This document shows, one piece after another, positions 1 to 64,000 of a stretch of 64,000 nucleotides of DNA. The translations under genes and the position numbers were made by a program. The stretch comes from an uncultured Eubacteriaceae bacterium. GTDB lineage: Bacteria; Bacillota; Clostridia; Lachnospirales; CAG-274. Each line of letters starts with the position of its first letter. The first letter of the stretch is position 1. Under the pieces are notes generated by a model, which had not been told where the DNA came from, did not search any database, and worked only from the letters and a program-made list of their open reading frames with translations. The DNA lies in NCBI GenBank assembly GCA_946497035.1, contig CAMMIW010000003.1:1-64000 (forward strand), in the 5' to 3' direction.

Positions 1-436
<436 letters not shown>

Positions 437-553
437 CTAATTTTAAAAGATTAAGGTTAAAAAATAATAAAGTTACTACTTTTTAACAACTATACACATA
501 TTATAACATAAATTATTAATAAGATAAATAACTTTTTAACAATTTTTTCATTT

Positions 554-652
554 TTATTTTCTTTTGTGAATAAGTGATATAAGCGCAAGTGTATAAAGAG
601 CAAAACTTATGCAAAGTGATACTGAGCTAACAACAAAAACAGCAATTTTCAT
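554..652 (-). CDS. 32-residue single-span membrane peptide, unknown function
   Basis: A short frame of 32 codons starts at an ATG at 652, with a near-perfect AAAGGAGGT ribosome-binding site about 7 nt upstream, and ends in TAA. The product starts MKIAVFVVSS and is hydrophobic for about 24 residues (Val, Ile, Leu, Ser, Phe, Ala). It closes with a positive HKRK tail, so a single membrane span with the C-terminus inside the cell is predicted. It stands alone between gap and the terminator of the purL operon. No family is recognised. The strong ribosome-binding site and coherent membrane profile make a real gene likely; possible roles (small membrane regulator, toxin-like peptide) are speculation. 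Confidence 0.55.
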   Translation of the reverse strand: MKIAVFVVSSVSLCISFALYTLALISLIHKRK

Positions 653-786
653 ATAAAGATTACCTCCTTTTTTTAACATTTTTATACTTTTTTATAATGT
701 AAAAATTTTTCAAATATTTTGCTAACTATAACTATTAATATAGTTATAAAAATTAATGTTAAAAGTATATTTATTATATATAAAAA

Positions 787-840
787 GAGAATATATTAAT
801 ATTGATATTAAATATTTTATATTTTTAATAATATATTCTC
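787..840 (-). terminator. Probable terminator of the tgt-purL operon
   Basis: A perfect 12-bp inverted repeat (787-798 with 829-840, arms GAGAATATATTA and TAATATATTCTC) lies 50 bp past the purL stop. On the minus strand it is followed by TTTTTA. The 30-nt loop is long and the stem AU-rich, so it is a moderate candidate. Confidence 0.55.
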
Positions 841-889
841 CTTTGTAGTAATTTTTATACTTTTTAAAATTTATATTTAATAATTTAAA

Positions 890-3800
890 TTATTTAAAAT
901 AATTAACACCTGCTTCAAATATTTTTTGATCTTTTTCTCCTATTACATTTTTATAAAGACCATTTCCTATCCTTTCAGAATGTCCCATTTTACCAAAAAC
1001 TCTACCGTCTGGGCTTGTTATACCTTCTATAGCAAGCATAGAACCATTAGGGTTAAATTTAATATCATATGTAGGATTATTATTTTTATCTACATATTGG
1101 GTAGCTATTTGTCCATTTTCAATAAGTTGTTTAAGCATTTTTTCATTGGCAACAAATCTGCCTTCTCCGTGAGAAAATGGTATTTTATGTGTGTCTCCTA
1201 CGTTACAATTATATAACCACGGAGATTTATTAGAAATTATTTTAGTTTTAGCAAGGCAAGATATATGTCTACCTATCGTATTAAAGGTTAATGTTGGTGC
1301 ATCTTCTGTTATATCTCTTATTTCTCCATAAGGTACAAGGCCAAGTTTTATAAGAGCCTGAAAACCATTACAAATACCAAGCATTAATCCATCTCTATTA
1401 TTAAGTAAATTCATTACACTTTCTTTTATGCGAGGGTTTCTAAATATAGATGCAATAAATTTACCTGAACCATCTGGTTCATCTCCTGCGCTAAAGCCAC
1501 CAGGTATCATAACTATTTGTGATGTGTCTATTATTTTAACCATTTGTTTTATAGATTGTTTTATACTATCACTATCTAAATTTTTAAATACAAATGTTTC
1601 AACTTGCCCTCCTGCTTTTTCAAAAGCTCGTTTTAAATCATATTCACAATTTGTGCCTGGGAATATTGGTATAAATATTTTAGGTTTAGCTATAGATACT
1701 TTACTTTTAATTTTCTCACATATTGTATAAGGTTTAACCTCTAATTCTAGTGGTTTAAACTCATCATAATATTTTGTAGGGAATATATCTTCTAATGTAC
1801 TAAACCATACTTTCTGAATTTGCTCTAAACATATATTTTCATTATTAACTATAATATTTTTATCTTTTATAGTTTTACCTAAAATTTCATATGTAAAGCC
1901 TTCAAGCTCTTTTTCAATATCTATATTTTTATCAATTTCTAAAATAAAAGAACCATAATTATAGTTAAATATATCTTTTTGTAAATTTATATTAGCACCT
2001 ATATAGTTACCTAAAGCCATTTTACTAATAGTAGCAGCTACACCACCAAAACCAATTGTACTGGCAGATAAAACTTTTCCATCTTTTATAAGACTATTTA
2101 TTTTATTATAATTTTTAATAAGATGCTCAAATATTGGTAAATCATATTCATCATAATTTGTATTAAGCCTAATAATATAACTATCAGTTTGTTTAAATTC
2201 TGGAGATATAATGTTGTTAACATTAGCCACATCTAAGGCAAATGATACTAATGTAGGTGGTACATTCATATCTTTAAAAGTGCCAGACATACTATCTTTC
2301 CCACCAATAGCAGCAATACCTAAGCTTAATTGAGCCTGTAAAGCACCTATTAATGCACTAAATGGTTTACCCCATTTTTCTCTGTCTGTTCCTAATTTTT
2401 CAAAATATTCTTGAAAAGTTAACTTAATATTTTTATAATCGCCACCTGTTGCAACAACTTTTGATACCGATTCTACAACTGCATATATAGCACTATGAAA
2501 TGGACTCCATTTTGCAACTTGTGGGTTATATCCATAGCTCATAATGGTAGCTGTATTAGTTTCTCCTTCTAAAACAGGTATTTTACAAACCATAGCTTCA
2601 GGTGGTGTTAATTGATTTTCACCACCAAATGGCATTAATACTGTACCCGAGCCGATAGTAGAATCAAACATTTCACATAATCCTTTTTGGCTACATACAT
2701 TTAAGTCTTTTAAATTGTTAAGCCATTTATCTTTAATGTTTGTTAAATCTTCTTTTACTTTAGTTTTTTGGCTAGGCACTTTCACTAATATATCCATATT
2801 TTGAGTAGCACCGTTAGTATCTAAAAAATCTCTAGATAAATTTACTATTTCTTTACCTCGCCATTTCATTTTTAAACGTCTATCATCTGTAATTTTAGCT
2901 ACAATAACCGCCTCTAAATTTTCTTCATTAGCGAAAGCTATAAACTTATCTGCATCTTTTTCTTCTACAACAACTGCCATTCTCTCTTGAGATTCAGATA
3001 TAGCAAGCTCTGTACCATCAAGGCCTTCATATTTTTTAGGCACTAAGTCTAAATTTATATCAAGTCCATCTGCTAGCTCACCTATAGCAACAGACACTCC
3101 ACCAGCTCCAAAATCGTTACATCTTTTAATAATTTTGCTTACCTCAGGATTTCTAAAAAGTCTTTGTAGCTTTCTTTCAGTAGGAGCATTACCTTTTTGC
3201 ACTTCTGCACCACAGTTGTTGATAGATTCTTCTGTATGTTCTTTAGATGAGCCCGTAGCACCACCACAGCCATCTCTACCTGTTCTACCTCCTGTTAAAA
3301 TAACAACATCACCTTTTTTAGGTATATTTCTTATAACATTTTCTTTTTTATTAGCACCTATAACAGCACCGATTTCCATTCTTTTAGCTACATAATCTTC
3401 ATCATAAATCTCAGCTACAAGGCCTGTTGCAAGTCCTATTTGATTACCATATGAGCTGTATCCACAAGCGGCAGTTTTTGTTATAATTCTTTGTGGCAAT
3501 TTACCTAATAAAGTGTCTTTTATATCTGTTGTTGGATCGCCACTTCCTGTTACCCTCATTGCTTGATATACATAGCTTCTACCAGATAGTGGATCTCTTA
3601 TAGCTCCACCAAGGCAAGTAGCAGCACCACCAAATGGCTCTATTTCTGTTGGGTGATTATGTGTTTCATTTTTAAACATAACAAGCCATTCTTCGTTTTT
3701 TCCGTCTACATCAACATCTACCACTATGCTACAAGCATTTATCTCTTCAGATTCATCAAGATTTTTAAGTACACCTTTAGATTTTAAAGCTTTCATACCT

Positions 3801-4639
3801 ATTACTGCAATATCCATAAGGCAAACATCTTTTTGTTTATCTTTATATAAATTTTTTCTTTCTTCTAAATAAAGTTTATAAGCATCTTCTATAGGTTTTT
3901 TATAAAAACCTTCTTCTATTTCTATATTATTAAGCCTTGTAGCAAAAGTAGTATGTCTACAATGATCAGACCAATATGTATCAATCATTTTAATTTCTGT
4001 TATTGTAGGGTTTCTATCCTCTTTATTTTTAAAATAATCTCTACATAAAATCAAGTCTTCTTTATTCATAGCAAGGCCTAATTGTTTTCTAAAATCTTCT
4101 ATTTGTTCATCATTTTTTTCTATAAATCCTTTTAATATTTCCACATCACTAGGTATATCAAATTGTATGTTTAAATTATCTGGTTTTTCTATGCTAGCTT
4201 CTCTAGAATCTACAGGATTTATAACATAATTTTTTATTTTTTCTATTTCTTCATTATTAAGATTTCCTTTTAAAATAAATACTTTAACATTTTTTACTAA
4301 AGAAATTTCTCCCTCTGTTATAAGGCTTATACATTGTATGGCAGAATCTGCCCTTTGGTCGTATTGGCCTGGAAGATATTCAACAGCAAACATAAATTCA
4401 TTATTTTCAAGACTAATATTTTCTTCAAAAACTGTATCTACAGGAGGTTCTGAAAATATTGTATTTTTAGCATTTTCATATACAACATCATCTTTTAATT
4501 GTATGTCATATCTATTTAAAACCCTTACATTTTCTAAATTTTTTATACGTAAATTTTGTATAAAATCTTTTAATAACTCTTTAGCCTCTATATTATAACC
4601 GTCTTTTTTTTCTACAAAAATCCTTTTTATATTCGCCAT
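890..4639 (-). CDS. purL: Phosphoribosylformylglycinamidine synthase, single-chain (synthetase plus glutaminase)
   Basis: Fourth step of purine synthesis: converts FGAR, glutamine and ATP to FGAM. At 1249 residues it is the long one-chain form, here of the clostridial type, so separate purQ and purS subunits are not needed. The synthetase part carries SDHCRHTTF near residues 224-232 and NETHNHPTEIEPFGGAATC. The C-terminal class I glutaminase starts near 970 with IPIFPGTNCEYD, has its nucleophile Cys near 1090 (GICNGFQ), and the His/Glu pair near 1220-1222 in GHSER. An AAAGGAG site precedes the ATG. It follows tgt by only 23 bp, so both are probably co-transcribed. No purine riboswitch is visible upstream of either gene. 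Confidence 0.97.
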   Translation of the reverse strand: MANIKRIFVEKKDGYNIEAKELLKDFIQNLRIKNLENVRVLNRYDIQLKDDVVYENAKNTIFSEPPVDTVFEENISLENNEFMFAVEYLPGQYDQRADSAIQCISLITEGEISLVKNVKVFILKGNLNNEEIEKIKNYVINPVDSREASIEKPDNLNIQFDIPSDVEILKGFIEKNDEQIEDFRKQLGLAMNKEDLILCRDYFKNKEDRNPTITEIKMIDTYWSDHCRHTTFATRLNNIEIEEGFYKKPIEDAYKLYLEERKNLYKDKQKDVCLMDIAVIGMKALKSKGVLKNLDESEEINACSIVVDVDVDGKNEEWLVMFKNETHNHPTEIEPFGGAATCLGGAIRDPLSGRSYVYQAMRVTGSGDPTTDIKDTLLGKLPQRIITKTAACGYSSYGNQIGLATGLVAEIYDEDYVAKRMEIGAVIGANKKENVIRNIPKKGDVVILTGGRTGRDGCGGATGSSKEHTEESINNCGAEVQKGNAPTERKLQRLFRNPEVSKIIKRCNDFGAGGVSVAIGELADGLDINLDLVPKKYEGLDGTELAISESQERMAVVVEEKDADKFIAFANEENLEAVIVAKITDDRRLKMKWRGKEIVNLSRDFLDTNGATQNMDILVKVPSQKTKVKEDLTNIKDKWLNNLKDLNVCSQKGLCEMFDSTIGSGTVLMPFGGENQLTPPEAMVCKIPVLEGETNTATIMSYGYNPQVAKWSPFHSAIYAVVESVSKVVATGGDYKNIKLTFQEYFEKLGTDREKWGKPFSALIGALQAQLSLGIAAIGGKDSMSGTFKDMNVPPTLVSFALDVANVNNIISPEFKQTDSYIIRLNTNYDEYDLPIFEHLIKNYNKINSLIKDGKVLSASTIGFGGVAATISKMALGNYIGANINLQKDIFNYNYGSFILEIDKNIDIEKELEGFTYEILGKTIKDKNIIVNNENICLEQIQKVWFSTLEDIFPTKYYDEFKPLELEVKPYTICEKIKSKVSIAKPKIFIPIFPGTNCEYDLKRAFEKAGGQVETFVFKNLDSDSIKQSIKQMVKIIDTSQIVMIPGGFSAGDEPDGSGKFIASIFRNPRIKESVMNLLNNRDGLMLGICNGFQALIKLGLVPYGEIRDITEDAPTLTFNTIGRHISCLAKTKIISNKSPWLYNCNVGDTHKIPFSHGEGRFVANEKMLKQLIENGQIATQYVDKNNNPTYDIKFNPNGSMLAIEGITSPDGRVFGKMGHSERIGNGLYKNVIGEKDQKIFEAGVNYFK

Positions 4640-4662
4640 TGTAAAATCTCCTTTATAAGTAA

Positions 4663-5796
4663 TTATTTACTATTTTCTTTAAAACCATCTAGTCTCATTT
4701 TTTTATAGGCTTTAAATTGTCCTTTTTCTAAAGCATCTCTTATCTCTTCCATCATATTGTTATAAAAATATAAATTGTGTAAAACACATAATCTCATTGC
4801 TAACATTTCTTTAGCTTTAAAAAGATGTCTTATATAAGCTCTACTATAAGTTTTACAAGCAGGACAGTTACAATCTTCTGCTATTGGCCTATCATCTAGC
4901 TCATATTTAGCGTTATTAAGGTTTAACTTGCCTTTATTAGTATAAACGTGGGCGTGTCTGCCGTTTCTAGCAGGTAAAACACAATCGAAAAAGTCTACTC
5001 CTCTATCTACTGCTTCTAAAATATTTTCTGGTGTGCCAACGCCCATAAGGTAAGTTGGCTTATTTTGTGGTAAATAAGGTACAACATCTTCAAGTATTCT
5101 ATACATCTCTTGATGTGTTTCTCCTACGGCTAGTCCACCTACCGCATAACCGTCTAAATCTAAATCTGATATAACCTTTGCGTGTTCTATTCTAATATCA
5201 GAATATGTTCCACCTTGGTTTATACCAAAAAGCATCTGATTTTTATTTATAGTATCATCTAAACAGTTAAGCCTTTTCATTTCTGTTATACATCTTTTTA
5301 ACCAACGAGTTGTCCTATCTACAGAACTTTGCATATATTCTCTTGTAGCAGGATATGGTGGACATTCATCAAAAGCCATGGCAATAGTAGATGCAAGGTT
5401 AGATTGTATTTGCATACTTTCTTCTGGCCCCATAAATATTTTTTTACCATCTATATGAGAATTAAAATAAACTCCTTCTTCTTTTATTTTTCTAAGTCCT
5501 GTTAAAGAAAAAACTTGAAAACCACCAGAATCTGTTAAAATAGGCTTGTCCCACACCATAAATTTGTGTAGACCTCCTAATTTTTTAACAACTTTATCTC
5601 CTGGCCTTAAATGTAAGTGATAAGTGTTAGATAATTCAACTTGTGTTTTTATTCCTTGTAAATCTTCTGTTGAAACAGCTCCTTTTATAGCAGCTATTGT
5701 GCCAACATTCATAAAAACAGGCGTTTTTATAACACCGTGTACTGTGTGAAATTCGCCAAGCTTGGCTCTTCCTTCTGTTTTTAACAATTTATACAT
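4663..5796 (-). CDS. tgt: tRNA-guanine transglycosylase
   Basis: Exchanges guanine-34 in tRNAs with GUN anticodons for a 7-deazaguanine, on the way to queuosine. The 377-residue length is normal for the bacterial enzyme. Visible motifs are DSGGFQVFSL near residue 90 (general acid-base Asp), GGLAVGE near 220, and DCVLPARNGRHA near 270, which contains the nucleophilic Asp. The zinc site follows as CNCPAC and a later His (IRHLFKAKE). First gene of a two-gene operon with purL, a combination with no obvious metabolic logic. It is divergent from the methyltransferase gene at 5962. No other queuosine genes are in the window. Confidence 0.97.
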   Translation of the reverse strand: MYKLLKTEGRAKLGEFHTVHGVIKTPVFMNVGTIAAIKGAVSTEDLQGIKTQVELSNTYHLHLRPGDKVVKKLGGLHKFMVWDKPILTDSGGFQVFSLTGLRKIKEEGVYFNSHIDGKKIFMGPEESMQIQSNLASTIAMAFDECPPYPATREYMQSSVDRTTRWLKRCITEMKRLNCLDDTINKNQMLFGINQGGTYSDIRIEHAKVISDLDLDGYAVGGLAVGETHQEMYRILEDVVPYLPQNKPTYLMGVGTPENILEAVDRGVDFFDCVLPARNGRHAHVYTNKGKLNLNNAKYELDDRPIAEDCNCPACKTYSRAYIRHLFKAKEMLAMRLCVLHNLYFYNNMMEEIRDALEKGQFKAYKKMRLDGFKENSK

Positions 5797-5891
5797 ATTA
5801 CAACCTCTACTTTTATTTTGATTTTACATTTTTATACCATTTAATTATACAATATTTTTTTAATATAATAAAGCATTTATTTAATATTTTA

Positions 5892-5920
5892 TTGAATATT
5901 TTACAAAATTACTATATAAT
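5892..5920 (+). promoter_or_regulatory. Sigma-A type promoter of the THUMP methyltransferase gene
   Basis: TTGAAT at 5892-5897 and TATAAT at 5915-5920 are separated by exactly 17 bp and lie about 40 bp upstream of the start at 5962. Confidence 0.7.
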
Positions 5921-5961
5921 TTATTTAGCTGTTTACAATTATTAATAATAGGAGAATTTTT

Positions 5962-7104
5962 ATGATAAATTTTATTGCAACAACAACTTTTGGTCTTGAG
6001 GCTATAGTTAAAAGAGAAGCTCAAAATTTAGGTTTTTCTAATATTTCGGTAGAAGATGGCATAGTTAATTTTACAGGAGATATAAAAGATATACCAAAAG
6101 CTAACATATGGTTTAGAAGTGCCGATAGGATATTAATGGTTATGTCAAAATTTAAAGCTACAACTTTTGAAGAGCTTTTTCAAGGTGTTAAAGCTATAAA
6201 TTGGGCAGATTTTTTACCTAAAGATGCAAATTTTATAATAAGCGGAAAATCTTTAAAATCAACTTTGTCTAGTGTACCTGCTTGTCAAAAAATAACAGAA
6301 AAAGCTATTGTAGAAAAACTAAAATTAACATATAAAGGTATAGAATATTTTTCAAAAAGTGGAGATTTATATAAAATACAAGTAGCATTATTAAAAGATA
6401 ACGTTACTATAACATTAGATACAAGTGGTACAGGGCTACATAAAAGAGGATATAGAGAAAATCAACTAGCCGCACCTTTAAAAGAAACTTTAGCTAGTGG
6501 TTTAATAGATTTAAGCTACTATAAAAAAGATCGTATACTTATAGATCCTACTTGTGGTTCAGGCACAATAGCTATTGAAGCGGCTATGATAGCTAAAAAT
6601 ATTGCTCCAGGGCTTATGAGAAACTTTGCTTCAGAAAATTGGGGCTTTATAAATAAAACTTATTGGAAAGAAGCTAGAAAAGATGCTTATAGCAAAATAG
6701 ATGTTAATTTTAGACCAGAAATATATGCAAGTGATATAGATGAAAAAGCTATACAAATTGCTAAAGGTAATGCTAAAATTGCAGGCGTTGATGATTGCAT
6801 ACGTTTTGATGTTAAGCCTTTAAATAAAATTAACATTAAAGATATTAAATATGGTGTTTGTATTGCCAATCCACCTTATGCAGAGCGTATAGGTCTTTTA
6901 GAGGAAGTTGAACAGCTTTATAAAGATATGGGGAAAATTTTTAATAGTAATAAAACTTTTTCTACTTATGTGCTTACATCTCACGAAGGTTTTGAAAAAT
7001 TATATAGTAGAAAAGCAGATAAAAAAAGAAAATTATTTAATGGTAATGTTAAAGTTGAATATTATCAATTTTTTGGAGAAAGACCACCAAAACCTAATAA
7101 ATAA
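5962..7104 (+). CDS. THUMP-domain RNA guanine-N2 methyltransferase (RlmL/YpsC family)
   Basis: S-adenosylmethionine-dependent RNA methyltransferase. The N-terminal 150 residues form the ferredoxin-like plus THUMP RNA-binding part. The C-terminal Rossmann domain has the SAM motif DPTCGSGTIAIEAAM near residue 195 and the catalytic motif NPPYAERIG near 305, typical of N2-guanine methyltransferases. At 380 residues it matches the short Firmicute form (B. subtilis YpsC) and not the long two-domain E. coli RlmL, so a 23S rRNA G2445-type target is likely but unproven. An AGGAG site precedes the ATG. It is monocistronic, with its own promoter and terminator. Confidence 0.9.
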   Translation: MINFIATTTFGLEAIVKREAQNLGFSNISVEDGIVNFTGDIKDIPKANIWFRSADRILMVMSKFKATTFEELFQGVKAINWADFLPKDANFIISGKSLKSTLSSVPACQKITEKAIVEKLKLTYKGIEYFSKSGDLYKIQVALLKDNVTITLDTSGTGLHKRGYRENQLAAPLKETLASGLIDLSYYKKDRILIDPTCGSGTIAIEAAMIAKNIAPGLMRNFASENWGFINKTYWKEARKDAYSKIDVNFRPEIYASDIDEKAIQIAKGNAKIAGVDDCIRFDVKPLNKINIKDIKYGVCIANPPYAERIGLLEEVEQLYKDMGKIFNSNKTFSTYVLTSHEGFEKLYSRKADKKRKLFNGNVKVEYYQFFGERPPKPNK

Positions 7105-7128
7105 AAAAATGAAGATTTTTTAACTTTA

Positions 7129-7170
7129 TTATAACAAAAAAGGCTATATAAATAGCCTTTTTTGTTATAA
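7129..7170. terminator. Bidirectional intrinsic terminator between convergent genes
   Basis: A perfect 19-bp inverted repeat (7129-7147 with 7152-7170) has an AGGCTAT/ATAGCCT core, flanking A6 and T6 runs, and a 4-nt loop. It serves both the methyltransferase gene and the permease gene, whose stop codon (7165-7167) lies inside it. Confidence 0.9.
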
Positions 7171-8238
7171 ATTTAATTTTAAATCATTTAATTTTATTAT
7201 ATTTTTCTTTCTCATAATTTCACTTATTAAAAGTGTTATTATGGCTGGCAATATAAAATGTAATAATAATATTTTTATAATAAGTGATACTCCATTACTA
7301 CCATTATACATAGCTTGCCAAGTAGAAATTTGCCCAACTAATCCACTTGTACCCATACCTGAACCTGTTGGTAAATTTTCCATTTTAAAAACTAAAGTAC
7401 TAATAGGGCCTAATATGCCACTTGTTATTATAGGTGGTAACCATATAATTGGTTTTTTCATAATATTAGAAATTTGTATCATAGATGTACCTAATCCTTG
7501 AGCAAAAAGACCATTTATACCATTTTCTCTAAAACTCATAACAGCAAATCCAACCATTTGAGCACAACACCCTACTGTTGCTGCTCCTCCCGCTATGCCC
7601 GATAGTCCTAATATAATAGAAATGGCAGCAGAACTAACAGGTAATGTTAATAATATTCCCATAACAACTGATATTATAATGCCCATTAAAAATGGTTGAA
7701 ACTCTGTAAATATTTCTATAAAATTACCAATAAGACCTATTGTATAAGATGAAAAAGGTGCTATTAATAAACCTAATATACAACCAGTTACAATAGTTGT
7801 TATTGGTGTAACTATTATATCTACTACTGTTTTTTTATGTACTAATCTTCCAAATTCTATACCAAATATAACTGTTAAAAAAGCTGTTATTGGGTCACCC
7901 GCTCCACCTAATACTAGATTATTTCCTTGAAAAATACTATTTTCAAATATTTTAGGTGCATATGAACCAAAAAAACCTGTAAGTGCAGATGAATATATTA
8001 TTAAATCTGGACAATTTAAAGATTTAGCTACACCTACTCCTATACCTACACCTGTACAAATAGATGCAAAAATACTTATTTTAGAAAATATTAAACCTAT
8101 CTCTCCACCTATTAATAAACCTAGTTGCTTTATAATAAGGCCTGTTATTAATGTAGCAAAAAGTCCTAATGCCATACCATTTAACCCTAATATAAAATAT
8201 CTTTTAAATATAAATTTTAAAAACTCTTTTACCTTCAA
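7165..8238 (-). CDS. PTS-type sugar permease, IIC component of the EIIC_2 family
   Basis: Integral membrane protein of 357 residues with about 8-10 hydrophobic spans. They include glycine-rich stretches such as GVGIGVGVAK and GLSGIAGGAATVG, and a LGGAGDPITAF motif recalling the PTS_EIIC_2 group (remembered similarity, no search run). No EIIA, EIIB or HPr domain is fused or adjacent, so it is an orphan and its substrate cannot be told. It could instead be a transporter that no longer phosphorylates its cargo. It is read towards the convergent terminator at 7129-7170. Confidence 0.7.
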   Translation of the reverse strand: MKVKEFLKFIFKRYFILGLNGMALGLFATLITGLIIKQLGLLIGGEIGLIFSKISIFASICTGVGIGVGVAKSLNCPDLIIYSSALTGFFGSYAPKIFENSIFQGNNLVLGGAGDPITAFLTVIFGIEFGRLVHKKTVVDIIVTPITTIVTGCILGLLIAPFSSYTIGLIGNFIEIFTEFQPFLMGIIISVVMGILLTLPVSSAAISIILGLSGIAGGAATVGCCAQMVGFAVMSFRENGINGLFAQGLGTSMIQISNIMKKPIIWLPPIITSGILGPISTLVFKMENLPTGSGMGTSGLVGQISTWQAMYNGSNGVSLIIKILLLHFILPAIITLLISEIMRKKNIIKLNDLKLNL

Positions 8239-8275
8239 AATTTTTACCCTTTCTAAAAATATTATTTTACAATCA

Positions 8276-8307
8276 AAGACTGTAAACTAATTTAAGTTTA
8301 CAGTCTT
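8276..8307 (-). terminator. Hairpin downstream of the small Asn-rich gene
   Basis: A perfect 13-bp stem (8276-8288 with 8295-8307, arms AAGACTGTAAACT and AGTTTACAGTCTT) has a 6-nt loop. On the minus strand the tail is TTTGATTG, a weak U-tract. It probably ends transcription of the 8323-8490 gene. Confidence 0.6.
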
Positions 8308-8322
8308 AATATTTAATATTTA

Positions 8323-8490
8323 CTACTTAGCACTACTGCTACTATTATTACTGTTTTTGTAGTTATTATTTTTGCTTGCTTTTTTACTATCCATATCTTC
8401 CGCAAATTCTACCCTAGAATTAGCATTATTCATATGATTTTGCATATTATTTTTGTTTGCTTTTAAATTTTTACTAGTTTTCTTGTTCAT
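8323..8490 (-). CDS. Small Asn/Lys/Ser-rich protein, possibly spore-associated
   Basis: A 55-residue hydrophilic protein. The longest frame begins upstream at 8517, but a TAGGAGGT site sits 7 nt before the ATG at 8490, which I take as the start (MNKKTSKNLK). The sequence is rich in Asn, Lys and Ser with no hydrophobic core. A central NANSRVEFAEDMD segment loosely recalls the EFA(S/A)E segment of gamma-type small acid-soluble spore proteins. That resemblance is weak, and those proteins are mainly known from Bacillaceae, so I do not assign it. It is followed by its own hairpin and is probably a monocistronic unit. Confidence 0.6.
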   Translation of the reverse strand: MNKKTSKNLKANKNNMQNHMNNANSRVEFAEDMDSKKASKNNNYKNSNNSSSSAK

Positions 8491-8681
8491 AACAATACCT
8501 CCTAAAAATAAATACATTTTATGAGTTTATATAAAGTAAGATTAGCTTATATTTAAATATTATATTTTTTCTTAATATAACATTTTTAAAAAATATCAAC
8601 TCACCTTACAATAAATATTATTAGCCTATATTTATTTTTTATACAGAAATATTTTAGTAAAAATTATACATTTTAAGCATT

Positions 8682-9548
8682 TTATTCTATTTGTTTAAAT
8701 TCATCTGGTCGTTCTAAAGTTATTTTACCAAGTCTTGATGCTCTAAATTCATCTATAAGTATATAGGCAGCTCTTTGCAAATCTACCTGTCCACCTTTTG
8801 TTTTAAAGCTTCTAGCTATGCCAATATTTTCCAAAATTTTATCTGCTTTATCATCTTCTTCAAAATCTATTTTATATCTTTCTTTTAAGCTATTTGGATA
8901 TATTTCTTTTAAAAGGTCTATGAGATGTAGGGCAAGAGAATAAGTATCTAATATATCATCATTTACCGCACCAGTAAAGGCAAGTTTTAAGCCTACTTTT
9001 TGATCTTCAAATTTTGGCCACAATATACCCGGTGTATCTAAAAGCTCAAAATCTTTTTTTATTTTTATCCATTGTTTGCCCCTTGTAACACCAGGTTTAT
9101 CTCCTGTTTTTGCTAAAGATTTACCTACAAATTTATTTATTAAAGTAGATTTACCTACATTAGGTATACCAACAATCATAGCTCTTGTAGGTACAAAAAG
9201 TCGCCCTCTTTGTTTTAATCTTTCTATCTTTTCTTTCATAAGCTCTTTAGAAACTTCCGTTATATCTTTAATACCTTTTCCTGTTATAGAATTCACTAAT
9301 ATAACTTTACAATCTTTTTCCTCAAAATGTTTTACCCAAAGATTAGTTTTTTTATCATCTGCTAAATCAACTTTATTTAATATAACTATCCTATGTTTAT
9401 TTTTAGCAAGCTCATCTATCTCAGGATTTTTGCTACTGTAAGGTATTCTTGCATCTAAAAGCTCTATAACAATATCAACAAGCCCTATATTTTCTTGCAT
9501 CATACGTCTTGTTTTTGTCATATGCCCAGGATACCATTGTATATTCAT
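8682..9548 (-). CDS. rbgA: Ribosome biogenesis GTPase A
   Basis: Circularly permuted GTPase needed for late assembly of the 50S subunit. The 288-residue protein starts MNIQWYPGHMTKTRR, the hallmark of the RbgA/YlqF family. The G-motifs come in permuted order: NKVD (G4) near residue 58, GIPNVGKSTLINK (G1) near 127, and DTPG (G3) near 172. A C-terminal helical RNA-binding region follows. It lies downstream of rplS with one unknown gene between, which matches the usual rplS-rbgA neighbourhood in Firmicutes. Assignment is secure. Confidence 0.95.
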   Translation of the reverse strand: MNIQWYPGHMTKTRRMMQENIGLVDIVIELLDARIPYSSKNPEIDELAKNKHRIVILNKVDLADDKKTNLWVKHFEEKDCKVILVNSITGKGIKDITEVSKELMKEKIERLKQRGRLFVPTRAMIVGIPNVGKSTLINKFVGKSLAKTGDKPGVTRGKQWIKIKKDFELLDTPGILWPKFEDQKVGLKLAFTGAVNDDILDTYSLALHLIDLLKEIYPNSLKERYKIDFEEDDKADKILENIGIARSFKTKGGQVDLQRAAYILIDEFRASRLGKITLERPDEFKQIE

Positions 9549-9574
9549 ATTATATCACCTTTTTTCTAAATAAT

Positions 9575-10111
9575 TTAAAATTTATATGAAAAACCTAATT
9601 TTCTCATAAAATCTAACATTTGTAAACAATCAATGTTTGTATATTCATCATCTTCATAAGCTTTATCTCTATCTAAATAAAGCTCAAAATAATTAGCTAT
9701 GTTTTCTTCTTTTACATTAAAACAATTAGCAACCGTAGCTACATTACCAATAGAGATAGTATCGTCTATCTCATCTATATAGCTTAAAAATTGCTTATCT
9801 TTGCTAAATTGATCTATTTCTCTTCCGTTATCACATAAACAATAGCTCCAACTGTTTCCATCATAAGTATAAAATACCATTACAGTTGTACCTAACATGT
9901 CAGATAAAACGCTAGCTAAATAATGATAGCCATCACAAGAATTATTAATTAAAACCATTGTACCATTAGTTAGTTGCTCAAATTTACATTGATTACATAA
10001 TAAATTTGCTATAGTTTCTGTTTTTTCTAATTGTTTTAATATATTTTCCACTTGTTGTTGACTACAATTTTTCACTATTGCTATTTGTATGCTTTTTTCT
10101 ATTTTAATCAC
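9575..10111 (-). CDS. Uncharacterised 178-residue protein between rplS and rbgA
   Basis: No function recognised. The protein is acidic and cysteine-rich in its first half (NLLCNQCKF, CLCDNGREID). It contains the motif YDGNSWSYCLCDNGREIDQF near residue 100, which recalls a loosely related group of small proteins reading W-Y-x-L-x-(D)-G-x-x-(I/V)-D-x-F. No signal peptide or membrane span is seen. The start is uncertain: the frame opens with a GTG at 10111 that lies inside the AGAGGTG ribosome-binding site, and no ATG or TTG follows in the first codons. Initiation may therefore use the GTG or a rare ATA/ATT codon just after. It sits 26 bp upstream of rbgA and behind the rplS terminator. Confidence 0.75.
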   Translation of the reverse strand: MIKIEKSIQIAIVKNCSQQQVENILKQLEKTETIANLLCNQCKFEQLTNGTMVLINNSCDGYHYLASVLSDMLGTTVMVFYTYDGNSWSYCLCDNGREIDQFSKDKQFLSYIDEIDDTISIGNVATVANCFNVKEENIANYFELYLDRDKAYEDDEYTNIDCLQMLDFMRKLGFSYKF

Positions 10112-10124
10112 CTCTTATTATAGA

Positions 10125-10154
10125 AAAAAGGCAATAGAAACCTATTACCTTTTT
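10125..10154 (-). terminator. Terminator after rplS
   Basis: Arms 10125-10137 and 10142-10154 form a 13-bp stem with a 4-nt loop on the minus-strand RNA only: one position is a G-U pair there and a C/A mismatch on the plus strand. It is followed by U residues. Downstream genes may be reached by readthrough. Confidence 0.75.
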
Positions 10155-10173
10155 AAAATTATTAATAATATAA

Positions 10174-10533
10174 TTATTTGCTTCTTCTATTAATATCTTC
10201 TTTAACTTTAGCTGATTTACCAACTCTATCACGAAGGTAGTTAAGTTTAGCTCTTCTAACAATACCATATCTAACTACTTCGATTTTTTCAATTCTTGGA
10301 GAATGTAAAGGCCAAGTTCTTTCTACACCTACACCATAAGATATTCTTCTTACAGTAAATGTTTCGCGAGCACCACCGTTTTGTCTTTTAAGAACAGTAC
10401 CTTCGAACATTTGTATTCTTTCTCTTGTACCTTCAACAACTTTTGCATAAACTTTAACAGTATCACCTACATTAAAATCTGCAATATCTTTTTTAAGTTG
10501 TTCATTTTCAATTTCTCTAATAATATTATTCAT
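10174..10533 (-). CDS. rplS: 50S ribosomal protein L19
   Basis: Ribosomal protein at the 30S-50S interface. It has 119 residues, close to the usual 115, with family segments such as [32 protein letters not shown] and [16 protein letters not shown], and a basic tail. A GGGGATTACTT ribosome-binding region precedes the ATG. In most Firmicutes rplS follows rpsP-rimM-trmD; here rpsP-khpA lies about 21 kb away on the other strand and neither rimM nor trmD is in the window, so the operon has been broken up. Transcription starts from its own promoter (10609-10637) behind a structured leader. Confidence 0.97.
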
Positions 10534-10605
10534 AAGTAATCCCCTTTCAAATTAAATGTTCGTATTATCTTACATAAAAGCGGAACATTCGTATTACATA
10601 TCTTG
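10534..10605 (-). promoter_or_regulatory. Candidate L19 autoregulatory mRNA leader
   Basis: The untranslated leader of rplS has a perfect 7-bp inverted repeat (AATGTTC at 10555-10561, GAACATT at 10583-10589). Each arm is followed by CGTATTA as a direct repeat (10561-10567 and 10590-10596). Firmicute rplS genes are known to carry an L19 leader. The position fits, but I could not fold or match it to the published model. Confidence 0.45.
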
Positions 10606-10608
10606 TAG

Positions 10609-10637
10609 ATTATAACATATCTATTTTATTATTTCAA
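10609..10637 (-). promoter_or_regulatory. Sigma-A promoter of rplS
   Basis: TTGAAA (10632-10637) and TATAAT (10609-10614) on the minus strand are separated by exactly 17 bp. Confidence 0.8.
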
Positions 10638-10656
10638 GCATTTTTTCTAATTTTAG

Positions 10657-12204
10657 TTAATTATTTTTTATCTCTTTTTCAGTTTTTAAATGTAATATAA
10701 ATAATAAAATAAGCAAGCTACCTAAAGCAAATATCCAAGTTAATAATAAATTGGCTGTTAAGCCTGCAACTATATAACCAATAATACAACTTATAGCAAC
10801 TACCGCTGTATAAGGTATTTGTGTGGCAACGTGATTTATATGGTTACATCTAGCACCTGTAGATGATAATATTGTAGTATCTGATATAGGGCTACAATGG
10901 TCACCAAAAACAGAACCTGCTAACACAGCACCTAAAGATATAATTGTAAGCTCTGGAGCAGTGCTTTCACAAACAACAGCTATAATAGGTATAAGTATAC
11001 CAAACGTACCCCAAGATGTACCCATAGAAAAAGCTAAAAGCCCTGCAACACAAAATGCTACAACTGGTATTAACATACCTGCTAAGCTAGATCCTTCTAC
11101 AAGGCCACCCACATATCCACCAGTATTTAATAAATCTCTACAAACACCACTTATAGTCCAAGCTAAAGTAAGAATTATATAAGCAGATACCATAGATTTA
11201 ACACCTGTAGCTATGCCAGACATAAACTCTTTAAAAGATAATATCTTTCTTGGCACAAATAATAAAAATGTAAATACTAATGTAAAAAAGCCGCTCATAG
11301 CAAGAGCAGGACCTGCATTAGTATTTCCAAAACCTTCTGCTAAAGTCATACCACCGTTAAAATAGCCTCCTACATATAACATAGAAACTATAGAAGATAC
11401 AATTAAAACTAATATAGGTATAACTAAATCAAGAACTGTACCTTTTTCTGATATAGTAATTTTGCTAAGCTCATCATCTTCATCTGCCTCTTCAAAATCA
11501 TCATTTTGGCCACCATTCATTGCTAAATGCTCATATTTTGCCATTTTTCCAAATTCTACTTTTGTTAAACAAACAATTAAAACCATTATTATAGTTAAAA
11601 TTGCATATAAATTGTAAGGTATAGTTTTAACAAAATCTTGTATACCATTTAAACCACTATCGCTCATTTGAGATATAACAGATGCCGCCCAAGAAGAAAC
11701 AGGCGCTATTATACATATAGGAGCAGCTGTTGCATCTATAATATATGCTAATTTTTCACGAGATATTTTATATTTATCTGTAACAGGACGCATAACTGTA
11801 CCTACTGTTAAACAGTTAAAATAATCATCTATAAATATAATAACCCCTAAAACTGCTGTTGCCAATTTAGCACCTTTTCTAGATTTTATTTTTTTAACTG
11901 CCCATTCACCATAAGCTTTAGATCCGCCAGCCTTAGTTACTACAACAACTAATGCCCCTAAAAGCCCTAAAAATATTATTATAGAGCTATTTTCTGAAAG
12001 TTTTTCTCCCATAAGGTTCATAGTAACTTCTACCGTTCTAGCTCCAACTTGTATAATACCATCTGTATCATATATAGAATATATTAATGTACCAGATAAA
12101 ATACCGACAATAAGAGAAGATATAACTTCTTTTGTTTTAAGAGCTAATATAATAGCTATAATAGGTGGTAATAGAGATAAAAAGCCCACCGTATGAATTT
12201 CCAT
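10657..12204 (-). CDS. NhaC-family Na+/H+ (or substrate/Na+) antiporter
   Basis: A 515-residue polytopic membrane protein with about 11-12 hydrophobic spans. Characteristic parts are the N-terminal LLPPIIAIILALKTKEV segment and FIDDYFNCLTVGTVMRP near residue 130, a family motif. The C-terminal GSVFGDHCSPISDTTILS motif is the signature of the Na_H_antiporter (NhaC) domain. An acidic cytoplasmic loop (DDFEEADEDDE) lies near residue 240. NhaC relatives exchange Na+ for H+, malate or lactate, or arginine for ornithine, so the exact cargo is open. It appears monocistronic; its start at 12204 has a GGAGAG site. Confidence 0.88.
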   Translation of the reverse strand: MEIHTVGFLSLLPPIIAIILALKTKEVISSLIVGILSGTLIYSIYDTDGIIQVGARTVEVTMNLMGEKLSENSSIIIFLGLLGALVVVVTKAGGSKAYGEWAVKKIKSRKGAKLATAVLGVIIFIDDYFNCLTVGTVMRPVTDKYKISREKLAYIIDATAAPICIIAPVSSWAASVISQMSDSGLNGIQDFVKTIPYNLYAILTIIMVLIVCLTKVEFGKMAKYEHLAMNGGQNDDFEEADEDDELSKITISEKGTVLDLVIPILVLIVSSIVSMLYVGGYFNGGMTLAEGFGNTNAGPALAMSGFFTLVFTFLLFVPRKILSFKEFMSGIATGVKSMVSAYIILTLAWTISGVCRDLLNTGGYVGGLVEGSSLAGMLIPVVAFCVAGLLAFSMGTSWGTFGILIPIIAVVCESTAPELTIISLGAVLAGSVFGDHCSPISDTTILSSTGARCNHINHVATQIPYTAVVAISCIIGYIVAGLTANLLLTWIFALGSLLILLFILHLKTEKEIKNN

Positions 12205-12311
12205 TGAGATCTCTCCTTTGCATAATTAATATTTTTAATAATTTTATCACAAAACATTAAATTATGCAATTTTTTTAAATATTTATTAAAAATGTTTATT
12301 AAAATAAAATA

Positions 12312-12350
12312 ACAAAAGCCCCTATTTCTTATTAAAATACGAGCTTTTGT
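12312..12350 (-). terminator. Terminator of the eight-gene Hsp70 operon
   Basis: Inverted repeat ACAAAAGC (12312-12319) and GCTTTTGT (12343-12350), followed on the minus strand by TATTTTATTTT. It lies 20 bp past the last gene of the cluster. Confidence 0.6.
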
Positions 12351-12370
12351 ATAATTTTAACTATTTATAT

Positions 12371-13543
12371 TTATTTATTATTGTTATTAGTGTACAAACT
12401 TTCTCTATATTCCTCGCTAGACTTTTGTACTACTTTAGAAAGTATACTTTGATACTCTTTAAACTTTCCTTGTGCCTTTTTTATTAAAGATTGTTCAAAT
12501 AATACTTGCTCATTATTCGGTGCTAATGTATACGCCTTATATATAGCTGCCTCCGCCTTTAAAAGGTTATATTCTTGCCTATAATATTTGGCCAGTTTTA
12601 ACCATAATATATAGTTATTTCTATTGTATAAATTAGCTTTTTCTATACATTTTATAGCTAAAGGTATATTATTAAGTTTTTCATATATATCGCTTTTAGC
12701 TATCAATATTTCTATATTAGTATCTTCTATAATATTTAAACAGCTTATAACCTTATCATACATATTAAGATTTACATAACATTTTGCAATTTTTAATATT
12801 ATATTATAAGATTTATCAAATAAATAAGCTTTTATATAATTACTTTTAGCATCTTCAAAAAGTTGTTGTTTAAAGCATAGCTCTCCTGAATAATAATACT
12901 TGCTATATAGCATATCATCTTCTAAGCTATTTATATATTTATTAGCATATTCAAAATCTTCTTTTTCTATTAAAATTTCTATAATATTAAATATTATATC
13001 TTTGTTGTTAGGTGCTATATTAATAGCTTTTTTTAAATATGCTAAAGCTAAATCATATTGTTTTAGCCTTATGTAGCATATTCCAATATTATTATATAAA
13101 ATAGGGTTAGAAACATCAAAATCTATAGCATCTTTGTAGCTTTCGATAGCTTTTTCAAACATATTTTCTTTAAAAAGTCTATCTCCCTTTATTTTCTTTC
13201 TTTCTACTTGTCCTCTTTTTTCCCAATTAAAAAGCTCTAAAGATATACCTTCTAATTCTTCTAATGTATAAAAATTATTAAGTGTTAAAAAGTCTATGCT
13301 TTTTTGATAAAAGCTTTGTTGCTTTTTTATATCTATTAGTTTGTTGGCTAAATCTATATTTAAAAGCTCATTAGATACCCAATTAATAAATTTATCTTCA
13401 AAAAAATCTGTGCTATATTCTTTAAAATTTTTATAAAAAAGATATATTGCTTCTTCTATAGAATAAATGTTTATACCATTTGTAAGCTTATATGGAGATA
13501 TTTTTTTATCTTCTACCATAGCAAGCTTTAAACTAGCTACCAT
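12371..13543 (-). CDS. TPR-repeat protein, last gene of the Hsp70 operon
   Basis: A 390-residue soluble protein. The first 110 residues are unassigned and contain IYSIEEAIYLFYKNFKEY. From about 115 onward it is a chain of tetratricopeptide repeats, seen in units such as FEKAIESYKDAIDFD, YDLALAYLKKAINIAPNN and PLAIKCIEKANLYN at roughly 34-residue spacing. TPR proteins commonly act as adaptors for chaperones or scaffold complexes. Its place at the end of an operon of Hsp70 homologues, 12 bp after the Hsp70-VWA gene, suggests an adaptor role here; that is inference. No signal peptide or membrane span is seen. Confidence 0.85.
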   Translation of the reverse strand: MVASLKLAMVEDKKISPYKLTNGINIYSIEEAIYLFYKNFKEYSTDFFEDKFINWVSNELLNIDLANKLIDIKKQQSFYQKSIDFLTLNNFYTLEELEGISLELFNWEKRGQVERKKIKGDRLFKENMFEKAIESYKDAIDFDVSNPILYNNIGICYIRLKQYDLALAYLKKAINIAPNNKDIIFNIIEILIEKEDFEYANKYINSLEDDMLYSKYYYSGELCFKQQLFEDAKSNYIKAYLFDKSYNIILKIAKCYVNLNMYDKVISCLNIIEDTNIEILIAKSDIYEKLNNIPLAIKCIEKANLYNRNNYILWLKLAKYYRQEYNLLKAEAAIYKAYTLAPNNEQVLFEQSLIKKAQGKFKEYQSILSKVVQKSSEEYRESLYTNNNNK

Positions 13544-13555
13544 AAAAACACCTTC

Positions 13556-15646
13556 TTATAACCTTATTAACTCTGTTATACTTCTAGCTATATTATCTAA
13601 TATATCATAAAATTTATCTTTTAAATCATAATATTTACCATTAGGAACGGTAACAGGATCAAAAGCTGCTAAGCTTTCTTTATCTCTTCTTGCAACAACA
13701 TATGTTGTAACCTTTGCATCTTTTAACATATTGCAAATATCTTCAACGCTTTTTCCACTATTAGTAGGCACATGTGGTGGTGCGTCTGTTATTAATATAA
13801 ATATATTTTGGCTATTAGGCTCTAAAGTAGAGTTTTGTAAAAGTTGAACCCCTGTTTCTAAAGCATCTAAAGAAGATTCTGGTATATCTCCACCATATGT
13901 TCTTGGTATATTTTTTACCTGACGTTTAAATTTTTCTACATCATCTGTAAAATTGTATACACTTGGTTTTTCTTTTTCATTTAAATCGCCAAATCCGATA
14001 AGTCCTAGTTTAAATTTTGCTCCTCTTTCACTTAATATATTAGAAAATTCTATAGCTCTATCTTTAACACCATTTATATAGCTATCCATACTGCCTGTTG
14101 TATCTATTAAAAATGTTACATTAACATTTTCTGTACCTGTTGGGCTAGCATTTTCTTTTTTAGGCGGTGCAGAAAATTTTGTTCTATCAAACTCTGTAAT
14201 TTTTATTTTACCTGTATTTATATCTTTTAAATATACTTCAAAAAGGTTATTTTCATCTATAGCATAAGTTATTTCTATTTGAGCCGTACCTTTAAGACCA
14301 TCTAATAATGCAGTACCTATATATTTTTTATTATTTTCATCACCTTGCTCCCATTGATAAACATCTACAGCAACGGTGCTAGCTCCATTTGCATTAGAAA
14401 ATTTAGAATCTGAAAATTTGCTAGGTATAGGGCTACCCATAGGTATAATAGGTATAAGGCCTCTTTCCATAGTATCTATGTTAATTATAGCTTCTGTTCC
14501 AAATATTTGTCTTGTTATTTGCCCCACCTTAACATTTCTATTAGGCAAATGTATGAGATAATTATAAATAGCCGCCCCCATAGCAACACTCTTAGCAGGA
14601 TCTGTTGCTCTATATGGCTCTTTAACAAAACCTGCTACCATTCTTTTAACCATAGGTATAAGAGTAGAACCACCTACTAATATTACTTTAGATATTTCGT
14701 CTGGCTCTTTACCTGCTCTTTTTAGTGCCTCTTCTAAAATTTCACGGCTTCTTTCTACATATTTTCTAATAAGAGCTTCAAAATCTTCTCTTGTTATATC
14801 TATAGATAAATTTTTAGGCACACCATCTATAATAATAAGTGGATTTATCTTTATAGATGCTTTACCTGTACCTGATAGTTTCTTTTTAGTTTGCTCTGCC
14901 TCTTGTTTAAGCTTTTGCATAACCGTTTTTCTATCTAAATTGTTAAGATTATCTATATCTATACCGCTATCTTCTTTAAATTTTTGTTTCATAAATCTTA
15001 TAAGCTCCGCATCAAAATCATCACCACCAAGATTCATATCTCCAACATCTGATAGCTCTTGAAAAACTTCTTCACCATTTTCATCTATGCTAACTTTTAA
15101 AACGCAAGCATCAAAAGTTCCCCCACCAAAGTCATAAACAAGCAAAGTTTGCGCATATCCCTGTTTATAGCCATATTCTATAGCAGCGGCTAATGGCTCT
15201 GATAAAAGATATACATTTTTAAAACCAGCTAATATACCTGCTTGTTTAGTAGCAAAAATTTGTCTATCATTAAAATAGGCAGGGTGTGTAATAACAACCT
15301 CATCAAAAGTTTCTCCCGATTGCTCTTCTGCTGATTTTTTTAGCTTTTTAAGTATTTCTGCACTTACCTGCTCTGGTGTTACTTCTCTACCATTTATAGA
15401 TATTTTTTCATCTGTACCTATTTTTCTTTTTATAGATATAACCGTGCTTTCTGGATATATAATAGAAGCAAGCTTAGCCTCTGCACCTACTACTATTTCT
15501 TCTCCTTCTAATGTAGGGTAATTTACAACAGATGGTAAAACCTCATCTGTACCGTCTATTTTTACCACCTCTACGCTATCATCTTTATCTCTATATATAG
15601 TAGCAACCGAATTTGTTGTACCTAAATCTATTCCTAAATATCCCAT
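13556..15646 (-). CDS. Hsp70-like ATPase fused to a von Willebrand factor A domain
   Basis: A 696-residue fusion. Residues 1-360 are an intact Hsp70 nucleotide-binding domain: GIDLGTTNS (5-13), the Lys of SIKRKIG, VYDFGGGTFDA (170-180) and VILVGGS (321-327). The Thr of the DnaK motif GDTHLGG is Met here (GDMNLGG). Residues 360-490 are a short beta-rich substrate-like part without the usual hydrophobic VLLLDV linker or helical lid. Residues 508-696 form a VWA domain with a complete metal site: DTTGS (515-519), GGDIPE (585-590) and ITDAPPH (Asp621). VWA domains bind protein ligands through a metal ion, so this looks like a chaperone with a built-in partner-binding module. It is 3 bp from the previous gene. 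Confidence 0.92.
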   Translation of the reverse strand: MGYLGIDLGTTNSVATIYRDKDDSVEVVKIDGTDEVLPSVVNYPTLEGEEIVVGAEAKLASIIYPESTVISIKRKIGTDEKISINGREVTPEQVSAEILKKLKKSAEEQSGETFDEVVITHPAYFNDRQIFATKQAGILAGFKNVYLLSEPLAAAIEYGYKQGYAQTLLVYDFGGGTFDACVLKVSIDENGEEVFQELSDVGDMNLGGDDFDAELIRFMKQKFKEDSGIDIDNLNNLDRKTVMQKLKQEAEQTKKKLSGTGKASIKINPLIIIDGVPKNLSIDITREDFEALIRKYVERSREILEEALKRAGKEPDEISKVILVGGSTLIPMVKRMVAGFVKEPYRATDPAKSVAMGAAIYNYLIHLPNRNVKVGQITRQIFGTEAIINIDTMERGLIPIIPMGSPIPSKFSDSKFSNANGASTVAVDVYQWEQGDENNKKYIGTALLDGLKGTAQIEITYAIDENNLFEVYLKDINTGKIKITEFDRTKFSAPPKKENASPTGTENVNVTFLIDTTGSMDSYINGVKDRAIEFSNILSERGAKFKLGLIGFGDLNEKEKPSVYNFTDDVEKFKRQVKNIPRTYGGDIPESSLDALETGVQLLQNSTLEPNSQNIFILITDAPPHVPTNSGKSVEDICNMLKDAKVTTYVVARRDKESLAAFDPVTVPNGKYYDLKDKFYDILDNIARSITELIRL

Positions 15647-15649
15647 CTC

Positions 15650-17284
15650 TTATCCCTCCAAAACTGTTTTATTAAATCTGCTTGGATCAAAATCTTCATT
15701 ATATCCAGAAGGTTCATATTCTGTGCCATATCCCATATCTGTAACCGAACCTTTAACAAGTCCACCTTCTTCTTCCACCTGTAGTGTTATATTAAGTCGT
15801 GTTTTACCACTAGGACGCTCAGGTAAATCTTTTATTAAAACTTCGCCTATAAGCTTACATTTTTCTATTGTGTCTTCTTTGTTTATTCTTTCCATAATCT
15901 TTAGGCTAAAGCTTGTCATATCTTCTTTTGTATTACCTGAAAGGGTAAATATTTGCTCTTTTTTAGCTAAAGCATAAGGCGTTCCCCTTCTAATCATTGT
16001 ATAAAAAGATTTTACACCGTTATTTTCTATCTCTAAGCCTATATCGTGAGGTACTGTAACTTCAAACTCTATAGACATTTTTTCGCTTTCTATATCTGGA
16101 GATGATAAAAGCCCCATTTTCATAGCCGCATAATATGTTGCACCTAAAGATATATCTAAAGCAGGACGCTCAGATGTATAAATTTTGCTTTCGTTGTTAA
16201 ATATGGCTATAAGCATATCTTTTACCCACGGCATTTGAGAAGATCCACCTTCTAATAAAACTCTGTCTATATCATCTGGTGTTAATGCACCTGTATAAAC
16301 CTCTCTTAAAGCTTTTAAAACAAGCTTTCTTGTTTCTTCTATAAAAGGATTTATTATTTCTTCTAAATCATCTCTTGTCATTTGTTCAACAAAAGGAGGT
16401 ATACAAAATGTAAAAGGTATTCTAAAAGCTTTTACCCCAGACAAACGCTCTTTAGATTCTCTAGCACGGCAAATAAGTTCTACCATATTTTCTGGGCTTA
16501 AATCTTCTCTTTTTTGGTTTGCCTTTTCTTCTATAAAATCATAACATCTATTTAAAATATATTCATCTACGTTATCGCCACCGTGATAAGCCTTTCCACC
16601 TTCGCTTATCACCTGTAACTTTATATGTTTATCATCTTTTTCTAATACGTTAAATAATGTTATATCTAATGTACCACCACCAAAATCAAATACCATAATT
16701 TTTTCATCTTGGTTTAACTGATGCCTAAAATTATATGCAAGAGCTGCTGCTTTTGGCTCTTCTATAAGACAAATAAGCTTTTCTGATATACCTGCTAACT
16801 CACAAGCTTTCATTGTTGCTTTTTTAGCCGCATCATCAAAATCGTATGGAACAGAAACAACAAGTCCTGCTATCTCTGCTTTAGGATTTAAGCTTTTACA
16901 ATGTTCTATAAGCTCTGTTAATATTTTTGCAGATATTTCTTCTGGTAAATATTTTTTACCGTCTAACTCTACCGTTTCATTTGTGCCCATTTTTCTCTTT
17001 ATAGAACGTATAGTAGTTTCTGGATATATTTTCATAGAGCGAAAAGCCTCTTCACCTATAACCCATTCTCCTTCTCCTTCATCATCTTTTCTATATTGAA
17101 CAACAGAAGGCATAGGTATTTTTCCAAATCCATTGCTTATATCTATTGGCTCTGGTTTTTCATTTATCATATCCCAATAGCTTATTATAGAATTAGTAGT
17201 GCCTAAATCTATCCCTAAAATATAATAATCTTCTGATAAGCTTCTATTTTCTTCTATTTGCTTTTTATATTCTGTCCATTTCAA
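15650..17284 (-). CDS. Lidless Hsp70-family protein
   Basis: A 544-residue Hsp70 homologue. The ATPase core looks functional: GIDLGTTNS (24-32), SIKRKMG, VFDFGGGTLDI (198-208), EEPKAAALAY and LLEGGSSQMP. The segment matching the DnaK GDTHLGG loop is changed to GKAYHGGDNVD, so the loop Thr is absent. The C-terminal 130 residues are a beta-sandwich-like substrate domain beginning EVTVPHDIGLEI. The alpha-helical lid and the C-terminal acidic tail of DnaK (about 640 residues) are missing. No J-domain partner or dnaJ gene is in the window. It lies between the pseudo-Hsp70 gene (30 bp) and the Hsp70-VWA gene (3 bp). Confidence 0.92.
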   Translation of the reverse strand: MKWTEYKKQIEENRSLSEDYYILGIDLGTTNSIISYWDMINEKPEPIDISNGFGKIPMPSVVQYRKDDEGEGEWVIGEEAFRSMKIYPETTIRSIKRKMGTNETVELDGKKYLPEEISAKILTELIEHCKSLNPKAEIAGLVVSVPYDFDDAAKKATMKACELAGISEKLICLIEEPKAAALAYNFRHQLNQDEKIMVFDFGGGTLDITLFNVLEKDDKHIKLQVISEGGKAYHGGDNVDEYILNRCYDFIEEKANQKREDLSPENMVELICRARESKERLSGVKAFRIPFTFCIPPFVEQMTRDDLEEIINPFIEETRKLVLKALREVYTGALTPDDIDRVLLEGGSSQMPWVKDMLIAIFNNESKIYTSERPALDISLGATYYAAMKMGLLSSPDIESEKMSIEFEVTVPHDIGLEIENNGVKSFYTMIRRGTPYALAKKEQIFTLSGNTKEDMTSFSLKIMERINKEDTIEKCKLIGEVLIKDLPERPSGKTRLNITLQVEEEGGLVKGSVTDMGYGTEYEPSGYNEDFDPSRFNKTVLEG

Positions 17285-17314
17285 TATATATTCACCTCTT
17301 TTTCTTTTGTTTTA

Positions 17315-18805
17315 TTAAATATTTATAATAAATTGTTGTTTAAAGTCTGTCTTTGGATATATTTCCCCAAATCCAAAATCTTCTATATTAAAAATCATTT
17401 CTTTATTATTTTTAAATTGTATATAAATTAAAAATCTTATTGTTTTTATATCTCTATTATCAAATTGAGAATAATCATTTAAATTTAATTTTATTTTTTC
17501 TAAAGTTTTAAAACTATTGTCTTCTTCTGAGGCTATATCAATTTCTATATTTTTATTTTTTGTTAATGTAAAAACTTTTTTATCAAAATTTTGCCATATA
17601 AAGCTACCTTTATATACAAATGGTTCAAATTTTATATTATTGTTATCTTTTATAAATATGCCCATATTATAGCCTATTTGATCTAAATCTTCTATATACA
17701 TTTTATCTTTAGGTAAAATCCCAAGCTCTTGACAAGCAACTATACAAGCACCATCTGATATAAATCTTTTAGCTTTACCTTTAAAATTTGTTTCTATATT
17801 AAATCTAGATTTTATAAATTTATGTATAAAATCTATCTCTATACCGCCACCTGTTAATATAATATTTTTTATATGATTCTCATTAATGTTTATACTTTCA
17901 AATAAGCTATTAAAAAATATATTTATTTCATTTTCAAAAAATGAGATTATATCAAATAGCTCTTGCTTAGTTATTACCTTTTGAAAAGGTGGATAAAAAA
18001 AGTTATAATATAGCTTTATATCTGACAAAGTTTGTCTTTGAAAAATAATATCAAATTGCTGATATACAAAAGAATCTAAATTATTTTTTTCATATTCTGT
18101 TAAATCTATCTTACCTGTTTCTTCTAAAAATTTTTTAGTTATTAAATTTTTAGTAATGTTAAAAAGCCTTTGTTGGCCTATTTTATCATTAAAAAATGTT
18201 TTTATACATTTAACTTTACCATCTTTTTCTATTGTATATACAGATGCTCTTAATTGTCTATTGCTATAATCTACAATTAATACTTTATCTCCTAAAATAT
18301 CGTTTTCATAAAAATAACTTTTTAATATACATTCTTTATCACTAGCTATCTTTAATAATAAATGATCGATATTTGCTAATTTAAAGGCTTCTTTTATATC
18401 TTCTTCGTTAGCATAAGATGATGTAGATAAAACAATGCCTTCTATACTAGCATTGGGGTTTATATTTTTTATATTTTCTAATAAAAATAATATAAACTTG
18501 CTAAGAGCTAAAGTAACACTTATATTTATATTATTTATGCTATAAATAATACCTTTTCCAAGATTTTCTATTATATTTTCTATTATTATTTCGTTGCCAA
18601 AACCTTTGTTTAATATGGCATATTCTCCAAAAATCCAGTCTTCTGTATCTACATTATAAGAAACTACTGTTGGTACACTAACTTTACCATATCCCCCGCT
18701 AACATCTACCACATCTATATTCATTTGGTTAAAATCAAAATAAGATATAGTAGATGTTAAATTGCCTAAGTCTATGCCTATTATAAATTTGTTTTCATTA
18801 TTCAT
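17315..18805 (-). CDS. Degenerate Hsp70-like protein (pseudo-ATPase)
   Basis: A 496-residue protein collinear with the Hsp70s on either side but with the nucleotide site destroyed. The first phosphate loop is GIDLGNLTS (10-18) instead of GTTNS. The second is VDYSNRQLRA (178-187) where active members have DFGGGTFDA. The Lys of the IKR motif is lost, and the EPxAAA motif is replaced by SDKECILKS. The adenosine loop is ILTGGG. The frame is open and well preserved with a normal start, so this is a maintained non-catalytic relative, not a decaying gene. A scaffold or regulatory subunit of the neighbouring Hsp70s is a reasonable inference. It starts 9 bp after the GrpE-wing gene. Confidence 0.85.
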   Translation of the reverse strand: MNNENKFIIGIDLGNLTSTISYFDFNQMNIDVVDVSGGYGKVSVPTVVSYNVDTEDWIFGEYAILNKGFGNEIIIENIIENLGKGIIYSINNINISVTLALSKFILFLLENIKNINPNASIEGIVLSTSSYANEEDIKEAFKLANIDHLLLKIASDKECILKSYFYENDILGDKVLIVDYSNRQLRASVYTIEKDGKVKCIKTFFNDKIGQQRLFNITKNLITKKFLEETGKIDLTEYEKNNLDSFVYQQFDIIFQRQTLSDIKLYYNFFYPPFQKVITKQELFDIISFFENEINIFFNSLFESININENHIKNIILTGGGIEIDFIHKFIKSRFNIETNFKGKAKRFISDGACIVACQELGILPKDKMYIEDLDQIGYNMGIFIKDNNNIKFEPFVYKGSFIWQNFDKKVFTLTKNKNIEIDIASEEDNSFKTLEKIKLNLNDYSQFDNRDIKTIRFLIYIQFKNNKEMIFNIEDFGFGEIYPKTDFKQQFIINI

Positions 18806-18814
18806 AAAAAACCC

Positions 18815-20512
18815 CTACTTTGCTGCTATAATAGTAGCTCTTTTTATAACACCTTCATCTTTTTTCTTATATCCATAATTTATAACTTTTATTATTTGCC
18901 CTTTAACAAAATCTTCATTTTTTTCTGCTAATAAAACCTCGTGCTCTTTTGCATTAAACATATCATGAGGATTTGGCTTTATAGGTAAAATATTATTATT
19001 TATTAAACATTTTTCTATTTCTACTTCTATATTATCTATATATTTTGTAAAATCTAATATTTTTTCATCATCACTTTCTCTAAGCCTTACAACAGAATAA
19101 TAGATTATCTCTTGAAATGTACTTATTTCAAATAAAATAGTATTTTTAATAAAATCATCTAATTTTTTTATGTAAGGCTTAAAAGTTTTTTCTATTTTAG
19201 ATAAAAAGCTATTAATATTTATAAATTGTTGTATTTTTTCTAAATCAAATTGTTCTTTTAATGTAACATATATATTATCAAAATCATAATCTAACTCTAT
19301 ATTTTTAAAATCTTTTAAAGTATCGTTTATATTTTTATATATTACATCTTTATTAGAAAATATTTCGTTTTCCTTTTCTTTTATATTATCAATTTTTATA
19401 TTAATAGTTTCATTTATCCCATCTATAATGTTATATAAATCGTTTTTTTCATAAAACTTTTTGTTTTTATTTACATATTTTAAAATGCTCTCAAACATAT
19501 TTGTAACATTTTTAGATAAAGCTAAAGTTTTTTCTATGTTATCTTTAATATTATCTACTTTTTGTTGTTGTTGTAAAATAATATTATATTTAAAATCTGA
19601 TAAATATTGTTCAAATATATTAAAAGCTTTTTGTTTAAATTGTTCTTCTGGCTCTTTAATATCTTTAAATATATTAAAAATAGCTTTTTCCATTTCTTTA
19701 TTATCTATATCTATTTTTAAATTAATATTTGTATCTACCATTTTAATTTTTAAATTAAGATCCTCAAAGCTTTTTCCTGTTTGTTGATAAACCTCTATTA
19801 TAGGCTTTAATAAAATTTCTATTTGATTTTTTTCTTCATCATTTTTACATAAATCTTCTAAAGCTTTTATTTGAAGCTTTATTATAGATGATAAAATTTC
19901 TCTTTCTTCTTCTAAAACATCATTAAAATAGCTTACTTCTTTTCTATTTTCTATATCGTTAATAGCATTAAAACATTCCAATAAATTTGTTTTATAGCTA
20001 CGCTCTATCTCTTTTATAGCATTTTCAATAAAAAATTGTTTTATATTTTTAATATTTATATTTTTAAAATTATAGCTACACAAACTATCTATTTTTTTAT
20101 AAATGTTATCTATATATTTTGTTGTTATAGCTTTTTTTTCAGCATAAATAGGGTTTACATCTACATTTTTATCATCAAAAAAGAATCTAACTTGACTTTT
20201 TAAAACAGATGTTATGCCAGCCAAATTTTTTAACATTTCATCATTAAATTTAAACTTTAAACTTTCTTCTTGACTTAAAAAAATAATATAGTTATCAATA
20301 ATAGTTTTATATATATTAAAAATATCTTCATCAAATAAAGCTAAACTTTTATTTTTAGATATATGGTTCATAAAGCTAGCTAAAATAAGTCTTTTTATCC
20401 TTTTGTTATTAGAAGTAAATTTTTCTTTAAGCATCAAAATATATTCTGTTTCAAAACAATTTTGCTCCATAAAAATTTTTTCAAGCTCTATTTCTATGGC
20501 TGACTTACACAT
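18815..20512 (-). CDS. Long helical/coiled-coil protein ending in a GrpE-like wing domain
   Basis: 565 residues. Residues 1 to about 500 are almost wholly charged and helical (Lys, Glu, Ile, Asn rich), with long stretches suited to coiled coil near 270-420. The last 57 residues (509-565) resemble the beta-wing of GrpE, the DnaK nucleotide exchange factor. They share the order P-x-x-PNPH, then G-Q-I-I-K-V-x-N-Y-G-Y, then VIKRATIIAAK, against PNxHxA, GxVxxVxQKGY and RxAMVxVAK in GrpE. The gene lies between two Hsp70 homologues, so a dedicated exchange factor or clamp for them is a strong inference. The wing similarity is by eye only. Confidence 0.8.
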   Translation of the reverse strand: MCKSAIEIELEKIFMEQNCFETEYILMLKEKFTSNNKRIKRLILASFMNHISKNKSLALFDEDIFNIYKTIIDNYIIFLSQEESLKFKFNDEMLKNLAGITSVLKSQVRFFFDDKNVDVNPIYAEKKAITTKYIDNIYKKIDSLCSYNFKNINIKNIKQFFIENAIKEIERSYKTNLLECFNAINDIENRKEVSYFNDVLEEEREILSSIIKLQIKALEDLCKNDEEKNQIEILLKPIIEVYQQTGKSFEDLNLKIKMVDTNINLKIDIDNKEMEKAIFNIFKDIKEPEEQFKQKAFNIFEQYLSDFKYNIILQQQQKVDNIKDNIEKTLALSKNVTNMFESILKYVNKNKKFYEKNDLYNIIDGINETINIKIDNIKEKENEIFSNKDVIYKNINDTLKDFKNIELDYDFDNIYVTLKEQFDLEKIQQFININSFLSKIEKTFKPYIKKLDDFIKNTILFEISTFQEIIYYSVVRLRESDDEKILDFTKYIDNIEVEIEKCLINNNILPIKPNPHDMFNAKEHEVLLAEKNEDFVKGQIIKVINYGYKKKDEGVIKRATIIAAK

Positions 20513-20535
20513 AAGCTCTCCCCTTCATACAATTA

Positions 20536-22209
20536 TTAATAAAGCTCATCTACAGATAATTCTGTAACTATACCATCATCACTCATACTTTTAGCAGTAA
20601 CTTTAAGCATATTATCTGGACTTACGCTAAATATTACTTTTACCTTTTCTTGCCCTTTTGGCCCTTGTGGTATACCTCTTAAAGATGTACCTGCAAGTCT
20701 TTTCATACCATCATTAGTAACAAATGTACCTTTTTCATCACTAGGAATAGTATTTTCATATACAACAATCGCCATACTGCTAACATTATCAAAATTAGTT
20801 ATAAGCGGTTCTGGTGCTTCTACAACAAGACTATCTTTTGGTATATCCATACCTGCTTTTACAATTTCCATAAAACGTCTACCTGCTATTTCAAGGCCTA
20901 TCGGGTGTATTGTTTTTTCATGAACAACAGGACCTTTTACAGTTGGCATCATAATCATATTACAATAATGAGCAGCTCCTTGAGATATACTAAGAGCAGG
21001 ACTTATTTTAGATTTAAAAGGCTCTTTATTAAATTTTTCTTTTATTTTTTCGCTAACAATAGGCATAGAAGAGCTACCACCTACTAAAAATATCTCATCT
21101 ATATCTTCTGCTTTTATTTTAGCTGTTTCTAAAGATTTATCTACACATTCTATAGTTTTATTTATCATATCTATAACAGATTTTCCTTCAAACTTTTCAA
21201 ATATTTTATCGCTATCATTAAGTTTGTTTACCCTTTTATGGTTTAAAAAATCTTCTCTTGTTATTTCCATATTAATATTAACAATTTTAGGCTCTTGTAT
21301 AAAAGGTGCTAAAACTACTTTTGTAGATTTTGCTTGAGAAAGTCTTTCTTTTGCTTGGTTTGCCATTTGTGCTAATCTAACTAATGCAACCTTTTTTTGT
21401 CTTTTAGAAACACAATCATCTATATTTTCATCAAATAAATCTATTTCATTATCTGTAAGTTTTTTAAACTCTTCATAAATCATATCTATTAATATTTTAT
21501 CAACGTCATTTCCACCTAAGTCGTTATCACCATAAGTGCTTAAAATAGATATATTAGGCTCTTGGTTTTCGTCTAATTTAATCTCTAATATACAAGCATC
21601 AAAAGTACCCCCGCCAAAATCATATACTAAAACTTTTTTATCTTTTCTTTCATTAACAGCATAGCTTATAGCCGCAGCAGCTGGCTCTAACCTTAAATAT
21701 ACACTATCTTCATCAAAACCTGCAAGTATAGCTGCCTCTTTTGTCATTTTCTTTTGTTTATCTGTAGAATTTGCAGGAACTGTTATTACACATCCTGAAA
21801 ATTCACCTGATATATTAAGCTTTTCTCTTGCATATTCATCTGCCATTCTTTTTAAATAGCCCATTATCTCTCCTGCTACTTGTTCTGGCTTAAAGCTAAA
21901 TTCTTTATCATCTACATTTATTATAATATTTTCATCTGTACCTAAAAATCTTTTTATAGATAAAATTGTGCTTTGTGGATATATCATAGCTGCCTCTTTA
22001 GCTTGAACACCAAATATTTTAGATAATTTATTTTCATCTTCTATATCTGTTTCAAATTGGATAGCTGTTGGAAAAATATTACTACCATCAATAGGTATTG
22101 TTTGAACCTCTCCATCTTTAAAATCAAATATACTTACAACAGAGTTTGTTGTACCAAAATCTATGCCTAAAAATAATCCTCTTTCTAAATCAAGTCCTAA
22201 TGTTGCCAT
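20536..22209 (-). CDS. Lidless Hsp70-family protein
   Basis: 557 residues, the most upstream Hsp70 of the operon. It has an N-terminal extension of about 13 residues (MATLGLDLERGLF) before GIDFGTTNS (15-23). Other motifs are SIKRFLG, VYDFGGGTFDAC (195-206), LEPAAAAISY and FLVGGSSSMP. The DnaK GDTHLGG motif is GDNDLGG, so the loop Thr is Asn. The substrate-binding part (about 420-557) is a single beta domain containing ITNFDNVSSMAIVVYE and KVIFSVSPDNMLKVTA, which corresponds to the DnaK beta-sandwich; the lid is absent. Relative to the Hsp70-VWA protein its ATPase domain is similar, pointing to duplication within the locus. Confidence 0.92.
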   Translation of the reverse strand: MATLGLDLERGLFLGIDFGTTNSVVSIFDFKDGEVQTIPIDGSNIFPTAIQFETDIEDENKLSKIFGVQAKEAAMIYPQSTILSIKRFLGTDENIIINVDDKEFSFKPEQVAGEIMGYLKRMADEYAREKLNISGEFSGCVITVPANSTDKQKKMTKEAAILAGFDEDSVYLRLEPAAAAISYAVNERKDKKVLVYDFGGGTFDACILEIKLDENQEPNISILSTYGDNDLGGNDVDKILIDMIYEEFKKLTDNEIDLFDENIDDCVSKRQKKVALVRLAQMANQAKERLSQAKSTKVVLAPFIQEPKIVNINMEITREDFLNHKRVNKLNDSDKIFEKFEGKSVIDMINKTIECVDKSLETAKIKAEDIDEIFLVGGSSSMPIVSEKIKEKFNKEPFKSKISPALSISQGAAHYCNMIMMPTVKGPVVHEKTIHPIGLEIAGRRFMEIVKAGMDIPKDSLVVEAPEPLITNFDNVSSMAIVVYENTIPSDEKGTFVTNDGMKRLAGTSLRGIPQGPKGQEKVKVIFSVSPDNMLKVTAKSMSDDGIVTELSVDELY

Positions 22210-22232
22210 ATTATTTCCTCCTTAGTTATGTT

Positions 22233-24896
22233 TTATAATATTTTCCCTTTTAAATTATAATCTTTTGATATAAGTTTTTCTATTACTCTATGTGCTTCAT
22301 CATATTTACCTTCATAAGTATATATAAAAGCATTATTTATTTTAAAATATTCATCATCTATATCAAAAACCTTGTTTTTAGAATTAGTTGCTATAAACCT
22401 TTTAGTAGATATATTGCCACCTTCCATATTTTCTGAAAAATAATACTCTATATCTTCCCCATAAAAAATAGGTAACACTGCTATATACATACCATATTTA
22501 AAATATTGCATCTTTATAGAAAAAAACTTATCTTGGTTAATATTTTTATAATATAAATAAACCTGTTTATTAGGTAAAGTATTGTAAATAAAAGGTTTAT
22601 TTTTATATAAATACGAAAAGTTTTTAAATTTGTCTTTGTTATCTTCAAATATTTTAAAATTTAACTGTTCATTTTCCATGTTTTTTATAATATTTTCAAA
22701 AATTTCATATTTATTTTCTAAATTATAATTACCTTTTAAATATACATGTGCTAACGTATAACCTATCATACTATCATTTGTTTCTTTAAATATATATTCC
22801 ATAATATATAAAATATCATCACTAAATATATAATCACCAGTAAAAGCTTCATACATACAATAGTTTAAAAAATATTCTATTATTTTATTATCAACGTCTT
22901 GTTTATATATTTCTATAAATATTTTTTCACTATAACTATTTATACTATGTGTATATATTGTAAGTTTTAATATATATTCGTCTATTTCTCTTTTTAAAAC
23001 ACCTATATTTTCCAAAGATTTTCTAAGCTCTATCCATTCTTTAAGGCCACCTTTATAATATTTTAAAACTATATCTATAAAAAGATTATCCACCTTAGAA
23101 CGTAACAAAAGCTCATAGGCAAATATTGCTATTTCTTTATCATACTTTTCTTCTTCGCTTATAACCTTTATAGCATAAAATAATGTATCATCATCTAATA
23201 TATGTACCTTTTTCTTTATAATTTCTATAGCTTTATCAAATTCTTTGCAAAAAACATAAGTTTTAACAATATTATTAATATATTTATCGTTTATATATTT
23301 TTCTAAAACTTTTTTATAATACTCTGTTGCCAAATTATAATTTTTATAATAAAAACTAATATTGCCAAGAGTTAACAATATTTGCATCTTAAAAGAAACA
23401 GATATATCTTTTAAAGTTAAAACCTCTCTTAATAGCTCTATTTTTATATTTTGTAAGTTTTCTGAACTTAAATAATATTTTACCGTGTTTATTAATGTAA
23501 ATTTATCTTTATAGCCTCTATTGTAAAATCTATAAAAATATTTACCATTAACCCCTTCTATTACTTTATTCATTTTTATTTTGCAATTTATTATATCTTT
23601 TTTATCTTCCGAAAAAACATAGTAATAAAAATTTGTAGAACTAGCATTTATAAGAGCTTTATTATTTTTTATTGTATATTCTTTAAGAGTGTCTATTTCA
23701 TAATCTTTTATAAGTATTATTTTAGCTTTCTCATTTTCTATATAAATTTCATATAAAAAATTGTTAGGATATAATATATCCATTATCTTTTTTTCTTCTA
23801 TCGTATCTTCTGGTATAAAGTCTAACATATACTTATATATTGTATAATAATATTTTCCTTTACAACCTTTTTCTAAAAAATATGCTCCATATTGTAATAT
23901 TTTGTTTTTATATTCTAAAACTAGCTCATTATATTTTTTATCATTTAAAATAATATAATACATAAAAGACATCATTTCTAAATCTGTGTTTGTATCTTTT
24001 AAAAATTGCTTAATAGGATAAAGGCCTATATCTTCCATATTATTTTTATAACAAGCTTTTATATAGCTATTATTTAAACCTGTTAATGATAGCTGCCTAT
24101 TTATAGCCTCTTTAAAAAAGAAATAACTAGTTTTTGTATGTATATTATTTTCTAAATATACTTCACATATTTTAGCAAGTATAAAATCAAAATTATAACA
24201 TTTATACATTTTCATATTAAAAATATCATCTTCAAAATCGAAAATTATGCTATTTTCATATCTAAATATAGATTTTTCTATATTTAGATTATTATATAAA
24301 GCCCATTTTATATAATTTTTAAATGTATCTTTTTCAAAACTTATAAATTTTGAATTTTTTTCAAAAATATTATATAAAATTATGTTTTTCCAAAAACTAT
24401 TAGTTTGTATATTTTCAAAATAAGCTAAAGCATCTCTATCAATATTATCTATATATTGTTTTAAAAATAATATATAGATATTGCATATATCATTATTAAT
24501 ATTTTGTAACAATTTTATATATTTGTTTGTACCTCTAATAGAACCTTTTTGTGCTTTTATTAAGCCTTTTAAAAAGAGATAAAAACTATATTTTTTAATA
24601 TCATTATTTTTTAAATATTTTTTATATTTTGATATATTGCTACTAAAATATTCTATTTTTTCTTTATCTTGTATATTTATGCTAAAAAAAAGTATAGCTA
24701 ATAAAATATCAAAATCTGATCTATTTTGGCTTAAATATTCTGCACAACAATTATAACCTTTATTTAGATACTCTGTTTTATCCATAGTTAAAAAGCCTAA
24801 ATAATATCTATTTAAAAGCATTATAAGTCTTTTTTTATTTTTTTTATTATTATATTGTTTTTCTATATTATTAATGCTTTTTTCTATAAAATCCAT
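22233..24896 (-). CDS. Large helical-repeat protein, second half of a DUF5717-like pair
   Basis: 887 residues with no signal peptide or membrane span. It is dominated by Lys, Tyr, Ile and Asn-rich helices that read as degenerate TPR-like hairpins, clearest near residues 515-600 (ISFYYKNYNLATEYYKKVLE). A beta-richer C-terminus with FIYTYEGKYDEAHRVIEKLI follows. It begins in the same frame as the preceding gene, 9 nt after that gene's TAG stop, with an overlapping TAGGAG ribosome-binding site. From memory, related Clostridia encode a single protein of about 1200 residues (DUF5717) beside Hsp70 genes; this and the 24906-26087 product would be its two parts. Function unknown. Confidence 0.75.
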   Translation of the reverse strand: MDFIEKSINNIEKQYNNKKNKKRLIMLLNRYYLGFLTMDKTEYLNKGYNCCAEYLSQNRSDFDILLAILFFSINIQDKEKIEYFSSNISKYKKYLKNNDIKKYSFYLFLKGLIKAQKGSIRGTNKYIKLLQNINNDICNIYILFLKQYIDNIDRDALAYFENIQTNSFWKNIILYNIFEKNSKFISFEKDTFKNYIKWALYNNLNIEKSIFRYENSIIFDFEDDIFNMKMYKCYNFDFILAKICEVYLENNIHTKTSYFFFKEAINRQLSLTGLNNSYIKACYKNNMEDIGLYPIKQFLKDTNTDLEMMSFMYYIILNDKKYNELVLEYKNKILQYGAYFLEKGCKGKYYYTIYKYMLDFIPEDTIEEKKIMDILYPNNFLYEIYIENEKAKIILIKDYEIDTLKEYTIKNNKALINASSTNFYYYVFSEDKKDIINCKIKMNKVIEGVNGKYFYRFYNRGYKDKFTLINTVKYYLSSENLQNIKIELLREVLTLKDISVSFKMQILLTLGNISFYYKNYNLATEYYKKVLEKYINDKYINNIVKTYVFCKEFDKAIEIIKKKVHILDDDTLFYAIKVISEEEKYDKEIAIFAYELLLRSKVDNLFIDIVLKYYKGGLKEWIELRKSLENIGVLKREIDEYILKLTIYTHSINSYSEKIFIEIYKQDVDNKIIEYFLNYCMYEAFTGDYIFSDDILYIMEYIFKETNDSMIGYTLAHVYLKGNYNLENKYEIFENIIKNMENEQLNFKIFEDNKDKFKNFSYLYKNKPFIYNTLPNKQVYLYYKNINQDKFFSIKMQYFKYGMYIAVLPIFYGEDIEYYFSENMEGGNISTKRFIATNSKNKVFDIDDEYFKINNAFIYTYEGKYDEAHRVIEKLISKDYNLKGKIL

Positions 24897-24905
24897 TTTA
24901 AACTC

Positions 24906-26087
24906 CTATATTAAACTATTGCCAATATAAATATTTTTTTCCATCTTATAAACGTTGTCGCCTAAAATAGCCTTTATAAGTATTTGGCTTTCTATATTAG
25001 GCTTTTTTGTAAAATCCATTTGAGCTTTTAAAAAACCCGTAAGTTTTATATTAAAATTTATCTCACTATATTTAGATATAAGATATTTTTTGCCTTCAAA
25101 ATATATAAATGTATCTTTTGGTACAATCTCTATAACAATATCTTCTTCCGTATTATTTAATATTTTTAATACCCCTTTATCTATAGGCATAAAATATTCT
25201 TTTTCAAACAAAACTTCTATAGGGTTTTTTCTGCTAATTTCTATTATAACATTTTCATTAGTTTTATTAAATAAAATTTTTCTTCTTTCAAAAAAACTAT
25301 TTATTTTATCTTTTAAAATTGTAAATTCTAAATTATATATACCATTTTCATTAAAATCTTTATTAGTTATTTTATTTTTTGATAAAACTATATAATCTAT
25401 ATCATCTTCTAAAGATATATCTTCTTCAAAATAACCATTTCCTATAAGCTTTAAAGTAACTATACCTATTATATCTGCTTTAGATTTTGTTTTATAATAT
25501 TTATACTTAAATATTTTTTGTGATAGCTCTATATAACATTTTTCTTTCATTTTTGTTAATATAAAAAAATTATCAATAGCTCTTTGTTTATTAGCATCTT
25601 TTAATATTTCTTCTACCACATCAATATGGGCATAATTTATATTTTTTAACCAAAGCATAAACTCATAAGAATAAAAAATTCTTATAGACTCTATATAATT
25701 TTTTAAGTAATAGTTATAAAAGTCTTTTATCGTGTATATTTTTTCTTTACCACACTCTAAATAATCAAAATTTGATATAGTAATATAAACAGGTAAATAA
25801 ATTTGCCCACCATTAGAAACTATTATTAGTTCACTTTTTATAAAATCACCGCTAGAATATATAGACGGAACTATATTATATTCTATACATACTTGATTAC
25901 CTTCAAAGCTGTCTTTTTCTAATACAAGACATTCTGTATTAGATATAATATCGCCAGATAATATCCCCCCTCCTATATTTTTAATATTTATAAAGCCTTT
26001 ATTTTTTTCGCTCATATTTATAGCTATTTTATCTATATCTATTTCTATATTTGGTAAAGGATACTCTAAAAATTCTCTTAAATCCAT
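24906..26087 (-). CDS. Beta-rich protein, first gene of the Hsp70 operon (DUF5717 N-terminus-like)
   Basis: 393 residues from the ATG at 26087. I chose this start over the in-frame GTG at 26108 because AGAAGG lies 7 nt before it. Residues 1-115 form a beta-sandwich-like module with conserved-looking pieces: FINIKNIGGGILSGDII, FEGNQVCIEYNI and IIVSNGGQIYLPVYITI. From memory these match the N-terminal part of the DUF5717 family, which adds a presumed Ig-like fold. A helical middle and further beta domains to the C-terminus follow. It ends at an in-frame TAG 9 nt before the next ATG. No export signal is seen, so an intracellular adaptor or recognition subunit is possible but unproven. Confidence 0.75.
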   Translation of the reverse strand: MDLREFLEYPLPNIEIDIDKIAINMSEKNKGFINIKNIGGGILSGDIISNTECLVLEKDSFEGNQVCIEYNIVPSIYSSGDFIKSELIIVSNGGQIYLPVYITISNFDYLECGKEKIYTIKDFYNYYLKNYIESIRIFYSYEFMLWLKNINYAHIDVVEEILKDANKQRAIDNFFILTKMKEKCYIELSQKIFKYKYYKTKSKADIIGIVTLKLIGNGYFEEDISLEDDIDYIVLSKNKITNKDFNENGIYNLEFTILKDKINSFFERRKILFNKTNENVIIEISRKNPIEVLFEKEYFMPIDKGVLKILNNTEEDIVIEIVPKDTFIYFEGKKYLISKYSEINFNIKLTGFLKAQMDFTKKPNIESQILIKAILGDNVYKMEKNIYIGNSLI

Positions 26088-26130
26088 TTTTTTACCTTCT
26101 TTAACCACTTTCTATATTTTACTAACTTTT

Positions 26131-26159
26131 ATTATAAATGATTTTTTTAAAACTATCAA
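26131..26159 (-). promoter_or_regulatory. Sigma-A promoter of the Hsp70 operon
   Basis: On the minus strand, TTGATA (26154-26159) and TATAAT (26131-26136) are exactly 17 bp apart and about 45 bp upstream of the first gene. No CIRCE or CtsR-type operator is visible, so the cluster does not look like a classical heat-shock operon. Confidence 0.8.
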
Positions 26160-26178
26160 CTTTTTATACAAATAATTA

Positions 26179-26207
26179 TTGAAATAAATACATTTTTAAT
26201 TTAATAT
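26179..26207 (+). promoter_or_regulatory. Promoter of the CobD-like gene
   Basis: TTGAAA (26179-26184) and TAATAT (26202-26207) with a 17-bp spacer lie about 30 bp upstream of the start at 26240. The TTGACA at 26213 is downstream of this and is not the -35. Confidence 0.6.
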
Positions 26208-26239
26208 ATATATTGACAAAAAATTTTAAGGAGGGTTTT

Positions 26240-27310
26240 ATGCTAAAACACGGTGGCGATTTAGATATTATAGAAAAAACTTATAATATTTCTAAAGATA
26301 AAATTATAGACTTTAGTGGAAATATAAATCCTTTAGGTATATCTAAAAAAATAGAAAATGTTATAAAAAATAATATTAATATTATAACTACATACCCTGA
26401 TAAAAACTATACGGCTTTAAAAAAATCTATATCCTATTATTGTAAATGTAATGAAAATAATATAATTGTTGGCAATGGTGCTACAGAAATTATATCTTTA
26501 TTTATAAAAAATTTATCCCCTAAAAATGCTATTATTGTTTCTCCCTCTTACTCTGAATATGAAAGAGAGCTAAAAAACATTAATTGTAATATAAAATTTT
26601 TTCATCTAAAAGAAGAAGAAAATTTTTTATTAAATATAGATAACCTTTTAACTATTATAAATGATAATATAGACTTATTAATTTTATGCAATCCTAATAA
26701 TCCTACTGGAACAGCTATAAATAATGAGCAAATAAAAATTTTATTATCTAAATGTAAATTTTTAATGATAGATGAAACTTACGCCGAATTTTCTAACGAA
26801 AAAGAAAATATATGTGCTACAAAATTGGTAAATGACTATGATAACCTTTTTGTTGTAAGAGGTACATCAAAATTTTTTGCCGTTCCTGGTATAAGGCTTG
26901 GTTATGGTATTTGTAAAAATGAAAATATTTTATATAAAATAAACAAACATAAAGATCCTTGGAGTGTTAATTCTATTGCTAATTTAATAGGTATAACTAT
27001 GTTTAATGATGAAGAATATATACAAAAAACAAGAGATTTAATATTTTCTGAAAAACAAAGTATTTTAAAGCAACTTTCTAATATAGAAAATATAAAATTT
27101 TATAATAGTAATTGTAATTTTATATTATGTAAAATTTTAAATAATAAAACTACTTCTACAAAACTTTTTGAAAATTTAATAAAAGAAAATATATTAATAA
27201 GAGATGCTAAAAATTTTACTTTTTTAGATGCTACTTTTTTTAGATTTTGTATTTTATCTAAAAAAAATAACCAACTACTAATAGAAAAACTAAAAAATAT
27301 TTTATTATAA
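26240..27310 (+). CDS. PLP-dependent aminotransferase-fold enzyme, CobD/HisC-like
   Basis: 356 residues, fold type I class I/II. It opens MLKHGGDLDIIEK and has DFSGNINPLG near residue 30, an arrangement typical of threonine-phosphate decarboxylase CobD. It also has CNPNNPTG near 150, DETYAEF near 175 and the PLP lysine in RGTSKFFAVPGIRLGYG. CobD makes aminopropanol phosphate for the cobalamin loop, but no cob/cbi gene is in view, so a histidinol-phosphate aminotransferase-like or other amino-acid role is equally possible. The start at 26240 is chosen for its AAGGAGGG site; the longer frame from the TTG at 26213 contains that site inside it. It is followed after 14 bp by the flavoprotein gene. 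Confidence 0.85.
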   Translation: MLKHGGDLDIIEKTYNISKDKIIDFSGNINPLGISKKIENVIKNNINIITTYPDKNYTALKKSISYYCKCNENNIIVGNGATEIISLFIKNLSPKNAIIVSPSYSEYERELKNINCNIKFFHLKEEENFLLNIDNLLTIINDNIDLLILCNPNNPTGTAINNEQIKILLSKCKFLMIDETYAEFSNEKENICATKLVNDYDNLFVVRGTSKFFAVPGIRLGYGICKNENILYKINKHKDPWSVNSIANLIGITMFNDEEYIQKTRDLIFSEKQSILKQLSNIENIKFYNSNCNFILCKILNNKTTSTKLFENLIKENILIRDAKNFTFLDATFFRFCILSKKNNQLLIEKLKNILL

Positions 27311-27324
27311 GAGGTGCTATAAAT

Positions 27325-28575
27325 ATGAAAATTGATGTTTTAGATTTAAACAAAGAACAAGCTATAGAAGAAGCTAAACGCTGTCTAAATTGTAAAAAAC
27401 CTTTATGTGTTAGCGGTTGTCCTATAGAAAATAATATTCCCCAATTTATTAATGCCCTTGTAAAAGATGATTTAACATTAGCTTATACAATATTATCAGA
27501 AAAAACTAATTTACCTGCTATATGTGGCAAAATTTGTAATCACTCTAAACAATGTGAAGGACATTGTGTTTTAGGTAAGAAAAAAACACCTGTAAAAATT
27601 GGCAAAATAGAAAATTTTATAGCTAACTATGCTTATGAAAACAACCTCATAGATAGCTCAAAACAAAATAATAATTTAGGTAACATAGCTATTGTTGGTT
27701 CTGGTCCTTCTGGCCTTAGCTGTGCTTATATATTATCTAAAGAAGGATTTAACGTTGATATATACGAAATGGAAGAAAAAGCCGGTGGCATTTTATCTTA
27801 TGGCATACCTACTTTTAGGCTAAATCAACAAGCTGTTAATAGAGAAATAGAAAAATTAAAAAATCTTGATGTAAACTTTATATTAAACAATAAGCTAGGA
27901 AAAGATTTTACAATAGAAGATTTAAAAAACAAAGGTTACAATGCAATTTATATTAGTATAGGTGCAAATATGCCTAAATCTATTAATATTAAAGGTGAAC
28001 AATTAGAAGGAGTTATACACGCTAACCATTTTTTAACAGAATATGCTAAAAATAATATTTTAATAAAATCTAAAGATGTTGTTTTAGTTATAGGTGGTGG
28101 TAATGTGGCTATGGACGCTTGCCGTACTGCTAAGCTTATATCACAAGATACAACTGTTGTTTATAGAAGAACTAGAGAAGAAATGCCTGCATCTTTAGAA
28201 GAATATGAAGAAGCAGTTAAAGATAATATACCTTTTATGTGGAGATGTAGCCCATTAGAATTTATAGGAGAAGATAACAAGCTTAAAGGCTTAAAAGTTA
28301 AAAATCTAGAAACAGATGAAGAATTTGTTATACCTTGTACTGTTGTTTTAACGGCTATTGGCTCTAAGCCTATTATAAATGATGATAAAATAGAGCTAGA
28401 CGATTGGGGCTGTATAAAAATAAGCAAAGAACCTTTTGGTATGACTAATATTGAAGGAGTTTTTGCTGGTGGAGATGTTGTTAATGGTGCAGATACTGTT
28501 GTAACTGCTATGCGTGATGGTAGAAATGTTGCATATAGCATAAAAAATTATATTTTATCAAAAGTATGTGAATAA
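27325..28575 (+). CDS. GltD-like NAD(P)-dependent flavoprotein oxidoreductase
   Basis: 416 residues, resembling the small subunit of glutamate synthase and related dehydrogenase or NfnB-type subunits. The N-terminal domain holds the two cysteine clusters for Fe-S centres (CLNCKKPLCVSGCPIENNIP and CGKICNHSKQCEGHC). An FAD Rossmann motif GSGPSGLSCAY follows near residue 128 and an NAD(P) motif VIGGGNVAMDACR near 253, with the C-terminal GVFAGGDVVNGADTVV FAD segment. No glutamate synthase large subunit is adjacent, so as in many Clostridia the electron acceptor is unknown. It probably forms an operon with the CobD-like gene. Confidence 0.88.
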   Translation: MKIDVLDLNKEQAIEEAKRCLNCKKPLCVSGCPIENNIPQFINALVKDDLTLAYTILSEKTNLPAICGKICNHSKQCEGHCVLGKKKTPVKIGKIENFIANYAYENNLIDSSKQNNNLGNIAIVGSGPSGLSCAYILSKEGFNVDIYEMEEKAGGILSYGIPTFRLNQQAVNREIEKLKNLDVNFILNNKLGKDFTIEDLKNKGYNAIYISIGANMPKSINIKGEQLEGVIHANHFLTEYAKNNILIKSKDVVLVIGGGNVAMDACRTAKLISQDTTVVYRRTREEMPASLEEYEEAVKDNIPFMWRCSPLEFIGEDNKLKGLKVKNLETDEEFVIPCTVVLTAIGSKPIINDDKIELDDWGCIKISKEPFGMTNIEGVFAGGDVVNGADTVVTAMRDGRNVAYSIKNYILSKVCE

Positions 28576-28627
28576 TTTAGTATGTTTTAGCCATAATACA
28601 TTTATAAAACTTTTAAGGAGGTATATT

Positions 28628-28756
28628 ATGGCTAAAGCAGGTATGAGAAGACCAGGTAAAGACAGTCAACCAAAAACAGAAAGCAATAAAAAATATCATT
28701 CTAATAAAAATAGTGTAGAACCTGTACCAGAAATACAAGGTAAAGCTAAAAATTAA
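28628..28756 (+). CDS. 42-residue basic, Pro/Asn-rich peptide
   Basis: A short hydrophilic protein starting MAKAGMRRPGKDSQPK at 28628, 6 nt after an AAGGAGGT ribosome-binding site, and ending EVPEIQGKAK-like (PVPEIQGKAKN). No cysteines, no hydrophobic segment. The composition and the QGKAK ending remind me of small acid-soluble spore or coat-associated peptides, but I cannot name a family. It is followed at once by a strong terminator that overlaps its stop codon, and it lies 52 bp after the flavoprotein gene, so it may be the last cistron of that unit. Confidence 0.65.
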   Translation: MAKAGMRRPGKDSQPKTESNKKYHSNKNSVEPVPEIQGKAKN

Positions 28757-28800
28757 CTAAAAAAGCTATAGATTAAAATCTATAGCTTTTTTAGTTAATT
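28751..28800. terminator. Strong bidirectional terminator
   Basis: A 22-bp perfect inverted repeat (28751-28772 with 28779-28800) has an AAAAAAGCTATAGA core, T6 on either side and a very small loop. It ends the 26240-28756 unit and can also stop minus-strand transcription from yqeY. Confidence 0.9.
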
Positions 28801-28865
28801 AAGGTAATTTACTTTAAATAAAATATTAAAATACCTAATTTCAGATACAAAATACCTAAAATTAA

Positions 28866-29312
28866 CTAAGATTGTAAAAGCTTTTTTACAACCTCACTAA
28901 CTGTTTTGTTGTCTGCTCGACCTTTCGTTCTATCAGAAACTAACCCCATCACTTTGCCCATATCTTTCATAGAGCTAGCGTTAGTTTCTTTAATTGCACA
29001 TAAAACGATTTCGTTGATTTCTTCAACACTTAACTGTTCGGGAAGGTAAGATTTTAAAATCGTGAGTTTTTGGTTTAATTCATCAATTAAATCTTGTCTG
29101 CCACTTTTTTCAAAGTCAGGAAGCACATCATTGCATTTTTTTATTTCTTTGATAATAACTTCAATAATACCGTCATCTTCAAGTTCAATTTTTTGGTCTT
29201 TCTCGATTTGAAGAATACCCGCACGAACCATCTGAATGGTATCTTTAAGGATATTATCCTTTTGCTTCATAGCCTCCTTCAAATCAGCAAAAAGCTGTTC
29301 TTTTAATGACAT
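28866..29312 (-). CDS. yqeY: GatB/YqeY domain protein
   Basis: 148 residues. YqeY proteins resemble the tRNA-binding tail of the GatB amidotransferase subunit; their exact role is unclear. Family features are the helical N-terminus (LKEQLFADLKEAMKQKD), LKSYLPEQLSVEEI in the middle, and DMGKVMGLVSDRTKGRADNKTVSEVVK at the end. The frame has three nearby ATGs; I take the third (29312), which has AAAGGG 9 nt upstream. It follows rpsU by 20 bp, the standard rpsU-yqeY pair of Firmicutes. Confidence 0.92.
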   Translation of the reverse strand: MSLKEQLFADLKEAMKQKDNILKDTIQMVRAGILQIEKDQKIELEDDGIIEVIIKEIKKCNDVLPDFEKSGRQDLIDELNQKLTILKSYLPEQLSVEEINEIVLCAIKETNASSMKDMGKVMGLVSDRTKGRADNKTVSEVVKKLLQS

Positions 29313-29332
29313 ACACATCATCCCTTTTATTA

Positions 29333-29509
29333 TTAGTTAAATTTACGTTTTCTAGCTGCTTCAGATTTTTTCTTACGTTTAACACTAGGTTTATCATAAG
29401 CTTCTCTTTTACGAACCTCGCCCATAATACCAGCTTTAGCACAGCTTCTTTTAAATCTACGAAGAGCACTATCTAAAGATTCATTTTCTTTAACTCTAAC
29501 TTCTGACAT
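29333..29509 (-). CDS. rpsU: 30S ribosomal protein S21
   Basis: 58 residues, translated from the minus strand: starts [19 protein letters not shown], continues with [21 protein letters not shown] and ends in a basic RKRKFN tail. This is typical S21, which binds near the anti-Shine-Dalgarno end of 16S rRNA. A GGAGGGAGGG site lies upstream of the ATG. A short overlapping frame on the same strand (29284-29469) is only a shadow. Followed by yqeY. Confidence 0.96.
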
Positions 29510-29559
29510 TTGAATTCCCTCCCTCCAGTTACGTTGTTATATGCAATGTGCACTCCAAA

Positions 29560-29588
29560 ATTATACACAAAATTTACAAAATAGTCAA
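29560..29588 (-). promoter_or_regulatory. Sigma-A promoter of rpsU-yqeY
   Basis: TTGACT (29583-29588) and TATAAT (29560-29565) on the minus strand with a 17-bp spacer, also preceded by a TGTG just upstream of the -10. Confidence 0.85.
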
Positions 29589-29636
29589 CTATCTTAAAAT
29601 ATTTTTTTAAAAAAATTAAATATAAAGAAAAAACAC

Positions 29637-29665
29637 TTGACAGATTATAAATTTTTGTTTAAAAT
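29637..29665 (+). promoter_or_regulatory. Promoter of the ylxM-ffh-rpsP-khpA operon
   Basis: TTGACA (29637-29642), 17-bp spacer, TAAAAT (29660-29665). A second TATAAT at 29680-29685 may be used with a poorer -35. Confidence 0.65.
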
Positions 29666-29707
29666 ATTTTGTTGTAAAGTATAATACTATAACAGGAAGG
29701 TGGTATT

Positions 29708-30061
29708 ATGGATAAAATCTTATTTCTTACAATGTTATATGATTTTTATGGTGAGCTTTTAACAGATAAACAAAAAGAACTTTTTGAGCTACATTATCTT
29801 AACGACTTATCTCTTTACGAAATTAGCTCTGAATATGGTATCACTCGTCAAGCTGTTTTAGATACTGTTAAACGTGCAAAAAATTCTTTAGTATACTATG
29901 AAGAAAAACTTGGGTTAATAGAAAAATATTTAAACCGTAAAAAATTTTTAGATAAAACAATTAATAACATAGAAAATATTATATCTAATAATAGCTTAAC
30001 CAAAGATAATATATCACTTCTTTCTGATATAAAACAATCTTTAAGCTCTTTATTAGACTAA
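29708..30061 (+). CDS. ylxM: YlxM-family helix-turn-helix protein
   Basis: 117 residues, related to sigma factor region 4. It has LTDKQKELFELHYLNDLSLYEISSEYGITRQAVLDTVKRA near residues 17-60, a helix-turn-helix of the type seen in YlxM/p13-like proteins. Its partner gene is nearly always ffh; it is thought to influence signal recognition particle expression or activity. The gene has a GGAAGGTGG site, and ffh starts 12 bp after its stop, so they are co-transcribed. Confidence 0.93.
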   Translation: MDKILFLTMLYDFYGELLTDKQKELFELHYLNDLSLYEISSEYGITRQAVLDTVKRAKNSLVYYEEKLGLIEKYLNRKKFLDKTINNIENIISNNSLTKDNISLLSDIKQSLSSLLD

Positions 30062-30073
30062 GGAGGCTTAAAA

Positions 30074-31414
30074 ATGGCTTTTGAAAATTTATCTTCAAAA
30101 TTACAAGATGTTTTTAAAAATCTTACTGGTAAAGGCAAACTTTCTGAAAAAGATGTTAAAGCTGCTCTTAGAGAAGTAAAACTTGCCCTTTTAGAAGCAG
30201 ACGTTAACTTTAAAATTGTTAAAGAATTTATAGCTAACGTTACAGAAAAAGCTATCGGTACAGATGTTTTAGAAGGTTTAAACCCTGGCCAGCAAGTCAT
30301 AAAGGTTGTTAAAGATGAGCTTATAGATTTGTTAGGCACAACACAAAGCATCTTAACCTATTCTTCCAAATCACCTACTGTTTATATGATGGTTGGCTTA
30401 CAGGGCGCCGGTAAAACTACCACTACTGGTAAATTGGCAGGCCTTTTAAGAAAACAAGGTAAGCAACCTCTTTTAGTAGCCTGTGATATTTATAGACCTG
30501 CTGCCATTAAACAGTTAGAAATTGTAGGTAAAACTTATAACATACCTGTTTTTTCTATGGGACAACAAAACCCTGTTAATATAGCTAAAGCTTCTATAGA
30601 ATATGCTAAAGAAAACGGCAATGATATTGTTATTATAGATACTGCTGGTAGGCTTCATATAAACGAAGAACTCATGGATGAACTAGAAAATATAAAAAAA
30701 GAAGTACGCCCACAAGAAATATTGCTCGTTATAGATGCTATGACAGGGCAAGATGCTGTTAATGTAGCATCATCTTTTGATAAAAAACTAGGTATTGACG
30801 GTACTATAATAACTAAATTAGATGGAGATACTCGTGGTGGTGCTGCTTTATCTGTTAGAGCAGTTACCAAAAAGCCTATTAAATATGTTGGCATGGGCGA
30901 AAAGCTAGAAGATCTTGAAGCTTTCCACCCTGATAGAATGGTTTCTCGTATACTTGGTATGGGTGATGTTTTAACATTAATAGAAAAAGCTCAACAAGTT
31001 TATGACGAAAAAGAGGTTTTAGAACTTGAAAAGAAAATGCGTAACCTGGAGTTTGACTTAAACGACTTTTTAAAGCAAATGCAACAAGTTAAAAAAATGG
31101 GCTCTATAAAAGATATTTTAAATATGATGCCTTTGCCTGGTATGAATAAAATTAACCTAGATGATGTTAATTTAAATGATAAAACTATATCTCACGTCGA
31201 GGCTATAATTAGCTCTATGACTAAAGAAGAAAGAAAAAAACCAAGCATCATAAATGGCTCTCGAAAAAAGCGTATTGCTAATGGTTCTGGCAGAAGTGTT
31301 CAAGAGGTTAACAAGCTTCTTAAAGATTTTGAAAATGCTAAAAATGCTATGAAGATGATGAATGGTATGATGAAAGGCAAAAAAGGGAAATTCAACCTTC
31401 CTTTTTTCAAATAA
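30074..31414 (+). CDS. ffh: Signal recognition particle protein Ffh (SRP54)
   Basis: GTPase that binds signal peptides of ribosome-nascent chains and hands them to FtsY at the membrane. It has 446 residues, the normal length. The N-domain comes first, then the G-domain with GLQGAGKTTTTGKLA near residue 107, DTAGRLH near 190 and TKLDGDTRGG near 248. The Met-rich M-domain fills the C-terminus (MKMMNGMMKGKKG). The expected SRP RNA gene is not in the window. Followed by rpsP and khpA. Confidence 0.97.
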   Translation: MAFENLSSKLQDVFKNLTGKGKLSEKDVKAALREVKLALLEADVNFKIVKEFIANVTEKAIGTDVLEGLNPGQQVIKVVKDELIDLLGTTQSILTYSSKSPTVYMMVGLQGAGKTTTTGKLAGLLRKQGKQPLLVACDIYRPAAIKQLEIVGKTYNIPVFSMGQQNPVNIAKASIEYAKENGNDIVIIDTAGRLHINEELMDELENIKKEVRPQEILLVIDAMTGQDAVNVASSFDKKLGIDGTIITKLDGDTRGGAALSVRAVTKKPIKYVGMGEKLEDLEAFHPDRMVSRILGMGDVLTLIEKAQQVYDEKEVLELEKKMRNLEFDLNDFLKQMQQVKKMGSIKDILNMMPLPGMNKINLDDVNLNDKTISHVEAIISSMTKEERKKPSIINGSRKKRIANGSGRSVQEVNKLLKDFENAKNAMKMMNGMMKGKKGKFNLPFFK

Positions 31415-31452
31415 ATAATATATAAATTTTTAATTTTTAGGAGGAACAAAAA

Positions 31453-31695
31453 ATGGTAAAAATTAGATTAAAAAGATTAGGAGCAAAAAAAGCACCTTTT
31501 TATAGAATAGTTGTTGCAGACTCTAGAACACCTAGAGGCGGTAAAGCTATCGCTGAAATAGGTTATTATGATCCTACTAAAGAACCTGCTGTTTTAAAAG
31601 TAGATGTAGAAGACGCTAAAAAATGGATTGGTAACGGTGCTCAACCTACTGAAACTGTTCGTGCTTTATTAAAAAAATCTGGCGTTATCGAATAG
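31453..31695 (+). CDS. rpsP: 30S ribosomal protein S16
   Basis: 80 residues starting [25 protein letters not shown], the S16 signature, and containing GYYDPT and [11 protein letters not shown]16 is an assembly protein of the 30S subunit. An AGGAGG site precedes the ATG. It is third in the ylxM-ffh-rpsP-khpA operon; the usual rimM and trmD do not follow. Confidence 0.97.
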
Positions 31696-31724
31696 TTTTT
31701 TAATTATAGAAAGAGGGTAACTTT

Positions 31725-31952
31725 ATGAAAGAACTCTTAAATGTAATTGTAGAAAATCTTGTAGATAATAAAGATGGTATAAAAATTAACGAACGTCAAG
31801 AAAATGATGTTATTATATTAGAACTAACTGTTTCTAATGATGATGTAGGCAAAGTTATTGGCAAACAAGGCAAAATAGCTAAAGCTATTAGAACTGTTAT
31901 TAAATCTGCTGCATCTTACGAAAATAAAAAAGTTGTAGTTAAAATACTATAA
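31725..31952 (+). CDS. khpA: KH-domain RNA-binding protein KhpA
   Basis: 75 residues forming a single KH domain, with the nucleotide-binding loop VIGKQGKIAKAIRTV (GxxG motif GKQG). KhpA pairs with KhpB/Jag in Gram-positive bacteria and affects cell division and RNA metabolism. A GAGGG site lies 8 nt before the ATG. It is the last gene of the operon, and its stop codon lies in the left arm of the terminator. Confidence 0.94.
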   Translation: MKELLNVIVENLVDNKDGIKINERQENDVIILELTVSNDDVGKVIGKQGKIAKAIRTVIKSAASYENKKVVVKIL

Positions 31953-32003
31953 TAAATAAAAATACCTTTCTAATTAAATTAGAAAGGTATTTTTATTTAT
32001 TAT
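31949..32003. terminator. Bidirectional terminator between khpA and the CAP gene
   Basis: A nearly uninterrupted palindrome centred on 31976, with arms running out to 31949 and 32003, contains AATACCTTTCTAATT and its complement. The stop codons of both convergent genes lie in it. Confidence 0.88.
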
Positions 32004-32878
32004 CCTTTAAACATTTGGCTCCAAAGTGTTCCTGATATGCCTACTCCTATATATTTAAAATCTTTATTTAATATATTAGCTTTATGTGTAGGAGAGTTCA
32101 TCCAGCCTTCAACTACTTCTTTTGATGTTGGATATCCTAATGCTATATTTTCACCTGCTACAAAAAAATCTACATTAAAATCTTCCATCATTTTACCTAT
32201 TTCACCATATGTAGGAGAAGTATGATCAAAATAATTATTTTTTAACATATCTTCTGCTTTTAATTTTGATAGTTTCATTAAATCTTTATCTATTTGTAAT
32301 GGAGGTAAGTTTACTTTTGCTCTTTCTTCATTTACTAACCTAATAACTTCTTCTTCTTTTTGTATTTCCTCGTCTTTTTCTTCTTTTATTTGTTTACTAT
32401 CTTTTAATGTAACAGTTTTTGTCTTACTATCCCATTCTATTTGTAAATTGAAGGCATCTTTTATTAACCTAAGCGGTGTAAATGTTCTTCCATTTTTTAT
32501 TTCTACTACAGGATCATTTTTTCCATATTTTTTAGGCTCACTGCCGTTTATTTTATATCCACTATATCCAACAAAAAATTCCACAACATTGTTATCTTTA
32601 GTTATTTTTATAGTTTTTTTACTAGTATCATATATTATATTATCTTCATCTATACCTAATACTATAGCTTCAAATCTTAATGGAATCATTGTACTATTTG
32701 TTTTTTCTTGTATGTAAGGTTCAACATTCATTGTTACATTTTTTCCGTTAACATTAGCTACTTTATTTCCTACCTGTAGTTTTATAATTTTTTCTTCGTT
32801 TGCAAAAACAGATGTATTATTTAACATAAAAAAACTTAATATAAAAGTTGTAATAAATATTTTAGCATTTTTCTTCAT
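32000..32878 (-). CDS. Secreted CAP/SCP-domain protein with copper-amine-oxidase-like stalk
   Basis: 292 residues. An N-terminal Sec signal peptide (MKKNAKIFITTFILSFFMLNNTSVFA, cleavage likely near residue 27) leads to a copper amine oxidase N-terminal-like domain at about 35-155. Its repeated features are MIPLRFEA and FTPLRLIKDAFNLQIEWD, typical of cell-surface proteins in Clostridia. A Lys/Glu-rich linker follows, then a C-terminal CAP (YkwD-type) domain at about 175-292 with VNEERAKVNLPPL, YFDHTSPTYGEI, AGENIALGY and HKANILN. The role of bacterial CAP proteins is mostly unknown; spore-coat and wall-associated examples exist. It is monocistronic. Confidence 0.9.
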   Translation of the reverse strand: MKKNAKIFITTFILSFFMLNNTSVFANEEKIIKLQVGNKVANVNGKNVTMNVEPYIQEKTNSTMIPLRFEAIVLGIDEDNIIYDTSKKTIKITKDNNVVEFFVGYSGYKINGSEPKKYGKNDPVVEIKNGRTFTPLRLIKDAFNLQIEWDSKTKTVTLKDSKQIKEEKDEEIQKEEEVIRLVNEERAKVNLPPLQIDKDLMKLSKLKAEDMLKNNYFDHTSPTYGEIGKMMEDFNVDFFVAGENIALGYPTSKEVVEGWMNSPTHKANILNKDFKYIGVGISGTLWSQMFKG

Positions 32879-32950
32879 ATGTTCATCTCCTTTTATAAAT
32901 ATTCAAATATTACATATATATTTATGTATAATCCCCCCTAATATTTATAT

Positions 32951-33307
32951 TTATTTTTTTTCTTTAGGGTTAAATATTAATGCCATTATAAAAGCAGATA
33001 CTATAGCACAAGTTATACCTCCTGCCGTTGCTTTTAAACCTCCTGTAAATACGCCTATAATGCCTATCTCGTCTACCTCTCGCATAACACCTTTTGCCAA
33101 GGCATATCCAAAACCTGGTAACGGAACAGTTGCTCCTGCTCCTGCAAAATCTACCAACATTTCATATAAGCCAAACCCTTGTAATATACAACCTGATACT
33201 ACAAATAAAACAAGTATTCTAGCAGATGTTAGCTTAGTTTTATCAATAAGAACTTGTCCTAAAACACATATTAAGCCACCTACTATAAAAGCCTTTAAAT
33301 AATCCAT
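32951..33307 (-). CDS. spoVAE: Stage V sporulation protein AE
   Basis: 118-residue membrane protein of the SpoVA channel, which moves dipicolinic acid and its Ca2+ salt into the developing spore and out on germination. Family segments are YLKAFIVGGLICVLGQVLID, GFGLYEMLVDFAGAGATVPLPGFG and GLKATAGGITCA, with about three spans. The start at 33307 was chosen because AGGAG lies 9 nt upstream; the frame is open a little further. The usual neighbours spoVAC and spoVAD are not adjacent, so this copy stands alone and its operon is split. Confidence 0.9.
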   Translation of the reverse strand: MDYLKAFIVGGLICVLGQVLIDKTKLTSARILVLFVVSGCILQGFGLYEMLVDFAGAGATVPLPGFGYALAKGVMREVDEIGIIGVFTGGLKATAGGITCAIVSAFIMALIFNPKEKK

Positions 33308-33525
33308 ACAAAAATCTCCTATCATAAAATAATATTTTTATAATATATTTTTTTCAATAATAAGTATTTTATACATAAAATTTACATTAGGCTTAATAAT
33401 ACATGTTTTACGTTGCATAAATTTTCAATAAAATAGCATTATTAAAAATATTATAATCAATATTAAATGCTCTTCTAATTATTACCTCCTAATAGTTTAA
33501 TATAATTATATAATTATAACATAAA

Positions 33526-33561
33526 AGGACAAAATTATAAACCCTTTTATAATTTTGTCCT
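33526..33561 (-). terminator. Terminator of the glycan operon
   Basis: A perfect 16-bp stem (33526-33541 with 33546-33561, arm AGGACAAAATTATAAA) with loop CCCT lies 15 bp past the GH130 stop. On the minus strand it is followed by TTTTATG. Confidence 0.8.
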
Positions 33562-33575
33562 ATAAATTTTAAAAA

Positions 33576-34571
33576 TTAAATTGAATTATCTTTCATATGG
33601 TTAATAAGTTCATCTACTGTTGTAAAGGCTATACCTGTTACAGAATCTGCACAACCATAATATATGCAAATTCTTCCTGTTTCTGCATCTGTTAATGTGG
33701 CACAAGGGAATGTAACATTAGGTACATCTCCAACACATTCATATAATTCTTCTGGCCCTAAAATATAATCTTTAGAACGCATTAAAACTTTCCAAGGTTC
33801 ATTTATATCTAATAAAGCACAACCCATACGATAAACAAAACCATTACAAGTATTAATAACACCATGATATATTAATAACCAACCTTTATCCGTTTCTATT
33901 GGTGTTGGGCCTGGGCCTATTTTTGTTATTTGCCAAGCACTAGTATCTCCTGGTACTGTGCCCATTACAAATCTATGTTTACCCCAATATGTTAAATCTG
34001 GACTTTGGCTAAAGAATATATCTCCAAAAGGTGTATGGCCTGTATCACTTGGTCTGCTTACCATTGCATAGTTACCATTTATTTTTCTTGGGAATAACAC
34101 ACCATTTCTATTATATGGTAAAAAAGCATTTTCTAATTGATGAAATGTTTTAAAATCTGTTGTATAAGCTACACCGATTGTTGGGCCGTGATAACCGTTA
34201 CACCAAGTAATATAATATTTACCATCTTCATCTATATAACAAACTCGTGGATCATATCTATATTCTCTTTTTAAAATTTCTTCATCTTCTCCTACAAATT
34301 TAATAGGCTCATGGTTAATTTCCCAATTAATACCGTCTTTACTAAAGCCTGCAAAAATATCCATACTAATAGATTTGCTATCACATCTAAATACACCTGC
34401 AAAGCCATCTCCAAAAGGAACAACTGCACTATTAAATACACTATTAGATGAAGGTATAGCCCTTCTGCCAATTATAGGATTTTGAGTATATCTCCATACA
34501 GGCATTGTGTAGCCTTCTGGTTTATCTTGCCAAGGAATATTTTTTAAAGCTTTTCCGATTATTTTTGTCAT
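33576..34571 (-). CDS. GH130-family beta-mannoside phosphorylase or hydrolase
   Basis: 331-residue five-bladed beta-propeller enzyme. Motifs are [26 protein letters not shown] near residues 100-125, which holds the catalytic-acid Asp of the family, [26 protein letters not shown] near 215, and CIYYGCAD near 310. GH130 enzymes cleave beta-1,4- or beta-1,2-mannosides by phosphorolysis, for example mannosyl-GlcNAc of the N-glycan core. No signal peptide is seen, as expected for a phosphorylase. It is the last gene of a seven-gene operon whose other members could expose Man-GlcNAc; subfamily and substrate are not decidable by eye. Confidence 0.85.
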
Positions 34572-34591
34572 AAGTATTTTCTCCTTTTATA

Positions 34592-37138
34592 TTAACTATT
34601 TAATGTTTTTAAAAGCATTTCACCAATACCTACATTATATCCTGCACAACCGTAAATTACTTTTTGATTATAGTTAAATACTATTGCAAGTGGTAACTTT
34701 TTATCTGTAATATCTAAATCATTATAAATTTTATCTATATTGTATCCATCTTTTTCTATAAATATATTAAGATTTGGTACAACCTTTAAAGTTTTGTTTA
34801 ATGTAAAATCATTTATATCTTTAATATCTCTTAATATTAATATAGTATTTATATTTTTATCATTATATTTTTCAGAAGCCTCTCTTATTTCGTTTAAAAG
34901 ATGCTCTGTTGGCTCCATACCAACGTGTAACCAAGCAACAATACCTTTTTTATTATTAAGTGATTTTAAAAGAGTTGTTTCTTTATTTTCTGTATCAAAA
35001 ATAATTCTATCTTCTATATCTATCTCTTTACCTATATGTTTTATTTGTGGTAAATGTAATTGTAGCTCAGAAGATTTATTTTCTTCTACTTTAACAAATA
35101 AAACTTTTACCATATTAACTTCATCTGGGCGTCTATTTGCTAAAACAACACGATAATTGCCTACCTCTAAATTATATTTTACTTTATCATCTTCCCATTT
35201 GATATTATCTAAATCTAAAGTTATATAATGGCCTTTTTCTAATTTACCTATCGTATAGTTTTTATAATATTCGTATGTTGTATTATCTCCTTTTTTAAGA
35301 ACTAAAGTACCTTTTTTAATTTCTGCTTTTGGTTCTTCTTTATAAATATGTATCCATTCTCCATTATTATAATATACTACTTTACCATCTGCTTTATCCA
35401 TTTTAGCAGCTATTCCTAAGCTTCTTAATATAGCAACTGTAACAATAGCTTTAGATACTTTATTTACAAGTCTAGATTTTAAAGCACCTACAGGTGATGT
35501 AGTAAGATTAGTATATTCGCTTATACCATATTGTGTAATATTTTCATTTACAAAATTACCAACTTGTAATGGATTTTCTATTATACTATTTTTAATATTT
35601 TCATCTAAAATATTAGGTATTTGTTTTTTATATAAAGTAATATTTTCATTCCAAACACGTGGATTTAAAAGATTTTCTACAAAAATATCTTTTTCATATT
35701 TATCTTTATATTTTATACTTTCTGTTATATTTTCCATTAATATAGTATATGTTATATCAGATAAATCTTTCTCTCTTAAAGCTTTTAAAAGTAATACTTT
35801 ATATTCTAATAAATTTTTAGTATTTTCATCTTCTAAAAATTTTTCTATCTCTTTATAATTTCCCCTTGCTAAAGGCATAATTTTTGCTATATCATCTTGC
35901 ATAATATCAAACTTTAAGCTATATGTTTTAGCAGTTTCTTCATTATAAAAAGTAGCTTCAAAAGCTTTTCTAATACTTAAAGCATTTTCATTTTTATGAG
36001 CTTGTTGTTTTTCTTGCTCTTCTGTAAGTTTATCTTCTTCATCTATACCACCTTTAGCGGGTGCCATTTCAAGTTCAAAACCTTCAGTTTCTTCTTTAAT
36101 GTTATCAAATATTAATGTCAAATTTTCTATTTCATTTACATTTATTTTTTTATAAACATATCCATTATCATTATATGCAAAAACAAATAAATCTCCTAGC
36201 CCTGTTACAAAAGTAACCTCACCATTTATATCTGTTACAAGGGTTGCTATTGGGAAAAATTCACAATAATTTACTACCTCAAAACCAACATTTATATCTT
36301 TAAGTGGCTTATTATTTTTATCTACTATTTTAACTTTTATTTTTTTTGTTTTAGCATAATGATGTAATACATTTATTTCTGTAACTGTATCTGTTTGTTT
36401 AGTTATTATTTCATCTCCTACCATATCACAAAACACTCTATTATGAATAAGAGGTGCTTTAGATGCAGGTAACCTAAACCAACCTGTATTAAGTCTTATT
36501 TCTGGTTCACAAGCACCTAAAAAATACCATTTATTATCTGCTAAAACTTCAACCCAAGCGTGATTATCATCACAATGAGCCCAACGAGGTGCATAACATT
36601 GTCTTGAAGGTAAGCAAACGCTTCTAAGAGCAGCTACTAAAAATGTAGATTCTTCCCCACATCTACCATAAGCATTTTTAACAACAGTTAAAGGAGATGC
36701 GGTTCTATTATCTGTAGCTTTATATGTAGCTTTAGAAAAAGCCCAATAATTAATCTCTATAATAGCATCATACATTGATAAATCTTTAATTTTTGGATAA
36801 AGCTCATCAAAAAAAGTTTCGCAAAAATATTCTATATTTTCGTTATTTATTCTATATTGTAAAACATAATTTAAAAAATCTATATCACTAATAGATTTTC
36901 CCCAAGGCATTAAATTACGTACCTTTAAAGAATGTCTTACAAATTTTAAAAATAAGCTAGGAGAATAATCTGCCATATCTGTAAGGGGCATATAAGCATA
37001 AAGATATTTTAAACAAAAGCTTTCTTCTTCATTACATTCTTCTAATACTTGTAATATTTCATCTTTTATAGTTTCACAATATTCACAAGCTTTTTTAAAT
37101 TTTAGTTCAATTTTTTCTTGTTCTAATAAACTAAGCAT
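34592..37138 (-). CDS. Transglutaminase-fold protein with C-terminal thioredoxin-like domain
   Basis: 848 residues, no signal peptide. A transglutaminase-like papain-fold core lies at about 145-215, with GRCGEES (Cys160), DDNHAWVEV (His193) and WYFLGACEPE. The GRCGE box and the closing CE recall peptide:N-glycanase, but the position matching its catalytic Asp is Gly208 here. A beta-sandwich at about 255-355 starts KKIKVKIVDKNNKPLKDINV, typical of carboxypeptidase-regulatory-like domains. A helical middle follows, then a thioredoxin-like end from about 715 (KGIVAWLHVGMEPTEHLLNEI) without a CxxC. Similar large proteins occur beside glycosidase genes in gut bacteria. Glycopeptide processing is plausible but unproven. 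Confidence 0.8.
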   Translation of the reverse strand: MLSLLEQEKIELKFKKACEYCETIKDEILQVLEECNEEESFCLKYLYAYMPLTDMADYSPSLFLKFVRHSLKVRNLMPWGKSISDIDFLNYVLQYRINNENIEYFCETFFDELYPKIKDLSMYDAIIEINYWAFSKATYKATDNRTASPLTVVKNAYGRCGEESTFLVAALRSVCLPSRQCYAPRWAHCDDNHAWVEVLADNKWYFLGACEPEIRLNTGWFRLPASKAPLIHNRVFCDMVGDEIITKQTDTVTEINVLHHYAKTKKIKVKIVDKNNKPLKDINVGFEVVNYCEFFPIATLVTDINGEVTFVTGLGDLFVFAYNDNGYVYKKINVNEIENLTLIFDNIKEETEGFELEMAPAKGGIDEEDKLTEEQEKQQAHKNENALSIRKAFEATFYNEETAKTYSLKFDIMQDDIAKIMPLARGNYKEIEKFLEDENTKNLLEYKVLLLKALREKDLSDITYTILMENITESIKYKDKYEKDIFVENLLNPRVWNENITLYKKQIPNILDENIKNSIIENPLQVGNFVNENITQYGISEYTNLTTSPVGALKSRLVNKVSKAIVTVAILRSLGIAAKMDKADGKVVYYNNGEWIHIYKEEPKAEIKKGTLVLKKGDNTTYEYYKNYTIGKLEKGHYITLDLDNIKWEDDKVKYNLEVGNYRVVLANRRPDEVNMVKVLFVKVEENKSSELQLHLPQIKHIGKEIDIEDRIIFDTENKETTLLKSLNNKKGIVAWLHVGMEPTEHLLNEIREASEKYNDKNINTILILRDIKDINDFTLNKTLKVVPNLNIFIEKDGYNIDKIYNDLDITDKKLPLAIVFNYNQKVIYGCAGYNVGIGEMLLKTLNS

Positions 37139-37150
37139 AAAAACCTCCTA

Positions 37151-38176
37151 CTATAAATCGTATATTTCTGTCCTACCATCTGCTTGTATAGAAATTTCTC
37201 GTTTTTTATCTTGGCTTAAAACTCTCATTTCAAAAGTATGTTTTGTTACTTCTATAATAGGTTTTATTTCAATTTTTTCCCCTTCTAATAGCTCATCTAA
37301 ATTTGTTGTAAAATAACCTTTCGTATCGTATAAAGCGTGTTGTTTATAATATAATTTTCTAAGCTCCCATTTTAAAAGCTCATCATTAGGTATTTCATAT
37401 TTTTCTCCATTTTCAGTAAAAAATAAAAATCCCCAAAGCTCTGGATAATGTATATTAATAAGACCTGTTGGTGCCCAAACCCAGTTATCTTCTGGATAAG
37501 GAGAATTTGTTTCAGGGTTTATTTGTTTTTTATATTGTCCATTTTCTTTATCCACTCGCCAATGAACTCTTGAAAAATTTAATCTATAATATTCTCCTAT
37601 TTTGGGGTTTCTACTCTCTTTAGCAGTTTCTTTTAAAGCTTTAAAAGGCATAACTACCTCAACAGACCATTTTTTATTATTTCCGTTAGGATTGTTAAGC
37701 TCTCCATCTATATAAACGGCAGTTTGCATACCGTGAATGTCATATCCATTTACAGGCTTTCCACCAAAATCTCTATAAGGTTTAGTTAACAATAAATCCC
37801 AAACTGTATTTTTAGCATTAATTTCAAATTCATAATATTGATGTGTATCAGAATCTGGATCTATAAAAATTTCAAAATCGTTGTCTTGAAAAATAACGCT
37901 ATCTCTTTCTTCTAAAGTTGCCCAAATTTCGTCCCCTTCTAAAACTGCACCAAAATATAAGTTTTCGTCATCCCAAAGCATTTTTACTCTCGTTTTAAAA
38001 CGCGGTGTTTCTCTTTTATCTCCCTCTATATCCACAAAATATTCAGTAAATTCTGCATCTTCCCAAAATGGCTTATCAATATTGCCATCAAGCTCAAATT
38101 TTTTAGTTGTCCTTTTACAATAATATACTGGTGGGTTAAAATTTATATCTGGTGTTGGTATTCTAAAATTAGCCAT
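37151..38176 (-). CDS. CBM9-like carbohydrate-binding protein
   Basis: 341 residues, mostly one CBM9-like beta-sandwich. Its marks are FELDGNIDKPFWEDAEFTEYF near residue 28, VKMLWDDENLYFGAVLEG near 63, and NDFEIFIDPDSDTHQYYEFEINAKNTVWD near 97, all typical of CBM9_1-type modules. Exported relatives bind sugars or xylan ends; this one has no visible signal peptide and stands alone rather than being attached to an enzyme. It lies 12 bp before the transglutaminase-fold gene and may work with it, perhaps holding a glycan. Confidence 0.85.
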   Translation of the reverse strand: MANFRIPTPDINFNPPVYYCKRTTKKFELDGNIDKPFWEDAEFTEYFVDIEGDKRETPRFKTRVKMLWDDENLYFGAVLEGDEIWATLEERDSVIFQDNDFEIFIDPDSDTHQYYEFEINAKNTVWDLLLTKPYRDFGGKPVNGYDIHGMQTAVYIDGELNNPNGNNKKWSVEVVMPFKALKETAKESRNPKIGEYYRLNFSRVHWRVDKENGQYKKQINPETNSPYPEDNWVWAPTGLINIHYPELWGFLFFTENGEKYEIPNDELLKWELRKLYYKQHALYDTKGYFTTNLDELLEGEKIEIKPIIEVTKHTFEMRVLSQDKKREISIQADGRTEIYDL

Positions 38177-38195
38177 TTTTATCCTCCTAAAAATA

Positions 38196-39491
38196 TTAAT
38201 TATGTGTTACAACTGCACCACTACCGCCATACATTTCAAGCTCACCTTCAAGCTCAATTTTTAAAACAGTAACATATTGATGGCAATCTTCTGCTTTAAG
38301 CTCTATCCAAGTTGTACCTGGAATATTAAACCAAGGTACACCACCGTGTATAATATGGTTTAATTTTTTACCTGAGTGCATAACAGTTATATCTTTAATT
38401 TTATTACATAATCCTTTTAAACATACGTTTTCTTCAGGTTTATCATATACAAATAAATATAATGTTTGTTTATCTTTAGAAATGGTGCTACCGCCCAAGA
38501 AATATCTGTGCATAATACCTTCATCAGTATCAAAAATAGCCTCTCTATGTGGCTCTATCCATTGTCCAAGCCCAAGAAGTATAGTCTCTTGTCTTTCATC
38601 TATCGTTCCATCTGGTTTTGGCCCTATATCTAAAAGCATATTGCCCCCCATATGTATACAATCACAAAACATTCTTATAATTTGTCCTAATGTTTTATAG
38701 TGATTATCAGAAGGTCTGTAGCCCCAAGAGCGATTTATTGTAGTGCAAAACTCCCAAGCACCTTCTGGCCTAGTAATAGGTATACCTTGTTCTGGTGTTT
38801 TATAATCTCCATATTGTTTAAACCTTGAATTTATAATTAAATCTTTATTAAAAGATTTTAAATAATCTTTAAGCTCAGGCAATCCCCATTGTTCTGCACT
38901 TCTTTCCCAATCTCCGTCAAACCATAATAAATCTACTTTTCCATAGTTACCTAAAACTTCGCCCATTTGATTTTTATTAAATTCCATAAATCTTGCCCAA
39001 GCTTCTTCATCTTGTTTACCATCTATCGGGCTTGTATATTTATTAACTGTTGATAAATCTTCTGGAACTTTTCCATTTTCATAAACAGTAGCATAATCTG
39101 GGTGAGACCAATCTATTAAAGAATAATACATACCTACTTTTATATCTTTTTTTCTTATAGCTTCTGTAAATTCTTTTACTATATCATTTTTATATGGAGA
39201 TTTTTTAACTGTGCTTAAATCACTATATTTTGTGTCAAAAAGTGCCACACCGTCGTGATGTTTTGTTGTAAAAACAGAATATTTAGCGCCAGACTTTTTA
39301 ATTAAATCTGCCCATTTATCTGGGTCAAATTTATCACAAGTAAAACCTTCTATTTGTTTCATATAATCTTCATAAGATATTGTATTATGATAAAAAGACC
39401 AACTTTCTGAAACATCTCCAACTGCATAAATTCCAAAGTGAATAAATATACCTAATTTTGCATTAGTAAACCATTCTGGTATTTGTGTCAT
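38196..39491 (-). CDS. GH29 alpha-L-fucosidase
   Basis: 431-residue TIM-barrel glycosidase. Family motifs are WFTNAKLGIFIHFGIYAV at residues 7-24, FTTKHHDGVALFDTKYSD near 75-90, and DLLWFDGDWE near 187-196, with the likely nucleophile Asp192. Removes alpha-linked fucose from glycans by a retaining mechanism. No signal peptide, so it works on imported oligosaccharide. The ribosome-binding site is AAGGGGTG, partly within the end of the preceding peptidase gene, which stops only 3 bp before; the two are tightly coupled. Confidence 0.93.
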   Translation of the reverse strand: MTQIPEWFTNAKLGIFIHFGIYAVGDVSESWSFYHNTISYEDYMKQIEGFTCDKFDPDKWADLIKKSGAKYSVFTTKHHDGVALFDTKYSDLSTVKKSPYKNDIVKEFTEAIRKKDIKVGMYYSLIDWSHPDYATVYENGKVPEDLSTVNKYTSPIDGKQDEEAWARFMEFNKNQMGEVLGNYGKVDLLWFDGDWERSAEQWGLPELKDYLKSFNKDLIINSRFKQYGDYKTPEQGIPITRPEGAWEFCTTINRSWGYRPSDNHYKTLGQIIRMFCDCIHMGGNMLLDIGPKPDGTIDERQETILLGLGQWIEPHREAIFDTDEGIMHRYFLGGSTISKDKQTLYLFVYDKPEENVCLKGLCNKIKDITVMHSGKKLNHIIHGGVPWFNIPGTTWIELKAEDCHQYVTVLKIELEGELEMYGGSGAVVTHN

Positions 39492-39494
39492 AGT

Positions 39495-40898
39495 CTACAC
39501 CCCTTTATTAATTAATTCATAAATTGTTCTAACTGTAACACCTGATGCACCTTTTGAAGCATATTCATAAACAACTGGCCATTGACTAGCAGTAGCCGCT
39601 ATATCAAGATGTATCCAAGGTGTGTCATCTACAAATTCTTTTAAAAACATACTAGCAGTTATTGTTCCTGCCGAGCCTGTGTTTTTCATATCTGCTATAT
39701 CGCTATCTATATATGATCGGTATCTTTCGTCTAAAGGCATTCTCCAAAAATCTTCCCCTGTTTCTTTAGCCGTTTCCATAAACTTTTCATAAAATTCTTC
39801 ATTATTAGAAAAAATAGGTGTAAATAAACTGCCAAATGTAGAACCTGCAAGGCCTGTTAATGTGGCCATATCTATAACTTTACATACTTTTTGTTTATCT
39901 ATAATATAATGAAGGGCATCTGCTAAAGTAAGCCTACCCTCTGCATCTGTGTTTAAAACCTCAATAGTTTTTCCTTTCATAGATGTAACAACATCTCCCG
40001 GCTTATAGCTATTACCATCTACAACATTTTCACAAGTTGCTACCACCGCTTTAACATTAACTTTACATTTATTTTTAGCTAAGCTACTCATTATAGCTAT
40101 TACATAAGCTGCTCCGCTCATATCTGCTTTCATATATTTAAGCCCCTCGTGACTTTTTATAGAATATCCCCCTGTATCGCAAGTTAGCCCCTTACCTACA
40201 AGACCTATAAAATCACTATCGCCACCGTTATTATATTCCATAACGATAAGACGTGGCCTATTTTTAGTCCCTTGTGATACCATTAAAAAAGCATTCATAC
40301 CAAGCTCTTTAATTTGATCTTCTTCTAAAACTTCTATTTTAAAACCACTTTCTTTAGCTATCTCAACTGCTCTTTTAGCCAATTCTTCTGGATATAAATT
40401 ATTAGTAGGCTCTGCTATCATATCTCTTGCATTATTTATAGCTTTTGCAATATTAAAAACTTCATTTAAAATTTCATTTTTATTTGATATATTAAAGCCT
40501 TTTATATATACATTTTTTTCTTTTTTGTCTTCTTTTTTATCAGATTTATATTTTTTAAAATCATAATCTGTAAGTAACAGGCCTTCAACCATAGCTTTTA
40601 AAAATACATCTTCTTTCAAATTTGCAAAATCTATTTTTTCAATAACAATATTTTCAAATTTAAGTTCATCTATTTTTTTTAATAGCTTTGCACAATTATT
40701 TCTTAACAAATTATTAGTTAATTTTTCTTTATTTCCTAGCCCAAAATATAACGTATGTGGCATATTTTCGTCTAAAGAAGGTACAAAAACAAGCTCTCCT
40801 TCTTTACCTTCAAATAAATTTTTTATTATTTTTTCATTTTCATAATAAGTATTTACTATAACTTGTGGTTTTTCAAAATTTTCTAAGTAAAAGTTCAC
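39495..40898 (-). CDS. M17 leucyl aminopeptidase family protein
   Basis: 467-residue cytoplasmic di-metal aminopeptidase. The C-terminal catalytic domain shows the metal and active-site motifs: GLTCDTGGYSIKSHEGLKYMKADMSGA near residues 245-270 and NTDAEGRLTLADAL near 335, the M17 signature. The N-terminal macrodomain-like part is divergent. Removes N-terminal amino acids from peptides. A peptidase inside a glycosidase operon suggests the cell handles a glycopeptide and not a pure oligosaccharide; this is inference. Confidence 0.93.
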   Translation of the reverse strand: MNFYLENFEKPQVIVNTYYENEKIIKNLFEGKEGELVFVPSLDENMPHTLYFGLGNKEKLTNNLLRNNCAKLLKKIDELKFENIVIEKIDFANLKEDVFLKAMVEGLLLTDYDFKKYKSDKKEDKKEKNVYIKGFNISNKNEILNEVFNIAKAINNARDMIAEPTNNLYPEELAKRAVEIAKESGFKIEVLEEDQIKELGMNAFLMVSQGTKNRPRLIVMEYNNGGDSDFIGLVGKGLTCDTGGYSIKSHEGLKYMKADMSGAAYVIAIMSSLAKNKCKVNVKAVVATCENVVDGNSYKPGDVVTSMKGKTIEVLNTDAEGRLTLADALHYIIDKQKVCKVIDMATLTGLAGSTFGSLFTPIFSNNEEFYEKFMETAKETGEDFWRMPLDERYRSYIDSDIADMKNTGSAGTITASMFLKEFVDDTPWIHLDIAATASQWPVVYEYASKGASGVTVRTIYELINKGV

Positions 40899-40913
40899 AA
40901 AATGCCCCCCTAA

Positions 40914-41927
40914 CTAGCTTAAAACTTTTCTTAAATAAGTTGTTAACGTAAATGTATCATCTAAACAATATTCCCAATACATAAGACCACAAAGTCCATT
41001 TTCTTTAACATAATCTGCCTTTGCTTTAATAGACTCTTCGTCATCATAGCTTATAAATGTATCTCCATTAAATAAATAAGGTGCTTTTGCATCTTCGTCC
41101 CAATATCTAGTGTAGCCATTTTTATTAATATATTCTTTAACTAATTTTCCATAGCCTGGCCCATATCCACCTGTTGAACCTGCCATTTGCATATGCCCAT
41201 TATCAACATTTGGAACACCTGTCCACATTCTAGAATAAAAAGCAACACCCATAACTATTTTTTCTCTTGGCACACCTGCCTCTATAAACTTACTAATTGT
41301 ATTGTGAGCACTAACCGAGTTTAAATCTGTAGGGCTTGTATAAAGGTTTGTATGGTGTCCTGTTTGTATAGAAAAACCACCTCTTAAATCGTATGTCATA
41401 ATTTGCACTATATCTAAATATTTAGATGCTTTATCCATTTCTGTACATCTTAAAAAATATTCATCTCCACCTGTTGCAACCATAAGCAAACATTTTTTAT
41501 TTTCTACCTTATCAAGCTCATTTCTTAATGATTCTAAAAGTAAAGTAAAGTTATATTTATCATCTGGAGAAGCATCTATACCTGCTATACTAATACAAGG
41601 ATATTCCCAATCAATATCTATGCCATCTAAATCATATTTTTTTAATATATCGACTGCTGTTTTTGCAAAATTTTCTCTTCCTTCTTTTGTAGATGCGGCT
41701 GTTGAAAAACCTCCAGCACTCCAACCACCTACCGATAAACATATTTTAAGCTCAGGGTTTATCTCTTTAGCCCATTTCATATATTTAGGTGCATCTTCAG
41801 CCTCCCAAACAACATTGCCATTATCCACTTTACCAAAAGCAATATTTATAATGCTTAAAGCTTTAACATCTTCTTCTTTTAATAAATTAAAATCCCTCGT
41901 ATTTACATAACCTATTACTGTTTTCAT
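40914..41927 (-). CDS. GH18-family glycosidase (chitinase/endo-GlcNAcase fold)
   Basis: 337 residues, one GH18 TIM barrel with no signal peptide and no carbohydrate-binding module. The catalytic DxDxE motif is DGIDIDWEYP, with acid Glu108. SVGGW near residue 65 and the closing GLMYWEYCLDD are family standard, as is the QIMTYDLRGG segment near 172. GH18 enzymes hydrolyse chitin or cut the GlcNAc2 core of N-glycans. Inside a cytoplasmic operon with GH20, GH29 and GH130, either chito-oligosaccharide or N-glycan core cleavage fits. Confidence 0.92.
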   Translation of the reverse strand: MKTVIGYVNTRDFNLLKEEDVKALSIINIAFGKVDNGNVVWEAEDAPKYMKWAKEINPELKICLSVGGWSAGGFSTAASTKEGRENFAKTAVDILKKYDLDGIDIDWEYPCISIAGIDASPDDKYNFTLLLESLRNELDKVENKKCLLMVATGGDEYFLRCTEMDKASKYLDIVQIMTYDLRGGFSIQTGHHTNLYTSPTDLNSVSAHNTISKFIEAGVPREKIVMGVAFYSRMWTGVPNVDNGHMQMAGSTGGYGPGYGKLVKEYINKNGYTRYWDEDAKAPYLFNGDTFISYDDEESIKAKADYVKENGLCGLMYWEYCLDDTFTLTTYLRKVLS

Positions 41928-41970
41928 AAAAATTCTCCTATATATAATTTTTAATACTAATAATTAATAT

Positions 41971-41997
41971 AGCCACCTTACATTTAGAAAAGTGGCT
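41971..41997 (-). other. Hairpin between GH20 and GH18 genes
   Basis: Arms 41971-41979 and 41989-41997 pair fully on the minus-strand RNA with one G-U pair. No U-run follows, so it is more likely an mRNA stability or processing element than a terminator. Confidence 0.5.
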
Positions 41998-42010
41998 AAT
42001 AAATGGTTTA

Positions 42011-43885
42011 TTACCAAATCATTTTACTAGCTGTCATACATCTTTGTGCCCTATTATAATGTATTATCTCACCCATGCCTTCTTCTCTATGATGAGTGGC
42101 AGGTAGTCTACATTCTTCTAGCTCTACTATTTTATCTAAATGTCCATTTAAGTAGCTTTCTAATATAAATTTTGTAGTATGAAGACGGCTTATAATACCA
42201 CCAAACCTTTGGTCTAATACCTCAAATCCAAAGCTTTTATTAGTTAAACACCATTCTTTCATTCTTGCATATTTTAACTTTTCTACAAGTGGTATTAATG
42301 GTTCAATTTGATTAATAATTATATTTTTTAAAGTATCTTTATCTCCATTTTTATATGCTTTATAAATATTTAAGCCTAAGTTCCATTTAAGACTTGCCAC
42401 CTCTCCAAATATACCATAAAATTGGTTTGTAGCTTTTAAAGCCTCGTCTGTATCATTTTGAGCTTTGTTATAAAAATAGTTAGATAAATCTTTATAAACT
42501 TTTGTTAAATCATCTTTTACAACTTCAGTATGGTTTATAAATTTGCTACATAATGGATCTTCATATAAAGTATATTTCGATGGTGTTATTGTAGCCGCTT
42601 TATTTTCTATACTTGGCAATATGTCAAACTCTTGTGGTTTTAAAAAGTTTTCAAAATCCATACCTGTAATATATAATAAATTTTCTTTAAATTGTTCCAT
42701 ATCTATATTTTTATTATATTGATGCTCCCCAAGTAAAACAGAGCCAAATATAACAGTTGTAACAGGCGATTCGCAGCCATCATCTCCCCAAGCAGTTGTC
42801 ATAACCTGTCTAATACCTTTATTTTTACAAGCTGTTGCAGATGCATTTGTAGCAGCTATAGTTTTTCCGTGATGTGAGGCATAGCCTATCCATCTCCAAG
42901 AACCTGCCGCAAACATTATAGGTTTATCTGTAATTTTACTTCTTTTTTCAAAGTTTTTTTCATAATGCTCTACCGTGTTGTTATAATAGTCCCAATACAT
43001 TAAATCTATACCATCTGGTATTTTATAACTATCGCTTTCTGTTTTAGAATAGTTGCTAAAAAACATATCGTCCCAAATAATAGGTTTTACATTATATTTT
43101 TCACAAATTTTAACCATATTTTGTAAATGTTCTCTCATTATTTCTGTTTTAGGTTTTAGACCATTTTTATCTGCATAAGCCCCTCTACCAAGGTTATATG
43201 CTTCGTCCATACCTATATGTATTCTTCTGCTTCTAAATGTGCTAGATAAATAACTTATCATATTATCTAATAAACTTTTAACTTTATCACTAGATACATT
43301 TAAAATATCATCTATATCAACATATTTTTCTGCTATATGTTCCCACATAAAAAATTGGTTTAAATGTGCCAAAGTTTGTATACAAGGTATAAGCTCTATA
43401 CCAAACATATGTGCATAGTCATCTATCTCTTTTAGCTCCTCTGTTGTATAAGCCCCTCTTAAATAACCAAAATATTCTTCACTAGCTAATTTATATGTAT
43501 CTTCCATATAAAGCATAAAAACATTTTGCCCAATCATAGCCAACTGTTCTATCATTTTCTTAGCATAAGAAACATTTAAAACACCATTTCTTGAACAATC
43601 TATCATTAAACCGTTAAAATCAAACCAAACATCTGTAGTTAAATCAAAAGATAATTTACCTTTTTTAATATTTTTATCTACGATCATTATAGCTCTAAAA
43701 AATGCTGGTAGCTCATTATATACGATATTTATGCTACTTTCTGTTACATTAATTTTTAAAATATTTTCATCTGTTTTTGTAGCAATTATAGGTATACCTG
43801 TTTCATCTAGCTTAAAATTATAACTTTTAGCTAAAATTTTAAGTGGTTCTATTAGTTCAGTATTTAAATTATTTATATTGTACAT
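42011..43885 (-). CDS. GH20-family beta-N-acetylhexosaminidase
   Basis: 624 residues. The catalytic TIM barrel begins near residue 85 (VWFDFNGLMIDCSRNG) and has the paired acidic residues Asp227-Glu228 in HIGMDEAYNLG. A helical C-terminal region without a clear family lies at about 440-624. GH20 enzymes remove terminal GlcNAc or GalNAc through substrate-assisted catalysis. No signal peptide. It is the first gene of the seven-gene operon, with its own promoter about 135 bp upstream. The N-terminal domain is short but recognisable. Confidence 0.9.
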   Translation of the reverse strand: MYNINNLNTELIEPLKILAKSYNFKLDETGIPIIATKTDENILKINVTESSINIVYNELPAFFRAIMIVDKNIKKGKLSFDLTTDVWFDFNGLMIDCSRNGVLNVSYAKKMIEQLAMIGQNVFMLYMEDTYKLASEEYFGYLRGAYTTEELKEIDDYAHMFGIELIPCIQTLAHLNQFFMWEHIAEKYVDIDDILNVSSDKVKSLLDNMISYLSSTFRSRRIHIGMDEAYNLGRGAYADKNGLKPKTEIMREHLQNMVKICEKYNVKPIIWDDMFFSNYSKTESDSYKIPDGIDLMYWDYYNNTVEHYEKNFEKRSKITDKPIMFAAGSWRWIGYASHHGKTIAATNASATACKNKGIRQVMTTAWGDDGCESPVTTVIFGSVLLGEHQYNKNIDMEQFKENLLYITGMDFENFLKPQEFDILPSIENKAATITPSKYTLYEDPLCSKFINHTEVVKDDLTKVYKDLSNYFYNKAQNDTDEALKATNQFYGIFGEVASLKWNLGLNIYKAYKNGDKDTLKNIIINQIEPLIPLVEKLKYARMKEWCLTNKSFGFEVLDQRFGGIISRLHTTKFILESYLNGHLDKIVELEECRLPATHHREEGMGEIIHYNRAQRCMTASKMIW

Positions 43886-44219
43886 TATATATGCACCTCT
43901 TTCTTATACTAAAATTATAATGTAAAGATACTATAAATTAAAAATAATAAAATTATTGTTTAAAATATAAGCTAAATAATTTTAAATATAAATAAAATTA
44001 TTTTATCTATCTTTAATTATTATAATATAACAATTATGTTTATTTGTAAAGAATTATATATAAAACAAATATACAAAAATATTAAACATTTAATATTATA
44101 TTTTTATATAATTTTACTTTATTCTTTTATAGTAAATTTATATATATTTTAAATCTTATTTATTATTTAACTATATATTAAATTAAATTTAGCTTTTATT
44201 TAATAGATTTTTACTTTTT
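43886..44219. other. AT-rich intergenic region upstream of the glycan operon
   Basis: 334 bp of about 90% A+T with no frame that has a ribosome-binding site. It contains the operon promoter at 44022-44050 and a second weaker candidate near the GH20 start. I saw no operator palindrome and no match to a catabolite-repression (cre) site. Confidence 0.5.
44022..44050 (-). promoter_or_regulatory. Promoter of the glycan-degradation operon
   Basis: TTTACA (44045-44050) and TATTAT (44022-44027) on the minus strand with a 17-bp spacer, giving a leader of about 130 nt before the GH20 gene. Confidence 0.6.
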
Positions 44220-44492
44220 TTAAATAAAATTATTTATTAAGTCTAACATATTTAAAAATTTTTCTCTTTCTTCTTGTGGCATATTTAAAATAATGGCCTG
44301 TATAAGTGCATCGCTTTCTTCTTGTGATAATGTTACATTTTTAGGCATATTATTATAAAAATTCATAATTTCTAAAATTATTTCATTATTATTTTTTCCT
44401 TTTATATTATTTATTAATATTTTAAATCTTTCTAATATTTGTGGATTTATAGCTTTAAAAGCTTCTTGTTCAAAAAGTTTGTTATAATCCAT
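44220..44492 (-). CDS. Small acidic helical protein, unknown
   Basis: 90 residues from the ATG at 44492 (MDYNKLFEQEAFKAINPQ). The upstream in-frame ATG lacks a spaced site, whereas AGAGGTGA lies 6 nt before this one. Predicted all-helical and soluble, with NMPKNVTLSQEESDALIQAI near the middle. Its start overlaps the end of the upstream gene by 11 nt, so translation is coupled. No family recognised. A two-gene unit of proteins this small and helical may form a complex. Confidence 0.65.
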   Translation of the reverse strand: MDYNKLFEQEAFKAINPQILERFKILINNIKGKNNNEIILEIMNFYNNMPKNVTLSQEESDALIQAIILNMPQEEREKFLNMLDLINNFI

Positions 44493-44877
44493 TATTTTCA
44501 CCTCTTTTATAATTTTTATTAATTATATCTTTTATTTCTAATGCTTTTATTACTAAATCTGCCATATATTTATTATTATCGTTTAAATTTTTTCTAATAT
44601 GACTTATAGCTTCTTTTTTTAAATCTAATATTTGTTCTTTATCTATATTTTTATATGTAGTTTTATATTTATTTATTAATTGGTTTATCTCTAAACAATC
44701 TATCATTTTGCAAATATTTTCATTATCTTCTGTTATAAAAGGTAACATATTTTTTATACCATTATTATTTAAAGAATTTATTTTTAATAGCCTATTGTCT
44801 TTGTTTTCATTTTTATTTATATTTTTTAAGCTACTTAAAATTAAGTTTACATTTTTTAAATCTATATTATTTTCCAT
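44482..44877 (-). CDS. Lys/Asn-rich helical protein, unknown
   Basis: 131 residues from the ATG at 44877, which has TAGGAGGT 8 nt upstream. The longer frame to 44895 places that site inside itself and is rejected. The product begins MENNIDLKNVNLILSSLKN, is very rich in Asn, Lys and Ile, and looks helical. No export signal. Coupled to the following 90-residue gene by an 11-nt overlap. No family recognised. Confidence 0.65.
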   Translation of the reverse strand: MENNIDLKNVNLILSSLKNINKNENKDNRLLKINSLNNNGIKNMLPFITEDNENICKMIDCLEINQLINKYKTTYKNIDKEQILDLKKEAISHIRKNLNDNNKYMADLVIKALEIKDIINKNYKRGENNGL

Positions 44878-45032
44878 AAATATACCTCCTAACATTTATA
44901 TAAAAATATGCAAAAAAATAAAAATAAGTACACATTTTAATAATATACTTATTTTTATTTTAATAAATTTAAAATATAAATTGTAATAAATATATAATAA
45001 TTTTTAGGTAAGGCAAATTAAATAAATTATAT

Positions 45033-45302
45033 TTATGCTGCTAAATCATCTAATACATTTATTAGGCTTGCTGGTAAAACCTGATTATCTATTAACACTT
45101 TAAGTGTATTTTTAGCATATGTTAAATCTTTTGTAAAATCTAAGAACTTTCTCTCTGTATAAGTATTATTTTGTTTATCAGCACATTTTATTATAAAGCC
45201 ATATATAATAAAATCACCTACTTTATTTTCTGTAAGCCCATAATCTACCTCTAAATGTAAACCCTCAAAATTAATATTAAGTTTAAAATTATCTTTAATC
45301 AA
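45033..45302 (-). CDS. Small DUF6514-like protein
   Basis: 89 residues starting from a TTG at 45302. The frame opens at a GTG inside the GGGAGGGTG ribosome-binding site, so the TTG 9 nt later is the better start (MIKDNFKLNINFEG). The layout is strand-rich N-terminal (LEVDYGLTENKVGDFIIYGFIIKC), then a helical end with TYAKNTLKVLIDNQVLPASLINVLDDL. It resembles the DUF6514 group of small clostridial proteins from memory. Function unknown. It is monocistronic, with an AT-rich upstream region containing a TATATAAT-like -10. Confidence 0.6.
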   Translation of the reverse strand: MIKDNFKLNINFEGLHLEVDYGLTENKVGDFIIYGFIIKCADKQNNTYTERKFLDFTKDLTYAKNTLKVLIDNQVLPASLINVLDDLAA

Positions 45303-45590
45303 AAAAATCACCCTCCCTTAATAGAAATTATATATAATTTCTTTATATTTTTAAATAATCTAAAAGTATTAATTCTTATAGTTTCTATCATTATTTTTAT
45401 TTTTTATATAACTTTTTGTATATTATTTTTTATTTTCTATGTAAGAAAAATAAATTTTTGTTAAACTTTTTTAGTTTTTATATACTATTTGTATACTTTT
45501 TTTATTTAATATTTACTATTTATAACTGTAAAATTTTTAATATTTCTAAATTTTTTCTACATAATATATGTTATAATTTTGTATAAAAAA
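45303..45590. other. AT-rich region, nothing recognised apart from promoter-like boxes
   Basis: 288 bp of near-pure A+T upstream of the small TTG-started gene, with long T-runs on the plus strand. I see no frame with a ribosome-binding site and no stem above background. Confidence 0.4.
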
Positions 45591-45614
45591 AGAGTGCTAA
45601 CTAATAAACACTCT
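45591..45614 (-). terminator. Terminator of nrdAB
   Basis: AGAGTG (45591-45596) and CACTCT (45609-45614) form a stem. On the minus strand it is followed by a T7 run, well placed downstream of nrdB. Confidence 0.7.
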
Positions 45615-45663
45615 TCTTTGTCGGTTATATAATAAATATTTAAGTAACATTATAAATTAATAT

Positions 45664-45725
45664 ATCAAAGGGTGTAGTGGAAGGGAGTATATATCCATAA
45701 AACTTGTCCTTTCATTATAAACCCC
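45664..45725 (-). other. G/C-rich island in the nrdB 3' region, possible structured RNA or short peptide
   Basis: About 60 bp, including GGGTGTAGTGG and AAGGGAGTATATATCC, with much higher G+C than the surroundings. It lies between the nrdB stop and the terminator. On the minus strand two very short frames occur (MKGQVLWIYTPFHYTL, 16 residues, and one of 13 residues from a second ATG preceded by AAAGGAC). Neither is convincing; a non-coding RNA element is equally possible. Confidence 0.3.
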
Positions 45726-45748
45726 AATAATTTAAAAATAACTAATTT

Positions 45749-46777
45749 TTATTGTAAGCTATCAAAATCAAAAACTGCCGCCTTTGTATAATTTATAACC
45801 TTAGCTTCAAAAAAATCTGTTTTTGTATTATTTATTTTTGAAAAACTTTCTATCCAAGCTATAGGATTTTGTGTTATATCTTCATATAATGGTTCTAACC
45901 CTATAGCTTTTAACCTTAAATTAGATAAATATTTTATATATCTATCTATCAAATCGTTGTTTAAGCCTAATATTTCATTATTAGTTACATATTGTCCCCA
46001 AGCTATTTCGTTTTCAACACCTGTTTTCATCATATTTCTTAGCTCTTCTTCTAGCTCTTTTGTAAATATATCTGGATTTTCTGCTTTTATTTCTTTTATT
46101 ATATTTTGAAATAAAACAAGATGTGTTATTTCATCTCTATTTATATATTTAAAAATTGTACTTGTAGCAGTCATTTTTCCTTGTCTTGCTAGTGTATAAA
46201 AAAAGCTAAAACCAGAATAAAAATATATACCTTCTAATATGTAATTTGCCATAATAGCTTTAATAAAATTTTCTTGTGTAGCATTTTGATTAAAATTTTC
46301 ATATATACTGGCTATAAATTTGTTTCTATTTAAAAGATGTTCATCTTCTCTCCACATATCATAAATTTTATCTCTTGTTATAGGGTTTGTAACTGTATCT
46401 AATATGTAAGAATAGCTTTGAGCGTGAATTTCTTCTTGAAAAGCCTGTATATTTAAAAGAGATGAAACCTCTGATGCTGTTATATATCGTGATAAATTTG
46501 GCAAATTTTCACTTTGTATAGAATCTAAGAAATTTAAAAAAGAAATTATTTTATCAAAAGCATTTCTTTCTCCATCTGTAAGATAAGGAAATTGTTTTAC
46601 ATCTTCATTTAATGCTATTTCTTCTGGTATCCAAAAATTATTAAGCATTGTTCTATACATATTAGTTGCCCAATCATATTTTATTCTGTTCCACTCTCTA
46701 AGGTTAGTAGTGTTACCATTTATTATAGTAGATGTACCCCTATCTCCTTCTGCATTAAATATTTTTTTCTTTAGCAT
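45749..46777 (-). CDS. nrdB: Ribonucleotide reductase class Ia, small subunit
   Basis: 342-residue diiron R2 protein that generates the tyrosyl radical for NrdA. The iron ligands can be read as the Asp of FLDSIQ, Glu and His of EEIHAQSY, Glu of ILEGIYF, and Glu/His of DEITHL. The radical tyrosine follows the first His by four residues (HAQSY), so this is an oxygen-requiring class I enzyme and not a radical-less type. It ends at 45749; the start has a GGGAGG site within the nrdA tail region 15 bp away. Co-transcribed with nrdA. Confidence 0.94.
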   Translation of the reverse strand: MLKKKIFNAEGDRGTSTIINGNTTNLREWNRIKYDWATNMYRTMLNNFWIPEEIALNEDVKQFPYLTDGERNAFDKIISFLNFLDSIQSENLPNLSRYITASEVSSLLNIQAFQEEIHAQSYSYILDTVTNPITRDKIYDMWREDEHLLNRNKFIASIYENFNQNATQENFIKAIMANYILEGIYFYSGFSFFYTLARQGKMTATSTIFKYINRDEITHLVLFQNIIKEIKAENPDIFTKELEEELRNMMKTGVENEIAWGQYVTNNEILGLNNDLIDRYIKYLSNLRLKAIGLEPLYEDITQNPIAWIESFSKINNTKTDFFEAKVINYTKAAVFDFDSLQ

Positions 46778-46791
46778 AATTTACCTCCCCA

Positions 46792-49071
46792 TTAGCTAGA
46801 ACAACTTGTACACTCGTCCATTTCTAAAGATTGATTTCTAATATAATAAATTGTTTTTATGCCCATTTTCCAACAATTTATATACATATCAAATATGTCT
46901 TTTGCATTAAGATCTGGTGTTACATATAAATTAAAAGATTGTGCTTGATCTATATGTCTTTGTCTAATAGCACAAGCTTTAATGCTCCAATCTTGTTTTA
47001 TATAATGAGCTTCTTTATATAACCAAAAATTTTCATCGTTTAAGTTAGGTGCTGTTTTAGGAACATATATACCTTTTTTTTCTTCTACAAAAAACTTTTT
47101 AAATATAGGATCTATACCTGCTGTTGTATTAGCTATATTAGATGTGCTACCTGTTGGTGCTACCGCCATTATATAGCCATTTCTTATACCATATTTTTTT
47201 ATATCTTCTTTTAATTTTTGCCATCTTTCTGATGTATAATTTCGTTTTTCAAAATATTCTCCTGTTTGCCACTCAGAGCCTTCAAAAGCTTCATAAGCAC
47301 CTTTTTCTTTTGCAAGCTCCATAGAAGCCTTTATAGCGTTATAAGCAAATTCTTCAAACAAACTGTCTGCCTCTTTCAAATGTTCTTCGCTTTCCCAATT
47401 TATTTTATTATTAACTAAATAATGGTGATAGCCACTTGTGCCTAAGCCTATAGCTCTATATTTATTACTTGTAACTTTTGCATCTAAAACAGGTAGTTTA
47501 TTAAGAGTAATAACGTTATCAAGCATTCTTATTTGAAGTGGTATACAATCTTTAAGCTCTTCTTTTGATACTTTACCAAGATTAACCGAGTTTAAATTAC
47601 AAGTAACCATATCACCAGATTTTATTTTTGTTGTAACTATATCATTTTCTTGAAATTCTTCTATAAGCAAACTCTCGCTAGTATTTTGAGCTATTTCATG
47701 GCAAAGATTAGAAGAATATATTATACCTTTATGTTTATTAGGATTAGCCCTGTTAACTGTATCTCTAAAAAATATAAAAGGTGTACCTGTTTCTACAGCA
47801 CTTTTTAATATCTTTTTCATTATATCAAGACAAGGTGTAACTACTTTATCTATGTTAGGATTATTTTCACATTGTATATATCTTTTTGTAAATTCTTCAT
47901 TGTTTTCGTCATCAAAATAGTCTTCTAAATAATAGCCCATCTCTTTATAAACTTGGTATGGATCAAATAAACTCCAGTTTTCCCTTTTTTCTAAACGCTC
48001 CATAAACAAATTAGGAATGCTAAGAGCTGGAAAAATATCGTGAGCTTTTCTTCTATCATCACCATTATTTGTTTTTAAATCTAAAAAGTCATATAAATCT
48101 TTATGCCATATATCTAAAGTTATAGAAGCACTACCTTTTCTTCTTCCTAATTGGTCTACCGCTATTGCCGTATCATTATAAAGCCTTATCCAAGGTATAA
48201 CACCACCAGATGAGTTTTTGTTGCCTCTAATATCACTATTTAAAGCACGCACTTTCCCCATATATATACCTAAAGCACCACCGTGTTTAGATACTTGTGC
48301 AAATTTTTGGTTTACATCATATATAGACCAAAGGTTATCACCTACCGTAGATATAAAACAGCTGCTAAGCTGATAAAAAGGTGTGCCTGCATTTGCAAGA
48401 GTTGGCGTTGCAACTGTCATTTTAAGCATACTCATAATATCGTAAAATTTTTTGGCATATTCTATTTTTTTATCTTTTTCTGGAATGGCTATATGCATAG
48501 CTATTATTAAAAATCTTTCTTGTGGTAGTTCTAAAACTTCTCCATTTAAACCTTTTACTAAATATCTTTTAGATAATAAATTTAACCCATCATAGTTAAA
48601 TAAATTATCTCTCTCACTTTTTATATATTTACCTAATTCTATTATTTCATTTTCTGTATAATTTTCTAATATGTAGCTACCGTATAAACTTTTTTCAACT
48701 AACATTTTTACTAAATGTAAAAAATCTCCATAACCAAAATGGCTATATTTTCTGTTTATTGCCGCTTCTTTATATAAATCATATATTAATAATCTAGATG
48801 CAACATATTGCCAATTTATATTTATTTTTTTTATTAAATTTCCATAACCGTCATCTTCTGTATATATAACTTTTTCAATAGAAGTTTGTATAAGTGTTTT
48901 TTGTATTTCTTTTGTTGTCATACCATCTCTAAATTGGAGCTTAGCATCTAACTCTAATTCTTCGGGAGAACAACCTTCTATGCCCTCACAAGCAAAGGCA
49001 ATTACTTTTTTTGTTTTTTCAACACTTAATTTTTCAGAGCTTCCATCTCTCTTTTTAATATTTATTTCCAT
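46792..49071 (-). CDS. nrdA: Ribonucleotide reductase class Ia, large subunit
   Basis: 759 residues. An N-terminal ATP-cone (KKRDGSSEKLSVEKTKKVIAFA) gives allosteric activity control. The catalytic barrel has the active-site cysteines in YQLSSCF, SNLCHEIAQN and VTCNLNSVNLG, the radical-transfer pair in TIYYIRNQS, and a redox CTSCSS tail. Reduces ribonucleoside diphosphates to deoxy forms. I start at the ATG at 49071 (MEINIKKRDGS) behind AAAGGA. The frame extends to 49107, but the ribosome-binding site would then lie inside it. The promoter is at 49113-49141. Confidence 0.94.
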   Translation of the reverse strand: MEINIKKRDGSSEKLSVEKTKKVIAFACEGIEGCSPEELELDAKLQFRDGMTTKEIQKTLIQTSIEKVIYTEDDGYGNLIKKININWQYVASRLLIYDLYKEAAINRKYSHFGYGDFLHLVKMLVEKSLYGSYILENYTENEIIELGKYIKSERDNLFNYDGLNLLSKRYLVKGLNGEVLELPQERFLIIAMHIAIPEKDKKIEYAKKFYDIMSMLKMTVATPTLANAGTPFYQLSSCFISTVGDNLWSIYDVNQKFAQVSKHGGALGIYMGKVRALNSDIRGNKNSSGGVIPWIRLYNDTAIAVDQLGRRKGSASITLDIWHKDLYDFLDLKTNNGDDRRKAHDIFPALSIPNLFMERLEKRENWSLFDPYQVYKEMGYYLEDYFDDENNEEFTKRYIQCENNPNIDKVVTPCLDIMKKILKSAVETGTPFIFFRDTVNRANPNKHKGIIYSSNLCHEIAQNTSESLLIEEFQENDIVTTKIKSGDMVTCNLNSVNLGKVSKEELKDCIPLQIRMLDNVITLNKLPVLDAKVTSNKYRAIGLGTSGYHHYLVNNKINWESEEHLKEADSLFEEFAYNAIKASMELAKEKGAYEAFEGSEWQTGEYFEKRNYTSERWQKLKEDIKKYGIRNGYIMAVAPTGSTSNIANTTAGIDPIFKKFFVEEKKGIYVPKTAPNLNDENFWLYKEAHYIKQDWSIKACAIRQRHIDQAQSFNLYVTPDLNAKDIFDMYINCWKMGIKTIYYIRNQSLEMDECTSCSS

Positions 49072-49112
49072 AAATAAAAATATTCCTTTCATAAATAAAT
49101 AAGACAATTAAT

Positions 49113-49141
49113 ATAGTAGCATATATAGGAGTTTTTTTCAA
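49113..49141 (-). promoter_or_regulatory. nrdAB promoter
   Basis: TTGAAA (49136-49141) and TACTAT (49113-49118) on the minus strand, 17-bp spacer. Just upstream, ACTATATACATG at about 49150-49165 weakly resembles an NrdR box; I give that low weight. Confidence 0.6.
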
Positions 49142-49334
49142 CATATAACCATGTATATAGTATAATTTGTGTAATTTAACGATTTTACATAAATTTTTAA
49201 TAAAACAATCTATAATTAGTATTATTGATTTTTATATTCTTTAGCAATTTAGTATATTTTGTTAGTATTTTTATTTATTTTTCTATATTTTTTATGGTAT
49301 AATATTAATTATACAAATAGAAAGGATAAAAAAT

Positions 49335-50531
49335 ATGCTGGGAATTATAACAGAATATAATCCATTTCATAATGGACATAAACTACATATAGAAAAATCT
49401 AAACAAAAAACTAACAGTAAATATTGTATAGTTGTTATGAGCGGTAATTTTTCTCAAAGAGGAGAGCCTACCATATTTGATAAATATTTAAGAACTAAAA
49501 TGGCTCTTTTAAACGGTGCTGATATTGTTTTAGAGTTACCTTTAACTTTTGCTACCGCCTCTGCCGAGCTTTTTGCTCTTGGTGCTATAGATATATTAAA
49601 TAAAACTAGTATTATAAATAATATATGTTTTGGTAGTGAAGAAGGCACATTAGAAAATTTTTTAGAAGTAACTAATATTTTATATAACGAGCCTGATAAT
49701 TTTAAAAAAAATTTATATAGTTTTTTAAATGAAGGGCTATCTTTTCCTAAAGCTAGAATAAATGCCTTAGAAAAAACATTAAATAAATCTTTAACATTTT
49801 TAAATGAACCAAACAATATTTTATCTATCGAGTATTTAAAGGCCCTTAAAAGATTAAATAGCAAAATTATACCTAAAACTATAAAAAGAGAAAAAGCTAA
49901 CTTTCACTCTAACAGTATAACAGGAAATATAGCTTCTGCAACGGCTATAAGACAAGCCTTTTTTGAAAATAATTTAGACAATATAGAAGATGTTATGCCT
50001 AAAAATTGCTTTAAATTAATAGAAAATATACCTAAAAATAATATACCTACATTAGATAATTATACTAACATTTTAAAATATATTTTAAAAACTAATAGTA
50101 TAGATTATATAAAAAATATAGCAGATATAACAGAAGGTATAGAAAATAAAATAATAGAAAATGTTAATAGCCCATCTATAACAGATTTAATAAAAAATAT
50201 AAAATCTAAGAGGTATACTTATACTAAGCTACAACGCTCTGTCTTACATATTATTTTAAACATAACAAAAGAAGATCAAGGATATTTAAAAGAAAACTTA
50301 AATCCTTATATAAGAGTTTTAGGGTTTAAAAAAGAAAGCTCTAATATTTTAAAAGATTTAACAGAAAAAGCTCAAGTTCCTGTTATTACAAACTTAAAAA
50401 ACGCTCATAAACAATTAAATAATATTGGTATGTATTACTTAAATAAAGAGATAAAATCTACAGATATATATTATTTATTTCAAAATAAAAATAATAACGA
50501 AGAATATAAAAAACCTTTAGTTATAATATAA
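49335..50531 (+). CDS. tmcAL: tRNA(Met) cytidine acetate ligase TmcAL
   Basis: 398-residue nucleotidyltransferase-fold enzyme that makes N4-acetylcytidine at the wobble position of elongator tRNA-Met, using acetate and ATP. It is the Firmicute alternative to TmcA. It starts MLGIITEYNPFHNGH, with the HNGH nucleotide-binding motif, and continues with VVMSGNFSQRGEPTIFDKYLRTKMAL. B. subtilis YlbM is the relative. A GAAAGGA site precedes the ATG, with a TATAAT box about 35 bp upstream. It is divergent from nrdA and monocistronic. Confidence 0.94.
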   Translation: MLGIITEYNPFHNGHKLHIEKSKQKTNSKYCIVVMSGNFSQRGEPTIFDKYLRTKMALLNGADIVLELPLTFATASAELFALGAIDILNKTSIINNICFGSEEGTLENFLEVTNILYNEPDNFKKNLYSFLNEGLSFPKARINALEKTLNKSLTFLNEPNNILSIEYLKALKRLNSKIIPKTIKREKANFHSNSITGNIASATAIRQAFFENNLDNIEDVMPKNCFKLIENIPKNNIPTLDNYTNILKYILKTNSIDYIKNIADITEGIENKIIENVNSPSITDLIKNIKSKRYTYTKLQRSVLHIILNITKEDQGYLKENLNPYIRVLGFKKESSNILKDLTEKAQVPVITNLKNAHKQLNNIGMYYLNKEIKSTDIYYLFQNKNNNEEYKKPLVII

Positions 50532-50560
50532 AGGCTAGTTTTTCTAGCCTTTATATTATA
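50522..50560. terminator. Bidirectional terminator between tmcAL and frr
   Basis: A perfect 17-bp stem (50522-50538 with 50544-50560) has an AAAGGCTAG core and a 5-nt T loop. It contains the tmcAL stop codon and lies between convergent genes. Confidence 0.9.
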
Positions 50561-50572
50561 AAATAACCTAAT

Positions 50573-51124
50573 TTATATAGACATAATGTCTTTATTTTTA
50601 AGCTCAATAGCTTTATCTATTTCACCTACATATTTATCTGTCAATTTTTGAACCTTATCTTCTAAAGATTTAAGCTCATCTTCTGTAATTTCACTATTTT
50701 TTTGCATTTTTTTAAAAGCATCAATAGCATCTCTTCTAATGTTTCTTATAGCAACTTTAGAATCTTCTCCTCTTTTTTTAACATCTTTAGTTAGTTCTTT
50801 TCTTCTTTCTTCTGTAAGCTCAGGAAAAACAAGACGAATAACCTTACCATCATTAGATGGATTAATACCTAAATCTGATGCATTAATAGCTTTTTCTATA
50901 TCTTTTAAAGTAGATATATCATAAGGAGATATTTGAATAAGCCTAGCTTCTGGTGTAGATATATTACCAACTTGGTTAATAGGCATTTCCATACCATAAG
51001 CCTCTACTTTTATTCTATCTAAAACGTGTGGATTAGCTCTACCTGCTCTAATAGTGCTTAATTCACTTTCAAGACTAGCCACTGATTTTTGCATTTTTTC
51101 TTCAAAAATTTTTATATCAGACAT
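50573..51124 (-). CDS. frr: Ribosome recycling factor
   Basis: 183 residues, close to the standard 185. Splits the post-termination ribosome with EF-G. Recognisable segments are LSTIRAGRANPHVLDRIKVEAYG near residue 22, ISPYDISTLKDIEKAI near 76, and GEDSKVAIRNIRRDAIDAFKK near 125. Last gene of the rpsB-tsf-pyrH-frr block, 20 bp after pyrH. AGGAG precedes the ATG. Confidence 0.97.
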   Translation of the reverse strand: MSDIKIFEEKMQKSVASLESELSTIRAGRANPHVLDRIKVEAYGMEMPINQVGNISTPEARLIQISPYDISTLKDIEKAINASDLGINPSNDGKVIRLVFPELTEERRKELTKDVKKRGEDSKVAIRNIRRDAIDAFKKMQKNSEITEDELKSLEDKVQKLTDKYVGEIDKAIELKNKDIMSI

Positions 51125-51144
51125 ATATTTATTCCTCCAAAAAA

Positions 51145-51846
51145 TTAAATTGTTACAATTGTTCCTATTTTTTCGCCTACACTAGCTCTAATTATACTAT
51201 TTTTTTCTAATAGTCCAAAAATAATAACAGGTATTTTATGCTCATAACATAAATTAGCTGCCGCTATATCTATAACTTGTAAATTTTTTTCTACTATGTC
51301 TTTACAAGGTATTTCATCAAATTTTTTAGCATCATCATATTTTGCGGGATCTTTATCATAAACTCCGTCTATACTTTTAGCAAAAAGTATAGCATCTGCC
51401 TCAAGCTCACAAGCTCTAAGAGCTGTTATCGTGTCTGTTGAGAAAAACGGATGACCTATTCCACCTACAAATATTAAAACCTTTTTATTTTTTAAATGGT
51501 TTAAAGCTACTTGTTTGTTAAATTGTTCTGTCATAGCACCTACAGCAAAAGGCGTCATAATAACAGAATCTATATTATTTTGACTAAGGCTATCTGATAA
51601 ATATATACCATTCATTATTGTAGCCATCATACCTATTTGATCTGCTTTTGTTCTGTCCATATTTTCGTTAGCGCTTCTACCTCTCCAAAAGTTGCCACCA
51701 CCAACAACAATACAAACCTCAACGCCTTTTTGTATAATCTCTTTTATTTGTAAAATAAATCCATTTATAGTTTCATTATCAAAATATTTATCTGTATCAC
51801 CTGCTAGTGCTTCTCCGCTAAGCTTTAGTATAACTCTTTTATACAT
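51145..51846 (-). CDS. pyrH: UMP kinase
   Basis: 233-residue amino-acid-kinase-fold enzyme that phosphorylates UMP to UDP. It starts MYKRVILKLSGEALAG, then shows VVGGGNFWRGR near residue 48 and DQIGMMATIMNG near 71. YDKDPAKYDDAKKFD near 160 is the typical nucleotide-loop region. It lies downstream of tsf with 247 bp between them that include the tsf terminator, so it probably also has its own promoter; a TATTATAGAA box is present at about 51910. frr follows directly. Confidence 0.96.
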   Translation of the reverse strand: MYKRVILKLSGEALAGDTDKYFDNETINGFILQIKEIIQKGVEVCIVVGGGNFWRGRSANENMDRTKADQIGMMATIMNGIYLSDSLSQNNIDSVIMTPFAVGAMTEQFNKQVALNHLKNKKVLIFVGGIGHPFFSTDTITALRACELEADAILFAKSIDGVYDKDPAKYDDAKKFDEIPCKDIVEKNLQVIDIAAANLCYEHKIPVIIFGLLEKNSIIRASVGEKIGTIVTI

Positions 51847-52047
51847 ATGTTTTACCTTTCATAAATGTATGTTATTTTTTACTTATAATAGTGTTAAAAT
51901 AAATAGGTTCTATAATAAATATTAAATTGATAAAAGATTAACTTTATGAAAAGAAAGACTGTAAAAGTAGATATACCTAATATCTCCCCTTACATTTAAA
52001 CATCAAAAACCTAAAAATAACCTAATTTTTAAAAAGAACCTTTTTAA

Positions 52048-52080
52048 AAAAATTCCTTAACAAAAGGCTAAGGAATTTTT
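52048..52080 (-). terminator. Terminator after tsf
   Basis: 12-bp stem AAAAATTCCTTA (52048-52059) with TAAGGAATTTTT (52069-52080), loop 9 nt. On the minus strand the U-run is formed by the last arm. Confidence 0.75.
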
Positions 52081-52093
52081 AAAATGGTATATA

Positions 52094-53032
52094 TTAACCT
52101 TGCATAGCTTTGCTAACTTCTTCTGCAAAGTTTTCTTCTTTTTTCTCAATACCATCACCAGTTTCATAACGAACAAAACTTTTAACAGTAACTGAAGCAC
52201 CTATCTCTTTAGCTACTTTTTCTACATATTTAGCAACTGTTTCTTTTTCTTCTGCTTTAACATATTCTTGTTCAAGAAGACATTTTTCTTTTAAAGTTTT
52301 GTCAAGTCTACCTTTAATAGTATTTTCGATAACTTTTTCTGGTTTATCTGCAAATTTAGGATCATTTTTAACTTGCTCTGCTAAAATTCTAGTTTCTTTT
52401 TCAATAAAATCTGAAGGTACAGCATCTTTATTTAAAAACTCTGGGTTCATAGCAGCTATTTGCATAGCAACATTTTTACCAGCTTCTACTAATCTTTCAT
52501 CATTAGAATCTGTTTCAAATTCAACTAAAACAGCAACTTTACCACCTGCGTGGATATAAGATACTAAAAAGCTATTGCCATTGTTTACAACTTTTTCAAA
52601 ACGTCTAATAGTAAGGTTCTCACCGATTGTAGCAATATTTTGAGTTAATATAGAAGATACTGTTTCGTTGTTATCTTCATTCCATTTTTCTTCTAATAAA
52701 GCTTCAACAGTTGTAGCATCAGAAGTAACGATTTGTTGAGCAACTGCTTTAACAAATTTTTGGAAAACTTCATTTTTAGCAACAAAGTCTGTTTCACTAT
52801 TAACCTCTAATAAAACACCAACTTTGTTATCTTCTGTAATATGAGCAAAACTAACACCTTCTGCAGCAATACGTCCTGCTTTTTTAGCCGCAGTAGCAAG
52901 ACCTTTTTCTCTTAATACTTCAATAGCTTTTTCAATATCACCATTAGTTTCAACTAATGCTTCTTTACAAGTGCTCATACCAGCACCAGTTATTTCTCTA
53001 AGTTCTTTAATCATAGCAGCAGTAACAGCCAT
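52094..53032 (-). CDS. tsf: Elongation factor Ts
   Basis: 312 residues. Exchanges GDP on EF-Tu. Starts MAVTAAMIKELREITGAGMSTCKEAL, with the conserved REITGAG, followed by FVAKNEVFQKF in the core and QVAAMNPEF-like (QIAAMNPEFL) in the second half. The length is longer than E. coli Ts (283), as in other Clostridia. It is separated from rpsB by a terminator (53068-53096), so expression is set below that of rpsB. Confidence 0.97.
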   Translation of the reverse strand: MAVTAAMIKELREITGAGMSTCKEALVETNGDIEKAIEVLREKGLATAAKKAGRIAAEGVSFAHITEDNKVGVLLEVNSETDFVAKNEVFQKFVKAVAQQIVTSDATTVEALLEEKWNEDNNETVSSILTQNIATIGENLTIRRFEKVVNNGNSFLVSYIHAGGKVAVLVEFETDSNDERLVEAGKNVAMQIAAMNPEFLNKDAVPSDFIEKETRILAEQVKNDPKFADKPEKVIENTIKGRLDKTLKEKCLLEQEYVKAEEKETVAKYVEKVAKEIGASVTVKSFVRYETGDGIEKKEENFAEEVSKAMQG

Positions 53033-53067
53033 TTTAATTACCTCCGTAAATTTATATTATTTGCTTT

Positions 53068-53096
53068 AAAAAAGCCTAGCCCAAGAGGGCTTAGGC
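53068..53096 (-). terminator. Intergenic terminator (attenuator) between rpsB and tsf
   Basis: GC-rich stem GCCTAGCCC (53074-53082) with GGGCTTAGGC (53087-53096), one bulged A, and a 4-nt loop. On the minus strand it is followed by U6. It is among the most GC-rich stems in the window. It separates two genes usually cotranscribed, so partial termination is likely. Confidence 0.85.
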
Positions 53097-53170
53097 ATAA
53101 ATCTATAGGTTCTATAATAGTTTATTAAAGAGAACCTTTTTATATAAATATTAATAATTTGTTTTTAAAA

Positions 53171-53890
53171 TTATTCTGCAACTTCTTCTGTTGCTTCTGT
53201 CATAATTTCACCTTGTCTAGCTTCAATAACAGCATCTGCTATTCTACCAGCAATAAGCTTAACAGCTCTAATAGCATCATCATTACCAGGGATAACGTGA
53301 TCTATCTCTTCTGGATCACAGTTAGTATCAACAATACCAACAGTAGTAATATTTAAATTGTGAGCTTCTTGAACAGCTATTCTCTCTTTACGAGGGTCAA
53401 CAATGAAAATAACCTCTGGTATTTTAGTCATTTCTTTAATACCACCAATATTTTTATCAAGCTTTTCTTTTTCGTGCATAAGTTTAGCAACTTCTTTTTT
53501 AGGTAATAAATCCATTGTACCATCTTCTATCATAGCTTCAAGATCTTTTAATCTTTGAACTCTTGTTTTGATAGTTTCAAAGTTAGTGAGCATACCACCT
53601 AACCATCTTTCGTTTACGTAGTACATACCACATCTAATAGCTTCTTCTTTGATAGAATCTTGAGCTTGTTTTTTTGTACCAACAAATAAAACTTCGCCGC
53701 CTTCTTTAGCTATTTCAAAAACTGCTTGATAAGCATCTTCTACTTTTTTAACAGTTTTTTGAAGATCGATAATATAAATACCGTTTCTTTCTGCAAAAAT
53801 ATATTCTGCCATTTTAGGGTTCCAACGTCTAGTTTGATGTCCAAAATGAACCCCTGCTTCTAATAATTGTTTCATTGAAATTACGCCCAT
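53171..53890 (-). CDS. rpsB: 30S ribosomal protein S2
   Basis: 239 residues. Starts [27 protein letters not shown], the S2 signature, and has [12 protein letters not shown] near residue 95 and [22 protein letters not shown] near 180. AGGAGG precedes the ATG. It is transcribed from a strong promoter at 53992-54020 with a leader of about 95 nt that can fold. Leads the translation block rpsB-tsf-pyrH-frr. Confidence 0.98.
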
Positions 53891-53895
53891 TTTAA

Positions 53896-53985
53896 TTTCC
53901 TCCTATGGTTAATCCTCCATAAGCCTTGTTTAAGACTTTAAAAGCACCACTTAAACTAAATAGCCTATGTGTGTTATATTTTTCC
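53896..53985 (-). promoter_or_regulatory. Structured rpsB leader, candidate S2 autoregulation site
   Basis: Two inverted repeats: GTTTAAG 53928-53934 with CTTAAAC 53950-53956, and TATGG 53904-53908 with CCATA 53917-53921. The second partly overlaps the rpsB ribosome-binding site (AGGAGG at about 53899-53904). Such a hairpin could gate translation in response to free S2; known S2 leaders exist in Firmicutes but I could not match the fold. Confidence 0.45.
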
Positions 53986-53991
53986 TATGAA

Positions 53992-54020
53992 ATTATATCA
54001 CAATTAAAAATATATTGCAA
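53992..54020 (-). promoter_or_regulatory. Sigma-A promoter of rpsB
   Basis: TTGCAA (54015-54020) and TATAAT (53992-53997) on the minus strand, 17-bp spacer, with a TGA just upstream of the -10. Confidence 0.8.
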
Positions 54021-54039
54021 GTACTTTTTTACTAAAAAT

Positions 54040-54984
54040 TTAGTCATCATTATCGTCGTCATTGTCATTACTATCGTCATCGTTATCATCATTGTCGTCA
54101 TCATCATTATTATTTACAACTGGCTTTTGTTGTACTGGTTTAGATGGTGTTGGCTTTGGTTGTTGAACAACTGGTTTAGCTATATCATCATCTCTATCGT
54201 CATTTATATCATCTCTGTCATCGTTTGTGTCATCTTTATCGTCGTTTATATCATCTCTGTCATCATTTATGTCATTTTTATCGTCGTTTATATCATCTCT
54301 ATCATCATTTATGTCATTTTTATCGTCGTTTATATCATCCCTGTCATCATTTATGTCATCTTTATCATCGTTGTCATCATCAAAAACATTTATTTGCTTT
54401 CCTACATTAACAATATCTTTAACAGGTGTTTTTTCATAATCTTGTATTTGCCCATTAGATTTGCTATTTATTTGTTCTATAGCATATAATTTACCAACAG
54501 AAATATTTTTTTCCATAGCTTTATTAATTATATCATCTGTTACCTCTATTTCTTGTGTAACTAAATTGGCTTTTAAAGAATTTTCCTTTAAAGTTTCATC
54601 TATAGCCGTTTTTGTTTTTTCTCTTAATATTAGAGTTTGATCTACACTTGTGCCATCTATAGATACAAGTATATCATTTTCTTCTACATTTTTTATATAA
54701 CCTTTTTCTATAGTTTCTTCAATTATTTCAGATATACCTTCTTCTAAGCTATCGTTAGATAAATCTAAATCTTTTAAAATATTTTTAGCATCATCATTAA
54801 TACCATTTACATTTTGTATAATACCATCATTATTAACAAATAGCTCTATACTTGGGTTAATATCTAATGAAACTAAAGATAACTGTTTGTTTTCATCTTT
54901 ATTATTACCACAACCTGTTATGCCCATTACAAAAGTAATAGTTACTATTAATCCCCCAAAAAGGTTTTTAACATTTTTCTTCAT
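54040..54984 (-). CDS. Lipoprotein with RsgI-like middle domain and acidic repeat tail
   Basis: 314 residues from the ATG at 54984, which has AAGGAG 9 nt upstream (the longer frame was rejected). A signal peptide with lipobox ends at Cys25 (GITGC). Residues 33-170 match the extracytoplasmic middle domain of RsgI-type anti-sigma factors: LVSLDINPSIELFVNNDGIIQNV, NILKDLDLSNDSLEEGISEIIEETIEKGY. The RsgI N-terminal anti-sigma domain and membrane helix are missing, so it cannot itself hold a sigma factor. Residues about 210-275 are a DDINDD(R/K) heptad-like tail encoded by 42-bp tandem repeats, then a Pro/Gln linker and Asp/Asn end. A surface-exposed, highly acidic, possibly metal-binding protein. 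No sigma gene is adjacent. Confidence 0.8.
   Translation of the reverse strand: MKKNVKNLFGGLIVTITFVMGITGCGNNKDENKQLSLVSLDINPSIELFVNNDGIIQNVNGINDDAKNILKDLDLSNDSLEEGISEIIEETIEKGYIKNVEENDILVSIDGTSVDQTLILREKTKTAIDETLKENSLKANLVTQEIEVTDDIINKAMEKNISVGKLYAIEQINSKSNGQIQDYEKTPVKDIVNVGKQINVFDDDNDDKDDINDDRDDINDDKNDINDDRDDINDDKNDINDDRDDINDDKDDTNDDRDDINDDRDDDIAKPVVQQPKPTPSKPVQQKPVVNNNDDDDNDDNDDDSNDNDDDNDD
54190..54375 (-). repeat. 42-bp tandem repeats inside the lipoprotein gene
   Basis: About four copies, partly degenerate, of a 42-bp unit such as TATATCATCTCTGTCATCAT-TTATGTC-, encoding DDINDDRDDINDDK twice per unit. The period is a multiple of 3, so copy-number change keeps the frame. Confidence 0.8.
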
Positions 54985-55130
54985 TAGTAAAATCTCCTTA
55001 AAATTGATCAAATATATTATAATAACTATTAGGTTAAATTTAATTAATAAAACAAAGGATAAATTTATAAAATTATTTTAATACCTTCTCTTTTTATTTA
55101 TACCATAATAATTAAAAACTAACATTAAAT

Positions 55131-56198
55131 TTATTCTGTTCCTTCTTTTAATTTTTCTGCCTGTTCTGTTGTTATAAGAGTATCCATTATTTCATCTAAA
55201 TCTCCATCTATAATAGCATCTAAACGATGTAACGTTAAGCCTACCCTATGATCTGTAACACGGCCTTGTGGAAAATTATAAGTTCTTATTCTTTCGTTCC
55301 TATTCCCACGGCCTACTTGGCTTTTTCTCTCTGCCGATAGCTCTGCATGTTGTTTTTCTAGCTCCATATCATAAAGCCTACTAGCTAAAACTTTTAATGC
55401 TTTTTCTTTATTTTTAAGCTGACTTTTTTCATCTTGACAAGATACAACTATACCTGTAGGTATATGAGTAGCACGAACGGCAGAATCTGTTGTATTAACA
55501 CATTGGCCACCATTACCAGATGCTCTAAATACATCTATACGAACATCATTTAAATCTAATTTAAAATCTATATCTTCAACCTCAGGTAAAACTGCTACAG
55601 TAACTGTAGAAGTATGTATTCTACCGCTAGATTCTGTATCTGGAACTCTTTGTACCCTATGAACACCGCTTTCATATTTAAGGCGTGAATAAGCACCTTG
55701 CCCCATAATCATAAAAGATATTTCTTTAAAACCTCCCATATCACTAGGGGTAGAGCTCATTATTTCTGTTTTCCATCTTCTTCTCTCTGCATAACGATTA
55801 TACATTCTGTATAAATCACCGGCAAAAATGTTAGCTTCATCTCCACCTGCACCGCCTCTTATTTCTACAATAACATTTTTATCATCATTAGGATCTTTAG
55901 GTATTAAAAGAATTTTTAATTCTTCTTTTATTTTCTCAAGATTTTCTGTATTTTCGTTAATTTCTTCTTTAGCAAGCTGACGCATCTCTTCATCGCTTTC
56001 ATTGAGCATCTCTTTTGCATCTTCAATAGCTTGCTTTGTTTGTTCATATTCTTTATATTTATTAACAATTGGGCTAATATCACTATGCTCTTTCATAAGC
56101 TTACGCCATTCTTCATTATTGCTTATAATCTCTGGATCATTTATTTTGTCTGAAAGCTCAATATATCTTTTTTCTAAATCTATTAGTTTATCAAACAT
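55131..56198 (-). CDS. prfA: Peptide chain release factor 1
   Basis: 355 residues. Releases completed peptides at UAA and UAG. It has the GGQ motif in [19 protein letters not shown] near residue 229, a PxT-type tripeptide in [15 protein letters not shown] near 182, and the typical [12 protein letters not shown] ending. The PxT loop reads PDT where PVT or PAT is usual. prmC, which methylates the GGQ glutamine, is the preceding gene. Confidence 0.96.
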
Positions 56199-56226
56199 TT
56201 ATTTACCTCCTAAAATATATCTATAT

Positions 56227-57066
56227 TTATTTTATATTTCCAAATATCACTCTGTCAAGACCTGCTAAATCTTTTAATATATTTATATTAGAAAAATTGT
56301 TATTTTCCATAATTTTTTTAACTTGTTCTGCCTGATCATACCCTATTTCAAACATTAAATAACCACCATTATTAAGAAATTTATATACATTATTAGTTAT
56401 TTTTTCATAAAAATCAAGGCCACTTTTGCCACCATCAAGAGCTAAAATAGGTTCATAATCTTTAACATTTTTTTCTAAAGTTTGTATAACATCTGTTTTT
56501 ATATAAGGTGGATTAGAAACTATAACATCATATTTGTTATTTACATTTTCAAAAAGGTTACTTTGTATAAAATTAACTTTAACATTGTTTAATGTAGCAT
56601 TTTTTTTAGCCATATTTAAAGCCTCTATATTTATATCTAAAGCATCTACATTTACATTACAATATTTAGCTAAAGATATAGCTATAGCACCACTACCTGT
56701 GCCTATATCTATCACATTTTTAAAATTATTTTCTTTTATAATCTCTATAGCTTTCTCTACTAAAATTTCTGTGTCCCCTCTAGGTATAAGAGTATGTTTA
56801 TTTAATAAAAAATCTATACCCATAAATTCACACTTACCAATTATATAAGCAATAGGCTCATTTTTCAACCTTCTATTAAAAAAATTTTCAAATTTTTCAA
56901 ATTGTTCATCTTTTAAAATATACTCTGTGTTTAAATAAAGGTTAGTTTTATTAAAATTTGTAACATTCATTAATAAAACTTCCACATCTAAACAGTAAGT
57001 TTCAAAATTATTTTCTTTTAATATTTTTTTGTATTTTATAAGTATATCTTTTATTTTTTTACTCAT
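56227..57066 (-). CDS. prmC: Peptide chain release factor N5-glutamine methyltransferase
   Basis: 279 residues, class I SAM methyltransferase with a helical N-terminal domain. It has VIDIGTGSGAIAISLA near residue 116 and the catalytic NPPY in VSNPPYIKTD near 180. Methylates the Gln of the GGQ motif of release factors. It overlaps the end of yqhQ by 8 nt and precedes prfA by 28 bp, the standard yqhQ-prmC-prfA arrangement. Confidence 0.95.
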   Translation of the reverse strand: MSKKIKDILIKYKKILKENNFETYCLDVEVLLMNVTNFNKTNLYLNTEYILKDEQFEKFENFFNRRLKNEPIAYIIGKCEFMGIDFLLNKHTLIPRGDTEILVEKAIEIIKENNFKNVIDIGTGSGAIAISLAKYCNVNVDALDINIEALNMAKKNATLNNVKVNFIQSNLFENVNNKYDVIVSNPPYIKTDVIQTLEKNVKDYEPILALDGGKSGLDFYEKITNNVYKFLNNGGYLMFEIGYDQAEQVKKIMENNNFSNINILKDLAGLDRVIFGNIK

Positions 57067-58015
57067 TATTATGCCCTTCTTCTTCTAAAACACCTTTTAA
57101 AGATAAAATAGCTGTTTCTATCATATCATCTTCTGGTTCTTTTGTTGTAACTTTTTGTAAAGCCATACCTGGTGCACTAATAATTTTAACAAAAATATTA
57201 TCACATCTACCTGCAAGTTTAATTATTTCATAGCTTATACCCGCAATAAGAGGCACTAATATAATTCTTGATAAAACCCTAAGAGTAACGTTATCTGTTT
57301 TTAAAAACATAAATACAACCATACTAACAATCATAACGATAATAAGAAAACTTGTACCACATCTTTTATGCAACCTTGTATGTTTTTTTACATTTTCTAT
57401 AGTAAGCTCATCACCGCTTTCAAAACAATTTATAGTTTTATGCTCTGCACCGTGATATTTAAAAAGACGTTGAACATCTTTCATTTTAGAAATTAATAAA
57501 ATATAACCTAAAAATATTAAAATTCTAACAAGTCCTTCTACAATGCCTATACCCCAAAGGCTAACATTAAAAAATTTAGTAATAAAGCTACTTATCCAAA
57601 CAGGTAAAACCATAAATATACCAATAGATAATAGTATAGAAATAAATACGCTAAAATATATAATATAATCTGTTAGTTTTTCTCCAAACTTATTTTCAAG
57701 CCATATATCTAGCTTACTTTTTTTAGCCTCTTCTGGTTCTTCATCTAAACCAGATAATGTAGCAGATTTCATTATTATTTTCATACCTAAAACTAAGCTA
57801 TCTACAAAGCTAGCAATACCTCTTATAAAAGGTAATTTTAATATTTTAGATTTACCAGATAAAGATTTAACCAAGTTTTTTTCAATAGCTATCTCCTTAG
57901 TATTAACGTTTCTAACCGCCATACAATATATAGATTTTCCACGCATCATAACACCTTCTATAACGGCTTGACCACCTATAGATTTAGCTATTAGCTCACA
58001 ATTTTTATCTGCCAA
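57059..58015 (-). CDS. yqhQ: DUF1385 membrane protein YqhQ
   Basis: 318 residues from a TTG start at 58015, which has AGAGGTGA 6 nt upstream. The GTG at 58024 lies inside that site and is rejected. It has SIGGQAVIEGVMMRGK near residue 15 and KYHGAEHKTINCFESGDELT near 185, both DUF1385 signatures, and about four membrane spans at 110-165 and 205-260. Function is unknown in the family. First gene of the yqhQ-prmC-prfA operon. Confidence 0.9.
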   Translation of the reverse strand: MADKNCELIAKSIGGQAVIEGVMMRGKSIYCMAVRNVNTKEIAIEKNLVKSLSGKSKILKLPFIRGIASFVDSLVLGMKIIMKSATLSGLDEEPEEAKKSKLDIWLENKFGEKLTDYIIYFSVFISILLSIGIFMVLPVWISSFITKFFNVSLWGIGIVEGLVRILIFLGYILLISKMKDVQRLFKYHGAEHKTINCFESGDELTIENVKKHTRLHKRCGTSFLIIVMIVSMVVFMFLKTDNVTLRVLSRIILVPLIAGISYEIIKLAGRCDNIFVKIISAPGMALQKVTTKEPEDDMIETAILSLKGVLEEEGHNNE

Positions 58016-58282
58016 TAATATCACCTCTATGTTTATAATAATCTATACTATTTTAACATAGTATTTTAAACAAGTCTATAAAAATATAATTTAATTATCC
58101 TATTTATATAAAACTTGCTATACATATATTATTTGATATAATTTATTCAAATAAAAAATGGAAATATTTTTATGAAAATATATAAAAAGACATTATATTT
58201 AACCTATTAAGTTAAACTACTGTATTATGGAATAAAAAATGAAATTAAATTTAAAAGAATATAAAAATAAATATAAAAAAAT
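58016..58282. other. AT-rich intergenic region, no gene recognised
   Basis: 267 bp upstream of yqhQ. Short frames occur (12 codons at about 58171) without good ribosome-binding sites. It probably holds the yqhQ promoter. Confidence 0.4.
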
Positions 58283-58315
58283 ATTTAGGCCATAGATAAA
58301 ATCTACAGCCTAAAT
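58283..58315 (-). terminator. Terminator after spoIIQ-like gene
   Basis: ATTTAGGC (58283-58290) pairs with GCCTAAAT (58308-58315), with further pairing of TAGAT and ATCTA inside. On the minus strand it is followed by a T7 run. Confidence 0.8.
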
Positions 58316-58330
58316 AAAATATTATATTTT

Positions 58331-59125
58331 TTATTCATTTTCTTGTATTAAAATTTCTGTTGGATCTTTAGGTGTATCATCTTTTAAAACTTTAAAATCT
58401 AAATGTGGACCAAGAGCTACACCATATTTTGAAGGTTGTGCTATTTTTCCTAAAATTTGTCCTTCTTTTACTACATCACCTACAGCAACAGAAACATTTT
58501 CTTCTAGTTGGCTGTATGTAGATACCCAACCATTACCGTGATTAAGAACAATAGTTTGTCCTAATTCTTCATCTACAAAAATATTTTCTACCATACCTTC
58601 AGCGGTAGCTTTAACATCTGTTCCAACTGGTGCAGATATACATATAGAATCGCTCACTTTATATTGCTCTAACGTTTTATCATATACACCTGTTGTCATA
58701 TCAAATGGTGTTACAATATTTCCAAAAACAGGCCAAGACATCTCTTGACTATCATCAAATAAGTTAAATACATTATCATCTTCATTTGCTTGAACGTTAT
58801 TTGTTGTAGTTTCCTTTGTTTCAGTTTCCTTTGTTGTAGTTTCTGTTTTAGGCTCTTCTGTTTTTATTGTTGTAGTTTCTTTTAAACTTTGTTTAACCTC
58901 ATTAGTTGTAGCTTCTGTTAAAATTTCCGTTTCTTTATAGCTTTTTACATCACTTTTATTAACTGGCTCAAAAAAAGTTTCTTCTTCTGTTTTTGCTATT
59001 TGGTTTTTTTCCTTAGTAAAGCTAGTGTAAGAAAAATAAACACTTGCAACAATAGCTATAGCAATAAATGAACATAGCGCAATAGAAAAGCCATTCTTCT
59101 TAAAAAAGTTATTATCGTTATTCAT
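58331..59125 (-). CDS. Membrane-anchored degenerate LytM (SpoIIQ-like) protein
   Basis: 264 residues from the ATG at 59125 (GGAGGTG 8 nt upstream). One membrane anchor at about 12-34 is followed by a Thr/Glu-rich linker (about 50-115), then an M23-type domain at about 135-255: SAPVGTDVKATAEGMVENIF, LGQTIVLNHGNGWVSTYSQLEE, GDVVKEGQILGKIA. The catalytic HLH motif reads HLDF, and the preceding metal-ligand position is Gln (YSQLE), so peptidase activity is unlikely. SpoIIQ, which links forespore and mother cell in sporulation, is the best guess by length and architecture. Monocistronic. Confidence 0.8.
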   Translation of the reverse strand: MNNDNNFFKKNGFSIALCSFIAIAIVASVYFSYTSFTKEKNQIAKTEEETFFEPVNKSDVKSYKETEILTEATTNEVKQSLKETTTIKTEEPKTETTTKETETKETTTNNVQANEDDNVFNLFDDSQEMSWPVFGNIVTPFDMTTGVYDKTLEQYKVSDSICISAPVGTDVKATAEGMVENIFVDEELGQTIVLNHGNGWVSTYSQLEENVSVAVGDVVKEGQILGKIAQPSKYGVALGPHLDFKVLKDDTPKDPTEILIQENE

Positions 59126-59278
59126 TAATAACACCTCCAATATTAGTATTAACTTAGTTGTAAATATTATTCAATTAAAAAAATTTTTTTTAATAAAAAT
59201 AAAAAAACTCTTTAAATAATTTTGTTTTTTTAGTATAATAGTATAATATATAAAAATAACTATTGATGGAGGATCTTT

Positions 59279-59563
59279 ATGTCTGCTATAAAGCTTATAA
59301 ATATTGGTTTTGGTAACATTGTTTTAGCTAATAGAATAATAGCAATAGTTAGCCCAGAATCTGCTCCTATAAAAAGAATTATACAAGAAGCAAGAGATAA
59401 AGGCAGACTTGTTGATGCCACATATGGAAGAAGAACAAGAGCTGTAATTATAACAGATAGTGAACATATAATATTATCTTCTATACAACCAGAAACGGTG
59501 GCTAATAGAATTGTTACAAAAGAAAACAACGATTCTGAACAAGACGAATGTGATGTGGAATAA
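59279..59563 (+). CDS. remA: Extracellular matrix regulator RemA (DUF370)
   Basis: 94 residues starting [20 protein letters not shown], with the conserved [37 protein letters not shown] core. In B. subtilis RemA is a DNA-binding activator of matrix genes; it is always next to gmk in Firmicutes. GGAGG precedes the ATG, and a TATAAT pair lies at about 59235-59250. First gene of the remA-gmk-rpoZ unit. Confidence 0.95.
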
Positions 59564-59584
59564 AATTTTAAAGGAGAGTAAATA

Positions 59585-60196
59585 ATGAATAAAAAAGGAT
59601 TGTTAGTTATAGTTTCAGGGCCTTCTGGTGCTGGTAAAGGCACTGTTGTTTCTGAGCTTATAAAAAATCAATCATATGCTTTATCTACTTCTATAACTAC
59701 TAGACAAGCTAGAGAAGGTGAAATAGATGGTGTGCATTATTTTTTTAGAGACGTAGAAACATTTAAAAATATGATAGAAAAAAACGAGCTTCTAGAATAT
59801 GCCGAATTTTGTGGCAACTATTATGGAACGCCTATGTTTTATGTTGAAGAGCAACTACAACAAGGTAAAAATGTTATATTAGAAATAGAAGTACAAGGTG
59901 CTTTACAAGTTAAAGAACGTTACAAAGATGCTATTTTAATATTTTTAACGCCAACTAATATTGTTGAGCTTAGACGCAGGTTAGAAAATAGAGCAACAGA
60001 AACTTTAGAAAAAATTAATATGCGTATGAAAAGAGCTAGAGAAGAAATTAAGCTTATTGATAAATATGATTACATCGTTATTAACGAAATTGTTGAACAA
60101 GCTGTAGAAAATATAAACAATATAGTTGAAAGCGAAAAAATGTCTGCTAAAAGACATATAGATTTAATAGATACATTTTTAGAAGGAGTTGAATAA
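59585..60196 (+). CDS. gmk: Guanylate kinase
   Basis: 203 residues. Phosphorylates GMP to GDP. P-loop GPSGAGKGTVV near residue 10, GMP-binding DGVHYFFRDVETF near 48, and EYAEFCGNYYGTP near 70. AAAGGAG precedes the ATG, and rpoZ follows 1 bp after the stop. Confidence 0.97.
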   Translation: MNKKGLLVIVSGPSGAGKGTVVSELIKNQSYALSTSITTRQAREGEIDGVHYFFRDVETFKNMIEKNELLEYAEFCGNYYGTPMFYVEEQLQQGKNVILEIEVQGALQVKERYKDAILIFLTPTNIVELRRRLENRATETLEKINMRMKRAREEIKLIDKYDYIVINEIVEQAVENINNIVESEKMSAKRHIDLIDTFLEGVE

Positions 60197-60197
60197 T

Positions 60198-60542
60198 ATG
60201 TTAAAACCATCTTATGCAGAATTAATGGACGTATTAAACCAAAATAGTAATGAACAAGACGAGGTAACAAGCAGATATACTATAGTTATAGCTGCTGCTA
60301 AAAGAGCTAGACAAATTATAGAAGGTGATGAGCCTATGGTAAAAAATAGACCTGGCAAACCTGTATCTACTGCCGTTGATGAAATATTAAATAATAAAAT
60401 AAAAATTGTGCCAGAAGGAGAAGGCACGGTTTTAGTTTTTGAAAAAGATAAAAAGAAAGAAAAAGATGATAATGGTATAGATTTAGATGATATAGAAATT
60501 GATACTTTAGAAAAAGAAACATCTATATCGGATAAAGAATAG
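60198..60542 (+). CDS. rpoZ: RNA polymerase omega subunit
   Basis: 114 residues from the ATG at 60198; AGAAGGAG lies just upstream within gmk. Starts MLKPSYAELMDVLNQNSNEQDEVTSRY, with the VIAAAKRARQI segment that is the omega core (binds beta-prime). An acidic/charged C-terminal extension (KKKEKDDNGIDLDDIEI) makes it longer than E. coli omega, as in other Clostridia. Last gene before the terminator. Confidence 0.93.
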   Translation: MLKPSYAELMDVLNQNSNEQDEVTSRYTIVIAAAKRARQIIEGDEPMVKNRPGKPVSTAVDEILNNKIKIVPEGEGTVLVFEKDKKKEKDDNGIDLDDIEIDTLEKETSISDKE

Positions 60543-60679
60543 ATTATTTTTTGTTGTAGTTTTTTTCAATTATTTAGGTTTAATAAAAAAATAGAAAATT
60601 TTAAAATATATAGTTCCTGTTACCATTTTTATTATAAAACCTAAACATTTATTATATAACCAAAAAACAGTTTAGTTGA

Positions 60680-60706
60680 AAAGTCTTTGATTTCAAAGAC
60701 TTTTTT
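60680..60706 (+). terminator. Terminator of remA-gmk-rpoZ
   Basis: AAAGTCTTTGA (60680-60690) pairs with TCAAAGACTTT (60693-60703), loop 2 nt, followed by TTTA. It lies 25 bp before priA, which may therefore be read through or have its own promoter. Confidence 0.75.
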
Positions 60707-60730
60707 AGATATGTGATAAGGTGAAATCTT

Positions 60731-62956
60731 ATGAAATATGCTGAAGTGATAATTGATATAACAAATGAAAATGTAGATAAAATATTTCATTATGCTATAC
60801 CAGAAAATATTAAAAATACTATAAAATTAGGTATGAGAGCATTTGTACCCTTTGGTAAAAGCAACCGCTTAAGAGAAGGTTATATTATAGGATTTACTAA
60901 TGAAACAGAAATAAACGAAAATCTTATTAAAAATATATATAGCTTACCAGACAATTATGTCATATTTAACGAAAATATGATATGTGTAGCTAAATATATG
61001 GCAGATAAATATTATTGTAGTTTATCTGAATGTTTACAATGTATTATGCCCAAAATAACAAAAAACAAATTTAATAATTATATAAATATAAACTATGAAA
61101 ATGACAATATTAACGAACTTATAGAAAATATAATAAGTAAAAATAACCAACAAAGCAAAGTTTTAAAATTTTTACTAAAAAACGATAATATTAAATCTGA
61201 TGAAATACAAAAAGTTTTAGGTATAAGCAGAAGCCCCATAAATACTTTAGAAAAAAATGGTATAATAAAAATTACCCCTAAACAAATAAAAAGAGAGCCT
61301 ATAAATATACAAGATTATAAAAAAACTTTACCTTTGCCTTTAAATGATGAACAAAATTTTGCTTTTAATTTTATAAAAAACAAAATATATGAAAAATCTA
61401 AAAAACCTATACTTTTACACGGTGTAACAGGTAGTGGCAAAACTGAAATTTATCTTCAATTAATAGAAGAGGTTTTAAAAATTGGCAAAAAAGCTATTGT
61501 TCTTGTGCCAGAAATATCTCTAACACCTCAAACTGTTGAAAGATTTATAGGCAGATTTGGTGAAAAAGTAAGCGTTACTCATTCTAAGCTAAGTGATGGG
61601 GAAAGATTTGACCAATGGAAAAAAGCTAAAGATAATGAAATAGAAATTATGGTAGGTGCTCGCTCTGCTATATTTACACCTTTTGAAAATTTAGGTATAA
61701 TAATAATTGATGAAGAACACGAATCTACCTATAAATCTGAAAGCACCCCAAAATATGATGTTAAACAAGTTGCAGAAAAAATATGTAGCTTAACAGGTGC
61801 TACATTAGTTTTAGGTAGTGCTACCCCTAGTATAGATACTTACTATAAGGTAGAAAATAATCAATATGACATTGTATGTATAAAAAACAGGGTAAATTAT
61901 AATATGCCTAAAATAACAATAATAGATATGAGAAAAGAACTAGAAAAAGGTAATATGTCCATATTTAGTAAACCGCTTTTTGAGGCTATAAAGGAAAACT
62001 TAAAAAACAATATGCAAACTATTTTGTTTTTAAATAGGCGTGGCCATTCTACCTTCATATCTTGCAGAAAATGTGGCTATGTTATGGAATGTAAAAATTG
62101 TAACGTAAATTATACATACCATTTAAAAGATAACAAATTAAGGTGTCATTATTGTAACAATATTGAAAATGTGCCTAATGTTTGCCCTAATTGTAGCTCT
62201 AATTATATAAAATATTTTGGTATAGGAACACAAAAAATAGAAGAACAAATAAAAAAATATTTTAATAATGCTAGAGTTATGCGAATGGATATGGACACAA
62301 CATCTAAAAAAAATAGCCATCAAAATATTTTAGAAGATTTTAAAAACCATAAAGCAGATATATTAATAGGCACACAAATGATAGCTAAAGGGTTAGACTT
62401 TCCTAAAGTAACTTTAGTAGGCGTTATAGCAGCAGATATAACATTAAACTCTGGTGATTATAAAAGCTCTGAAAATGCTTTTCAAATTTTAACACAGGTA
62501 GCTGGTAGAGCTGGCAGATCAACTGTTAAAGGCAATGTTTTTATACAAACATATAATCCTGACCATTATAGCATAAAATTTGCTAAAAATAATGATTATA
62601 TAGGCTTTTATAACAAAGAAATATTAGAAAGAAAAATAATGTTTTATCCACCTTTCTCTAACATATTTTTTATAATGATATGTGGAGATAATGAAAGCAA
62701 CGTTATAAATGCTATAAATTTTTTACATAAAGTTATGTTATATTATAATCAAAAAACTAATTTTTATATATCAGATGTGGCTAAAGCAAATATTTATAAA
62801 ATAAACAACCAATATAGATATAAAATAATAATAAAAGCAAAAGAAGAAACAAGGCTAAAAAATTTTGTTCTATATTGTATAAATATATTAAAAAATAAAA
62901 TAGATACTAATAAAGTAACTATCATATTAAGTTTAAATCCTAATTATATAAGCTAA
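60731..62956 (+). CDS. priA: Primosomal protein N' (PriA helicase)
   Basis: 741 residues. DNA-binding domain at the N-terminus (MKYAEVIIDITNENVDKIFHY), helicase core with Walker A GVTGSGKTEIY near 236 and DEEH near 328, and the two-zinc cluster of CRKCGYVMECKNC and CHYCNN / CPNCSS near 445-490. The C-terminal helicase half has GTQMIAKGLDFPKVTLVGV and GRAGRS. Restarts stalled replication forks. It lies between the rpoZ terminator and def. Confidence 0.95.
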   Translation: MKYAEVIIDITNENVDKIFHYAIPENIKNTIKLGMRAFVPFGKSNRLREGYIIGFTNETEINENLIKNIYSLPDNYVIFNENMICVAKYMADKYYCSLSECLQCIMPKITKNKFNNYININYENDNINELIENIISKNNQQSKVLKFLLKNDNIKSDEIQKVLGISRSPINTLEKNGIIKITPKQIKREPINIQDYKKTLPLPLNDEQNFAFNFIKNKIYEKSKKPILLHGVTGSGKTEIYLQLIEEVLKIGKKAIVLVPEISLTPQTVERFIGRFGEKVSVTHSKLSDGERFDQWKKAKDNEIEIMVGARSAIFTPFENLGIIIIDEEHESTYKSESTPKYDVKQVAEKICSLTGATLVLGSATPSIDTYYKVENNQYDIVCIKNRVNYNMPKITIIDMRKELEKGNMSIFSKPLFEAIKENLKNNMQTILFLNRRGHSTFISCRKCGYVMECKNCNVNYTYHLKDNKLRCHYCNNIENVPNVCPNCSSNYIKYFGIGTQKIEEQIKKYFNNARVMRMDMDTTSKKNSHQNILEDFKNHKADILIGTQMIAKGLDFPKVTLVGVIAADITLNSGDYKSSENAFQILTQVAGRAGRSTVKGNVFIQTYNPDHYSIKFAKNNDYIGFYNKEILERKIMFYPPFSNIFFIMICGDNESNVINAINFLHKVMLYYNQKTNFYISDVAKANIYKINNQYRYKIIIKAKEETRLKNFVLYCINILKNKIDTNKVTIILSLNPNYIS

Positions 62957-62993
62957 ACTTAATATAAAAATGTAATTATAAGGAGGATAAAAA

Positions 62994-63449
62994 ATGGCAT
63001 TTAGAAAAATTAGATTATCTACAGATGAAGTACTTAGAAAAAAATCAAAAGAAGTAACAGAAATAAACGATAAAATATTAGAGCTTTTAGACGATATGGC
63101 AGACACTATGTATGATGCAAATGGCGTAGGCTTGGCAGCACCTCAAGTTGGTGTTCTTAGGAGAGTTGTTGTTATAGATATTGGCGAAGGGCTTATAGAG
63201 CTTATAAACCCTGTTATAATAGAAACAGACGGAGAACAATTTGGCGAAGAAGGCTGTCTTAGTTTCCCTGGTAAAGCAGGAGATGTTAGACGCCCTAACT
63301 ATTGTAAGGTAGAAGCTTTAAATAGATATGGGGAAAAAATAATAGTTAAAGGTGAAGAGCTTATGGCAAGAGCTTTATGTCACGAAATAGATCACCTAGA
63401 TGGTATACTTTATATAGACAAAGTAGAAGGCGTTATAGAAGATGTATAA
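62994..63449 (+). CDS. def: Peptide deformylase
   Basis: 151 residues, metal hydrolase that removes the formyl group from nascent proteins. Motifs: [10 protein letters not shown] near 43, EGCLSFPG near 85 and HEIDHLDG near 125, giving Cys, His, His metal ligands. AAGGAGG precedes the ATG; fmt follows 14 bp later. Confidence 0.97.
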
Positions 63450-63463
63450 GGAGTGATTTTTTA

Positions 63464-64000
63464 TGAATATAGTTTTTATGGGTACACCCGATTTTGCAGT
63501 AGAAACTTTAAAAAAGCTTATAGAAAAGCATAATGTAATAGCAGTTATATCTCAACCAGATAAACCTAAAGGTAGAGGTAAAAAGCTTGTTCATACACCA
63601 GTAAAACAATTTGCCCTTGATAATGGTATAGAAAAAATTTATCAACCTGAAAAAATAAGAGATGAAAATTTTGTTAAAGAGCTTGAAAGTTTAAATGCAG
63701 ATTTATTTGTTGTTGTAGCTTATGGCCAAATATTACCAGAATCTGTTTTAAATATACCAAAATATAGTTGTATTAATGTTCACGGTTCATTATTACCTAA
63801 ATATAGAGGTGCAGCGCCTATCCAATGGTCTATAATAAATGGTGAAGAAAAAACAGGTGTAACTATTATGTATATGGAAAAAGGTATGGATACAGGTGAT
63901 ATGATATTAAAAGAAGAAATAATTATAGAGCCAACAGAAACTTATAAAACATTACACGATAAAATGAGTATTGTAGGTGCAGATGCACTCATTAAAACCC
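63464..64000 (+). CDS. fmt: Methionyl-tRNA formyltransferase, N-terminal part
   Basis: 179 residues before the window ends. Starts MNIVFMGTPDFAVETLKKLI and has SQPDKPKGRGKKL, then INVHGSLLPKYRGAAPIQWSIINGE near 105-130, which holds the catalytic Asn/His formyl-transfer region, and GMDTGDM. Paired with def, which reverses its product. AAGGAG precedes the ATG at 63464. Truncated only by the window edge. Confidence 0.96.

Follow-up and report, generated by a model that had tools for sequence, protein, structure and literature searches.

Textbook Hsp70s need a J-protein as their trigger. The locus described here, which lies in a window of 64,000 nucleotides (the whole stretch of DNA that was analyzed) from a Clostridia bacterium of gut type, carries several Hsp70-like genes in one operon and raises the question of whether their products work for the ordinary DnaK system of the cell or form a machine of their own. 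An earlier note, written from the letters of the sequence, had favoured a self-contained multi-Hsp70 machine separate from the normal heat-shock system, and the results below bear on each part of that proposal.

Layout of the operon and the canonical dnaK system

The locus comprises eight open reading frames, all on the minus strand between positions 12371 and 26087 and transcribed in the order P8, P7, P6, P5, P4, P3, P2, P1, with intergenic gaps of 9, 23, 23, 9, 30, 3 and 12 bp; the earlier description of one minus-strand operon with gaps of 3–30 bp was reproduced exactly. An AAGAAGG motif stands just 5' of the ATG at 26087, which is most likely the start of P8, and the program-called start at 26108 is an upstream GTG. 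A sigma-A-type promoter candidate (TTGATA-17-TATAAT) is found on the minus strand at 26131–26159. Its sequence matches at 11 of 12 positions, has 17-bp spacing and is among the two best matches within 16 kb, although promoter-like matches are common by chance in the AT-rich DNA of the window (162 found versus 127 expected). The sigma-A promoter that the earlier note placed here is thus a strong match set among frequent chance matches. At the other end, an intrinsic terminator on the minus strand at 12300–12352 has a 10-bp outer stem with a U-rich tail behind it; its folding energy is −17.8 kcal/mol (z = −6.9), and it encloses the terminator previously noted at 12312–12350.

A search of the window at up to three mismatches found no CIRCE operator, as had been noted by eye. 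Elsewhere in the same genome, hrcA, grpE, dnaK (613 aa, with its lid) and dnaJ form a complete operon on another contig, with a CIRCE carrying one mismatch just upstream of hrcA. Because a normal CIRCE-linked hrcA–grpE–dnaK–dnaJ operon exists elsewhere and no CIRCE occurs in the window, the eight-gene operon is separate from that system. Such a separation had been claimed in the earlier note, which also suggested looking for a normal dnaK–grpE–dnaJ operon; for this genome, that check yielded a complete one.

The active Hsp70s retain the ATPase site and have lost J-docking residues

Domain assignments throughout are Pfam matches above the gathering cut-offs. The HSP70 domain was found in P6 (20536–22209, 557 aa), P3 (15650–17284, 544 aa) and P2 (13556–15646, 696 aa), all on the minus strand, and weakly in P4. 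All three consist of a nucleotide-binding domain (NBD) and a retained SBD-beta domain and lack the SBD-alpha lid: the HSP70 match stops at 485–492 of 599, and P2 has a VWA domain in its place. MreB profiles likewise match P2, P3 and P6.

Residues were numbered on E. coli DnaK, in a sequence that matches the published residues at each site named here. The catalytic residues D8, T11, T12, K70, E171, D194, T199 and D201 are fixed in P6, P3 and P2 across 27–30 orthologues of each (out of 30, 30 and 28 orthologues, respectively, one P2 being truncated). The three lidless Hsp70 homologues with intact phosphate loops reported earlier therefore keep every ATPase residue checked.

The surface that receives the J-protein gave the opposite picture. 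In DnaK, R167, Q378, linker residue L391 and D393 take part either in docking the J-domain or in passing on its signal (PMC8215388, PMC7289447). R167, N170, Q378, D393 and a VLLLD-type linker were kept in 8/8 DnaK controls and replaced in P6, P3 and P2, and the replacements are largely fixed within each paralogue. As further controls we used short Hsp70s encoded near J-domain protein genes in other Clostridia (L123:9069-11656, L124:7190-10895 and L125:9327-12656); since all three keep R167, N170 and D393, the loss is specific. None of the eight proteins contains a DnaJ domain by Pfam, so the absence of dnaJ that the earlier note had pointed out now extends from the gene content to the docking residues themselves. 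Judged from these residues, P6, P3 and P2 are probably J-independent; the loss is also compatible with another J-like trigger or with a DnaJ that works differently.

Two further features distinguish the paralogues. The GrpE-signature loop is retained in P2, nearly retained in P6 and deleted in both P3 and P4, a pattern that predicts which Hsp70s the GrpE-type protein P5 serves. In the VWA domain of P2, the MIDAS motif (DxTxS, GGD, D) is intact, with D515, T517, S519, D587 and D621 present in 26/26 sequences.

A dead Hsp70, a GrpE-type protein and partners of uncharacterized families

P4 (17315–18805, minus strand, 496 aa) is an ATPase-dead Hsp70 of the DUF5716_C family (52.1 bits) that lacks the equivalents of K70, T199 and D201, which specifies the ruined ATP site recognized in the earlier note. 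DUF5716_C also matches P3, and P3 and P4 group together in the tree, a placement to be taken with caution given the long branches and the unusual composition of P4. From this grouping, the common loop deletion and the common C-terminal DUF5716 match, the dead P4 probably arose from a P3-like Hsp70.

P5 (18815–20512, minus strand, 565 aa) consists of a long helical, coiled-coil region followed by a C-terminal GrpE beta-wing (PF01025, residues 477–562), which scores 35.0 bits against a cut-off of 25.8. The coiled-coil protein with a GrpE-like wing is thus placed in a known family, and P5 is predicted to be a nucleotide exchange factor. The statement that the operon has no standard co-chaperones holds for J-proteins and must be withdrawn for GrpE, given that P5 belongs to that family.

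P8 (24906–26087, minus strand, 393 aa) and P7 (22233–24896, minus strand, 887 aa) had been described as a large split pair. They proved to be a single Pfam family, DUF5717, cut into two genes: P8 carries the first third of DUF5717_N (PF18984 13–289/875; 107.2 bits), and P7 carries the remainder of DUF5717_N, the DUF5717 C-terminal domain and a TPR-like stretch (73.4/95.9 bits). In some other taxonomic families DUF5717 is one gene, and we treat P8 and P7 as the two halves of a putative scaffold. P8 is beta-rich by sequence and has an SNGGxIxxP motif; no FNIII model of Pfam matched P8 or P7, which look beta-rich with TPR. AlphaFold models of P5 and P8 built from two-sequence alignments reached pLDDT values of 54 and 32, too low for use. 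The last gene, P1 (12371–13543, minus strand, 390 aa), encodes a protein with a specific N-terminal region and a TPR match above the Pfam cut-off, in agreement with the TPR protein noted before.

Two of these families were already catalogued: P4 is a member of DUF5716 (PF18980), P8 and P7 together of DUF5717 (PF18983/PF18984), and the Pfam records give no function for either. To that extent the undescribed system of the earlier note has to be qualified. The open-licence literature searched held nothing on DUF5717, nothing relevant on DUF5716 and no link of either to an Hsp70/GrpE machine; within it, the eight-gene set seems never to have been described before. The parts have diverged to different degrees: in orthologues from other families, median identity to the window is 72–75% for the three Hsp70s and 23–30% for their partners.

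The gene set recurs in order across families

Within its own family, DUF5717 is present in 13/48 genomes. Seven genomes beyond the window have the complete eight-gene set with its order unchanged, and most of the other DUF5717 loci are cut by contig ends. DUF5717 is missing from 35/48 genomes, so the set is not essential in all of them. One locus of this family (G399, L060:12440-12530) is without P2 and P1 at the 3' end of the operon and has an unrelated rpiR-like gene after P3.

Across the order, a search with a P5 profile identified the expanded GrpE in 61/245 genomes from ten families (66 matches less five canonical short GrpEs). Among 20 loci read from other families, 13 hold the whole set in order, with DUF5717 as one gene or two; at one of these 13 (L174), a frame break splits both P2 and the TPR gene in two. 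Of the seven loci left, several are interrupted by other genes or ended by a contig edge. Beyond the order, the class-wide sample contained no expanded GrpE, the best class-wide relatives of P2 among the matches listed were ordinary DnaKs, and no DUF5717 match exceeded the cut-off in 299 genomes of the phylum. A possible decaying copy was seen at G644:C93:2810-3403, where an expanded-type GrpE wing is preceded by in-frame stops.

The earlier note had reasoned that a dedicated machine would be a poor explanation if the homologues were scattered singly across genomes. Such scattering was not observed, because the set, with its coiled-coil, TPR and VWA members, recurs in order across about ten families. 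We have high confidence in reading the operon as the source of a dedicated machine other than DnaK, and we infer from the gene order that its products would associate physically.

A reduced form and a candidate membrane partner

In one family, DUF5717 was found in 16/16 sampled genomes in a reduced setting. At the loci read, the genes after DUF5717 encode a short dead Hsp70 of the DUF5716 family, a TPR protein of 280 aa and, mostly, a coiled-coil/two-TM protein. The expanded GrpE occurs in 0/327 genomes of this family, the seven matches obtained being canonical GrpEs of 206–234 aa. From the known range of the DUF5716 and DUF5717 Pfam families, the order is probably Lachnospirales and the reduced-form family probably Lachnospiraceae. 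A divergent CobD/HisC-like aminotransferase precedes the locus in several genomes of both the window's own family and the reduced-form family, and some genomes of the reduced-form and other full-set families have valyl-tRNA synthetase after it; on account of these common neighbours, the reduced and full loci look orthologous. With the full set in about ten families and the reduced form in one, loss of P6, P5, P3 and P2 is a simpler reading of the reduced form than gain, which is the less likely alternative.

Hydropathy analysis detected no transmembrane segment in the eight operon proteins. In several full-set families a two-TM gene lies directly after the TPR gene. No such gene stands beside the window operon; its orthologue is on another contig of the same genome (G000 C12:57337-58719, that is, L186:6838-8220, minus strand) and encodes a protein with the layout coiled-coil/two-TM/coiled-coil, in which a strong hydrophobic stretch reaches hairpin length. 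One genome of the same genus (G428, L189:8661-10028) has the two-TM gene with neither DUF5717 nor the expanded GrpE, perhaps by loss or through an assembly gap.

Across the own family, the two-TM gene and DUF5717 are both present in 12 genomes and both absent from 34, with one discordant genome in each direction. The co-occurrence gives a Fisher p of 2e-9 by genome, a count inflated by close relatives, and of 0.003 by genus (4 both versus 7 neither), both values uncorrected for kinship; one of the seven "neither" genera, g229, has the expanded GrpE. The two-TM protein is likely a ninth part of the system. The machine is therefore probably not the self-contained one that the earlier note had supposed, since an unlinked gene co-occurs with the operon. 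In four other families, a conserved gene encoding a TM segment and a long coiled coil lies directly upstream of P8 (L158, L164, L166, L168, L172 and L177); we considered it as a relative of the two-TM gene and rejected this, as the two have no profile similarity.

Related systems and alternative explanations

Like the DnaK–DnaJ–GrpE system, the operon combines Hsp70 NBD and SBD-beta domains with a GrpE-family protein. It differs in having a dead paralogue beside three lidless ones, no J-docking surface, a VWA fusion and no CIRCE; its GrpE wing belongs to a coiled-coil protein of 565 aa, and DUF5717 and TPR proteins join as additional partners. HscA and HscC offer a second comparison: both are dedicated, client-specific Hsp70s, HscC probably at the membrane, which keep the lid and their own J-proteins, have the GrpE-signature loop deleted and are thought to be GrpE-free (PMC8215388). 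The loop deletion is found in P3 and P4 as well, with the loop kept in P2 and nearly in P6, whereas here the lid and the J-docking site are gone and the operon has a GrpE-type protein but no J-protein gene. A third comparison is with clusters from Clostridia of another family, in which two to four lidless Hsp70s surround a coiled-coil protein whose tail resembles GrpE. TerD genes, some of them TerD-VWA, stand beside five such loci with three or four lidless Hsp70s (L122, L136, L137, L139 and L140), and the J-docking residues are eroded there too. These Ter-linked clusters differ in their TerD/TerF neighbours, in having no DUF5716, DUF5717 or TPR protein, and in Hsp70s that belong to other clades. 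Orthology with the Ter-linked Hsp70s was rejected on their separate, deep clades in a tree whose deep order is unsure owing to long branches; a tree test rejected the grouping of P3 with the third Ter Hsp70 (p 0.018) but did not reject that of P6 with the second (p 0.23). The open-licence literature searched contained no description of lidless bacterial Hsp70 clusters or of Hsp70 with TerD.

Three other explanations were weighed against a dedicated machine. The operon could be an ordinary stress branch whose extra Hsp70s borrow the DnaJ (and GrpE) of the main system and act on general clients. The complete hrcA–grpE–dnaK–dnaJ operon of the same cell and the kept SBD-beta domains speak for this, but the J-docking residues and linker are changed in the orthologues, and the operon has its own GrpE-type protein and a fixed partner set with neither CIRCE nor lid, which leaves it unlikely. 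An actin-like assembly, in which the Hsp70/actin-fold ATPases would assemble into a filament or ring scaffolded by coiled coils as a cytoskeletal or envelope element, seems very improbable. Hsp70 and MreB have a common fold, P2, P3 and P6 match MreB profiles, and a structural assembly would fit the mixture of dead and active paralogues, the coiled coils and the TM partner; yet an MreB match is expected of any Hsp70, polymer-interface evidence is absent, and SBD-beta and the GrpE wing are characteristic of chaperones.

Among published proposals, the closest is one theme of the GAP1-N2 GTPase systems, which combines HSP70, GrpE, truncated HSP70 and FNIII-TPR proteins (Kaur et al. 2020, PMC7159879). 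By analogy, the operon might be a conflict (anti-phage) system in which HSP70, GrpE and beta-sandwich/TPR proteins set the threshold of an effector. Beyond the resemblance of the component list, this draws some support from a cousin cluster (L138:2018-12820) that couples GrpE, three lidless Hsp70s and an Hsp70-VWA protein with MotA-like coiled-coil, OmpA-domain and DUF6273 proteins and looks like a chaperone-coupled ZorAB-type system, and from weak matches to PADLOC candidate models. Those matches, however, cover only generic TPR and Hsp70 stretches, and none of the eight proteins has a Pfam match to a GTPase, GAP1, DnaJ or effector domain, nor is there a variable effector slot. The aminotransferase and valyl-tRNA synthetase neighbours recur across families, which argues for vertical inheritance at a conserved locus as opposed to scattered conflict islands or a mobile island. 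We thus rejected a defence island, and likewise a mobile element: P2 has no match in the viral contigs searched, and plasmids give only ordinary DnaK-like matches, with no full-length Hsp70-VWA match. A conflict role is improbable on this evidence. One weak phage-family match was seen, in the TPR region only.

A proposed mechanism

The preferred reading is of a multi-Hsp70 complex that is dedicated, works independently of J-proteins, has an exchange factor of its own and is probably tethered to the membrane; for this reading as a whole, we estimate a probability of about 0.5. In this complex, a scaffold of the DUF5717, TPR and dead-Hsp70 proteins would hold the active Hsp70s and take over from the J-protein both the delivery of the client and the triggering of ATP hydrolysis. 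Through a metal ion, the VWA domain of P2 would grip a partner. P5 would reset P2 and P6, in which the loop is kept or nearly kept, by nucleotide exchange; P3, the loop-deleted sister of the dead P4, may exchange on its own or paired with P4. The unlinked coiled-coil/two-TM protein would tether the complex to the membrane, and ATP cycling would there drive the remodelling or assembly of one specific client rather than general folding.

More tentatively, the operon may represent a kind of machine not seen before, in which several lidless Hsp70s and a dead one are fixed subunits of one membrane-tethered, J-free complex, triggered by a scaffold and reset by a private GrpE, and from which one large family dropped the motor and kept the scaffold. 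Three active Hsp70s without a J-docking surface provide a natural system for asking what else triggers an Hsp70, and the reduced family allows one to ask what the scaffold does where the motor has been lost. The operon is also the first functional lead for DUF5716 and DUF5717.

Apart from the operon, the window contains at 34592–43885 genes for a transglutaminase-core protein (848 aa), an alpha-L-fucosidase, an M17 aminopeptidase and GH20 enzymes, a combination that looks like host-glycan use.
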